Part shown: positions 1 through 44,681 of the stretch, piece after piece
Numbering within the stretch: the stretch's first letter is position 1
Layout: each line of letters starts with the position of its first letter
Source: Gammaproteobacteria bacterium
Lineage (GTDB): Bacteria > Pseudomonadota > Gammaproteobacteria > GCA-001735895
DNA: 44,681 nucleotides
Direction: 5' to 3'
Assembly (NCBI GenBank): GCA_009937625.1
Contig: JAACFA010000035.1
Span: forward strand, 1-44,681
Notes under the pieces: generated by a model
What the model was told of the DNA's origin: nothing
Databases searched by the model: none
What the model saw: the letters and a program-made list of their open reading frames with translations, nothing else
Program-made: the position numbers and the translations under genes

Positions 1-133
1 TCGCCGCGGGCGCGCCGATGAGGACGATATCCGCGTTGCGGGTGTCCCCGGGCTCGGCGACGGGCAGGTCGAAAAAACCGCCGCTGGGTGCGCCGCCGAA
101 CATGGATTTCATTTTGGGAGTTTTCTGATTCAT
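1..133 (-). CDS. Ureohydrolase (agmatinase/arginase family), N-terminal fragment
   Basis: Only the first 44 residues are inside the window; the gene runs off the left edge. It is missing from the ORF track. Translation from the ATG at 133 gives MNQKTPKMKSMFGGAPSGGF followed by a stretch containing ADIVLIGAPAA. The beta-strand plus GAP turn is typical of the start of agmatinase/arginase-type manganese hydrolases, which split guanidino compounds into urea and an amine; the metal-binding residues would lie outside the window. A second ATG eleven residues in is also possible. It begins 16 nt after the stop of the cyclase gene on the same strand, so it is probably in the same transcript. The family call is an inference from a short N-terminus. 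Confidence 0.6.
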   Translation of the reverse strand, partial: MNQKTPKMKSMFGGAPSGGFFDLPVAEPGDTRNADIVLIGAPAA

Positions 134-149
134 GCTGTTGCTCTTTATG

Positions 150-1919
150 CTAAGCGTCGCTAAGCGACACCAGCGTGTACAATTTTATCGACCGGGTCTG
201 GCCGCGTGCCGTGGTTTCACCGATTAGTTTAAGCTCGTCTTCCGACAGATGTGCGACCGCCGATTCCGACATTAGCAGACGGGTTCCGTATTCCTTGTTC
301 ATCGCTTCCAGGCGCGCCGCAAGATTGACCGCGTCGCCGTGCACCGTGTAGTTCAGCCGGCCCTTGGCGCCAATCGCGCCGGCGACGACCTTGCCGCTGT
401 TGATGCCGATTCGGATATTGAGCGGTTCACCGGCAAACTCGCTGCCGGCGACCGAAGTCAGCATGTCCTGTGCGGCCAGCACGGCATTGCGCGCATGCTC
501 GTCGTCTGCCACCGGAACATTGAAGGTAGCCAGGATAGCGTCGCCCTGAAACTGGGTGACTACGCCGCCATGTTGTTCGAGGATCTCCACCATGCGCGAG
601 AAAAAGGCGTTCAGCACTTCGACGATCTTGACCGGCCCCAGCGTTTCGGTGAGCCGGGTAAAGGCTTCGATGTCGCAAAACAGGATCGTGGCCTCGCTTT
701 GCTGGACCTCGAGATCGCCGCCGCCGGCCAACAGCGATCTGGCGACTTCCTCGGGAACGAATCGACCCAGCGTGTCGCGTATAAGCCTGCGGTCGCGCAG
801 TCCGCTGACCATGTTGTTGAAGGCCACGCCAGCATCGTCCAGCTCGCGAATACGGCTACCGCTCAAGGGTTCGATTCGGTCCAGCTCGCCAGCGTCGACC
901 GCGTCCGCGGCCCGCACGATCGCCTTGACCGGGGAACTAACCTTGCGGCCGACGATGATCGACGCGATGATCGCGAGCACGAGTACGATCAACCCGGCGG
1001 TTAGAGCCCGGATAGCCCGCTCGGCCTGCTCGTTCGGCATCAGGTTGGTGTTGATATAGGCACCGATAGTCCAGTCAGCGGGCCCGAAACGTTTGATATT
1101 GCGGTACAGGTACAGGTAGTAGTTGTCGCCCCAGAAGAGACCGCTGGCCTCGGTATCCGCCAGTGCCGACGAAATAAAGGCCGCATCCTCGTCCGGTGAC
1201 CAGATGCGTTGTAGTACCAGGTCGTTGAGTTGCTCGAGCCGCGGCAGCGGTTGTTGTTCATTGCTGCCGGTGATCGCCGGATGCGCCAGCACGTAGTCGC
1301 GGTCGTACAAAACAAATGGAGTCACGCCGGTATCCGCGTAACTTCGCGCCAGGAAGGCCGAAAGCTCCTGCACCGTTACGATCTGGGCGAAAATGCCGAT
1401 AAATTCTCCCTTGTCATCGTACAACGGAATATCGTGCAGCAGGGTCGTGGCGCTAACCGTATCGGTAAAAATCGGGTCGCGCCAGGCCGCTGTGCCGTCG
1501 GTTTTGGCCTGTTCGAGGTAGTCCCGTATCCAGGGTCTTTGCGACCAATCCTCGGTAATTGCGATCCGTTCATCGCGGTGCCAGCGACGAGCCAGGTTGT
1601 CGGGGGTGATTATGGCGATGCCCGCGACCTGGGGCGTCGCCGCGAGGACGCCATAAAAATAGTCGTCCAGTGCCTCGAGATCCGACAGATCCTTGATATC
1701 GCGTGCCACCCAATGCGCCTGGTCACGTACCGGCTGCAGGCGCGCGTCGAGGCTCTGTTCCATCTGGTCGATCAGGCCTTGTGCCTCGTTGGCCCACAGT
1801 TGACGGGTGGACTGCACGGCCTGGCCGAAACCGAGAAGCAGTACGATGGCGACGGTAAAGGCGAGCAGGCCGCTGGTCCCGAACACGGTGATCGCGGTAA
1901 TCGGAATACGATATTTCAA
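150..1919 (-). CDS. Membrane-bound class III adenylate/guanylate cyclase with extracytoplasmic Cache-type sensor and HAMP
   Basis: 589 aa. A first membrane helix (about residues 8-33) and a second (about 303-325) bracket an extracytoplasmic domain of roughly 260 residues that looks like a double Cache sensor; a HAMP-like region follows (about 325-378), then a class III cyclase domain (about 405-575). Visible catalytic features: metal-binding Asp416 in FCDIEAF and Asp460 in QFQGDAI, and the VNLAARLE motif carrying the transition-state Asn532 and Arg536. The residue that is normally Lys in the KxxGD motif (base recognition) is Gln456, so the substrate, ATP or GTP, cannot be told from sequence. 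It probably makes a cyclic nucleotide in response to a small ligand outside the cell. It starts 36 nt after the stop of the indolepyruvate oxidoreductase and is likely co-transcribed with it. Confidence 0.9.
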   Translation of the reverse strand: MKYRIPITAITVFGTSGLLAFTVAIVLLLGFGQAVQSTRQLWANEAQGLIDQMEQSLDARLQPVRDQAHWVARDIKDLSDLEALDDYFYGVLAATPQVAGIAIITPDNLARRWHRDERIAITEDWSQRPWIRDYLEQAKTDGTAAWRDPIFTDTVSATTLLHDIPLYDDKGEFIGIFAQIVTVQELSAFLARSYADTGVTPFVLYDRDYVLAHPAITGSNEQQPLPRLEQLNDLVLQRIWSPDEDAAFISSALADTEASGLFWGDNYYLYLYRNIKRFGPADWTIGAYINTNLMPNEQAERAIRALTAGLIVLVLAIIASIIVGRKVSSPVKAIVRAADAVDAGELDRIEPLSGSRIRELDDAGVAFNNMVSGLRDRRLIRDTLGRFVPEEVARSLLAGGGDLEVQQSEATILFCDIEAFTRLTETLGPVKIVEVLNAFFSRMVEILEQHGGVVTQFQGDAILATFNVPVADDEHARNAVLAAQDMLTSVAGSEFAGEPLNIRIGINSGKVVAGAIGAKGRLNYTVHGDAVNLAARLEAMNKEYGTRLLMSESAVAHLSEDELKLIGETTARGQTRSIKLYTLVSLSDA

Positions 1920-1955
1920 CGAGGTTGCTAACTTAGGGCTTAATCAGGGGACAGG

Positions 1956-4900
1956 TCAAGGTTTGTAAATATCTACGCTATCGCCACCGTTGAATTTTTG
2001 GAACAGATTCGCCCGCTCCGACGCGACCGTCTCGATGCTGGCCTGTTTGACGTGTCCGAAGCCGCGAATCCTTTGCGGCAGGCGCGCAATTTCGACGGCT
2101 GTGTCGAAATTTTGCGGCTTGATGTCATTCAGCAGTTGCTCGACATCCCGCTCGTAGTCGGCGATAAGGCGCCGTTCGAGTTTGCGTTCGGCGCTGTAGC
2201 CGAAAACGTCCAGCGCGCCTCCGCGGAATTTTTTTAACTTTGCCAGCAGGCGGAACAGGGATAGCACCCAGCCGCCAAATTCGCGCTTCCGCGGAATGCC
2301 GGTTTGTGGGTCGCGTTTCGCCAGCAAGGGTGGCGCCAGGTGAAAACGCAGTCGGTAGTCACCTTCGAACTGGGTTGCCAGGGTCTTTTCGAAATCACCG
2401 TTGCTGTAAAGCCTGGCGACCTCGTACTCGTCCTTGTAAGCGAGCAGTTGAAAATAACTGCGCGCCACGGCCTCGGTCAAAGCGTAACTGCAGGCGGCGC
2501 CCGGCGCCTCCAGCGACTGTTCCAGCGCTCGCACCCGCTGCAGCAGCTTCAGGTAACGGTCGGCATAAGCCTGGTCCTGGTACTCGACCAGGCAGGCGCT
2601 GCGGTAATCGATGATTTCGTCGAGATCGGTTTGTTCAGCGTCGGTTTGATGTGGCTTTTCGAAACCGGCTGCACGCCTCACGGCGTCGGCGTCGACGGCA
2701 AAGCGGCGGCCCCACAGAAAGGCCCGTCGATTTTTTTCTACCGCGACCCCGTTCAGCTCGATTGCCTCGAGAATCGAATCCGCTTCCAGCGGCACCAGGC
2801 CGTTCTGGTAAGCCACACCCAACAGCAGGAAGTTCGAAAATATCGCGTCGCCGAGCAGGCTGGTGGCCAGCCGCGTGGCGTTGACGAAATGGCCTCGCCC
2901 CGGTTCGATCTGCTCCTCGATCGTCTGCTGCATATCGTTGACCGGGAAGATGGCATCCCTGTCATGGGTGAAATCGGCGGTTGGCGACAGATGGTTGTTG
3001 ATCACGGCATGGGAATGCCCGTGATTGAGCTTGGCCAGCGCGTCGTTGGCCGCCGAAACCACGAGATCGGCGCCGAGCAGCAGGCTGGCTTCGCCCGAGG
3101 GGATGCGTACCGAATGGATCTCCTGTTGCGTCGCGGCGATGCGCACATGCCCGGTCACGGCACCGAACTTTTGCGCGAGCCCGGTCTGGTTCAGCACCGA
3201 TACCCCTTTCTGTTCGATGTGTGCCGCCATACCCAGCACCGAGCCGACGGTTAGTATGCCGGTGCCGCCAATGCCGGTGATCAGGATGCTGAAGGTACCG
3301 ACCAGGGGCTGCTGCCGCGGTTGCGGCGGCGCCGCCCAGCTGTCGTCGCTGGCCTGTGTCGGACTCCTTCGTAACTGCCCGCCGTGCACGCTAACGAAGC
3401 TCGGGCAAAATCCACGCAGGCAGGAGAAATCCTTGTTACAGGCGCTCTGGTCGATCGCGCGCTTGCGCCCCAGTTCCGTCTTTTTCGGGATGATCGACAG
3501 GCAGTTGGATTGCACCCCGCAGTCGCCACAGCCTTCGCATACCGCGGCATTGATGAAGGCGCGTTTCGGTGGATCCACCAGGATGCCTTTTTTGCGCCTG
3601 CGCCTTTTTTCCGCGGCGCAGGTTTGTGCGTAAATTAGCGCGGTGCATCCCTCTGTATCGCGCAGTTCGCACTGGATCGCCTCGAGTTGAGCGCGGTGCG
3701 AAACGGTAACCCCGGCGCCGGCGACGCTGCGGTAGATTTCCGGCTCGTCGGATACCACGGCGATACGTTTGAGTCCCTCGGCGCGCAACTGTTCGACGAT
3801 CCGGGACACCGATAAGCTCCCATCGAAGGGTTGCCCACCGGTCATGGCGACCGCGTCGTTGTAGAGAATCTTGTAGGTAATATTGACCCCGGCCGCGACC
3901 GCCGCGCGTATCGCCAGCAGGCCTGAGTGGAAGTAAGTGCCGTCGCCCAGGTTTTGAAACACGTGCTTGTTATCGGTGAAAGGCGCCTGGCCAAGCCAGG
4001 TCGCACCTTCGCCACCCATCTGGGTAAAGGTGACGGTGCCCCGATCCATCCAGGTCGCCATGTAGTGGCAACCGATGCCGCCATAGGCCCGGCTGCCCTC
4101 GGGCAGCACGGTCGAAGTGTTGTGCGGGCATCCCGAGCAGAACCAGGGTTTGCGTTCCACGCGGTTTCGAGGCTTTGCGAGCGCGGCTTCCTTGGCTTCG
4201 AGAAATTTCAGCCGCTGCTGAATCGATTCGCTATCGAAAAATCGTGCAATGCGCGCCGCGATAACGCGTGCGATCATGCCCGGGGTCAGTTCGCCGAGGT
4301 TGGTAACCAGCAGGTTGCGATCCTCGTCGTATTCACCGACCACGCGGGGTCGGCGATCGACCGGCCAGTTGTAGAGTTGTCCGGTCAACTGGTCCTCGAT
4401 GACGCTGCGTTTTTCCTCGACCACCAGGATTTCCTCGAGCCCATCGGCAAACTTGTGCGTCATGACCGGTTCCAGCGGCCAGCTCATGCCGACCTTGTAC
4501 AGGCGGATGCCGATCTTCGCCGCCAGCCGTTGATCGATGCCGAGGTCGCTAAGCGCCTGCAGGGTGTCGAGATAAGATTTGCCGGTGGTGACGATCCCGA
4601 GGCGCGCATTATCGCTGTCGAGCTCGATGCTGTTCAGGTTGTTGGCGCGCGCAAACGCGCGGGCGGCGTATATCTTGTGACGCTGCAGGCGTTCTTCCTG
4701 CGCCATCGGCGAGTCGGGCCAGCGAGTATGCACACCGTCTTGCGGCAATTCGTAATCGTCCGGAATCGCGACCTGGACGCGCCCGGGGTCGATCTCGGCC
4801 GAGATCGCGGCATCCATGTTTTCGGTAATTGCCTTCATCCCGACCCAGCAACCGCTGTAACGCGAAAGCTCCCAGCCGAAGATGCCGAGGTCGAGCACTT

Positions 4901-5423
4901 CCTGCACGCCCGAGGGGTTGAGCACCGGGCTGGTTGCGCCGACGAACATGTGATCGCTCTGGTGGGGCAGGGTTGACGACTTGCAGGCATGGTCGTCGCC
5001 GACCACGGCCAGCACGCCGCCGTAGGGCGAGGTGCCGAAGGCGTTGGCGTGCTTGAGCACGTCCATGCTGCGGTCGAGCCCCGGCCCCTTGCCGTACCAC
5101 AGGCCGAACACGCCGTCGTACTTTGCGCCCGGAAACAGCCCCACCTGCTGACTACCCCAGACCGCGGTCATCGCCAGGTCTTCGTTAACGCCGGGCAGAA
5201 AATGAATATTGTGCGCCTCGGTAAAGTTTTTGGCCTTCCACAAGGCCTGGTCGAGCCCGCCGATTGGCGAGCCGCGATAACCCGAGATGAAACAGGCCGT
5301 GTTGAGGCCGCGATCGAGATCGCGCTGATGCTGCAGGATGGGTAATCGGACCAGGGCTTCGATGCCGGTCATGAAGGCGCGGCCCTTGTCCAGCGTATAC
5401 TTATCGTCGAGAGAGACTTTCAT
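1956..5423 (-). CDS. Indolepyruvate ferredoxin oxidoreductase, single-chain (alpha-beta fused) form
   Basis: 1155 aa, the usual size of the fused proteobacterial enzyme. It oxidatively decarboxylates aryl pyruvates from aromatic amino acids to aryl-acetyl-CoA and passes electrons to ferredoxin. Order of parts: N-terminal pyrimidine-binding region (GYRGSPIGG, VNEDLAMTAVWGSQQ), a thiamine-pyrophosphate domain around residues 430-600 (CSGCPHN, then GDGTYFHSG followed after about 20 residues by the YND pair), a cysteine-rich segment (CEGCGDCGVQSNC and a later C-x5-C-x4-C) for iron-sulfur binding, and a C-terminal gamma-type domain starting at GIGGTGILTVGSVLG. It is divergent from an Lrp-type regulator 143 nt away, which suggests amino-acid-responsive control. 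The cyclase and the ureohydrolase gene follow it closely. Confidence 0.93.
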   Translation of the reverse strand: MKVSLDDKYTLDKGRAFMTGIEALVRLPILQHQRDLDRGLNTACFISGYRGSPIGGLDQALWKAKNFTEAHNIHFLPGVNEDLAMTAVWGSQQVGLFPGAKYDGVFGLWYGKGPGLDRSMDVLKHANAFGTSPYGGVLAVVGDDHACKSSTLPHQSDHMFVGATSPVLNPSGVQEVLDLGIFGWELSRYSGCWVGMKAITENMDAAISAEIDPGRVQVAIPDDYELPQDGVHTRWPDSPMAQEERLQRHKIYAARAFARANNLNSIELDSDNARLGIVTTGKSYLDTLQALSDLGIDQRLAAKIGIRLYKVGMSWPLEPVMTHKFADGLEEILVVEEKRSVIEDQLTGQLYNWPVDRRPRVVGEYDEDRNLLVTNLGELTPGMIARVIAARIARFFDSESIQQRLKFLEAKEAALAKPRNRVERKPWFCSGCPHNTSTVLPEGSRAYGGIGCHYMATWMDRGTVTFTQMGGEGATWLGQAPFTDNKHVFQNLGDGTYFHSGLLAIRAAVAAGVNITYKILYNDAVAMTGGQPFDGSLSVSRIVEQLRAEGLKRIAVVSDEPEIYRSVAGAGVTVSHRAQLEAIQCELRDTEGCTALIYAQTCAAEKRRRRKKGILVDPPKRAFINAAVCEGCGDCGVQSNCLSIIPKKTELGRKRAIDQSACNKDFSCLRGFCPSFVSVHGGQLRRSPTQASDDSWAAPPQPRQQPLVGTFSILITGIGGTGILTVGSVLGMAAHIEQKGVSVLNQTGLAQKFGAVTGHVRIAATQQEIHSVRIPSGEASLLLGADLVVSAANDALAKLNHGHSHAVINNHLSPTADFTHDRDAIFPVNDMQQTIEEQIEPGRGHFVNATRLATSLLGDAIFSNFLLLGVAYQNGLVPLEADSILEAIELNGVAVEKNRRAFLWGRRFAVDADAVRRAAGFEKPHQTDAEQTDLDEIIDYRSACLVEYQDQAYADRYLKLLQRVRALEQSLEAPGAACSYALTEAVARSYFQLLAYKDEYEVARLYSNGDFEKTLATQFEGDYRLRFHLAPPLLAKRDPQTGIPRKREFGGWVLSLFRLLAKLKKFRGGALDVFGYSAERKLERRLIADYERDVEQLLNDIKPQNFDTAVEIARLPQRIRGFGHVKQASIETVASERANLFQKFNGGDSVDIYKP

Positions 5424-5474
5424 AACACCACCAAACCAGCGCGAGGGAATCGCATAATTTTAGACCTGTCGAGC

Positions 5475-5563
5475 GGGAAAAAAATTTCCCATTTGTTGTA
5501 AAAGGAATGTTTTATGGAAAATTATTCCTATATTATTGGAATAATTAAAATTTTATTCCAATA
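5475..5563. promoter_or_regulatory. Divergent ior/lrp control region with nested palindromes
   Basis: This AT-rich stretch sits between the two divergent genes. TATTGGAATAA (5534-5544) and TTATTCCAATA (5553-5563) form a perfect 11-bp inverted repeat around an 8-bp spacer. The left arm also pairs with an upstream AATTATTCC (5520-5528) as a second 9-bp inverted repeat, giving three evenly placed TATTCC/GGAATA half-sites. A further GGGAAA-TTTCCC palindrome lies at 5475-5490. This arrangement fits repeated binding by an Lrp-family octamer. The right arm ends three bases before the lrp ATG. The palindromes are read directly; the binding protein is inferred. Confidence 0.65.
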
Positions 5564-5566
5564 TTA

Positions 5567-6052
5567 ATGAATTTATCGCCAATCGATGTCAAGATACTGG
5601 CCCTGTTACAGCAGGACGCTTCGCTCACGGCCGCCGAGATCGCCGAGCAGGTAAACCTGTCTGCCTCTCCCTGCTGGCGCCGGATCAACCGCCTCGAACG
5701 GGAGGGTGTCATCGATCGCAAGGTGGCGCTGCTCGACGCCGAAAAACTGGGCCTGGGGCTGGTTGTCTTCTCGCGTGTCAGCCTCGAGAAAAACGACGAG
5801 GTCGCGTTGCATGAATTCGAGGCGCGGGTACGCGAGTATCCGGAGGTCGTCGAGTGTTACACCGTGACCGGTTCCGCGGACTATTTTCTGAAGATTATTA
5901 CCCGGGATATCAAGCACTATGATCGTTTTTTGCGCCGGAAATTGATACAGATACCGCTGGTCAGGGATGTCAATTCCAGTGTTGCGGTGACGCAGATAAA
6001 ATATACCACCGGTCTGCCGCTGGAAACCCAGTTGCAGACCTCGAGCCATTAG
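5567..6052 (+). CDS. Lrp/AsnC family transcriptional regulator
   Basis: 161 aa, a standard length. An N-terminal winged helix-turn-helix (about residues 4-60, with AEIAEQVNLSASPCWRRINRLEREGVI) is followed by a RAM/AsnC ligand-binding domain (about 70-150). The ATG at 5567 must be the start because the helix-turn-helix begins almost at once and there is no other Met in the protein. There is no Shine-Dalgarno sequence before it: the ATG lies three bases after a palindrome arm, so the message may be leaderless or its translation weak. It probably controls the divergent indolepyruvate oxidoreductase gene and itself in response to an amino acid. Confidence 0.93.
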   Translation: MNLSPIDVKILALLQQDASLTAAEIAEQVNLSASPCWRRINRLEREGVIDRKVALLDAEKLGLGLVVFSRVSLEKNDEVALHEFEARVREYPEVVECYTVTGSADYFLKIITRDIKHYDRFLRRKLIQIPLVRDVNSSVAVTQIKYTTGLPLETQLQTSSH

Positions 6053-6178
6053 CGAGAGAGCAGCTGCCATTTGTGCGCCGATCGTCCCAACCCGGTCGCC
6101 GTGTTACAAGTGCTTGCAGAATAAATAACTTGTAGGCTTAATACGCATTTCCCACGGTTTGATAGGTGCTTTCAGCCA

Positions 6179-6622
6179 ATGATCAACAAGATTCTGGTTG
6201 CTACCGACGCGTCCGCGGCGTCGGGCCGCGCGGTCAGTTTTGCTGCACAATTGGCAGTGATACACGAAGCGGAATTGCTGATCTTGAACGTCATTCGGGA
6301 CATGCAGCTGCCCGACGAACTCAAGAATGCGCCCGAGTTCGAATCCTTTAACAACACGCGTGACGACCTGATGCGCCAGGCCGCTGACCGGATCCTGGAC
6401 GAGGCCAGGAAAAAGGCCAAAAAAGCTGGTGCAAAAAAGGTGCAAACCGCTATCGGCAGCGGCGATCCGGCGACCAGCGTCGCGGGTTTTGCCAAGCGCC
6501 GTAAAGTCGACCTGATCGTTGTCGGCACGCGTGGCCTGTCGAAGATCAAGGCTGCCTCGATGGGCAGCGTGTCGCGCAAGCTGCTGGACCTGACCGACGT
6601 CAACTGTGCCGTTATCCGGTAG
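6179..6622 (+). CDS. Universal stress protein (UspA fold)
   Basis: 147 aa, one Usp domain. The N-terminus INKILVATDAS is the usual first strand and nucleotide-contact Asp. The C-terminal GTRGLSKIKAASMGSVSRKL fits the G-2x-G-9x-G-S/T ATP-binding loop of the ATP-binding subclass. It is cytoplasmic, and the role is general stress survival; nothing here narrows it. It stands alone, 126 nt after lrp and convergent with tdm, from which it is separated by a REP-like palindromic repeat. No good Shine-Dalgarno is obvious before the ATG. Confidence 0.92.
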   Translation: MINKILVATDASAASGRAVSFAAQLAVIHEAELLILNVIRDMQLPDELKNAPEFESFNNTRDDLMRQAADRILDEARKKAKKAGAKKVQTAIGSGDPATSVAGFAKRRKVDLIVVGTRGLSKIKAASMGSVSRKLLDLTDVNCAVIR

Positions 6623-6630
6623 GTTTGGCA

Positions 6631-6733
6631 GTCATCCCCGCGCAGGCTTGCGCGGCCCGGCGGGGATCTTGAGAATCCCTGACGATAACCATCAAAGTAC
6701 ATTGGGAGATCCCCGCTTGCGCGGGGATGACTC
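6631..6733. repeat. REP-like inverted repeat between usp and tdm
   Basis: GTCATCCCCGCGCAGGCTTGCGCGG at the left and GATCCCCGCTTGCGCGGGGATGAC at the right face each other. They are versions of the GTCATTCCCGCGCAAGCGGGGATC repeat also found at 33176 and 37584. The element lies exactly between two convergent genes, where it could end transcription from both sides or protect mRNA 3' ends. Confidence 0.8.
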
Positions 6734-6771
6734 CTGGCGGGATGGCTCCCGGCGAACAGGACTCTTGTTAA

Positions 6772-9138
6772 TTATTCCGGGGGCGGAACGTCGCGTACTC
6801 TCGATTTGGTCGGATCGTAGAAAGGGAAGGGCACAACTTTCGCCGGCAGACGCTTCTGCTTGCCGTCGAGCTTGCCGACCTCGACTTCGGTGCCGGCCGC
6901 GCTGTGCTCGACCTGGATGCGGCACAGCGCCAGGTTCTTGCGCAGGATTGGCGAGCGCACCGCGCTGGTGATCTCGCCAACCTGGTTACGCCCGATGTCG
7001 ACGCAGTCGCCGTTGGCGGCGAGCTCGTCGCCATTCAATTCGAGACCGACCAGTACCCGTTGCGGATTTTCCTTGCGCCTGACCAGTGACGCCTTGCCGA
7101 TGAAGTCGTCTTCCTTGGTTTTGAGCGGGACGGTAAACCCGATCCCGGCCTCGAACGGGTCGGTTTGATCGCTGAACTCGTAGCCGGCGAAAATCAGGCC
7201 GGCCTCGACGCGCAGCATGTCGAGGGCTTCGAGCCCCAGTGGAGTCAGATCGTAGTCCTTGCCGGCTTCCCAGACCGCGTCCCACACGGCGGGCGCATCC
7301 TTGGGATGGCAGAAAACCTCGTACCCGAGTTCACCGGTGTAGCCGGTGCGCGAAACCACCAGCGGGATGCCGTGTTCGTCGCCGATGCGCGCGATCGAGA
7401 AGCGGAACCATTCGAGTTCGTCGATGGTGGCCTGGTCGGGGCGCGTCCAGATTATCTGGCGCAGGATATCGCGGCTCTTCGGGCCCTGTACCTGCAGGTT
7501 ATGCAACTGGTCGGTCGAGTTTCTCACCCAGGCCTGCAGCCCCAGTTTTTCGGCCTGTTCGCGCAACCAGATTCCGCTCTCGTCGCTACCGCCGATCCAG
7601 CGAAAGTTATCCCGGCCGAGGCGAAACACGGTGCCGTCGTCGATCATGCCGCCGTTTTCGTAACACATCGCGGTATAAACTACCTGACCGACCGCAAGCC
7701 TGCGAATATTGCGCGTGACGCAGGTTTGCATCAGCAACTCCGCGTCGGGACCGGTAACCTCGTACTTGCGCAGTGGCGACAGGTCGATCACGACCGCGCC
7801 CTCGCGGCAGGCCCAGTACTCGTCGAGCGCGCCGTGCTTGGTGTAGCTGTTGGCGAGCCAGTAACCGGCGTACTCGGTGAAGTTACGCGTGTGTTCCGAA
7901 GTGCGGCTGTGAAAGCCGGTTTCCTTTGTCATCTCTTTGTCTGCGTCTGCTGTCATTCTGAATGCCGTCGCTTTGGTAAATGAATTTTTGCCCGGGTAGA
8001 CGCGCAGGTGGATATCGGTCGGGTTCCAGCCGTTAGCGGCGTCGATGTCGCAGGGACAGGCCGACGATACGCACAGGATATCTTTCAGCGCACGCATCAA
8101 TACGTAGTCACCGGGGCGTGACCAGGGTTCGTCGAAGTACATCTGGTTGGCGTCGTCGATCCCGGTGTTGAAGAACAGGTTGATCGCCATCCAGCCCTTG
8201 CGCGCTTCCACGCCGTAGGGTCGCAGCGCCTGGTTGAAGTTGTCCGAACAGTTGACGTGGCCGGGATAACCCATGTCGTCGTAGTACTTGGCGGTGCAGG
8301 CCGTGCCGAAGCTGTCGTGGCGGCCGCAGGTGTCCTGCACGACTTCGAGCATCGCCTCGAAGTTCTGGTCGTAAAACTTGGAGTAGAGACCCGGGGCCGG
8401 GTAGGCGGCGCCGACCACGTGCCGGGTGCCGGTAGCGTCGAGGCAGCGCTCCACGCCTTTTTCCAGCATCGGCGCGTCGAAGCACTGGAGATCCGAGCAT
8501 TCTCGTCCCTCGACGTCGATGATCTGGATGTAGTCGCCGGCCTTGACCTCGTAGGCGTAAGCGGTACGCGCAGCGATGCGCACATCGGCCAGCGGATCGG
8601 CCAGCGGATCGGGCAATCGGATTATCGATTCCCGCTCGGCGCCAGGCTGGCGATGAACGAAGGCGACCAGGTCGGTGGACGTATCCTGCCGGTCGGCGCG
8701 CATATCGCCGCCCGGCGCGGCAACAATGCAGGTAATGTCCTGCTGGGCGGTAAATCGCACCGAATCACCGGCTGGTGACCGATCCGCGAACACGCGGGTG
8801 CTGCGCGCCTGCTCGAGCGATATGCCCTTATCTGCCAGCGCCGCCTGCAATAAACCGGCGCTGCCTGCGCCAGATTCGATAATCTGTTTCAGGCCCTCGC
8901 TGTTGCCGTCGTGGCGAGCACCGATCAACCCGCTGTCGCTGCGACCGTTGCTATCGAATACGCTGATCTCGCCCGGCTGCAGGCCCTCCGGGTTAACCAG
9001 TTCCAGTTCGTCGCCGGCAGCAAGGCTGAGCGCCGTGCTGCCGCCGCCTTTTACCAGGTAACGCTCGATGTTGGTCGGTAGCACGTTGAGGCCGGGTTTG
9101 CGAACCCTTGGCTGGCTGGTGAACAGCGGCTGGCTCAT
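6772..9138 (-). CDS. tdm: Trimethylamine N-oxide demethylase (Tdm): DUF1989-type metal domain fused to GcvT-type folate domain
   Basis: 788 aa. It would convert TMAO to dimethylamine and formaldehyde, with the C-terminal domain passing formaldehyde to tetrahydrofolate. The N-terminal half (to about residue 400) is a DUF1989-type domain with an extra N-terminal extension; the C-terminal half (about 415-780) is aminomethyltransferase-like (GCV_T, with RTGYTGELGYEVF). Cys281, Cys361 and Cys363 (TACTAKYY and SACPCD) keep the spacing of the zinc ligands I recall for the Methylocella silvestris enzyme (263/343/345, a constant offset of 18), and Asp216 sits where the catalytic Asp198 is reported. 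The tmm gene elsewhere in the window supports the call. It starts 3 nt after the stop of a GntR regulator. The alternative, an uncharacterised DUF1989-GcvT enzyme, is less likely. Confidence 0.88.
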   Translation of the reverse strand: MSQPLFTSQPRVRKPGLNVLPTNIERYLVKGGGSTALSLAAGDELELVNPEGLQPGEISVFDSNGRSDSGLIGARHDGNSEGLKQIIESGAGSAGLLQAALADKGISLEQARSTRVFADRSPAGDSVRFTAQQDITCIVAAPGGDMRADRQDTSTDLVAFVHRQPGAERESIIRLPDPLADPLADVRIAARTAYAYEVKAGDYIQIIDVEGRECSDLQCFDAPMLEKGVERCLDATGTRHVVGAAYPAPGLYSKFYDQNFEAMLEVVQDTCGRHDSFGTACTAKYYDDMGYPGHVNCSDNFNQALRPYGVEARKGWMAINLFFNTGIDDANQMYFDEPWSRPGDYVLMRALKDILCVSSACPCDIDAANGWNPTDIHLRVYPGKNSFTKATAFRMTADADKEMTKETGFHSRTSEHTRNFTEYAGYWLANSYTKHGALDEYWACREGAVVIDLSPLRKYEVTGPDAELLMQTCVTRNIRRLAVGQVVYTAMCYENGGMIDDGTVFRLGRDNFRWIGGSDESGIWLREQAEKLGLQAWVRNSTDQLHNLQVQGPKSRDILRQIIWTRPDQATIDELEWFRFSIARIGDEHGIPLVVSRTGYTGELGYEVFCHPKDAPAVWDAVWEAGKDYDLTPLGLEALDMLRVEAGLIFAGYEFSDQTDPFEAGIGFTVPLKTKEDDFIGKASLVRRKENPQRVLVGLELNGDELAANGDCVDIGRNQVGEITSAVRSPILRKNLALCRIQVEHSAAGTEVEVGKLDGKQKRLPAKVVPFPFYDPTKSRVRDVPPPE

Positions 9139-9141
9139 GCC

Positions 9142-9885
9142 TCAGTCCGTTTCCAGCAGATCATCGTGCACCCCGTAAAGGTGTTGCTTGATCAGTTTTA
9201 CCGCGCTGGAGGTGTCGCGGGCGGCAATCGCTTCATACAGCTTGCGATGCTGGCTATTGTAATAATCGATGCGGTCCGGGGTCAGCAGTTTGGACTTCAT
9301 CGTGCGCCATTGCGAGTGGCGCCGTACCTCGCTGATGCGTTCGTACAGCCAGTACATGAGCTTGTTGCGAGAACAGTGCGCCAGCGCCATGTGAAACGCC
9401 GCGTCGCCGCGCGCGAACTTTTCGGGATCGCCCCCGCAGTCCTCGCATTGCCGTAGCGCTTCACGCAGCTCGTCCAGCTCACGCGCGCTGGCGTTGGCAA
9501 TCGCCAGGCGCACCATGTGCGGTTCGATCGCTATCCGCACCTCGTTCATTTCCAGCGGGCTGGTGATGCTGGATATCTCTTGCTGATTGGCGATTTCCCG
9601 GTGGGTGACGTAAGTTCCGCTGCCGACCTGGCGCGTCACCAGGTGCTGTTGTTCCAGGATTTGCAGCACCGAGCGGATGGTACCGCGCGACACCCCGTAC
9701 TCCTCGGCCAGGTTGCGTTCGGCCGGCAGTCTTTCCTCGTAGGCGTAGTCGCCCTCGAGAATACTGCGGCGCAGTTGCGCCGCGACGTTACTGGTGGTTA
9801 CGCCAACGCGATGTCCGCTGCTTTTTCGCTCCGGCCTGGTCTCCGGGTCGGACGACACAAGGTTGCTGCTGTCAGCTGCTTTCAC
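9142..9885 (-). CDS. GntR family regulator, FadR-type (FCD ligand domain)
   Basis: 247 aa. An N-terminal low-complexity tail of about 30 residues precedes a winged helix (LRRSILEGDYAYEERLPAERNLAEEYGVSRGTIRSVLQILE). An all-helical FCD domain (about 115-240) follows, with the metal-ligand pattern GDAAFHMALAHCSRN and a later His in SQHRKLYEAI. FCD regulators usually bind small organic acids, often with a metal ion, and release DNA. The gene is first in a two-gene unit with tdm (3-nt gap), so it most likely controls TMAO demethylation, perhaps together with the divergent glnT unit, and represses itself. TGGTAC repeats just upstream are the likely operator. Confidence 0.92.
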   Translation of the reverse strand: MKAADSSNLVSSDPETRPERKSSGHRVGVTTSNVAAQLRRSILEGDYAYEERLPAERNLAEEYGVSRGTIRSVLQILEQQHLVTRQVGSGTYVTHREIANQQEISSITSPLEMNEVRIAIEPHMVRLAIANASARELDELREALRQCEDCGGDPEKFARGDAAFHMALAHCSRNKLMYWLYERISEVRRHSQWRTMKSKLLTPDRIDYYNSQHRKLYEAIAARDTSSAVKLIKQHLYGVHDDLLETD

Positions 9886-9910
9886 GCTGATGAACTCCTC
9901 GCATTTAGGT

Positions 9911-9942
9911 ATTATTATGGTACTGTCAATTGGTACAATAAT
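9911..9942. promoter_or_regulatory. Candidate GntR operator upstream of gntR-tdm
   Basis: ATTATTATGGTAC and TTGGTACAATAAT give two TGGTAC boxes 13 bp apart, enclosed by an outer ATTATT/AATAAT inverted repeat. TTGGTACAA resembles the short TTG-N3-CAA type sites of FadR-subfamily regulators. A related GGTATACC palindrome lies at 10282-10289 in the glnT leader. The sites are seen; binding is inferred. Confidence 0.45.
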
Positions 9943-10427
9943 GCGTCATTTCGGGGCTTAAATCAAGCCTGTATAGCGGGTAAAAAAACTGGATTCGATA
10001 CTATTGAGATAAAATTGGCACTAAGTCACAGAACTTCGTTGAGGCCTATGGGCTGTAGGTTGAAGTTGAACAAGTCATGCATCAATATACTCTAAGTAGC
10101 TGAACTAAAAGAATTAAATGTATAATAGTTTGATGCGCTTGCGGCCGCACAGTGCGTTTTGCGGCAACATTGGCAGTTACTTCCCGAACATAGACTTGCG
10201 AATTGGTCCACTAATAACGCGAATTACCGGCGAAATTGTCCAAAAAAAGGTGCCAGAGGTCTTGTCTTGGCTGACCGGATGGGTATACCATGGCGGCCTG
10301 TCGGGTTCACCCAAACGTCAGGCCGGGCGGCGAAAACCAGAGATTCCCGAAGAATAACCACAGATCGGGCGCTGCCCTGGTAGAACCGAAGAGAAAAAAA
10401 TATTGGTCTTAAACCGTGGAGGGCAAA
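9943..10427 (+). promoter_or_regulatory. Long intergenic leader before glnT
   Basis: About 480 nt without a convincing gene. It holds a consensus TATAAT at 10121-10126 that would leave a leader of about 300 nt, but no good -35 box at 17 bp. A GGTATACC palindrome lies at 10282-10289. Next is a two-stem hairpin GGCCTG/CAGGCC enclosing GGGT/ACCC at 10295-10324. Then GGGCGCTGCCCTGGTAG (about 10366-10382), which closely resembles a sequence in the glnT-glxB gap. The ORF at 10118-10357 has no ribosome site and no recognisable protein content. I see no known riboswitch class and no sigma-54 -24/-12 pair. Confidence 0.4.
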
Positions 10428-11894
10428 ATGACTGATTTAGAAGCATGCGTCGAAGCACCAGGCCGCGCGGAGCTGGTGCAGCAGGTCCGGGAAAAAATCA
10501 ACGAACTCGGAATCACCTACATCTATTACCAGTTCATCTCGGTAACGGGTCGGATCGTCGGTAAGGGTATTCCGGCCGATCACTGGGAGCGAACCGCGGA
10601 AAGAGGCTTTCAGCTGGTTTACGGCTCTACCGCCAACCTTTTTATCGATCGCCACGGCGATTACATCGGTTACGGACCGGAAGCGATGGAGCTGGTCGGT
10701 ATTCCCGATCCCGAAACTTTCTGTCAGTTGCCCTGGGATAAGCGCGTCGCGCGCGTGTTCTGCACCTGTTACCGCAACCGTGAAGAGCGCGAGAACCCGG
10801 GTGGCGCACTGACTTCCGATTGCCGCGGCAACCTGAAGCGATTCCACAAGGAATTCCGGGACAAGTACGACATGGATTTCCGCGTCGGTACCGAGCCGGA
10901 GATGATGTGGCTGAAGCGTGGTGAAGACGGCAAACCCGACGGCGGTTTCTCGAATCCCTACTGTTACCACATCGACCAGTTCGAATCGCTGCGCCCGGTA
11001 TTCATGCAGGTGATCGAGTACTGTAACGCGATGGGCCTCGACATGATCCAGGGCGATCACGAGGATGCACCGGGACAGCTCGAACTCAACTGGACCTTCG
11101 ATGACGTGCTGCGTAACGCCGACCGCCTGTCGACCTATCGCCAGATTTGCGCCCAGGTGGCGCGCGAAAACAACCTGATCGCCTGCTTCATGACCAAGCC
11201 GTTCATGGGCGTATCGGCGTCGGGTTGCCATACCAATGTATCGTTGTGGCAAGGCGGGGAGGAGAGCATCAACGCGCTGCACAACGATCCGCTGCCGGGT
11301 ATGGAAGGCGTGTTTACCTACCGCACCGGCGGGGAAAACCTGTTCATGCCGGACACTGACGATATGCAGAAGCCGGGCAAGGTCGGCCTGCAGTGCGTTG
11401 GCGGTATCGTCAATCACCTGCGAGCGCTAACGGCAATCGGTTCCTCGACGGTGAATTCTTATCGTCGCCTGTGGGATACCGGTTTCTGGGCGCCTGTATT
11501 TGCCGATTGGGGTTACCAGAACCGCACTACCGGCCTGCGCATTTCAGCACCGGGCCGCTTCGAGTATCGCTCGGTCGACTCGATGTGTAATCCTTACCTG
11601 ATGGGTGCCGGCTTGCTCAAGGCATTCGAGGATGGTATCGACAACGATATCGATCCCGGGGAGCCGGAGAACCGGAATATCTACCAGGCGATGGAAGCCG
11701 GCAAGGAAGTCAAGAAGCTGCCGATGTCGCTCGGCGAGGCGCTCGACGCCCTGGCCCAGGACGAGGTTATCAAGTCAGCTATGCCGAACGAGATGTACAA
11801 GATCTACCACTGGTACAAGAACGACGAGTGGGAGAAATTCATGCATACCACGACCGAGTGGGACCTGGAGATGTATCTCGACTGCCTGCCATAG
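10428..11894 (+). CDS. glnT: GlnT-type glutamine synthetase family enzyme
   Basis: 488 aa from the ATG at 10428. The ORF-track start at 10416 is a GTG inside the Shine-Dalgarno GGAGGG (10418-10423), so the internal ATG is the right one. It is an ATP-dependent gamma-glutamyl ligase of the glutamine synthetase superfamily. Visible motifs are HEDAPGQLELNW and ASGCHTNVSLW, equivalent to the glutamate- and ATP-binding strands. It differs from GmaS in this window (HEDANGQFEMNW, GNGCHAHVSLWD) and from GlnA: no adenylylation-site loop is evident. It leads an operon with glxB, glxC, glxD and orf129, the usual neighbours of GlnT in rhizobia and marine proteobacteria. The amine substrate, ammonia or a small alkylamine, cannot be settled from sequence. 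Confidence 0.85.
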   Translation: MTDLEACVEAPGRAELVQQVREKINELGITYIYYQFISVTGRIVGKGIPADHWERTAERGFQLVYGSTANLFIDRHGDYIGYGPEAMELVGIPDPETFCQLPWDKRVARVFCTCYRNREERENPGGALTSDCRGNLKRFHKEFRDKYDMDFRVGTEPEMMWLKRGEDGKPDGGFSNPYCYHIDQFESLRPVFMQVIEYCNAMGLDMIQGDHEDAPGQLELNWTFDDVLRNADRLSTYRQICAQVARENNLIACFMTKPFMGVSASGCHTNVSLWQGGEESINALHNDPLPGMEGVFTYRTGGENLFMPDTDDMQKPGKVGLQCVGGIVNHLRALTAIGSSTVNSYRRLWDTGFWAPVFADWGYQNRTTGLRISAPGRFEYRSVDSMCNPYLMGAGLLKAFEDGIDNDIDPGEPENRNIYQAMEAGKEVKKLPMSLGEALDALAQDEVIKSAMPNEMYKIYHWYKNDEWEKFMHTTTEWDLEMYLDCLP

Positions 11895-11915
11895 GCCGGT
11901 TTCGATCGAATCAAG

Positions 11916-11943
11916 CCCGGCGCCGGCCCCTGGCCGCGCCGGG
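11916..11943 (+). other. Strong GC hairpin in the glnT-glxB gap
   Basis: CCCGGCGC pairs with GCGCCGGG, and inside it GGCC pairs with GGCC around a CCT loop with a single bulged C. There is no run of T after it, so it is not a classic terminator. It is placed 22 nt after the glnT stop and could protect the glnT mRNA end or lower expression of the downstream glx genes. A second small hairpin, GGGGCTGCCCC, follows at about 11956. Confidence 0.6.
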
Positions 11944-12002
11944 AGTATTAACCAGGGGCTGCCCCGGTAGCCCGACTGTTAAAACTAGAAGAGGATATTC
12001 CT

Positions 12003-12941
12003 ATGTGTGGTATTGCTGGACTTATCTGGAAAGGCGGTGTTACCAGTGATATCGGTAGCGAGATGACCCAGATGCTGCAGGCGCTGAAGCATCGGGGGCC
12101 GGACTCGACCGGTTTTGCGCTCTACGGTAAAGGCGAGGAAGGCGTATACGTGTTGCGCTTCAAGGTTGCCGAGCAGGAAGACATGAAAACCGGCTTCGAT
12201 ATTCACAAGCAGGTGATCGAGCGCAAGGCGATGGTCGACACAAGGCTCGAGGAAATGGGTGCCGACGTTACCGCGCGCGAAGATGCGACCGAGTACGCCT
12301 TCCGCTATCACTTCAAATTCGGCGGCGACCTGAAGCGCCTGATCGATTTCATCGAGGACATCGAGGGGGTTGAAATCCTGTCGGTGGGCAAGGGCCTCGA
12401 ACTGATCAAGGACCTGGGTGATGCGGCCATCGTTGCCGAACAATACGGTCTGAAGGGTTTCGTCGGAACCCACGCCATTGGCCATACCCGCATGGCAACC
12501 GAATCCGACGTGGATATTCGCTCGGCCCACCCCTACTGGGCTTACCCGTTCAACGACGTTTCGGTGGTACACAACGGCCAGTTGACCAATTACTGGACGA
12601 AACGCCGCGACCTGGAGCGGCGCGGTCATCGTTTCATGTCGAACTGCGACTCCGAACTGATTGCGGTTTACGTTGCCGATCGTATCGACCAGGGCGACGA
12701 GCTCGAATCGGCGATGTCGCGTTCGATCGATGAACTCGACGGCGTGTTTACTTACCTGGTCGCCACCAGCGATCAGCTCGGCATGGCCAAGGACGTCATG
12801 GCAGCCAAGCCGATGGTGCTTTACGAGAGTGACGAATTCGTCGGCCTGGCTTCGGAAGAAGTAGCCATTCGCAGTATTTTCCCGCGTGAAATAGACACCT
12901 GGGATCCTTATCAAGGGGAGGTAAAAGTATGGGCAGCGTAA
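12003..12941 (+). CDS. glxB: GlxB: class II glutamine amidotransferase subunit of a glutamate-synthase-like enzyme
   Basis: 312 aa. It starts MCGIAG, so Cys2 becomes the N-terminal nucleophile after Met removal. The glutamine-binding motif is intact (GTHAIGHTRMATESDVD), as are HNGQLTNY and NCDSEL. It would hydrolyse glutamine (or a gamma-glutamylamide) and channel ammonia or amine to the FMN subunit. It matches the N-terminal domain of GltB as a separate chain. Its last 13 nt overlap glxC, which has the ribosome site GGGGAGG inside the glxB end, so the two are translationally coupled. It is an intact paralogue of the broken mgsA at 24490. The same fold is called MgsA in N-methylglutamate synthase, so that activity is possible here too. 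Confidence 0.9.
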   Translation: MCGIAGLIWKGGVTSDIGSEMTQMLQALKHRGPDSTGFALYGKGEEGVYVLRFKVAEQEDMKTGFDIHKQVIERKAMVDTRLEEMGADVTAREDATEYAFRYHFKFGGDLKRLIDFIEDIEGVEILSVGKGLELIKDLGDAAIVAEQYGLKGFVGTHAIGHTRMATESDVDIRSAHPYWAYPFNDVSVVHNGQLTNYWTKRRDLERRGHRFMSNCDSELIAVYVADRIDQGDELESAMSRSIDELDGVFTYLVATSDQLGMAKDVMAAKPMVLYESDEFVGLASEEVAIRSIFPREIDTWDPYQGEVKVWAA

Positions 12942-13765
12942 CTACATCCCATGAAATGGGGCTGCACGAGGAGCAGCTGTCGGGTCGCACCCAGCAGATG
13001 TATTTCTCGGCGACCGAGGAAGAAAACTTTACTTATCCGTGGGCCTACGAGGTCGACTACGACAAGTCCGCCGAGTTCGACGCGGCGGACATGGGCATCT
13101 CGGAGATCAACCTCAAGATCCGCGAACTGATGAAGTCGGGTCACGGTTCGATAACCGTGCAGAACCCGCGCGCCAAGCATTCACTCGGGGTCGGTATCCT
13201 GAATCGCCTCAACCTGAAGTTCGAAGGCAGCCTGGGTTATTTCGGCTGCGGCCTGATTGACGGGCCCAACGTGCACATCACCGGCCGCGTCGGCTGGTCC
13301 TGCGCCGAGAACATGATGGCCGGTACCGTGGTCATCGAAAAGAACGCGGGCTCGCTGTTCGGCGCCGCGATCCGCGGCGGCGACCTGGTGTGCAGGGGTC
13401 AGGCCGGCGCGCGCGTCGGCATCGATCAGAAGGGCGGCACTATCATCGTCGGCGGCAGCGTCGGCGCCTTTACCGGCTTCATGATGCAGCGCGGTCGCAT
13501 GATCATCCTCGGCGATACCGGCGACAACCTCGGCGACTCGATGTATGACGGCACCATCTACGTGGCCGGCAAGATCGCGAGCCTGGGCGTCGACTGCGTC
13601 GAAACCGAGTTGACCGATCTCGACAGGAAATACCTGCAGGGCAAGCTCGACCTCTACGGCATGGAAGCGCCCAACGGTATCGACAGCATCGTCAAGCTGA
13701 CGTCGGGCAAGCAGTTGTGGAACTACGACAACCTCGAGCCCACCGAGAAAAAGCTGGTGCTCTAG
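12929..13765 (+). CDS. glxC: GlxC: GXGXG-domain subunit of a glutamate-synthase-like enzyme
   Basis: 278 aa. The body is the right-handed beta-helix of the GltB C-terminal type, with repeats such as GSLGYFGCGL, GTVVIEKNAGSLFGAAIRGG and GGSVGAFTGFMMQRGRMIILGDTGDNLGDSM. This domain has a structural role, carrying the ammonia path and docking the other subunits. An N-terminal extension of about 60 residues (with LSGRTQQMYFSATEEENFTYP) is absent from the matching part of the fused protein at 25346. It overlaps glxB by 13 nt and ends 27 nt before glxD. Confidence 0.9.
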   Translation: MGSVTTSHEMGLHEEQLSGRTQQMYFSATEEENFTYPWAYEVDYDKSAEFDAADMGISEINLKIRELMKSGHGSITVQNPRAKHSLGVGILNRLNLKFEGSLGYFGCGLIDGPNVHITGRVGWSCAENMMAGTVVIEKNAGSLFGAAIRGGDLVCRGQAGARVGIDQKGGTIIVGGSVGAFTGFMMQRGRMIILGDTGDNLGDSMYDGTIYVAGKIASLGVDCVETELTDLDRKYLQGKLDLYGMEAPNGIDSIVKLTSGKQLWNYDNLEPTEKKLVL

Positions 13766-13792
13766 GCATCACCGAGAATTTGGAGAATACAG

Positions 13793-15133
13793 ATGTCCGA
13801 AAAAAAGAAAGATCCATATAACCTCGGCAAGAGCTTCATCTTTCCGCCCGAGGTTATCAACGATATCCACATCAAGTCGGAGCTGGGACGTTACCGCATG
13901 CGCGGTTTCTCGCTGTTCAAGAAAATCCCGACCTGGGACGACCTGACCTTCATGCCGGGCACGCTGACCCGATTCGTGATCGAGGGTTACCGCGAAAAAT
14001 GTCTGACCAAGACCATTATCGGCCCGGAAGCGAAACGTCCGCTGGAACTCGATATACCGGTATACATCACCGGTATGTCCTTCGGCGCGCTTTCTTACGA
14101 GGCCAAGACGGCCCTGGCGCGCGGCGCGACCATGGCCGGCACCGCGACCTGCTCCGGCGAAGGCGGCATGATACCTGACGAGCGCCGTTATTCGTCGAAG
14201 TGGCTGTACCAGTGCATCCAGTCGCGTTACGGCTTCAATCCGAACCACCTGCGGCTGGCCGATGCCTGCGAATTTTTTATCGGCCAGGGCTGTAAGGTTG
14301 GCCTCGGCGGCCACCTGATGGGGCAGAAGGTCACCGACCAGGTCGCCGAAATGCGCTCGCTGCCGGCCGGTATCGACCAGCGTTCGCCGGCGCGCCATCC
14401 AGACTGGATGGGTCCGGATGACCTGGCGCTCAAGATCCAGGAAGTTCGCGAGGCTACCGATGGACAGATTCCGATCCAGCTCAAGCTCGGCGCGGCGCGG
14501 GTTTACGACGACGTGCGCATGGCGGCTAAAACGGGGCCAGACTCGATTTACATGGATGGCATGGAAGGTGGTACCGGCGCCGGGCCGCACCTGGCGACCG
14601 AGGATACCGGGGTTCCGGGTATTGCCGCGATTCGCCAGGCGCGCCAGGCGCTCGACGATGTCGGCATGTCGGGCCGTATTACGCTGGTTTACGCCGGGGG
14701 TATCCGCAACGGCGCCGACGTCGCCAAGGCGATCGCGCTGGGCGCGGACGCGGTGGCCATCGGCCACTCGGCGATGATGGCGCTGAACTGCAACAAGGAT
14801 ATCCCGGAAGCCGATTACGAGAAGGAAATGGGCGTCGAAGCCGGTTACTGTTACCACTGCCATACCGGTCGTTGCCCGGTGGGCGTTGCCACCCAGGATC
14901 CCGAGTTGCGCAAGCGTCTGGATCCCGACGAGGCGGCCGAGCGGGTCTATAATTTCCTGCACACGCTGACCATCGAGGCGCAGCTGTTCGCACGCGCCTG
15001 CGGCAAGACCAACATCCATTCGCTGGAGCCGGAAGACCTGGCGGCATTGACGCTCGAGGCCTCGGCCTGCGCGCAGGTGCCGATGGCCGGTACTCAATAC
15101 ACCGTCGGTCGCCCCGACATGACTCGTTTCTAA
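13793..15133 (+). CDS. glxD: GlxD: FMN-binding glutamate-synthase-like subunit
   Basis: 446 aa, corresponding to the central FMN synthase domain of GltB as a separate chain. It would reduce the 2-oxoglutarate imine (or N-methyl imine) at FMN. Seen: MSFGALSYEAKTALARGA, the GEGGM loop, VYAGGIRNGADVAKAIALGADAVAIGHSAMMAL for FMN phosphate, and the iron-sulfur segment CYHCHTGRCPVG. The cysteine spacing here (Cys353, Cys356, Cys361; C-x2-C-x4-C) differs from the C-x5-C-x4-C of GltB, which the paralogue at 25346 keeps. It is the fourth gene of the glnT operon, with a TTGGAGAA ribosome site. No GltD-type reductase gene is in this operon, so electrons must come from elsewhere. Confidence 0.9.
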   Translation: MSEKKKDPYNLGKSFIFPPEVINDIHIKSELGRYRMRGFSLFKKIPTWDDLTFMPGTLTRFVIEGYREKCLTKTIIGPEAKRPLELDIPVYITGMSFGALSYEAKTALARGATMAGTATCSGEGGMIPDERRYSSKWLYQCIQSRYGFNPNHLRLADACEFFIGQGCKVGLGGHLMGQKVTDQVAEMRSLPAGIDQRSPARHPDWMGPDDLALKIQEVREATDGQIPIQLKLGAARVYDDVRMAAKTGPDSIYMDGMEGGTGAGPHLATEDTGVPGIAAIRQARQALDDVGMSGRITLVYAGGIRNGADVAKAIALGADAVAIGHSAMMALNCNKDIPEADYEKEMGVEAGYCYHCHTGRCPVGVATQDPELRKRLDPDEAAERVYNFLHTLTIEAQLFARACGKTNIHSLEPEDLAALTLEASACAQVPMAGTQYTVGRPDMTRF

Positions 15134-15144
15134 GGAGGTCGAAA

Positions 15145-15534
15145 ATGACTGAACTCAGTATTAACCATTTCCTCGAGGGCGACGGCGTCGATACCGAGCG
15201 CGAGAAAATCATCGGTCAACACATCGGCTACCGTTACGATGTGAACCTGGTGCCGGATATGGATCGCTGTACGCCATTCCTGCGCAAGTACATGGAGATC
15301 ATGGGCTGGCAGGACCTGAACTGGCTCGAAGACGTGCACATGGGATACGAGGAAGGGCGGCCCGCGGTGTTCGATCGCAATATCAACGGCTGGGTGACCA
15401 TCCCGGAAGATATCGAACTGCCGGATAACCAGCAGGACCGTGACATGATTGCGCGCGAACTGCTGGTCAAGTTCCAGATGGCAAAGGGACATCCGATGGT
15501 CGATCTGCGCAAGGCTTACGAAAAGTTTGCCTGA
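15145..15534 (+). CDS. Small acidic protein of unknown function, last gene of the glnT-glx operon
   Basis: 129 aa, no signal peptide or membrane segment, no family that I recognise. The ribosome site is near perfect (TAAGGAGGTCGAAAATG) and overlaps the glxD stop region (11 nt apart), so it is expressed with the enzyme. It is rich in Asp/Glu and aromatic residues (MGWQDLNWLEDVHMGYEEGRP) with one Cys (CTPFLRKY), and looks like a compact soluble protein. Position suggests an accessory, regulatory or assembly factor for GlnT or the Glx complex, perhaps replacing a missing electron-transfer subunit; that is a guess. A terminator follows. Confidence 0.8.
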   Translation: MTELSINHFLEGDGVDTEREKIIGQHIGYRYDVNLVPDMDRCTPFLRKYMEIMGWQDLNWLEDVHMGYEEGRPAVFDRNINGWVTIPEDIELPDNQQDRDMIARELLVKFQMAKGHPMVDLRKAYEKFA

Positions 15535-15564
15535 GGAAAGCGGTGATAAGTGAATAAAATTAAC

Positions 15565-15594
15565 GATTACCGGGGTTTCCAGTAATCCTTTTTT
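15565..15594 (+). terminator. Rho-independent terminator of glnT-glxBCD-orf129
   Basis: GATTACCGG pairs with CCAGTAATC (one C-A mismatch) around a five-base loop, then CTTTTTT follows. It begins 31 nt after the last stop codon and ends the operon before the amt promoter. Confidence 0.8.
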
Positions 15595-15629
15595 GTTTGG
15601 AAACTGACTGACGGCTCTTTAAATCTTAA

Positions 15630-15659
15630 TTGATAAGGATCGTTGGTATAGGGTATAAA
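15630..15659 (+). promoter_or_regulatory. Probable sigma-70 promoter of the first amt gene
   Basis: TTGATA (15630-15635) and TATAAA (15654-15659) are 18 bp apart, giving a leader of about 120 nt before the amt ATG. Just upstream a GTTTCCA (15575-15581) and TGGAAAC (15598-15604) pair forms an inverted repeat overlapping the terminator, similar to the GTTTCCT-GTA-AGGAAAC palindrome before mgsA. Confidence 0.45.
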
Positions 15660-15788
15660 GATGTTTGATTTCTTTCGGGTGGTTAGGGCTTCCTGTGAAG
15701 GAGACTAGTCGCCTGGATTTAGATCAGTCGGATCTTATCCGGCAGTACGCTAGTATAAATTACAATCCTATAACAGAGGGGGGGGAAA

Positions 15789-17153
15789 ATGGATAACGAA
15801 CTATCGTCGCTCGTTATAATATTTACCGAGTTTTATTATTGGGTCACCGTCGTGTTCATGTTCCTGATACACGTCGGTTTCTGTATGTACGAGGTTGGCG
15901 CCTCACGCTATAAAAACCACACGCACACCCTGATGAAGAACACCATGCTTATCCCGCTGGTGACGATTACATTCTTCTTCTTTGGCTGGTGGATTTACTT
16001 TGCGGCCACACCCTGGAGCGAGCTGATGGGCACGCATATGGGTGGCGCGCCGGTTCAGGATACCCTGACCGCCGACGATACCGCCTATTGGGCGCGCATC
16101 AACGGTGTATTCTGGGCCGCATTCCTGCTGTTCTCCTGGACTGCTGCTTCGATCGTCTCCGGCGCCGTCATCGAGCGTATTCGTCCCAGCGCGTTCTGGA
16201 TCCTGGCCGTTGTGATCGGTTCTTTTACCTGGATCATCGACGCCTCATGGGGCTGGTCGTGGAACGGCTGGATGGTGCAAAAGCTGGGATACCACGATGC
16301 TTATGCTTCCGGCGTTATCCACGCGATCGCCGGTGGTTTTGCGCTTGGCGTGTTACTGGTACTGGGTCCGCGCATCGGCAAATTCCGTGCGGACGGCACG
16401 CCGAGAAATATCAATCCGCATAATCCGTGGCTGGTAACCATCGGGTTGTTCCTGATCTATACCGGCTTCTGGGGCTTTTACGTGGCCTGTAATATTCCCG
16501 TGATCGACGTATACGGCGGGGCCATGCTGGATGTGGAGGGTAAAACCTTCTTCAGCGCCACCAACATTTATTTACAGCCGACGACGCTATCCGCGATTAC
16601 CTTCAACTTTCTGATGTCGCTATCGGGCGGTTTGATGGTGGCGTATATCGTTTCCAATGGTGATGCATTCTGGACCTACTCCGGTGGTCTGGCCGGCGTT
16701 ATCGGCGCATCCTCGGGCAACGACCTGTATCACCCCATCCAGGCCATGCTGATTGGCGGCGGCGGCGCATTCATCGCCTTCAAGATGCATTACTGGGTTG
16801 AAAACAGGTTCAAGATCGACGATGCCGTAGGCGCGGTCGCGGTCCATGGTTATGCCGGTTTTTACGGTATCGTCATGGCCGGATTCATGCTGTGGGGCTA
16901 CCCGTCGTCGCCGTTCGAGGGTTATGCGGCCATTTCCCCATGGGGCAATTTCCTCGGCGCATTGATCATGTTCTTCGTACTGGGTTTTTTCCCGGCGCTG
17001 ATCGTCTCGAAGATCCTGCACGGTTTCGGCATGCTGCGTATCCCGCGCGAAATCGAACTGGTTGGCCTGGATATCAACTATGAATCGGCGCGTGCCGCCG
17101 ATGCCGACGAAGTGGCACAGGCAATTCGGGAAGAAGCCCGTAACAGCGCCTGA
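15789..17153 (+). CDS. amt: Amt-family ammonium/methylammonium transporter, first copy
   Basis: 454 aa, about eleven membrane spans, no signal peptide. It keeps the pore twin histidines, in SGVIHAIAG and AVAVHGYAG, and the Asp eight residues before the first His (HDAYASGVIH), which is needed for substrate binding in AmtB. The sequence is far from the enteric AmtB (short N-terminus beginning EFYYWVTVVFMFLIHVGFCMYEVGASR), as is the second copy at 19955. It would bring in ammonium or methylammonium for GlnT or GmaS. A GGGGGG-type ribosome site precedes the ATG. The small single-span gene at 17191 follows and shares its terminator. No GlnK/PII gene is next to it. Confidence 0.92.
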   Translation: MDNELSSLVIIFTEFYYWVTVVFMFLIHVGFCMYEVGASRYKNHTHTLMKNTMLIPLVTITFFFFGWWIYFAATPWSELMGTHMGGAPVQDTLTADDTAYWARINGVFWAAFLLFSWTAASIVSGAVIERIRPSAFWILAVVIGSFTWIIDASWGWSWNGWMVQKLGYHDAYASGVIHAIAGGFALGVLLVLGPRIGKFRADGTPRNINPHNPWLVTIGLFLIYTGFWGFYVACNIPVIDVYGGAMLDVEGKTFFSATNIYLQPTTLSAITFNFLMSLSGGLMVAYIVSNGDAFWTYSGGLAGVIGASSGNDLYHPIQAMLIGGGGAFIAFKMHYWVENRFKIDDAVGAVAVHGYAGFYGIVMAGFMLWGYPSSPFEGYAAISPWGNFLGALIMFFVLGFFPALIVSKILHGFGMLRIPREIELVGLDINYESARAADADEVAQAIREEARNSA

Positions 17154-17190
17154 TCGCATACCGTTAACAGATTACTGAGGAGAAAATACC

Positions 17191-17439
17191 ATGGCTACTG
17201 GAGCAGTTGATAATTGGCTCAATATTGATCAGTTCGGCGCAATCTATCCCTTCGTTGGCACGGAAGTATTATTGACGATTCTGGGATTTGCTTTCTGGAT
17301 CGGCTGGCATATCTACCAGTTGAAGAAGGAATCAGCCGAATTCAGGGAAGATATTGAAAACATCAAAAAGCAGGGCGGCCCCGGGAAAGTCCTCGAGGAC
17401 GAGGGCCGACGGGAAATGGAGGATACCGTGGGCCAGTAA
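17191..17439 (+). CDS. Small single-span membrane protein paired with the first Amt
   Basis: 82 aa. A hydrophobic helix (about residues 25-44, TEVLLTILGFAFWIGWHIYQ) is followed by a charged, probably helical tail (KKESAEFREDIENIKKQ). It has its own ribosome site (GAGGAG) 37 nt after amt and ends just before the terminator. The second amt gene has the same kind of small partner (21270), so it is probably a subunit or regulator of the transporter. I know no named family for it. Confidence 0.82.
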   Translation: MATGAVDNWLNIDQFGAIYPFVGTEVLLTILGFAFWIGWHIYQLKKESAEFREDIENIKKQGGPGKVLEDEGRREMEDTVGQ

Positions 17440-17475
17440 ACGCCCGTGGTATGCCGCCGCGTTTGTAGTAACCAG

Positions 17476-17504
17476 ACCCCTTCGATTTCGGTCGAAGGGG
17501 TTTT
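17476..17504 (+). terminator. Terminator after the first amt pair
   Basis: CCCCTTCGA pairs perfectly with TCGAAGGGG around TTTCGG and is followed by TTTTC. It lies 37 nt after the small-protein stop codon. Confidence 0.88.
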
Positions 17505-17525
17505 CATTATCTCCCCGGGTATTTG

Positions 17526-18026
17526 ATGATAAAAGATGCGCTCTCGGCTATACCGAGCCGGCCGGTCCTGTATATCGCGCCCGTTATCGTGATCGTGGTG
17601 CTGCTGCTTTATTACCGGGACCTGTATATCAAGTGCAGCGATATCAGGCAGCATCGTGAGTCACTAAACGAGTTGATACCGACACTGGACGCATCGGCGC
17701 AATTTCGGCTGGCGGAGTTCACCGGGTTTCGCTGGGATAAGGTCAGGATCATTGCGAAGCTCGAACCCGATGTCAGAACTGTCGAATGTCCCTTCGGCTG
17801 GAACTGGGTCAGTGGCCAAAGGGAATCGCTCGCAAATGCCGGATTATTGAGCGCATTGATATTTGCCCAGCAGGGCACGATCGTAAAATATCTCGAAGTG
17901 CGCAATGACGAAGTCGCGTTTCGTGGCGCCGACTCCAGTTTAACCCCGCAAACCGCGGTTTTTAGTGTCGCTACGAATTCCGATAGCGGCAGCGCCGTTG
18001 CTCTGATATTGAATAAAAAAAACTAG
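17526..18026 (+). CDS. Membrane-anchored protein of unknown function
   Basis: 166 aa from the ATG at 17526 (the track begins one codon earlier at TTG). One N-terminal hydrophobic helix (about residues 15-31, VLYIAPVIVIVVLLLYY) would anchor a domain of about 130 residues, probably outside the cytoplasm. It has two Cys (CSDI, VECPFGWNW) and no motif that I recognise. It follows the amt terminator directly, so it must have its own promoter or depend on read-through. The ribosome site is weak. Real gene likely, from length and coding bias; function unknown. Confidence 0.65.
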   Translation: MIKDALSAIPSRPVLYIAPVIVIVVLLLYYRDLYIKCSDIRQHRESLNELIPTLDASAQFRLAEFTGFRWDKVRIIAKLEPDVRTVECPFGWNWVSGQRESLANAGLLSALIFAQQGTIVKYLEVRNDEVAFRGADSSLTPQTAVFSVATNSDSGSAVALILNKKN

Positions 18027-18119
18027 AGTCGTCGGAATATTCGGGCCGTTCCTGTGCAGCCCAAACATTGAAACAAGGTCGCCACAGGCAATCTCTATTT
18101 TCGAACCATGTTGCCGGCT

Positions 18120-18176
18120 TATCGGTACAGAAGATGTCGCTTTGGCGATGTTTTACCGATACGATAATCGTAAAAT
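18120..18176. promoter_or_regulatory. Overlapping inverted repeats upstream of folD
   Basis: TATCGGTA (18120-18127) and TACCGATA (18154-18161) form one inverted repeat; TTTTACCGAT and ATCGTAAAA (to about 18176) form a second that overlaps it. GATAAT inside the latter could be a -10 box. This suggests a control region for folD; no regulator can be named. Confidence 0.35.
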
Positions 18177-18251
18177 TGAGTGTGCGGTTCACGCGGCCGG
18201 GTCGCGCATCATAGCGCCGACATTCTAACTTGCTAACTGGGGGAATCAAAT

Positions 18252-19130
18252 TTGGCCACAATCATCGACGGCAAAGCATTTTCGGCTAACCTGCGCGGCG
18301 AAATCGCGCGCAAGGTTGCAATTCTCAAGCAGAATCATGCGCTGACGCCCGGACTCGCGGTAGTCCTGGTGGGGGAAGATCCGGCCAGCCAGGTTTACGT
18401 GCGCAGCAAGGGCAAGCAAACCGCCGAGGCGGGCATGAATTCCTACGAGCACAAGCTCGACGCGGCTACCAGTCAGGCAGATCTGCTGAGCTTGATCGAC
18501 CGGCTCAACGACGACCCCGACGTGCACGGCATCCTGGTGCAACTGCCCCTCCCGGGCCATATCGACGAGGAAGCGGTGATCAACTCGATTTCGGTAGACA
18601 AGGATGTCGATGGATTTCACCTTTCCAATGTCGGCAGGTTATCGATCGGCGCCGACGGTATCGTGCCCTGTACCCCTCTCGGTTCGTTGATGATGCTCAA
18701 GGATCATCTCGGCGACCTGTCGGGCATGAAGGCCATCGTCGTTGGCCGCTCCAACATCGTTGGCAAGCCAATGGCGGCACTCCTGTTAAAGGAAAGCTGC
18801 ACGGTGACGATCGCGCATTCGCGCACCCGCGACCTTCCCGGCGAATGCCGCCAGGCCGATATCCTGGTGGCCGCGGTCGGACGACCGGAAATGATCAAGG
18901 GTGACTGGATCAAGCCCGGCGCCACGGTAATCGACGTCGGTATCAACCGCATCGAAAACGAAGACGGCAGTACGCGCCTGGTGGGCGACGTCGAGTTCGA
19001 TAGCGCCGCCGAGGTTGCCGCTGCGATTACGCCGGTGCCCGGTGGCGTCGGTCCGATGACCATTGCCTGCCTGTTGCACAATACTATGCAGCAGGCCTGC
19101 CGGTTGAATGGCGTCGAGGTGCCGGAGTAA
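18252..19130 (+). CDS. folD: FolD: methylene-THF dehydrogenase / methenyl-THF cyclohydrolase
   Basis: 292 aa, full length. It interconverts 5,10-methylene-THF and 10-formyl-THF using NADP in the cytoplasm. Seen: [14 protein letters not shown] with the catalytic Lys of the YxxxK motif, LVQLPLP, DVDGFH, the nucleotide-binding [14 protein letters not shown], and [10 protein letters not shown] near the end. The start is TTG at 18252, supported by GGGGGA eight bases upstream and by the usual first residues (ATIIDGKAF). In this setting it oxidises the one-carbon unit that Tdm and methylamine oxidation load onto folate; Fhs at 31462 completes the route to formate with ATP recovery. Confidence 0.96.
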
Positions 19131-19212
19131 GGCGGGCCGGTTCTGTTCGAGGTCCATCTAGCCTGTTAAACATGGTAAATTCGGGTCGTTTCGTACCTGT
19201 GCCGGGCTGCTT

Positions 19213-19680
19213 ATGTCCCCGATCCTGAAACGTAGTTTGATATTTATAGTCTTGATGGCGGCCGGGCTGGTGTTGTACATGTCCTGGTACAACATCAAGG
19301 CTGAACGTTTTAACGAGACTGCAATTCCCTACCTGGAACAGGCCCTGCCAAAGTTAACCAGCTGGCAATATCCAGAACTCGAGATGCTGTTGTCTCCTAC
19401 GGCAAAGACCGTATTTGCATCCGATAAAGTTCGGGCTGCTTATCAAGAGTTTAGCCAGTTAGGGCAGCTGCAATCGATGAGCCGACCCGAATTCATGGGA
19501 AATCGCTCCGAGACTTTCGAGGAGCTGGGGGATGTCGAGTTAATCGCCTACCAGGTGCAGCTGGAGTTCGAAACCGGACCGGCCGTGATAAAACTGAACC
19601 TGGCCAGCGACGGCCAGCGCTACTACATCCATCACTTCGGTATTCACTCGCATATATTCGCCGATCACGACGATTCCTAG
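19213..19680 (+). CDS. Small membrane-anchored protein of unknown function
   Basis: 155 aa. An N-terminal hydrophobic helix (about residues 8-26, SLIFIVLMAAGLVLYMSWY) without a clear cleavage site anchors a domain of about 125 residues, probably periplasmic. The second half (VQLEFETGPAVIKLNLASDGQRYYIHHFGIHS) reads like alternating beta-strands. No cysteines and no motif recognised. It lies 82 nt after folD on the same strand and may be in its transcript. About 275 nt without a gene follow before the second amt. Confidence 0.7.
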   Translation: MSPILKRSLIFIVLMAAGLVLYMSWYNIKAERFNETAIPYLEQALPKLTSWQYPELEMLLSPTAKTVFASDKVRAAYQEFSQLGQLQSMSRPEFMGNRSETFEELGDVELIAYQVQLEFETGPAVIKLNLASDGQRYYIHHFGIHSHIFADHDDS

Positions 19681-19954
19681 GCTTAATTTCCGCAGCCATT
19701 GCATGGTCATAGGCACCAACATGGTGCGAAAATTCTTTGTAAAACAAGAACATGGCTATCGTTATATAGATTGGTTATGATTGCGCGGTGCGGCCGGTGG
19801 CACTGCCGGAAGCCCGATAATAATTAAGCGCTCCAGGATCGATATGTGGCGGCCGCCGACCGGCCGGCATGGGCAAACGGACCGCAATCGCGGGAAGCAT
19901 TTGGATTACTGTTGGAGAACAGACACTATAACTTAACTAATAGGGGGAGGCGTA

Positions 19955-21259
19955 ATGACACCTGCAGAACTAGAGTCCGCGTTAACGTGGGCCAACACGA
20001 TAAACCTCGAGGTTTACTATTACTGGTGTACCGCCATCATGATCCTGATCCACGCGGGCTTCATGATGTACGAGATGGGCGCTTCGAGAGTCAAGCACAC
20101 GCTCGCCGCCGGTACCAAGAACGTCCTGGCATTTGCCTACATGATCCCGACTTTCTGGATGTTCGGATGGTGGATCTACCTGGCGATGTACCAGGGTTTC
20201 ACGCCCGACTGGGAAGCCGGCGCGGGTGGCGTACCCTGGGGCGATAGCATGGGCCCGAATCTGCAGGATAACGCTTCCGGCGTATTCTGGGGCGCGTTTA
20301 CGCTGTTTGCCTGTACCACCGCTTCGATCATGTCAGGCGCGGTTATCGAGCGCATCCGTATGACCGCCTTCATTCTCCTCGCGGTTATTCTCGGCTCGGT
20401 GGTGTGGATCCTGTCCGCGTCCTGGGGCTGGCATTACGCCGGCTGGATGGTCACCGACTGGGGTTACCACGACTTCGGCGCCTCCGGTGTGGTGCACATC
20501 ATTTCGGGTTTCTTCGCACTGGGCGTGCTGATCCATCTCGGCCCGCGTATTGGCAAGTTCAACGCCGACGGCTCGGCCAATGTGATCCGCGGCCATAGCC
20601 TGCCGATGACCATGGTTGGATTGATGCTGATCGTGACCGGCTTCTTCGGCTTCCTCGGTGGTTGCCTGTTCTACGGCGGCGGTGGCCCGACCGGTATCGG
20701 TCAGTGGACCAATATCTATGGTATGCCGACCACGCTCTCGGCTATCTGTTTCAACACCTTGATGGGTATCGCAGGTGGCATGATCGGAGCCTATACCAAG
20801 ACTCGCGATCCCTTCTGGATGATGTCGGGCGCACTTTGCGGCGTTATTTCGGTCGCAGCCGGCATGGACCTTTACTACCCGGGTCTCGCCTTCGTACTCG
20901 CCTTTGTGGGTGGCGTGATTGGACCGATGGCGGCGCAATTCGTCGAAAAGATGGGTATCGACGACGCGGTTGGCGCGGTCTCGGTGCATGGCGTCTGCGG
21001 CATCCTCGGGCTGGTGTTTGCCGGTATTTTCCTCGGCGGCTATCCCCAGTTTGCGGATAATATTCCGTCGATCACCTTCGGCGGCCAGTTCAAGGGCATG
21101 ATCGTTATGGTCCTGCTCGGTTTTATACCGGGATTCGTGTTCGCCTGGATCTTCAAGGCACTGGGTATTCTGCGCGCCAGCGACGGCGTCCAGGAAGTCG
21201 GTATGGATGTCGAAATCGAAGCCATGGCCTACCCTGAAGACATCAAGACAATCAACTAG
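19955..21259 (+). CDS. amt: Amt-family ammonium/methylammonium transporter, second copy
   Basis: 434 aa, about eleven spans. The pore histidines are in SGVVHIISG and AVSVHGVCG, and the preceding Asp is kept (HDFGASGVVH). It is clearly a paralogue of the first copy (shared LEVYYYWCTAIMILIHAGFMMYEMGASR region, ASWGWHYAGWM, IGKFNADGSANVI). The ribosome site is GGGGGAGG. The stop codon TAG is part of the ribosome site (TAGGAGA) of the small membrane gene that follows, so the two are tightly coupled. It lies convergent to a cupin gene and near tmm, which suggests that it serves methylamine or ammonia uptake. Confidence 0.92.
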   Translation: MTPAELESALTWANTINLEVYYYWCTAIMILIHAGFMMYEMGASRVKHTLAAGTKNVLAFAYMIPTFWMFGWWIYLAMYQGFTPDWEAGAGGVPWGDSMGPNLQDNASGVFWGAFTLFACTTASIMSGAVIERIRMTAFILLAVILGSVVWILSASWGWHYAGWMVTDWGYHDFGASGVVHIISGFFALGVLIHLGPRIGKFNADGSANVIRGHSLPMTMVGLMLIVTGFFGFLGGCLFYGGGGPTGIGQWTNIYGMPTTLSAICFNTLMGIAGGMIGAYTKTRDPFWMMSGALCGVISVAAGMDLYYPGLAFVLAFVGGVIGPMAAQFVEKMGIDDAVGAVSVHGVCGILGLVFAGIFLGGYPQFADNIPSITFGGQFKGMIVMVLLGFIPGFVFAWIFKALGILRASDGVQEVGMDVEIEAMAYPEDIKTIN

Positions 21260-21269
21260 GAGAATAAAT

Positions 21270-21479
21270 ATGTTTAACTCAAGTCCAATCGAAACCTGGG
21301 ACGGCGCGGCAGCTTTCTTCTCCTTCGCCGGATCCGCCGGTATCTGGTTCTGGATTGCCGTAATCCTGTGTATCGTTCCGCTGTTCGTGACGCTGAAGAC
21401 CGAGAATCATCATGAAACTCAGCACAAGTTCAGAAGCGACGATAGCGACAGTACGCACGGTGTTGAAAAAGGCAGTTAG
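21270..21479 (+). CDS. Small single-span membrane protein paired with the second Amt
   Basis: 69 aa from the ATG at 21270. The track start at 21207 lies inside amt; the true start follows TAGGAGAATAAAT. A hydrophobic helix (about residues 23-40, AGIWFWIAVILCIVPLFV) is followed by a polar tail rich in His, Asp, Ser and Lys. The layout (short N-terminus, one span, charged tail) matches the partner of the first amt at 17191, though residue identity is low. A strong terminator follows 20 nt later. Confidence 0.8.
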   Translation: MFNSSPIETWDGAAAFFSFAGSAGIWFWIAVILCIVPLFVTLKTENHHETQHKFRSDDSDSTHGVEKGS

Positions 21480-21498
21480 ATCCACCGCTTGAAAATGA

Positions 21499-21531
21499 AG
21501 CCTCGCCTGGAAACAGGTGGGGCTTTTTTTT
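21499..21531 (+). terminator. Terminator after the second amt pair
   Basis: AGCCTCGCCTG pairs with CAGGTGGGGCT (11 bp with two G-T pairs) around a GAAA loop, then eight T. Confidence 0.92.
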
Positions 21532-21578
21532 GTGCTGGCGGAAATTTTCTCGAACTCAGAATCGCCGCTCCAGCTGAC

Positions 21579-21959
21579 TTACAACTGCTTGAGCTCTTCC
21601 TCGTCGAGCGCCCGATTACTGCCGCGCAGCATCACCAGCAGGGTGCACCCCTGAGGCGCATGCGAGCTGTGTTTCGAGCCCGGGCCGAAACGCACGAAGT
21701 CGCCGGCGCGGTAGCTGCTGCCGTCGCAGTCGACGAGTTCTCCGTCCATCACCAGGAATTCCTCGAACCCGGTGTGTTCATGAGGCTTCGATCGGGCGCC
21801 GGCGTCCATGCGCAGCAGAAAGCACTCGAAGTCATCGTTCAAGCGCTCGCCGCTAAGCGGCAGCCAGGACATACCCGGCACCGGGGTGCCGTAACGATCG
21901 TAGGGGATAAAGTTTCCATCCCCGGTGTTGATGATTTGCCGCAAACTGGTGTCGAGCAT
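21579..21959 (-). CDS. Single-domain cupin protein (ChrR-like)
   Basis: 126 aa, one cupin barrel. Likely metal ligands are seen in PHEHTGFEEFLVMDGEL (His, His, Glu) and in PGSKHSSHAPQGC (His). The substrate is unknown; similar small cupins are metal-binding sensors or oxygenases. It is convergent with the second amt pair and downstream of tmm on the same strand, but tmm has its own terminator 190 nt before it, so it is probably expressed separately. It is cytoplasmic, with no signal peptide. Confidence 0.85.
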   Translation of the reverse strand: MLDTSLRQIINTGDGNFIPYDRYGTPVPGMSWLPLSGERLNDDFECFLLRMDAGARSKPHEHTGFEEFLVMDGELVDCDGSSYRAGDFVRFGPGSKHSSHAPQGCTLLVMLRGSNRALDEEELKQL

Positions 21960-22150
21960 GATCTCTGGATTCTCCGCCTGATACGCCTTTGTAAACAGGC
22001 GCAGTTTCTGTCGATTGCGCAGGGATTACAAGCCCCCGCGAGCGCCGATTCTGCGCGCCCGTATCAATTTTACGGGTGAGCTGGCGCCCTATTTATAACC
22101 CGGGGCGAGTGTCGATTGATTCAAGTGGTTTTCGACCGCTGCCGAAGGCC

Positions 22151-22180
22151 AAAGAAAGGGCGCGCCGCCCGGCACGCCCC
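22151..22180 (-). terminator. Terminator of tmm (minus strand)
   Basis: Read on the minus strand, GGGCGTGCC pairs with GGCGCGCCC around GGGC, followed by TTTCTTT. It lies 27 nt past the tmm stop codon. Confidence 0.75.
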
Positions 22181-22206
22181 TTGAGAGACTACATTGAGAG
22201 AGGTAG

Positions 22207-23550
22207 TCAGGATTCCGCCAGGTAACTCTCCAGTGAATCATCGAGTGCGTCTTTCCACGGTGTGTGGTGCGCCGGCGCCATGGTACCGGTCAGCGCCGAC
22301 TTGTAGCCATGATCGCGGAAAGTCATGATGTTTTCCTTTTTGTGCTTCTTCCACTGGAAGAAAGCCTCGTTCGAACCGGCACAGTCGAACTCGGGATAAT
22401 CGGTCAAGGCCATGAGGTCCATCGTGTACTTGCCCTGGAATTCGATCGCGCCGTAATCGTCCGGAATGTTGTCCTCGGCCTCGCGCCATTTTTCGATGTC
22501 GGCGTTCATTTCGGCTTCCGACGGCAGGTCGAGCCGACCCATGATGACGTCACGCGCGTACCATGCCTGCGCATCGAACATGTTGAAGGTATACCACTGA
22601 TCCTGCATGCCGAGATACATCAGCTTGGGATTCGGCGTCCACACCACGCCGTTGTAGAGGTTGACCGGGTACAGGCGGTTATTGGTCTTCAGCTTCAGGT
22701 TCTCGGCCATGAACGGGAAGTGGTGCAGGTAGCCGGTGCAGAGAATAATGGCGTCGACTTCAGCGGTAGTGCCATCCTTGAAAGTCGCGGTGTTCCTGTC
22801 GACCTTCTCCAGCAGCGGCACCTCTTTCCAGTTGTCGGGCCACTTGTAGCCCATCGGTGCGGTGCGGTGCGAGACCGTGACCGATTTGCAGCCGTATTTC
22901 CAGCATTGCGAACCGATATCCTCGGCCGAGTAGGAAGTGCCGATGATCAGGATATCCTTGTCCTTGAATTCCATCGCGTCACGAAAATCGTGCGCATGCA
23001 GCACGCGCCCGTTGAATGTATCGAAGCCCGGGAACTCGGGTACGTTCGGGGTCGAGAAGTGGCCGGTAGCGACGATAACGTGATCGAATTCCTCGGTGTA
23101 CTCGACGTCTTTCTCGTGATCCTGCACGGTGACGTGAAACATGCCTTCGTGCTCGTCGTAGTGCACGTGACGCACCGGCGAATTGAAACGAATCCAGTCA
23201 CGTACGCCGGCTTTCCTGACGCGGCCCTCGATATAGTCGAACAGTACGGCGCGTGGCGGGTAAGACGCGATCGGCCGTCCAAAATGTTCCTCGAAGGAAT
23301 AATCCGCGAATTCGAGTCCTTCCTTCGGGCCGTTGGACCAGAGATAGCGGTACATGCTGCCGTGCACCGGTTCGCCGTGCTCGTCGAGGCCGGTTCTCCA
23401 GGTGTAATTCCAGAGGCCACCCCAGTCGGACTGCTTCTCGAAACAGACGATATCCGGGATGTCGGCGCCTTTTTCCTTCGCCGACTGAAATGCCCTGAGT
23501 TGCGCCAGGCCGCTCGGGCCGGCACCAATGACTGCAACACGCTTGCTCAT
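22207..23550 (-). CDS. tmm: Trimethylamine monooxygenase (flavin-containing monooxygenase)
   Basis: 447 aa, the length of known bacterial Tmm. It oxidises trimethylamine to TMAO with FAD, NADPH and oxygen. Seen: FAD site GAGPSG near the start, [20 protein letters not shown], the FMO-type segment [11 protein letters not shown], the NADPH site GTSYSAED, and [10 protein letters not shown] near the C-terminal third. The whole chain reads like the Tmm of Methylocella and Ruegeria as I remember it. It is divergent from an XRE-cupin regulator, ends at its own terminator, and its product TMAO would be the substrate of Tdm. It is a marker of marine methylated-amine use. Confidence 0.95.
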
Positions 23551-23759
23551 CTAGTCCTCCAATTACCTGATTCTGGATAAATTCCCTATGTGCACAGGGC
23601 TTTAATTATGAGCCGCCAAGATTAGGCAATAACGCCACGATGGTCAACTAAATGGCCTGAATTCGGGCGGGGTTCCCGGCTGCCGGCTTTAACCTCGATT
23701 TGCAATCGCAGGTTCGGTGCGGTTTGATACGTATCCCACTGTAGACGGTACAAAAATCG
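23551..23759. promoter_or_regulatory. Divergent tmm/XRE-cupin control region
   Basis: 209 nt between divergent starts. The only clear symmetric element is CCCTATGTGCACAGGG (inner TGTGCACA, 23589-23596), about 40 nt before the tmm ATG and downstream of a CATAAT-like -10 on the minus strand, where a repressor could act. No strong promoter was recognised for the regulator. Confidence 0.35.
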
Positions 23760-24392
23760 ATGTCCGATCACGACAAGCAACAGGCCAGGGACGATACGAT
23801 ACAGCAACACAGTGTCGAGGCACTTGAGATTGCGATTGGCAAGCAGGTGCGCGCGTCGCGCAAGCGCCTCAACCTGACAGTTGCCGCGCTCGCCAAGCAG
23901 GCGCAGCTCTCGACCGGCATGCTGTCCAAGATCGAAAACGGCCAAACCTCACCCTCGCTGGCGACGCTGACCTCGCTCGCCAACGCGCTGCAGGTGCCGG
24001 TGACCTCCTTTTTTCGGGGCTATGAAGAACAGCGCGATGTCACCTATATCAAGGCGGGGGAGGGACTGCCGATCGAGCGGCGCGGCTCTGGCGCCGGGCA
24101 CCAGTACCAGCTGCTCGGGCACACCATCGGCAAGCCCTACAATATCGAACCCTACCTGATTACCATCGACGACCAGTCCGAAGTGTTTCCTGTGTTTCAA
24201 CACGCCGGCACCGAGCTGATTTACATGCTCGAGGGCCGGGTTATCTACCGCCACGCCAATAAAACCTACACGCTGGAGGCGGGTGACACGCTATTTTTCG
24301 ATGCCGAGGCCTCGCACGGCCCGGATGAGATACAAAAACTGCCCTGTCGTTACCTGTCGATCATCGTTTCGGAGTCGTCTGCTGCTCAGTAA
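23760..24392 (+). CDS. XRE-family regulator with C-terminal cupin sensor domain
   Basis: 210 aa. A helix-turn-helix of the XRE type (about residues 25-85, with IGKQVRASRKRLNLTVAALAKQAQLSTGMLSKIENGQTSPSLATLTSLANAL) is joined to a cupin_2 barrel (about 125-205, HAGTELIYMLEGRVIYRHANKTYTLEAGDTLFFDAEASHG). Such proteins sense a small ligand in the barrel and often control amine or sulfur-compound use. It lies between divergent tmm and the mgs-gmaS operon, the best candidate regulator of both. A GTTTCCT-GTA-AGGAAAC palindrome directly after its stop codon is a likely binding site before mgsA. Confidence 0.92.
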   Translation: MSDHDKQQARDDTIQQHSVEALEIAIGKQVRASRKRLNLTVAALAKQAQLSTGMLSKIENGQTSPSLATLTSLANALQVPVTSFFRGYEEQRDVTYIKAGEGLPIERRGSGAGHQYQLLGHTIGKPYNIEPYLITIDDQSEVFPVFQHAGTELIYMLEGRVIYRHANKTYTLEAGDTLFFDAEASHGPDEIQKLPCRYLSIIVSESSAAQ

Positions 24393-24409
24393 GTTTCCTG
24401 TAAGGAAAC
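24393..24409. promoter_or_regulatory. Palindrome upstream of the mgs operon
   Basis: GTTTCCT-GTA-AGGAAAC, a perfect 7-bp inverted repeat, begins at the base after the XRE-cupin stop codon and lies 81 nt before mgsA. It is either an operator for that regulator or a weak terminator; it lacks a clean run of T. A similar GTTTCC/GGAAAC pair flanks the first amt promoter. Confidence 0.5.
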
Positions 24410-24489
24410 AAAATTTCATTTCAGTTGACCTTTGGCGTCGGCTTGAGTAATCTCAGGCGGTTAAATTTTCTCTCGCGGGAGTAACCGAC

Positions 24490-25364
24490 ATGTGCGGAAT
24501 AGCAGGTGTTTTATACAAGCAGGCGGGCAACCACGAAATCGGCAAAACGCTGATCGAAATGCTCGATGGCTGCCAGCATCGCGGACCGGACAGCACCGGC
24601 TTCGCGCTGTATGGCGAGGATAAGGATTTGCTGCAGCTGCGATTTATCGTGCCGACCGATGCCGGTGCTTGCCAGGACGCGATCGACGGTATCGCGACGC
24701 TGCTCGAGCGCCACGGAGCGACTATCGAATCCGAGCTGTCGGTGGGTTGCTCCTACCAGATCTCGGTCAATTTCGAAGGTGACCTGCTGGCTTTCACCAA
24801 GGACATCGAGGAACACGCCAAACTGGTCTCGGTCGGGCACGCGCTCGATATCATCAAGGACGACGGCACCGCGCACGAACTCGACGAGCTTTATCACGTC
24901 GGCGAGGTCAGGGGTACCCACGGTATCGGGCACGTGCGGCGCACCCGTTCTGGGCCACCGGCTTCGAAGACATAGCGATCGTGCACAACGGGCAGATCAC
25001 CAATTACTGGAAAATGCGCCGCCGGCTGGAACGCCGCGGTTTCACCTTCCATACCGATAACGACAGCGAACTGGTCGCGGTGTATCTCGCCGACAAACTG
25101 GAACAGGGCGAGACGCTCGACAGCGTGCTGGAAACAGCGATCGCGGACCTGGACGGCACGTTTTCGTTCCTGGTGTCGACGCCAAACGAAATCGGCTACG
25201 CCAAGGACAACCTGGCGGCCAAGCCGATGGTGCTCTACGAAACCGACGACATGATTGCCATCGCCTCCGAGGAGGTCAGCCTGAATCGACTGTTTCCAGG
25301 GCAATCCATCAATTCAACCGAACCGGCCCCGGGGACCTTTCAGACATGGTCACGATCGATTTAA
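24490..25364 (+). pseudogene. mgsA: mgsA-like class II glutamine amidotransferase, broken by a ~34-nt deletion and frameshift
   Basis: It is read as two track ORFs, 24490-24975 and 24981-25364 (GTG-initiated in the track), which together match GlxB along its length. The first part starts MCGIAG with the nucleophile Cys2 and reaches GTHGIGHVR; the homologous frame resumes at HPFWATGFEDIAIVHNGQITNYW from 24942. Compared with GlxB (GHTRMATESDVDIRSAHPYW), eleven residues, including the glutamine-binding MATES stretch, are missing and the frame shifts. A 34-nt loss would restore a 302-aa protein. As written it is inactive. Either the gene is dead, with GlxB at 12003 possibly covering for it, or the assembly is wrong here. 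The 3' end overlaps mgsBC by 19 nt. Confidence 0.85.
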
Positions 25365-27322
25365 GTCATACCAGCATCACCGATGCAAACCAGCAGATTC
25401 GCGACTGGGCGCGTGACGGCCAGGACGTGGAAATTATCAATCCCGACGCCCGTCACAACATCGGTGTCGGCCTGGTCGATCCTATTACCGTGCGGATCAA
25501 GGGTTCCGCGGGTTACTTTTGCGGCGGTCTGTCCGACAGCGCGCACTACGAGATCGAGCACAACGCCGGTTGGGCGGTAGGGGACAACATCTATAAAGGC
25601 TCTGTCGTCGTCGGCGGCAATGCCGGCGCCATCGCCGGGGTTGCGATTCGCGGCGCTGAAATCGTCGTGCGCGGCAACATGGGCAGCCGCGCCGGCCAGG
25701 TGATGAAGGCCGGCACGCTGTGCTGCGGCGGTAACGCGGCTTTCATGGCCGGCTACATGATGTACGGCGGGCGCATTATCATTCTCGGCGACGCCGCGGA
25801 AAAAGTAGGACAGGACATGAGCGCCGGGGAAATCTTTGTCGGCGGCAACATCAAGAGCCTCGGCAACGACACCATGATCGTCGATATGGAAGCCCACGAG
25901 CGCGATGAAATCATGGCGTTCCTCGAGCGCTATAAATTGAACTACCGGGGCGATTTCACCAAGGTCGTCAACGCCGGCAAGAAACTGCGCTACGCCAACG
26001 CCGAGCCGCGCTCGCGCCCGCAGCCTTTCTTCGTGTCGTCGAAGTCCAGCAATTACTGGAATCCGAAAGTGCAGGAAGATATCTGGATCAAGGGCGAGGT
26101 CGGTCGCTACCGCATCCGCGGCTACGGCGCCTCCAAACCGGTGCCGCATCTGAATGACATCGCGTTCGCCAAAGACGTTTCGGGCGTTGCCGCGAGGCCC
26201 GAAGAGCTCAAGGATATCAATCTCAAGACCACCGTCGGCGGGCGCTTCGGCGCCAAACCGCTGAGCTTATCGATGCCCGTTATGATTGCGCCGATGAGTT
26301 TCGGTGCACTCAGCCGCTCGGTCAAGATCGCGCTGGCGCGCGCCTCGCGCCTGTCGGGCATTTCCGAAAATACCGGCGAGGGCGGCATGCTCGACGAGCA
26401 GCGCGCCGAGGCCGATCAGCTCATCTTCCAGTGCCTGTCGGGCCGGCTCGGCTGGAACGTCAAGGACATGCAACGTGCCGACGCGATCGAAATATATATC
26501 TCGCAGGGCGCCAAGCCCGGCCTCGGCGGTCAGCTGATGGCGAAGAAGGTGACCCCGGAACTGGCCGCGATACGCGGAATCCCGGTGGGTATCGATTTAC
26601 GCTCGCCGTCGCGTCACCCGGACGTGCTCGGCGCCGACGACCTCGTCATCAAGCTGCAGGAATTCCGCGAAGCGACCTTCCACAAGGTGCCGATCGGCAT
26701 CAAGATGGGGGCCGGCCGCGTCAACGACGATATCAAGATCGCCTACAAGGACGGTTTCGACTTTGTCGAACTCGACGGCCTGCAGGGCTCGACCGGCGCC
26801 GCCAGCACCGAGGTGCTGGAGAATGTCGGCATTCCGACCCTGTCCGGGGTGCAGGAAGCGATCGACGGCCTGGCCGAAATCGATGCCGGCGACGATATGG
26901 ACCTGGTGATGATGGGCGGCATCAAGGATGGTGTCGATGTCGTCAAGATGCTGGCGCTGGGCGCCGACTGTACCTCGGTCGGCACTTCGGCGATCATCGC
27001 CGGCGGCTGCATCGCCTGCATGCAGTGCCACGTCGGCACCTGCCCGGTGGGTATCGCCACCCAGGACCCGGAGCACGAGGCACGTTACGACATCGACCGC
27101 CAGTCGATGAACATGCACCGTTACTTCGAGTCGCTGCGCTGGCAGATCGCCGCGATCACCAAAGCGTTGGGCTATGACGACGTGCACAAGGTCAATCGCG
27201 GCGACCTGGTGGCGTTGACGCCGGAGGCGGCCGATATCACCGGCTTGCCGTTCAGGCCCGAGCATCGTGAAACCCGGCGCCCGCTGACCGGGCTCGAACT
27301 CCTCGACCGGCAGGCGGGCTGA
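25346..27322 (+). CDS. Fused MgsB-MgsC-like protein: GXGXG domain plus FMN glutamate-synthase domain
   Basis: 658 aa. Residues 1-215 are a GltB C-terminal type beta-helix (GSAGYFCGGL, GGNAGAIAGVAIRGAE, GYMMYGGRIIILGDAAEKVGQDM). Residues about 240-655 are the FMN synthase domain (MSFGALSRSVKIALARASRL, GEGGML, MGGIKDGVDVVKMLALGADCTSVG). The iron-sulfur cysteines are Cys555, Cys561 and Cys566 in the standard C-x5-C-x4-C order, with an extra Cys558. The order is the reverse of GltB, where the FMN domain comes first. With MgsA and GmaS it would make N-methylglutamate from gamma-glutamylmethylamide and 2-oxoglutarate. MgsB and MgsC are usually separate chains. The GltD-like gene follows after 2 nt. 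Confidence 0.88.
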   Translation: MVTIDLSHTSITDANQQIRDWARDGQDVEIINPDARHNIGVGLVDPITVRIKGSAGYFCGGLSDSAHYEIEHNAGWAVGDNIYKGSVVVGGNAGAIAGVAIRGAEIVVRGNMGSRAGQVMKAGTLCCGGNAAFMAGYMMYGGRIIILGDAAEKVGQDMSAGEIFVGGNIKSLGNDTMIVDMEAHERDEIMAFLERYKLNYRGDFTKVVNAGKKLRYANAEPRSRPQPFFVSSKSSNYWNPKVQEDIWIKGEVGRYRIRGYGASKPVPHLNDIAFAKDVSGVAARPEELKDINLKTTVGGRFGAKPLSLSMPVMIAPMSFGALSRSVKIALARASRLSGISENTGEGGMLDEQRAEADQLIFQCLSGRLGWNVKDMQRADAIEIYISQGAKPGLGGQLMAKKVTPELAAIRGIPVGIDLRSPSRHPDVLGADDLVIKLQEFREATFHKVPIGIKMGAGRVNDDIKIAYKDGFDFVELDGLQGSTGAASTEVLENVGIPTLSGVQEAIDGLAEIDAGDDMDLVMMGGIKDGVDVVKMLALGADCTSVGTSAIIAGGCIACMQCHVGTCPVGIATQDPEHEARYDIDRQSMNMHRYFESLRWQIAAITKALGYDDVHKVNRGDLVALTPEAADITGLPFRPEHRETRRPLTGLELLDRQAG

Positions 27323-27324
27323 GC

Positions 27325-29841
27325 ATGAAAATATCTGACGCTGATTATCAGTTCTCGGTTACCGCGACGCCGGATCTCGAGGACGACACCGCCGATATCC
27401 ATTACGTGCCGGCGCCGTGCCAGGTCGCCTGCCCGATCGGCACCGACGCGCCCTCGTATATCGCCTATATCTGGGAAGGCAAGAACGAGGAAGCGCTCGA
27501 AGCGATCACCGCGACCAACCCCTTTAGCGCGATCTGCGGCCGCGTTTGCGATGCGCCCTGCGAACCGGCCTGCCGGCGCGCCGACAGCGATGGCGCGATC
27601 GCGATTCGCAACCTTAAGCGTTACGTGCTGGATTCGTTAGGCCCGGGGTTCGCATTGCCGCCGGTCGCGGTGACCCGCGAGCAGACCGTCGGTATCGTCG
27701 GCGCCGGTCCGGCAGGGCTGACCGCGGCGCACGATCTCGCCGAGGCCGGCTACGAGGTGCACGTCTACGAGGCCACCGATAAGCTCGGCGGCATGATGTT
27801 CTGGGGCATTCCGCGCTTTCGTCTGCCCGAGGAAGCGGTGCAGCAGGATATCGACCGCATGACCGCGCACTGCCCCGGCATCAAGATTCACACCAATACC
27901 GCGCTCGGCGACCAGGTTTCGCTGGACCAGCTGAAGCAGCAACACGCGGCGGTGCTGTTGTCGATCGGCGCCTTTGTCGGCAAGCCGATGGGGATTCCGG
28001 GCGAGTCCGAGCCCTTCGTCAAGGACGGGGTGGGTTTCCTCTACCACGTCAACGCCGGCGCTCGGCCGACCCTGCCGGAAACCGTGCTGGTGATCGGCGG
28101 CGGCGACGTCGCGATGGACGCCTGTCGCGTCGCCAAACGGTTGCCCGGCGTCAAGCACGTCAAGGTCATTTACCGGCGTGACTACGAGGCGATGCCGGCG
28201 CGACGCGAGGAATTGCAGGGCGCGATCGACGAGGGTATCGAGATTGTCTATAACACCCAGCCGGTCGAGGTTATCGACGGCAAGGCGCTGCGCTGCGTGC
28301 GCACCGAAATGGGAGAGCCGGACGAAGACGGTCGTCGGCGGCCGATCAATATCGCGGGCTCGGAGCATGAAATCGAATGCGGTCTCGTGATTGCCGCGGT
28401 CGGCCAGAAGGCCGAATGCGATGAGCTCGCGCAGAGCGGCCTGATGGACTGGGACCGCGTCAAGACCCGCCTCGAGGGCATGGTAACCGAGGATGCGAAG
28501 GTATTCGCCGCGGGCGACGGCGCCTTCGGCGGTTCGACCATCGTCGAAGCGATGTACCAGGGCCACCGCGCGGCCTACTATATGAAGGCATATCTCGAAG
28601 GTAACGAAAATCCCTTGCCCTATCGCACGCCGTACCGCACCCGGCACGTACCAATTTGTAACGATCCGGCCTGGGAAATCAACCCGCGAGTTCATCAGAA
28701 ATTCCATGGCCTCGGCGAGATCCCGATCGAGTTCCCTGAAATCGAATCGACCTACACCGCCGACGAAGCGAAGTTCGAAGCGGCACGCTGTTTTCGCTGC
28801 GACGCCGAAACCGGTTCGGCCGACTATACCGTGACCAGCCGCGAGGCGATTTTCGCGATGTCGCGCATCAACCCGCAGGACGCCGAGATCGAGTCCAGTA
28901 TCCTGCAGGGCAGGCTGGAAAACCGCGATAATCCGTTCGGCATCGAGCACGTCGCGACGCTGGACGACCTGGTATTCCTGCCGGCCAACCTGTCGCGCCT
29001 GGTTATCGACCCGTACCGCGAGGATTGTAAAACCGCGACCGAGCTCGGTGCTATCAATAGCCTCAAGCTCGAGATCCCGTTCGTGGTGGCCGGCATGGAT
29101 CTTGCGCCCGACGAGATTCGCGAAGCCTACGCCACCGCCATTGTGGCCCACGGCGCCGCCTATATCGGCGCGAAACCTATTGGCGACGACGCCAGCTGGA
29201 TACAGATCGCCGAGACCGAAGCCGACACCGCTGCCGATGCCGTCGTATTCAGGGGGGGCCAGGCCATCGAGGCTAGCAAGGTCGAGCGCGCGCGTGATTC
29301 CCAGCCGGTCGGATTGCTGGTGGACAATCACAACCTGGCGCAGGCGATACCCTTCGCGCTGGAGCAGGAAATCGATTTCCTGGTGCTCGACGCCGGGGAC
29401 GGTTTGCCGGGCATCGAAGCCGAGCTTGCGGGCGCGCCCGATATTTCGATTTTGCATCATGCGGTTAGTCAGCTGCGGGCGCTCAACCGCGAGGAAGATA
29501 TCGACCTGGTTTACTTCGGCGGTTTACGCACCGGTACCGACAGCGCAAAAATTCTCGCGCTGGGCGCGACGGCCGTGATCATTGGCGTCGCGGCGGCGCT
29601 TTCGCTCGGCGCCGATATTTCCAGCGGCAGCCCGCTCTACGATGCCGACCTGGATGCCGAGGAGCGCGCCGAGCGCAGTTACAATCTGCTGCAGGCTTTC
29701 AACGCCGAGGCCGCGATGATGGCGCGCTGCACCGGCAAGACCAACGTGCACAACCTCGAACCCGAAGACCTGCGCGCGATCACGCTGACGGTGTCGCATG
29801 CCGCGGGCGTGCCGATGGCGGGGAGTTTGAATCAGCATTGA
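27325..29841 (+). CDS. GltD-like FAD/NAD(P) oxidoreductase fused to a degenerate FMN glutamate-synthase-like domain
   Basis: 838 aa. Residues about 30-495 are GltD-like: eight Cys for two iron-sulfur clusters (PCQVACP, ICGRVCDAPCEPACRR and CFRCD), FAD site GAGPAG at 126-131, NAD(P) site GGGDVA at 258-263, and AAGDGAFGGSTIVEAM near the end. Residues about 540-838 match the FMN domain of GlxD from DDLVFLPANLSRLV to the C-terminal YNLLQAFNAEAAMMARCTGKTNVHN and keep a phosphate loop (FGGLRTGTDSAKILALGATAVIIG). They have lost the iron-sulfur cysteines and the central catalytic part. It probably feeds electrons from NADPH to MgsBC, with the C-terminal domain acting as a docking or regulatory pseudo-subunit. 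It lies between mgsBC and gmaS in one operon. Confidence 0.88.
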   Translation: MKISDADYQFSVTATPDLEDDTADIHYVPAPCQVACPIGTDAPSYIAYIWEGKNEEALEAITATNPFSAICGRVCDAPCEPACRRADSDGAIAIRNLKRYVLDSLGPGFALPPVAVTREQTVGIVGAGPAGLTAAHDLAEAGYEVHVYEATDKLGGMMFWGIPRFRLPEEAVQQDIDRMTAHCPGIKIHTNTALGDQVSLDQLKQQHAAVLLSIGAFVGKPMGIPGESEPFVKDGVGFLYHVNAGARPTLPETVLVIGGGDVAMDACRVAKRLPGVKHVKVIYRRDYEAMPARREELQGAIDEGIEIVYNTQPVEVIDGKALRCVRTEMGEPDEDGRRRPINIAGSEHEIECGLVIAAVGQKAECDELAQSGLMDWDRVKTRLEGMVTEDAKVFAAGDGAFGGSTIVEAMYQGHRAAYYMKAYLEGNENPLPYRTPYRTRHVPICNDPAWEINPRVHQKFHGLGEIPIEFPEIESTYTADEAKFEAARCFRCDAETGSADYTVTSREAIFAMSRINPQDAEIESSILQGRLENRDNPFGIEHVATLDDLVFLPANLSRLVIDPYREDCKTATELGAINSLKLEIPFVVAGMDLAPDEIREAYATAIVAHGAAYIGAKPIGDDASWIQIAETEADTAADAVVFRGGQAIEASKVERARDSQPVGLLVDNHNLAQAIPFALEQEIDFLVLDAGDGLPGIEAELAGAPDISILHHAVSQLRALNREEDIDLVYFGGLRTGTDSAKILALGATAVIIGVAAALSLGADISSGSPLYDADLDAEERAERSYNLLQAFNAEAAMMARCTGKTNVHNLEPEDLRAITLTVSHAAGVPMAGSLNQH

Positions 29842-29896
29842 TCTGTCATTAGAATGCCAGCATCGATATAACCATAAAGCCTAAGGGGGTAAACAA

Positions 29897-31213
29897 GTGG
29901 CCAAAGATCTCGAAGCGATCGCAAAAGCAAAAAAAATAAAGTATTTCCTGGTGAGCTGGGTCGACCTGTTCGGCGTGCTGCGCGCCAAGCTGGTGCCGGC
30001 GCGCGCGATCAAGGGGATGCAGAAAGACGGCGCCGGCTTTGCCGGGTTCGCGGCCTGGCTCGACATGACGCCGGCACACCCGGACCTGTTTGCCATTCCC
30101 GATCCCGACAGCCTGATTCAACTGCCGTGGAAACCGGAAATCGGCTGGGTCGCGGCGGACCTGTGGATGGATGGCAAGGAAGTCGAGGCTTCGCCCCGGG
30201 TCGCACTCAAGCGGCAACTCGCCAAAGCCCGGAAAAAAGGTTACCGCATGAAGACCGGGGTCGAGTGCGAGTACCACCTGATTACCTCTGACGGCAGCAG
30301 CATCGCCGACGCCGCCGACACCCAGTCCAAACCCTGTTATGACCAGCTGGCCTTGATGCGCCAGTACCCGGTGATCGGAGAAATTTGCGACTGCATGCTC
30401 AAGCTGGGCTGGAATCCCTACCAGAACGATCACGAGGACGCCAACGGGCAGTTCGAGATGAACTGGGATTACGACGATGCGCTGAAAACCGCCGATAAGC
30501 ACGTGTTTTTCAAGTACATGGTCAAGACGATTGCCGAAAATCACGGCCTGCGCGCGACCTTCATGCCGAAGCCGTTCACACATCTGACCGGTAACGGTTG
30601 TCACGCTCACGTCTCGCTATGGGATCGTGCCGGCAAGAAGAACCTGTTCGCCACCGCTCGCAGGGAGCCGCGGGACCTTGGCCTGTCACCGCTCGCCTAC
30701 AAGGCGCTGGGCGGCATCATGCACAACGCCCAGGACTTGACCGCAATTTTCAATCCCACGGTCAACAGCTACAAGCGCATCAATGCACCGCGCACGCTAT
30801 CGGGCGCCACCTGGTCGCCCAACGCGGTGACCTACAGCGGTAACAATCGTACCCACATGATTCGTGTGCCCGAGGACGGGCGTTTCGAACTGCGCTTGAT
30901 GGACGGTTCGGCTAATCCCTATCTAATGCAGGCCGGTGTGCTGGCCGCAATTCTCGACGGCATCGAGAACAAGCGCGATCCGGGCGATCCGATCCATCTG
31001 AACATGTACGAGGAAGGGCACAAGGTCAAGAGTGCGAAGAAACTGCCGGGTAACCTGCTCGATGCATTACGCCAACTTGATCGTAACAAGGAAATCCGTG
31101 CCGGTCTGGGCGACGAACTGATCGACGCCTACATCAAGCTCAAGCTCGATGAGTGGACCAACTACATGAGCAGCCTGAGCGACTGGGAACGAGCCAACAC
31201 GCTGGATTGCTGA
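29897..31213 (+). CDS. gmaS: Gamma-glutamylmethylamide synthetase (GmaS)
   Basis: 438 aa from a GTG start with ribosome site AAGGGGGT. It ligates monomethylamine to glutamate with ATP, giving gamma-glutamylmethylamide. It is a short glutamine-synthetase-superfamily protein and reads like known marine GmaS throughout: GAGFAGFAAWLDMTPAHPD, YQNDHEDANGQFEMNWDYDD, TGNGCHAHVSLWD, NPTVNSYKRINAPRT, NNRTHMIRVP. It lies last in the mgsA-mgsBC-GltD-like operon, 55 nt after it, consistent with its product feeding the Mgs enzyme. It differs clearly from GlnT at 10428 in length and motifs. Presence of gmaS is the standard marker for the indirect methylamine route. Confidence 0.95.
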   Translation: MAKDLEAIAKAKKIKYFLVSWVDLFGVLRAKLVPARAIKGMQKDGAGFAGFAAWLDMTPAHPDLFAIPDPDSLIQLPWKPEIGWVAADLWMDGKEVEASPRVALKRQLAKARKKGYRMKTGVECEYHLITSDGSSIADAADTQSKPCYDQLALMRQYPVIGEICDCMLKLGWNPYQNDHEDANGQFEMNWDYDDALKTADKHVFFKYMVKTIAENHGLRATFMPKPFTHLTGNGCHAHVSLWDRAGKKNLFATARREPRDLGLSPLAYKALGGIMHNAQDLTAIFNPTVNSYKRINAPRTLSGATWSPNAVTYSGNNRTHMIRVPEDGRFELRLMDGSANPYLMQAGVLAAILDGIENKRDPGDPIHLNMYEEGHKVKSAKKLPGNLLDALRQLDRNKEIRAGLGDELIDAYIKLKLDEWTNYMSSLSDWERANTLDC

Positions 31214-31215
31214 AC

Positions 31216-31300
31216 AATCGGGGACAGTTTACTGATGCGCCGGTAACGCCATGCGAATCAACGCAGATGTTGGCTAAATAAGTAGACTGTCCCCCGAATT
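31216..31300. repeat. Small element with terminal inverted repeats after gmaS
   Basis: AATCGGGGACAGTTTACT at the left and AGTAGACTGTCCCCCGAATT at the right are near-perfect inverted copies enclosing about 47 nt, total 85 nt. It starts three bases after the gmaS stop codon. GGGGACAGT ends of this kind are common in REP/RAYT-type non-autonomous elements of gammaproteobacteria. It could also form a hairpin that ends gmaS transcription. No transposase is in the window. Confidence 0.6.
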
Positions 31301-31461
31301 ACCCTCATCGATTCTTAATTTAAGTGTCGCTTTCGAGATACTTTCGCAGCTATCGAGCCCCTATGATACGCCGACTGGGAATCCTGCCGGCGCAAGCCTG
31401 CATGGAGGTAAAGATGCGCGCAGACGCATGTAACCGTTGATAATTTTCTACGGAGATAATG

Positions 31462-33135
31462 ATGGCTAAAAGTGATATCGAAATTGCTCGTGAAGCAACC
31501 CTGAAACCGATCACGGAAATCGCGCACCGGCTCGATATTTCCCCGGACGATTTCAAACCCTACGGGCACGACAAGGCGAAGCTGACATCCGAGTTCATCA
31601 ACTCGCTGCAGGACAAGCCCGATGGCAAGCTGATCCTGGTCACCGCGATTTCACCGACGCCGGCGGGCGAGGGCAAGACCACGACCACGGTCGGGCTGGG
31701 CGACGGTCTCAACAGCATCGGCAAGCAAGCCGTCATGTGCCTGCGCGAGCCCAGCCTCGGACCCTGTTTCGGCATGAAGGGCGGGGCAGCCGGTGGCGGC
31801 TATGCCCAGGTGGTGCCGATGGAAGATATCAACCTGCACTTCACCGGCGACTTCCACGCCATCGGAGCCGCACACAACCTGCTGTCGGCGCTGGTCGATA
31901 ACCACGTGCAGTGGGAAAACAAGTCGGGTATCGATGCGCGCCGCATTACCTGGAAGCGCGTCATGGACATGAACGACCGCACCCTGCGCGATATCACCAT
32001 CGGCCTCGGCGGACCCGGCAACGGCACCCCGCGCGAGAGCGGCTTCGACATCACCGTGGCCTCGGAAATCATGGCAATCTTCTGTCTCGCCACCGACCTC
32101 GACGACCTGAGTCGCCGTATCGGCAACATCGTGGTCGGCTACACGCGCGACCAGAAGCCGGTGCTGGCGCGCGACGTCAACGCGCCGGGCGCGATGACGG
32201 TATTGCTGAAGGATGCCTTCATGCCGAACCTGGTGCAGACGCTGGAAAATAACCCCGCCTTCATCCACGGCGGCCCGTTCGCCAATATCGCGCACGGCTG
32301 CAACTCGGTGATCGCCACCAAAACCGCGCTCAAGCTGGCCGACTACGTCGTCACCGAAGCCGGTTTTGGAGCCGATCTCGGCGCCGAGAAATTTTTCGAT
32401 ATCAAGTGCCGCAAAGCGGGCCTGAGTCCCGACGCGGTGGTGCTGGTGGCGACCGCGCGAGCGTTGAAAATGCATGGCGGCGTGGCCAAGGATCAACTCG
32501 CCGGTGAAAACGTCGAGGCCATCGTCAGGGGCTGCGACAATCTCGGTCGACATATCCGTAACCTGAAACAGTTCGGCGTGCCGGTGACGGTCGCGATAAA
32601 CCGTTTCTCCGCCGACACCGAGGGTGAATTGGACGCGATTCGAGAATTTTGTGACGCGCTCGAGGTCAAGGCTTTCGACTGTAACCACTGGGGCGAGGGC
32701 AGCAAGGGAACCCAGGAACTAGCGCGGCACGTCGCCGAGGTTGCGGATTCCGGGCAGTCGCAGTTCCACACGCTGTACGACGACGACATGCCCTTATGGG
32801 ACAAGGCGCGCCATATCGCGCGCACGCTCTACGGCGCCGACGATATCATTGCCGACAAGAAAGTACGCGATCAGTTTGCCCGTTTCGAAGCCGACGGATA
32901 CGGCCACTTCCCGGTCTGCATGGCCAAGACCCAGTACAGTTTTTCCACCGACCCTTCGCTGATCGGCGCGCCCAGCGGGCACGAAGTGCCGATTCGTGAA
33001 GTGCGCCTGTCGGCCGGCGCCGAGTTCATTGTTGCGGTTTGCGGAGACATCATGACCATGCCGGGATTGCCGCGGGTGCCCTCGGCGGACAATATTCACC
33101 TGAATGCGGACGGCCAGGTCGAGGGCTTGTTTTAG
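31462..33135 (+). CDS. fhs: Formate-tetrahydrofolate ligase
   Basis: 557 aa from the second of two adjacent ATG codons; the second lies a better six bases after GGAG. It interconverts 10-formyl-THF with formate plus THF, using or making ATP. Seen: the P-loop-like [78 protein letters not shown]. In a methylated-amine user it works with FolD to oxidise methyl carbon to formate and recover ATP. The upstream 160 nt hold a small hairpin (ATGCG/CGCAT at about 31414-31429) but no riboswitch that I recognise. Confidence 0.97.
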
Positions 33136-33175
33136 CCGGGAGTGGAACCCTCACTGAATAATAAAGGAGTCCGGG

Positions 33176-33199
33176 GTCATTCCCGCGCAAGCGGGGATC
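33176..33199. repeat. REP-like palindrome after fhs
   Basis: GTCATTCCCGCGCAAGCGGGGATC, a single copy, the same sequence as at 37584 and closely related to 6631. It lies 40 nt past the fhs stop codon. Confidence 0.8.
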
Positions 33200-33303
33200 T
33201 TGTATCAAACAGGAAGCATATTCTTCAAGATTTCCGACCGGTCGTGCCGGTTTTCTGAAGCGAAGCATGTGAACTGAGTTCAAATTAGGAGCGTATAGGT
33301 TTT

Positions 33304-33831
33304 ATGGACCCCGCCGAACAGTATCAAAGTTTTATCTCCTGGCAGTGCCGCCTGCGTAAGCTCGCCATGCGCGAGCGAGACGGGCGCCCCAGCGAGGGCA
33401 TGAGAGCCGGTATACACGCGGTCGCCGGGGGTGACGAACAGGCCCGGATCAACGTCCTGATCAACCGTGTGAACTCATCCGATCGCACCAGCGAGTTCCG
33501 TCATATCATCCGCAAAACGCACGATTCGAGTCAATGGGTAAAGAACGGACTGCGGATCCTGGCCGAACTGCATTATCACGAAACAGATCAGTTCGTGAAC
33601 GAATTATCCGCGCTGTTCAGTTACGACTCTTCAATCGCCTATGCCTTGCTAAAGGCAGGGCAGTGCAAGCTGAGGTTCGCCGAGGGCAGCATCGAGCATG
33701 CTTTCGATTTCGATGTCAGGTCGCTGGACCAGGATGACGAGCTGTTCCAGGCAACCTACTGGCACAATCACCTGTTCAACCCCGCGCTGCCGGGCAAGGT
33801 GCGGGTGCTGGCGTTTACGCCGCGGTTATAA
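33304..33831 (+). CDS. Conserved-looking soluble protein of unknown function
   Basis: 175 aa, no signal peptide or membrane segment. The N-terminal part is basic and helical (YQSFISWQCRLRKLAMRERDGRPSEGMRAG); the C-terminal part (FQATYWHNHLFNPALPGKVRVLAFTPRL) looks like strands ending in a tail. I do not recognise a family. No strong ribosome site, but TTAGGAG lies 15 nt before the ATG. It meets the GATase gene tail to tail with a 6-nt overlap. Coding bias matches its neighbours, so it is probably real. Confidence 0.75.
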   Translation: MDPAEQYQSFISWQCRLRKLAMRERDGRPSEGMRAGIHAVAGGDEQARINVLINRVNSSDRTSEFRHIIRKTHDSSQWVKNGLRILAELHYHETDQFVNELSALFSYDSSIAYALLKAGQCKLRFAEGSIEHAFDFDVRSLDQDDELFQATYWHNHLFNPALPGKVRVLAFTPRL

Positions 33832-34548
33832 AATTTTCTTAAAGTTTTCGTAGAGCAATTCCGCCAGCCGGTTCATCTCCGGCATCGCGGCACGGGCCCG
33901 CTGGTCGAACTGTTCCAGGGCATCGGTGCCGAGGCTGTTTACCAGCGCCGACCTGTACTCCGGGACACAACCCCACTGCATCACCGTATCGGCACGCACT
34001 TCGATGTGAAACTGCACCGCGTAGGCGTGCTCGCGGTACTTGAAAATCTGGTAGCGGGTGCTGTCCGAGGAACCCAGCACGGTCACCTCGGCGTTGTTCT
34101 CGAGATCGCACACCTCGTAAGAATGCCACTGCACCGCCGCGATGGTTTGCGGGTAGTCGCCGAACAGCGAGTCCTGTCGTGCCGCCGGCGTCATGTCGAT
34201 ATCGAGCACGCCGATTTCCGGCGGGTCCGACGGCTGCACCTTGCCGCCCAGCACTTCGCCGAGCAGCTGGCAGCCGAGGCAAAACCCGAGGAAGGGTTTT
34301 TGCAGGTCTACGACCCATTCGCGGATTCGCTTTTTTTCCTCGACCAGCCATGGGTGCTCGTCTTCCATCCAGGTGTCCATCGGACCGCCCATGCAAAGCA
34401 TCGCTTCAAAGTCGGCGAGGTCGGCCGGGATGGTTTCGCCCGCGTCGAGCTCGATCTGGGTCAACCTGAATCCGTCAGCTTCCATCAGGTCCTTGATATA
34501 GCCGGGATCTTCGATCGCGATATGTTGTAACACCAGGATATTTTTCAT
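33826..34548 (-). CDS. Class I glutamine amidotransferase (GMP-synthase-like, stand-alone)
   Basis: 240 aa, one GATase-1 domain. The nucleophile elbow is GFCLGCQLL and the catalytic His/Glu pair is in AVQFHIEV. Such stand-alone proteins hydrolyse gamma-glutamyl bonds or ligate glutamate to amines; the substrate is unknown. Its ATG overlaps the stop of the gamma-glutamylcyclotransferase gene by 4 nt (ATGA), so the two are translated together, which suggests related work on gamma-glutamyl compounds. It ends overlapping the 33304 gene on the other strand. Confidence 0.9.
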   Translation of the reverse strand: MKNILVLQHIAIEDPGYIKDLMEADGFRLTQIELDAGETIPADLADFEAMLCMGGPMDTWMEDEHPWLVEEKKRIREWVVDLQKPFLGFCLGCQLLGEVLGGKVQPSDPPEIGVLDIDMTPAARQDSLFGDYPQTIAAVQWHSYEVCDLENNAEVTVLGSSDSTRYQIFKYREHAYAVQFHIEVRADTVMQWGCVPEYRSALVNSLGTDALEQFDQRARAAMPEMNRLAELLYENFKKIL

Positions 34549-35051
34549 TGGTCTTCCAGGTAGATTGAGAGTTCCCGCAAATGACGTTCGTCGTCGTGAT
34601 CGTCGATCGACTGCGTGCGCGCGATGTGTTCGACGTAATGCGACGGAAATTCATGCTCCAGCGCGCCGCGCAGCACGTGCTCCTTGTACCAGTGATAGGG
34701 CCGTCGCCGCCGATCGATTTCCAGCGCGAAGTAGGTAAAGACCTCGATGCCCTCGCCGTGCAGGGCGGTAACCTGGATCTCCCGGCGCTCGTAGCCGATA
34801 CCGGCACCTTCGTAAACATCGAGCTCGAGCCTGTCGTCGTGCGTCATCAGATAGACCGCGCCATAGACGATATCTCCCGGATTGCCGGTAAAGTCGATAT
34901 CGCACTTGCCCGATAAATCCCGCCCTTTCTTGTGCCAGCAAAGTTGATGCTGATGCAGCGTCGCGACGCAATGTTTTGAGGCCTGGGGGATGCGTTCCAG
35001 CAGGCGCGCGCTCGACAGGTTCGAGCCGAAAGCGAAATAACTAGTCTTCAT
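34545..35051 (-). CDS. Gamma-glutamylcyclotransferase (GGCT-like)
   Basis: 168 aa from the ATG at 35051; the track start at 35084 adds 11 residues without support, and the family begins at the YFAFGSNL loop, here three residues in. The enzyme releases 5-oxoproline from gamma-glutamyl-amino acids or -amines. Seen: YFAFGSNLSSARLLERIP, VYGAVYLMTHDDRLELDVYEGAGIGYER with the likely catalytic Glu, and a C-terminal YxxHI helix. It overlaps the membrane gene upstream by 11 nt and the GATase downstream by 4 nt. With GmaS in the genome, gamma-glutamylmethylamide is a possible substrate, which is a guess. Confidence 0.88.
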   Translation of the reverse strand: MKTSYFAFGSNLSSARLLERIPQASKHCVATLHQHQLCWHKKGRDLSGKCDIDFTGNPGDIVYGAVYLMTHDDRLELDVYEGAGIGYERREIQVTALHGEGIEVFTYFALEIDRRRRPYHWYKEHVLRGALEHEFPSHYVEHIARTQSIDDHDDERHLRELSIYLEDQ

Positions 35052-35583
35052 TCGGGTCCGCCGGCCCCTGTTCCAGTTTGGCATAAAGCTGATTGACGCT
35101 CGGCTGAATCAGCCAGATGCCGAGCGGAAAAATGAACAGCATGAAAAAGGTGCTGCTGAAAATCATGAAATCGGCTTCCGTGTTTTCCTGCAGCGACTTG
35201 AGCTGACGCGCGGTATACCACAGGCCGTAAAATGTGCCGACCATCGAAAACATGTGCATCGGCAGCAGCCAGAGCGGCGGTCTCGACGGTACGCCGTCCT
35301 GCAGCAGGGGGATATAGAGGAAGATGTACATCAACAGGTAGACGATCGGAAGCAGCAGGCCGACCGCGAAAGGGAGCGGGCTGCGTTGGCGCGACTCGGG
35401 CAACTGTCGATTCGCCCAGGCGCCGATGCTGAGCATCCAGCCAAACAGCACCAGTAACATGAACAGTCCGATCGTCGCTACCACCAGCGGTTCGAGCGGG
35501 AGGTCGAACATCAGGCTCATGATGGTCGGCAACGCCAGCATCAGGAACAGCTCCCAGTGACGCAGTTTGAGAAAAAATGTCAT
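35041..35583 (-). CDS. Polytopic membrane protein of unknown function
   Basis: 180 aa with four likely spans: about 10-30, 34-54 (LVVATIGLFMLLVLFGWML), 70-93 (LPFAVGLLLPIVYLLMYIFLYIPLL) and 143-160. A soluble loop between spans three and four holds RPPLWLLPMHMFSMVGTFYGLWYTARQLKSLQ. No family recognised. It is first in an overlapping three-gene unit with the cyclotransferase and the amidotransferase, so it could move or sense a related compound. Confidence 0.8.
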   Translation of the reverse strand: MTFFLKLRHWELFLMLALPTIMSLMFDLPLEPLVVATIGLFMLLVLFGWMLSIGAWANRQLPESRQRSPLPFAVGLLLPIVYLLMYIFLYIPLLQDGVPSRPPLWLLPMHMFSMVGTFYGLWYTARQLKSLQENTEADFMIFSSTFFMLFIFPLGIWLIQPSVNQLYAKLEQGPADPNED

Positions 35584-35662
35584 GCGCGGAGTTTCAGTGT
35601 TGCGATACCGCGCAATTATAGAGGGGCGTGCCTGTCAACAAAAGCACACTAATTTCGGGGGT

Positions 35663-37510
35663 TCAGGCGGCGCTACTGCGAGCAGCGCGCTTGCGTTCGT
35701 GCTCGAGCAACAGTTTCTTGCGAATGCGGATATTCTTCGGCGTTACCTCGACCAGCTCGTCGTCGTCGATAAACTCGAGCGCCTGCTCCAGCGTCATCCG
35801 CACCGGTTTGGTCAGGATCAGGTTTTCATCGGTGCCGGCAGCGCGGATATTGGTCAGCTGCTTGGCCTTGAGCGGGTTTACCACGAGATCGTTGGCGCGG
35901 CTGTGGATGCCAACCACCATGCCCTCGTAAACCGGTTCCGCGTGGCCGATCATCAGGCGTCCGCGCTCCTGCAGGTTGAACAGGGCGTAAGCCAGCGCCT
36001 TGCCGGTGGCGGTCGAAATCAAGACGCCGTTCTGGCGCTGACCGATGGCGCCATCGATCTTCGGCCCGTAGTGATCGAACACATGGTAAATCAGGCCGCT
36101 GCCAGAGCTTAAGGTCAGGAACTCGGCCTGGAAGCCGATCAGGCCGCGTGACGGAATCACGTAGTCTATGCGCACGCGGCCGTTGCCGTCGGGCAGCATA
36201 TCCTTGAGTTCGGCCTTGCGCTTGCCGAGCGCTTCCATCACCGCACCCTGGTTCTGTTCCTCGACATCGACGGTAAGCTGCTCGTAGGGTTCGCAGGCCT
36301 CGCCGTCGATTTCTCGAATAATGACTTCGGGCCGGGATACCGACAGCTCGAAACCCTCGCGCCGCATGTTTTCGATCAGGATACCGAGATGCAGCTCGCC
36401 GCGTCCGCTGACGCGAAACTTGTCGGCGTCCGCCAGCTGCTCCACGCGCAGCGCGACGTTATGCAGGCACTCGCGCTGCAGGCGTTCTTCGATCTGGCGC
36501 GAGGTCAGGAATTTCCCGTCCTGGCCGCAGAAGGGTGAACTGTTGACGCTGAAGGTCATGCTGACGGTGGGTTCGTCAACCGTCAGCGGCGGCAGCGCCT
36601 CGACCCGGTTTCGATCGCACAGGGTGTCGGAAATGAATAATGGATCGATGCCGGAGAACACGATGATGTCGCCGGCCTGGGCGGATTCGACCTCGATGCG
36701 CTGCAGCCCGTCGAAACCGAACAATTGCATCATGCGGCCGTCACGAAGCTTGCCCTCGGCATCGATTATCTTGATCGCGGTGTTGCGTGCGATCTGGCCC
36801 CGGGTAATGCGACCGATACCGAGTACGCCCTTGTAGCTGTCGTAGTCGAGGCTCGATACCTGCAACTGAAACGGGCCGTCTACCTCGACGCTGGGAGGCT
36901 CGACGTGTTCGATGATCGCCTCGAACAGCGGCGTCATATCGCCGCTGCGATCCTGGTCGTTGTCGCTGGCATAACCGTTAAGCGCCGAGGCGTAGATTAC
37001 CGGGAAGTCGAGCTGTTTTTCAGTGGCGCCGAGCCGGTCGAACAGATCGAATACCTGGTCGATGACCCAGTCGGGTCGCGCGCCGTTACGGTCGATTTTG
37101 TTGATCACGACGATCGGGGTAAAGCCCATGGCGAAGGCTTTTTGCGTGACGAAGCGGGTTTGCGGCATTGGCCCCTCGACCGCGTCCACCAGCAGCAGCA
37201 CCGAGTCGACCATCGACAGGATGCGTTCGACCTCGCCGCCGAAATCGGCGTGCCCCGGCGTATCGACGATATTGATGCGGAAGTCCTGGCCGCTACCCGT
37301 TTGTTGCCAGTTGATGGCGGTGTTCTTGGACAGGATCGTAATGCCACGTTCTTTCTCGAGCTCGTTCGAGTCCATGACGCGCTCGCTGTCGTCGGCGCGG
37401 CTGTCCAGCGTGCCGGACTGGCGCAGCAATTGATCGACCAGCGTGGTTTTTCCGTGGTCGACATGCGCGATGATTGCGATATTTCGCAGGTTGTCTCGTT
37501 GCGTGCTCAT
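35663..37510 (-). CDS. typA: TypA/BipA ribosome-associated GTPase
   Basis: 615 aa, full length. A translational GTPase of the EF-G family that helps 50S subunit assembly, needed mainly in cold or stress. Seen: G1 AHVDHGKTT, effector region [11 protein letters not shown]3 [10 protein letters not shown]4 NKIDR, then domain II, the EF-G-like domains and the BipA-specific C-terminal domain ([30 protein letters not shown]). The Arg/Lys-rich tail ([21 protein letters not shown]) is usual. It stands as a single gene between unknowns and REP repeats. Confidence 0.98.
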
Positions 37511-37583
37511 AGGGGGATTACAGGGCAGGGTAAGGCGCGCGATTATAATGGTTTGGGGCTATTCCACAACCCCCCCAACGGGA

Positions 37584-37692
37584 GTCATTCCCGCGCAAGC
37601 GGGGATCCTGTGAGAGTGGCAGCGTTACGAGATTACCGCTTGCGCGGGAATGACTTGCGTCTGTGGCAGCCCGGTGCGGACACCGGAATGAC
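37584..37692. repeat. REP-like repeat cluster between typA and bcp
   Basis: GTCATTCCCGCGCAAGCGGGGATCC (37584-37608) and the inverted ACCGCTTGCGCGGGAATGAC (37635-37654), then a decayed third copy with CACCGGAATGAC (to 37692). This forms an inverted-pair arrangement in the promoter region of typA and at the 3' end of bcp. Confidence 0.82.
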
Positions 37693-37695
37693 TGG

Positions 37696-38163
37696 CTAGC
37701 CCAGTCCCTGCACCAGCTCCAGCATCGCCTGCGCGTGGCCCTTGGCTTTCACCTTGTAGTCGACGTGTGCCAGCTTGCCCTGCTTGTCGATGACAAAGGT
37801 CGAACGACCGATGCCCATGTAGGTTCTACCCATGAACTTGCGTTCACCCCAGGTGCCGTAAAGTTCACACAGTTCGCCGCCGGTATCGGCCAGTAGCTTG
37901 ACCTTGAGGTCGTGCTTGTTGATGAATTTCTGGTGTTTTTCGCAACTGTCCTTGCTCACACCAAGCACCACGGTATCGGCGGCGCCGAACTGGTCGATGA
38001 GGCCGGTAAACTCGTTGGCCTCGACGGTGCAGCCCGGGGTATCGTCCTTGGGATAAAAATAAAGCACGACATTCTTGCTGCCGCGGAATTGCGCGAGGCT
38101 GATCTCGTCGCCGTTCTGATCGATCGAGGTGAAATCGGGAGCGAGCTGATTCTGTTCAAGCAT
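37696..38163 (-). CDS. bcp: Peroxiredoxin of the Bcp/PrxQ family
   Basis: 155 aa. It reduces hydrogen peroxide and organic hydroperoxides in the cytoplasm. The peroxidatic Cys is in DDTPGCTVEANEF. The resolving Cys five residues later in the E. coli protein is replaced by Asn, so it is either 1-Cys or uses another Cys, such as that in SKDSCEKHQKF. The end of the chain (GHAQAMLELVQGL) is typical. Confidence 0.95.
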   Translation of the reverse strand: MLEQNQLAPDFTSIDQNGDEISLAQFRGSKNVVLYFYPKDDTPGCTVEANEFTGLIDQFGAADTVVLGVSKDSCEKHQKFINKHDLKVKLLADTGGELCELYGTWGERKFMGRTYMGIGRSTFVIDKQGKLAHVDYKVKAKGHAQAMLELVQGLG

Positions 38164-38308
38164 AGGGAGCGTCCGTTATGAATGGTAAGCGATGGAAACG
38201 AGCGCCAATGATAAGAGAGCCTCCGCCAAACATCAAAGCACAAGCCGTAGGGTTAATTGCCGCGGCTAGATCTTGCTCGATCCGTCACGGCCCCTGAGGA
38301 AACAGATT

Positions 38309-38341
38309 ACCCGGGCCACCGGGAGAATCCCGGGCCCGGGT
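38309..38341. other. Very stable GC hairpin upstream of bcp
   Basis: ACCCGGGC pairs with GCCCGGGT, a CA bulge follows on one side, then CCGGGA pairs with TCCCGG around GAA: 14 bp in all. It lies between the bcp start and the stop of the 38405 gene. There is no T-run on either strand, so it is a weak terminator at best or an mRNA stabiliser. Confidence 0.6.
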
Positions 38342-38404
38342 GTCGTCTCTGGCGCCCTCGGTAAGACTTCGAGAAACCGAGATTACGGCGACCGACGCCG
38401 ACCC

Positions 38405-38863
38405 TTAGTGGTAAATGGCGGCCGTAGTGTTGCTTTCGGGCGGATTCGACAGGTAGAAATCGACCTCGATGGCGTCGAAATGAGTTACCGACAGTGGTTT
38501 TGTCACCTTGCATTCGATGGCTTCCTGCAGGCCCTCGGCGTCCATCCAGCAGTCGAAATATTCTTCTCTGATCACCGCGCCCATGGTATCGAGGAATTTG
38601 ACGCGGGCATTGAATTGCGCAAGGTCCTGGCCGCTGCCATTAGAAAACATGACGTTGATGGTGCCGTTGCCCTCGCTATCGGTGACGACGTTCATGTAAC
38701 CGTAAGCCTGTTCGATGGGGCCAAGCTGTGCATCCACCATCCTGGCATCGGCGTGAAATTCGAACGGGTGCGAGGCCGCGGTGGCCGGCTGCGAGCACAG
38801 TAGCGACACGAAAAGCACTGCCAGCACCTGGAAATATGAGCTTTGAATTGACATTTGATTCAC
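38405..38863 (-). CDS. Small exported protein of unknown function
   Basis: 152 aa with a Sec signal peptide (hydrophobic AVLFVSLLCSQPATAAS, probable cut after ATA or TAA). The mature part of about 120 residues looks beta-rich (NVVTDSEGNGTINVMFSN, ARVKFLDTMGAVIREEYFDCW) and has two Cys (FDCW and IECKV) that could form a disulfide in the periplasm. No family recognised. A second ATG lies three codons downstream. Confidence 0.8.
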   Translation of the reverse strand: MNQMSIQSSYFQVLAVLFVSLLCSQPATAASHPFEFHADARMVDAQLGPIEQAYGYMNVVTDSEGNGTINVMFSNGSGQDLAQFNARVKFLDTMGAVIREEYFDCWMDAEGLQEAIECKVTKPLSVTHFDAIEVDFYLSNPPESNTTAAIYH

Positions 38864-38967
38864 CTTTATCTGCGCGGTTTCTGTTTCGATGAACAGATTT
38901 ATACCGGGGTGCTGTGAAAAATCGGTGAAAAACAGAAATTACTTTGCCGTTTGACCCTGAACTCCTG

Positions 38968-39714
38968 TCAGAGGCCACCCAGCGCGGTGACGATAATGTA
39001 AACGCCGAGCGCCAGTAGCGCGATAAAAAACACCTTTCTGAACAGCGATTCGGAAATAACCCTTCGAATGCGCTGGCCCAGCAGCATCCCGATGACCGCC
39101 GGGAGCAATGCCAGCGCCGAGTAGGCGCCGAGTTCCAGGTCGAGCAGGGCGTTACCCTGCAGGGCCACCGCAAGCGCCAGTGTCGACAGGGTAAACAGCA
39201 TACCCATCGCCTGGATTAACGCGTTGCGATCGAATCCAAGCGCCTGCAGGTAGAGGACGCCGGGCACCACGAACGATCCAGTCATGCCGGTTAGAGTCCC
39301 GTTTACCAGGCCCAGCAGCGGTCCGAGCCAGCTCGCCTGGCGCGTCGAAATCGACAATCGAAACCCGACCAGGCTGACGACCGAGTAGGCCGTGAGCAGG
39401 GTACCCAGCAGCGCGGAAAGCAGCGACAACTGCAGGTGGTTGAGCGCCTGCGCCCCGAACCAGATACTGAGCGTGGCTGCCAGCAGGAATGGCCATGTCC
39501 GCTGCAGGATAAGCCTGGCGTAACCGCCGACCATGGCCTGCCAGAGGTTGGTGACAAACGATGGTACCAGTAGCAGGGCCATCGCCGTCGGCAGATCGAT
39601 CGCCACGGTCAGTATCGCGAGGCTGACGGTAGGGAGGCCCAGGCCGATAACGCCCTTGACCAGGCCCGCGAGCAGGAAGGTCGCCAGAATCAGAACAACG
39701 GTGGCGTCAATCAT
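38968..39714 (-). CDS. TauE/SafE-family membrane permease (sulfite/organosulfonate exporter-like)
   Basis: 248 aa, seven to eight spans. It opens with the family pattern LLAGLVKGVIGLGLPTVSLAIL, which is repeated in the second half as LVNGTLTGMTGSFVVPGVLYLQALG; this internal pseudo-repeat is diagnostic. The substrate is not predictable from sequence; relatives export sulfite or sulfoacetate, others are unknown. It is a single gene, 105 nt past the exported-protein gene start on the same strand. Confidence 0.9.
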   Translation of the reverse strand: MIDATVVLILATFLLAGLVKGVIGLGLPTVSLAILTVAIDLPTAMALLLVPSFVTNLWQAMVGGYARLILQRTWPFLLAATLSIWFGAQALNHLQLSLLSALLGTLLTAYSVVSLVGFRLSISTRQASWLGPLLGLVNGTLTGMTGSFVVPGVLYLQALGFDRNALIQAMGMLFTLSTLALAVALQGNALLDLELGAYSALALLPAVIGMLLGQRIRRVISESLFRKVFFIALLALGVYIIVTALGGL

Positions 39715-39882
39715 CCCGGGACGCGACCTGTTTCAGGGCAGGTCGCGGATCAACAAACCGCTCGGGAATCGCCGGAATCGAGGTAAACATTCTTTTGTTA
39801 TCACCAACTATACATCGTTCCCAGAACGCCTCGCCTCGGCAGCCGACGGGACGCGAGACGGTTTGCCGATCCGATCTCGTGG

Positions 39883-40314
39883 TTACGATCTATTCTGGGA
39901 CCAGAAACTGTGGAGCACGATTTGAGCCGTGCTCGGGTTATCCCCGGGCATTTCAAGAATCATTTCGATCAGCTTTCTTTCGCCGGGCGAGCCGACGTAA
40001 CCTTCGACATCCCTGGTCCGGTAGGCCATGGCCCAGTCACCAAACTGGCGGCTCTCGATGGCCTCCCGGGACACCAGAATGATCCCGCTGTGCAGTTCGT
40101 CTTCCTGAATTATCTTATAGATGATATCGACATTATCCCTCGGACCTTCAATGTATTGCATGAAGTTGCCACCGATGTAAAGCAGGATGCCGGTAACGCC
40201 ATATCCCTTGTTTCGTTCCCGTGCCCGTCTTAACAGGTAATCGATCTCCTCATGACTCAAAAGCCGTACGGCTGACGAAACGTAAACAAGCGAATCTAGA
40301 TTTTCGTCAGACAT
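39883..40314 (-). CDS. BLUF-domain blue-light photoreceptor, short form
   Basis: 143 aa from the ATG at 40314; the track start at 40326 is a TTG. One BLUF domain (about residues 5-95) plus a short helical C-terminus. The flavin-contacting residues are in place: Tyr in LVYVSSA, Asn in ERNKGYGVTGILLY, Gln in GNFMQYIEGP, and the Trp/Met pair in FGDWAMAY. Short BLUF proteins signal through protein partners rather than a fused output domain. No obvious partner is adjacent; the cyclase at 150 is far away. It stands alone. Confidence 0.93.
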   Translation of the reverse strand: MSDENLDSLVYVSSAVRLLSHEEIDYLLRRARERNKGYGVTGILLYIGGNFMQYIEGPRDNVDIIYKIIQEDELHSGIILVSREAIESRQFGDWAMAYRTRDVEGYVGSPGERKLIEMILEMPGDNPSTAQIVLHSFWSQNRS

Positions 40315-40474
40315 CTCTACACCCAAAGCTCATATCAGCGGCCTGGCTTTAACCCTCGAAGGATGTTAAATGACATTAACTCATTGATATAAAATAACTT
40401 TTTAACCCTAAGACTGTTCTTCTGTCAACCTGAACAAGCTATCTTAACAGAGTATTCGTGTTGCCTGAATGCGG

Positions 40475-41461
40475 CTAGCGGTAGCACCAGTACTTGACTG
40501 CCTGGCGGTCGAGGAACGCCTCGGCTTCCTTGCCCTGCAGCATCGCTAGCGTGGACAGGATGCCGGCCTCGGTGCAGGTAGCCGCGGCCACCGTCACCGA
40601 GAGCGGGGACTCGGTGTTGGGCCAGCCGGTATTCGGATTCAGGATGTGCCCGTAGCGTTTGCCATTGTGCAGGATGAACTTGAATACGTCGCCGCTGGTG
40701 GCGAGCGCGCCGCGCTTGAGTTGGATCACCGCGTTCGCGTCACCCGCGCGGTGCGGGTTTTCGATGCCGGTCATCCAGGCCGAGCCGTCCGCCAGCGGCC
40801 GGCGGGCGTGGCAGTCGCCGCCAAAATTCACCAGGAAACTGTCGTCGGTGTTACGGGATAAGAGGCGCAGCGCGGAGTCGACGGCATACTCCTTGCCGAT
40901 GCCGCCGAAATCGATTTCCATGCCCGGGGGCAGCGTCAGGTAGGGTTTGTCCCAGGTGACTTTTTGCCAGCCGATGTGGGGCAGCAGGCGGTCGATTTCG
41001 GGCTGTGTCGGTATGCGTCCGCCATCGACGAACTTCCAGGCGCGGCGCAGAATGCCGGATGTGATATCGAACCAGCCGTCGCTCAGGTCGTAGCAGTTTT
41101 GCGCGAAGTCGAGCATGAGCGCGGTTTCGGCGTCGACTTCGATACGCCCGGCGCCGCTATTGATTTGATGGACGATATTGTCGTTGCGATAGCGGCTGAA
41201 TTTTTGCTCGATACGCAGCGCTTCGTTTTGCGCCAGTTCCAGCAATTCCCGCGCTGATGCCTTGCTGTTTCCTTCGAGCAGGACTTCGCAGGGACTGGCC
41301 ATGCATTGAAACCGGCCGACCCACAATTTTCCGCGTCTGCTGATGCTCAAGGATTTCGTCACTGCCGTCGATACCGCCGTCGTTTGCGAACACACGCTCT
41401 CGGCCAATGGCGGGCGGCGCTCCGATGAGGTGCATTTTAGCGCCGCATCGGCCCGGGGCAA
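40475..41461 (-). CDS. apbE: FAD:protein FMN transferase (ApbE)
   Basis: 328 aa as tracked. It moves FMN from FAD to a Thr or Ser of exported target proteins, with magnesium. Seen: QCMASPCEVLL at the start of the domain, DITSGILRRAWKF, EIDFGGIGKEYAVDSAL, FLVNFGGDCHA and the C-terminal GHILNPNTGWP. The start is uncertain: 41461 is TTG without a ribosome site, GTG codons at 41395 and 41362 are alternatives, and no clear signal peptide or lipobox is seen, which is unusual for this periplasmic enzyme. It is last in the tlpA-DUF4266-DUF3570-apbE unit; the preceding barrel carries a motif that fits as its substrate. Confidence 0.93.
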   Translation of the reverse strand: MPRADAALKCTSSERRPPLAESVCSQTTAVSTAVTKSLSISRRGKLWVGRFQCMASPCEVLLEGNSKASARELLELAQNEALRIEQKFSRYRNDNIVHQINSGAGRIEVDAETALMLDFAQNCYDLSDGWFDITSGILRRAWKFVDGGRIPTQPEIDRLLPHIGWQKVTWDKPYLTLPPGMEIDFGGIGKEYAVDSALRLLSRNTDDSFLVNFGGDCHARRPLADGSAWMTGIENPHRAGDANAVIQLKRGALATSGDVFKFILHNGKRYGHILNPNTGWPNTESPLSVTVAAATCTEAGILSTLAMLQGKEAEAFLDRQAVKYWCYR

Positions 41462-41477
41462 AATCGGTTATGGCGCG

Positions 41478-42683
41478 TTACCACCTGAACGAGTAGTTGA
41501 ACTGGACGATCGTGGCTTCCACGGTCGGGTACAGGTCCTGCTGGGCCAGTTGCCCGAAGGCTTCGGATGGCGACGAGTCTCCCTCCTGCTCGTATAGCTC
41601 CAGGCGGAACGACCACGAGCTTTGCTCGTCGATCTGTCTACCGAACTTGAAGCCGACGGTAGTAGCTTCCATTTCACCCAGGCGATAGTCGGCGCTGGCA
41701 TCACTCGGAAGCTCGCCGTCGCGCAGGAAGTAATAATAGAAATCGGCTTCAGATTGCTCGTACCAGCGCAGACGCGGTTGAAAATAATAGCCGTTGTCGA
41801 GGGTCCAGCGGTAGCTGAAGTCGAAGGTGTTCGAATCGACCCCCCAATCGTCCGTCATGAAACGGTACGACGCGGTGAAGATATCCTTGTTGGTAAGAAT
41901 CTTCTTGTACTTGCCGTAGATACTCTGCCGCGAGCGCGAATCGGGGCGGCTTTCGAACAACTGGTTGATCGGTTCGCCGGTAACATTATCGACCTCACTG
42001 ACGAACTTGTAGGGATCGGTCAGGTAGCCATCGGCTTCGCTCAGCGACAGGTTTACCTGGAACAGGCTGGAGCGATCGATTACCTGGGTAACCCCGAGCA
42101 AGAAATCGACGACGGTCCTGGTATCGGTATTATTTTTATCCTGCGCCAGCATATCGGTCAACGGTTCGGGCGCGCCGCCCACCGGGTCGATGTCATCGAA
42201 CTCGACATTGACGCCATAGGACCAGGTCGTATTCTTCTGGTTGGTATCGCGCTGCCACATGGCGTTGCCGCTGAGGGAGGTAAAATCGTATTCCTTCGAA
42301 AGCTTTTCCCAGTTCATGCTGAAGCTGACGCGAGTATCCTTGAAAGTGTCGTCTAACGGGGTCTCGTTGGGCGCGACCTGGTAGCTCCCGTTACCCGACG
42401 GACGGATAAAGGTCTGCACCATAGTAGAGGGCACGGCACCGCTAGCCGACGCGCCGGTCAGGCTGTCGAGCACCAGCTTCATGGTTAGAGATTCGTCGTC
42501 GCCGAGATCCCTGGTGCCGCTGATAACCGGCTCGAAAGCCTCGACGCGATCGTCGGATTCACTGTAGAACAGCACCGCGGTGTCGACATCCCAGTCGCCC
42601 TCTTCGGCCTGCACCGGCGCACCCAGCAGCGAGCAGGTTGCTGCGGACAACAAACCTGCAACCTTTTTTTTGCTTAGTTGCAT
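41478..42683 (-). CDS. DUF3570 outer-membrane beta-barrel protein
   Basis: 401 aa. A signal peptide (AGLLSAATCSLLGAPVQAEE) and alternating strands ending in the outer-membrane signature VQFNYSFRW (C-terminal aromatic) fit a barrel. Near the N-terminus residues 73-79 read DSLTGAS, matching the ApbE target pattern D-x-x-S/T-G-A-S/T with Thr76 as acceptor. It overlaps the DUF4266 gene by 10 nt and is followed 17 nt later by apbE. Family DUF3570 has no settled function; context suggests a flavinylated envelope redox protein. Confidence 0.88.
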   Translation of the reverse strand: MQLSKKKVAGLLSAATCSLLGAPVQAEEGDWDVDTAVLFYSESDDRVEAFEPVISGTRDLGDDESLTMKLVLDSLTGASASGAVPSTMVQTFIRPSGNGSYQVAPNETPLDDTFKDTRVSFSMNWEKLSKEYDFTSLSGNAMWQRDTNQKNTTWSYGVNVEFDDIDPVGGAPEPLTDMLAQDKNNTDTRTVVDFLLGVTQVIDRSSLFQVNLSLSEADGYLTDPYKFVSEVDNVTGEPINQLFESRPDSRSRQSIYGKYKKILTNKDIFTASYRFMTDDWGVDSNTFDFSYRWTLDNGYYFQPRLRWYEQSEADFYYYFLRDGELPSDASADYRLGEMEATTVGFKFGRQIDEQSSWSFRLELYEQEGDSSPSEAFGQLAQQDLYPTVEATIVQFNYSFRW

Positions 42684-42895
42684 CCACAGCCCCCGCCAGC
42701 AAATCCCTGTCCGCCGCTGGAGGCTTCCTTACTGAAGTAAATGTGTTCGTCGAAGGCAAGATCGAGCGCATCCGCATTCATCAGCATGTCCTCGCGCGCC
42801 AGCAAATCGCGTTCCCAGGGTTTGACGCCGAGCGAAGAACAACCGCTTGCGATCAACGCGCCGCATAAGATGAGGCTATGGCACTTGATATTCAT
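42674..42895 (-). CDS. DUF4266 small lipoprotein
   Basis: 73 aa. The lipobox is LIASGC (Cys19). The mature part has the family core KPWERDLLAREDMLMNADALDLAFDEHIYFSKEASSGG and ends GGGCGCN, a C-x-C pair that could bind metal or be oxidised. Its ATG overlaps the TlpA-like stop codon by 4 nt (ATGA) and its end overlaps the DUF3570 start by 10 nt. Known only as a neighbour of DUF3570 and ApbE; a role in membrane-surface redox or metal handling is inferred. Confidence 0.88.
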   Translation of the reverse strand: MNIKCHSLILCGALIASGCSSLGVKPWERDLLAREDMLMNADALDLAFDEHIYFSKEASSGGQGFAGGGCGCN

Positions 42896-43297
42896 AGTAA
42901 TTCCTCGATTTCACGTTCGTACTTTTCGATGTCCTTGGTGTAGAAGCCGATGTGCTTCTTAACCACCTTGCCGGAGGCGTCTATCAGGTACGAGGTCGGC
43001 ATGCCCTCGACCTTGAATTCTTCGGCGATCCGCCTTCACCTTGCTCAGAAAGCGATGCATGGCCTCGGATTCCGCATCCAGGTTAACCGTGACTACGGTA
43101 AAGGCATCGGCCGGGTATTTGGTTAGCAACTGGTTCATCCAGGGGAATGATCTCTGGCAGGGCTTGCACCAGGACGCCCAGAAGTCGAGGTAGAGCACCT
43201 TGCCGTGGTAACTCGAAAGGTCGAGTTGTTTGATGTCATAAATCTCGGCCCTGGCCGGAATTGCCGCCAGCAGCAACAGCAAGAAAATCGGTTTCAT
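42892..43297 (-). pseudogene. TlpA-like periplasmic thioredoxin, broken by a ~32-35-nt deletion and frameshift
   Basis: From the ATG at 43297 (the track GTG at 43312 is less likely) the protein has a signal peptide (MKPIFLLLLLAAIPARA) and the active site FWASWCKPCQRSF. After FLSKVKA the frame fails: the track ORF ends in a non-homologous tail (DRRRIQGRG...). In another frame the expected sequence resumes as RIAEEFKVEGMPTSYLIDASGKVVKKHIGFYTKDI and runs to a TGA that overlaps the DUF4266 ATG. About ten residues between the two parts are missing compared with TlpA/ResA relatives. The cis-Pro GMPTS is kept. As written it is inactive; a sequence error is an equally good explanation. Confidence 0.82.
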
Positions 43298-43369
43298 GAG
43301 ATGTCTCGTCACGTTATTTTCCTATTTGACACTAACGGCAATACTAGTGTTCCCCGCGTTAACGGTTTG

Positions 43370-44607
43370 TTAATCCGGGAACCGGACTTTCGCGATCATG
43401 CCGCCCGCGGGATTGGGCGCCAGTTCCAGCCCCCAGCCCTGGTAATCGCAGATTAGCTTGGAGATGTAGAGTCCGACCCCGTAGCCCTGACTGTTTTGCC
43501 CGCGATAGCCGAAATCGAAGATGTTTTGCAGGGATTCGCTGTCGATGCCGATACCGCTGTCGGTTATCGTCAGCAGCGACGCCTGCATGTCGATTCTGAT
43601 CGAGCTCTGCTGTCCGTGCTTAACCCCGTTTTTGATCAGGTTGGTCAGGACCACGGTAATTAGCGTCCTGTCGGTTTCGAGAACAATTTCATCGGCGAGC
43701 CGGTTTTCGACAGCGATCTGCTTGGCGTCGAGTTCGAGGCCCAGACTTTCGATGATTTCGTCGACCAGCGGTCGCAGTGCAATCCGCTCGCCCGTGTTGC
43801 GGGTCGGTTGGTCGCGGGTTACGGCCAGCAGCGCGTGAATCATATTGGCCATGTTGGCCGAGGCACGCTGGATCTTTTCCAGGTGAGGCACGGTCTCGGG
43901 GTCGTCGTGGCGGCTGGAAATCAGGTCTGCCGAGGTTTGCACGATAGTCAGCGGCGAGCGCAGCTCGTGGCTTGCCATCGCCGCGAAAGCCATTTGTTTT
44001 TCGACGTAGGAATCCATTTTTCGGGTGTAGGAGTCGAAAGCCTGCGCAATTCTGCCGACCTCGTCGTCTGCGAAGCGATCGCTGAGGCGAACACCACGCT
44101 CTGTGCGATCGGGCCGGACAGCTTCTTGCTCAAAATCCTGGAGATGACAAACACGACGACTAGCAGCACCACCCAGGCAACGCTCAGGATAATTTCGAGC
44201 ATTGCCTCGGAGCGTTCGATTTCGGTAACGTCGTGTCGAATGTAAACCCGATCGTCGCCAACCGAAGCTACCGTGACGTGGTAAGCCTTGTCGTCGATCT
44301 TGATGTCATGATGCACGCCCGCGTCGAGTTCGGCGAGGTAGTCCGAAATCGGCTGCGTCTGCTGTCGGCTTTCCAGGTATATGCTCAGGCTAGCCGAGCG
44401 CGGCAGCGGGGCAGACGGGTTCTTTGCCAGCAATTCCCGGATGTTCTGCAGTTCGTATTCGGTTTGCCTGGCGAGCAGGTCGTCTTCGAGTATTTCGTTC
44501 GAGTAGTAGACGACGAGGGTTAGCAGCGACAGAAAAAACACCGATGCCAGCAGAAAACTGACCATGATTCTGCGAAACAGCGGTGAGCCGCCGAGCAACG
44601 ATTTCAC
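43370..44607 (-). pseudogene. Sensor histidine kinase, broken by a ~34-nt deletion and frameshift in the HAMP-like region
   Basis: Two track ORFs (43948-44607 and 43370-44017) make one kinase. From the GTG at 44607: membrane helix 1 (about 14-34), a periplasmic part of about 100 residues, membrane helix 2 (about 140-160), then SKKLSGPIAQ where the frame fails. The other frame resumes at ERGVRLSDRFADDEVGRIAQAFDSY, then the H-box ASHELRSPLTIV, N-box NLIKNGVKHG, G1 DSGIGID and G2 GYGVGLYI. A 34-nt loss near 44098-44105 would restore 423 aa. The start overlaps the response-regulator stop codon (GTGA). With the regulator it would control the downstream redox genes. Confidence 0.85.
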
Positions 44608-44681
44608 CGCGCTTCGCTCCCGATACGATAACCAACGCCGTGGATGGTATGGATCAGTTCGCTGTCGAAAGGCTTGTCGAT
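44604..44681 (-). CDS. OmpR-family response regulator, C-terminal fragment
   Basis: Only the last 25 residues are in the window: IDKPFDSELIHTIHGVGYRI, then GSEAR and TGA. The HTIHGVGYRI ending is the wing of the OmpR/PhoB winged helix. Not in the ORF track. It overlaps the kinase start by 4 nt, so it is the first partner of that kinase in the same transcript. Confidence 0.85.
   Translation of the reverse strand: MDKPFDSELIHTIHGVGYRIGSEAR

Follow-up and report, generated by a model that had tools for sequence, protein, structure and literature searches.

Flavinylation by ApbE is usually described as periplasmic or extracytosolic, and the Sec machinery is normally thought to carry bare polypeptides. 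The closest described system is a gene cluster for ApbE, DUF3570, a thioredoxin-like protein and DUF4266, joined by DsbD in many genomes (Meheust et al., 2021, PMC8238504). According to the text of that study, the DUF3570 protein of Chlorobium luteolum is flavinylated upon co-expression with its cognate ApbE, and the modification is abolished only when both serines are replaced by alanine. FMN is attached to the last serine or threonine of the ApbE motif, D-x-x-[ST]-G-A-[ST] (PMC12052999). A cytosolic ApbE is known from Klebsiella, where it serves a soluble cytosolic fumarate reductase (PMC12052999).

Here we describe a related operon in a contig of 44,681 nucleotides from a gammaproteobacterial genome (JAACFA010000035.1; the window is this whole stretch, 44.7 kb). 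The central claim of the original prediction, that DUF3570 is a covalent flavoprotein and substrate of the adjacent ApbE, is a rediscovery of the work of Meheust et al. (2021) and is upheld by the experiment on a homologue in that study, by conservation of the motif and by its linkage to apbE. The proposed envelope electron path with the TlpA-like protein and DUF4266 stands in outline, as a redox gene cluster, and had already been published there. The part of that paper's text considered here discusses neither a signal-less ApbE, nor a metal-site swap, nor barrel topology; its supplementary gene tables list signal peptide predictions and may show the absence of the signal. Judged from the sequences, the lack of an export signal on the DUF3570-linked ApbE appears to be the new point relative to the literature.

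The operon and its motif

The operon lies on the minus strand and is of the DUF3570 flavinylation type, with genes for a TlpA-like protein, DUF4266, DUF3570 and ApbE:

42892..43312, minus strand: exported TlpA/thioredoxin-like protein (WCKPC), by profile match; a first frame (42959-43312) and a shifted remainder
42674..42895, minus strand: DUF4266 (PF14086, by Pfam), small exported lipoprotein-like protein with a C-terminal CGCN
41478..42683, minus strand: DUF3570 (PF12094), 401 aa; Pfam E-value 8.6e-122 over residues 11-399, i.e., the whole protein
42606-42683, minus strand: signal peptide of DUF3570, Sec-type, approximately residues 1-26, MQLSKKKVAGLLSAATCSLLGAPVQA, by hydrophobicity rule
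42447..42467, minus strand: ApbE recognition motif D73-S-L-T-G-A-S79, from the translated window; modelled at the extracellular end of strand 3
42447..42449, minus strand: codon of Ser79, the last motif residue and predicted FMN acceptor, by the motif rule (PMC12052999) and the Ser-to-Ala result in the text of PMC8238504
42432..42446, minus strand: A80-S81-G82-A83-V84, another xGA[x] repeat, adjoining the motif and ending in Val
40475..41461, minus strand: ApbE (PF02424), FMN transferase, the next gene after DUF3570; E-value 2.6e-64, start codon uncertain

The DUF4266 and DUF3570 genes share 10 nt at the stop of the first and the start of the second (42674-42683, minus strand; ATGCAACTAA), and these bases encode the C-terminal Cys-Asn of the former and the N-terminal Met-Gln-Leu of the latter. 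An MQL start is common among DUF3570 relatives, perhaps because of this overlap. The TlpA-like gene carries a one-base shift near 43030, right after its CxxC half, with the remainder continuing in another frame to 42892, and relatives (L034, L035, L040) have open frames of 153-169 aa. A sensor histidine kinase gene upstream (43370-44679, minus strand) is also split over two frames, joined near 44000-44100. With two frame shifts lying within about 1 kb of each other, faulty sequencing or assembly seems a likelier cause than the decay of both genes; the source genome is a draft of 342 contigs, 93% complete, in which local assembly errors are likely near the operon. Compared with the other aligned members, the window DUF3570 is also 13 residues short, in the hairpin of strands 4 and 5 (42290-42320, minus strand, around residues 124-126), and its nearest relative (L033, 94% identical) is 13 aa longer, at 414 aa; the gap is either an in-frame deletion or an assembly artefact. 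No dsbD lies in the operon region from 37.0 to 44.7 kb (the contig ends at 44681), the only DsbD_TM match of the genome being on contig C304, and the operon holds no conserved cytosolic gene as a candidate ApbE substrate. NCBIfam has no model for the window DUF3570, and its ApbE model scores far below the cut-off on the operon ApbE. A plasmid search returned only three matches, all distant, in Vibrio.

The motif DSLTGAS was found where it had been placed, at 42447-42467 on the minus strand (residues 73-79 of DUF3570), and D..[ST]GA[ST] occurs once among six-frame open reading frames of at least 60 aa across the whole 44.7-kb window. The pattern arises in 0.45% of shuffles of the window DUF3570, and conservation is the stronger evidence: an alignment of 42 relatives, spread over several phyla (Gammaproteobacteria, Verrucomicrobiota, Latescibacterota and Krumholzibacteriota among them), shows no variation at D73, T76 or G77 and keeps S79 in at least 90%, which rules out a chance match. 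The original prediction named Thr76 as the acceptor; Thr76 is the residue before the glycine, and because ApbE modifies the last serine or threonine of the motif, the predicted site is Ser79 (PMC12052999). The SGAV repeat was considered as a second flavin site and rejected, as valine cannot be flavinylated. At that spacing, five residues downstream, a second full [ST]GA[ST] occurs in only 3 of 131 flavin-type DUF3570 proteins; L088, L087, L024 and L028 have two motifs, farther apart.

The site reads [ST]-G-x-[ST] in 134 of 188 distinct DUF3570 proteins, mostly as D-x-[LIMV]-[ST]-G-A-[ST], and TGSS, TGNS and TGPS are among the variants tolerated with apbE still present; Bacteroidota and Chlorobiota, the latter the home of the tested C. 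luteolum homologue, lie outside the sample of these DUF3570 and ApbE comparisons. A second DUF3570 group reads D-x-[IV]-[ST]-S-A-S-I-D-V and has a member in the window's own genome (contig C55). There, a second TlpA/DUF4266/DUF3570 set (L078:2438-10380) has DNVTSAS in place of the glycine motif and no linked signal-less apbE; its neighbors are two small barrels, a transporter of the FhaC/ShlB type and a protein of 960 aa that combines CxxCH motifs with a hydrazine-synthase-alpha-like domain. The signal peptides of flavin-type DUF3570 proteins often share A-[AT]-C-[AS]-L-L-G, an unusual conservation for a signal peptide. The looser pattern [AST][AST]CxxxG is present in the signal peptides of 46/122 flavin-type proteins vs. 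0/51 of the other type, and the conserved Cys-x-Leu-Leu-Gly was considered, as a lead, as a hold-back signal.

The ApbE linked to flavin-motif DUF3570 proteins

The expected link between motif and apbE is borne out by the counts: a signal-less apbE adjoins 106 of the 134 DUF3570 genes with [ST]Gx[ST], vs. none of the 43 without the glycine. An apbE does lie near seven of these 43 DUF3570 genes (L179, L185, L189, L143, L144, L198, L206), and in each case the encoded enzyme carries a signal peptide and the usual metal-site Asp; these may represent a second kind of pairing. Where a flavin-type DUF3570 has no adjacent apbE, a signal-less apbE was found elsewhere in all 12 genomes checked, the Glu/Gly signature described below being read automatically in 10 of them. 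On the tree, the motif changes about six times. The independent contrasts number just 4-6, too few for a test, and in most of them apbE linkage does not differ, so that Fisher p values on the counts overstate the evidence. A repeated, correlated loss of motif and apbE in evolution was considered and is not borne out by so few contrasts. The association is strong in counts and rests on few evolutionary events.

The operon ApbE had been taken for an ordinary exported enzyme, which does not agree with its sequence: under any in-frame start, the window ApbE has neither a signal peptide nor a lipobox. A credible signal peptide is present in 0 of 118 distinct ApbEs beside flavin-motif DUF3570 proteins; 1/118, the split gene L057, was flagged by the rule used as a stand-in for SignalP (any in-frame start followed, before the domain is reached, by 10 consecutive hydrophobic residues without a charge). 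In stop-to-stop frames, the domain (F-x-A-M-A-S-P-C-E) begins almost at once, and 48 of the 118 frames leave 30 aa or fewer before it, too short for a signal peptide. The same kind of rule found signals in DUF3570 (98/112), DUF4266 (57/64), TlpA (84/89) and other ApbEs (37/44), many of these controls and operon partners coming from the same genomes as the signal-less ApbEs. Signal peptides initially flagged in four ApbEs (L024, L052, L054, L059) were rejected, the hydrophobic stretch being the first strand of the enzyme domain, as was that of L057, where the stretch is read out of frame. When 95 ApbEs were placed on a tree, a single branch (support 93) set the signal-less enzymes apart from the others. 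The absence of an export signal from the operon ApbE and its relatives suggests that flavin attachment takes place within the cell and precedes the export of DUF3570.

These enzymes also differ at the metal site. In Escherichia coli Ftp, metal 1 is bound by Asp280, the Thr166 oxygen and Thr284, and metal 2 by Glu169 (PMC4767422). The corresponding residues in the operon ApbE are as follows:

40889..40891, minus strand: Glu191 (numbered from the TTG start), in GGIGKEY; by alignment, one residue after the metal-2 ligand E169 of E. coli Ftp
40562..40564, minus strand: Gly300, aligned with Asp280 of E. coli Ftp, a ligand of metal 1

The Asp280 equivalent is glycine in 115 of 116 signal-less ApbEs and Asp or Glu in 49/50 others, and the position after the lysine of GGI[AG]K-G-Y is glutamate in all 116 and glycine in 49/50 others. 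The PF02424 domain, with its conserved catalytic His and Ser, is kept in the signal-less enzymes. Since the new glutamate directly follows position 169, it may stand in for the lost carboxylate. The Glu/Gly signature also offers a simple sequence test to find such ApbEs.

Barrel topology and the place of flavinylation

AlphaFold models of the window DUF3570 (pLDDT 83.5) and of an Agitococcus homologue (L042, pLDDT 88.3) are outer-membrane barrels, and the best PDB matches are likewise outer-membrane porins and channels, CymA (Z 18.9) and OmpG (Z 17.9) among them. The C-terminus, YSFRW, forms the aromatic C-terminal strand found in outer-membrane barrels. The Agitococcus model has 16 strands, with loops of 37, 21, 29, 28 and 19 aa all on the same face, opposite turns of 2-5 aa, and the outside and the periplasm were assigned with both barrel ends in the periplasm. 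In this model, strand 3 ends with D-x-x-T-G, and the second loop, of 37 residues and on the outer side, starts with the acceptor serine; the models were read as strand topology, and the Ser79 side chain may point to the lumen or to the outside. Strands 4 and 5 are short in the window model because of the 13 missing residues. The original prediction placed the motif on the periplasmic side, whereas in both models it lies where strand 3 ends on the outer side. The flavin is thus predicted at the base of the long second loop, on the surface side of the barrel.

We consider it somewhat probable that the barrel precursor receives its flavin from a dedicated ApbE in the cytosol, ahead of Sec export, an order and place of events that we infer from the missing signal and the modelled topology. 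DUF3570 would be made with its Sec signal peptide, and the signal-less ApbE would move FMN from cytosolic FAD to Ser79 of the unfolded precursor before it leaves the cytosol. After passage through Sec, the flavin-bearing precursor would form a barrel of 16 strands in the outer membrane, leaving the flavin at the extracellular end of strand 3, beyond the reach of a periplasmic transferase. A site on the outer side of the folded barrel would exclude such a transferase and require modification to precede assembly. Both the FAD at hand to a cytosolic ApbE and the unfolded state of the precursor count in favor of flavinylation before export. According to the text of Meheust et al. (2021), C. luteolum DUF3570 was recovered mostly in the pellet, and the cloning strategy was the one applied to signal-peptide-truncated DUF2271 and ApbE (PMC8238504), both of which are compatible with a cytosolic, poorly folded DUF3570 as ApbE substrate. 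SecYEG passes rigid organic adducts of up to about 2.4 nm (PMC6028853), so FMN should not be too large for export. If the flavin is added at this stage, a cofactor-loaded precursor passes Sec, and such loading would account for the very possibility of modifying a residue on the barrel's outer side. For the onward path, our guess is that electrons pass from the thioredoxin-like protein, via the DUF4266 CxC or directly, to the flavin and an outside acceptor, the direction of flow being a guess built on the gene cluster. The wider proposal, in which cytosolic loading by a metal-rearranged ApbE subfamily, passage through Sec and the outer membrane, and display on the outside together make a haem-free flavin electron route, is a tentative one, to which we give a little less than an even chance.

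Other routes to the same flavoprotein have to be weighed. DUF3570 could be flavinylated in the periplasm by another, exported ApbE, leaving the signal-less operon enzyme to modify some cytosolic protein. The genome does encode other ApbEs, at least one of them (C165) with a clear lipoprotein signal, and the Klebsiella enzyme with its soluble substrate is a precedent for the second part; against this stand the signal-less apbE that adjoins DUF3570 in 106/134 cases and is present in 12/12 checked non-adjacent genomes, an operon without a conserved cytosolic candidate substrate, and the tested homologue, which the text of PMC8238504 reports as modified by its own cognate ApbE. We regard this division of labor as unlikely. 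It is very improbable that the operon ApbE itself reaches the periplasm without a recognizable signal, by non-classical export or carried with DUF3570, to act on the unfolded barrel. Among the other ApbEs examined, the majority work outside the cytosol (PMC12052999) and carry signals, which speaks for an extracytosolic site of action; 117/118 of the linked ApbEs, however, have no hydrophobic N-terminus, 48 frames are too short for one, and ApbE is a folded domain that could not pass Sec together with its substrate.

The motif itself could be read differently. That D-x-x-[ST]-x-x-S is mainly structural, marking the junction of strand 3 and loop 2, and carries no flavin in this species would fit the paralogues without a linked signal-less apbE, including the one in the same genome, which keep D-x-x-[ST]-S-A-S at this place, so that Asp and Ser are conserved without Gly. 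Yet the glycine and the signal-less apbE co-occur in the sample, and the motif serines of a homologue carry flavin according to the text of PMC8238504, which makes a purely structural role here quite doubtful. The reading of the original prediction, with FMN on Thr76 near the N-terminus and on the periplasmic side, draws on the position of the motif close to a mature N-terminus that starts in the periplasm; with ApbE modifying the last serine or threonine, and with the strand count from either end leading to the outer end of strand 3, it is hardly tenable. Flavinylation of Ser79 on the cytosolic precursor is thus the reading that we favor.

Comparison with known systems

The operon shares with the clusters of Meheust et al. 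(2021) the same four families and the same motif with a serine acceptor, and differs from them, as far as the text of that paper describes them, in having one full motif (TGAS, 76-79) where the published family logo has two, and from the DsbD-linked clusters in having no dsbD in the examined part of the window. The Klebsiella system (PMC12052999) resembles it in a signal-less ApbE working in the cytosol, as predicted here, whereas its substrate stays cytosolic and DUF3570, with its signal peptide, is destined for the outer membrane. With the exported ApbE/Ftp enzymes, partners of NqrC and RnfG, the operon ApbE shares the PF02424 fold, the catalytic His and Ser and the Thr metal ligand, and the same reaction is expected of it; unlike them, it has no signal peptide or lipobox, its metal-1 Asp is replaced by Gly, and Gly is replaced by Glu beside the metal-2 ligand. 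In the porin-cytochrome conduits of extracellular electron transfer, an outer-membrane barrel holds a haem protein inside. The DUF3570 barrel may, by analogy, also pass electrons across the outer membrane, with the flavin on the barrel itself instead of a haem protein inside. For cells that have no suitable cytochromes, the system could reveal a way of moving electrons over this barrier.
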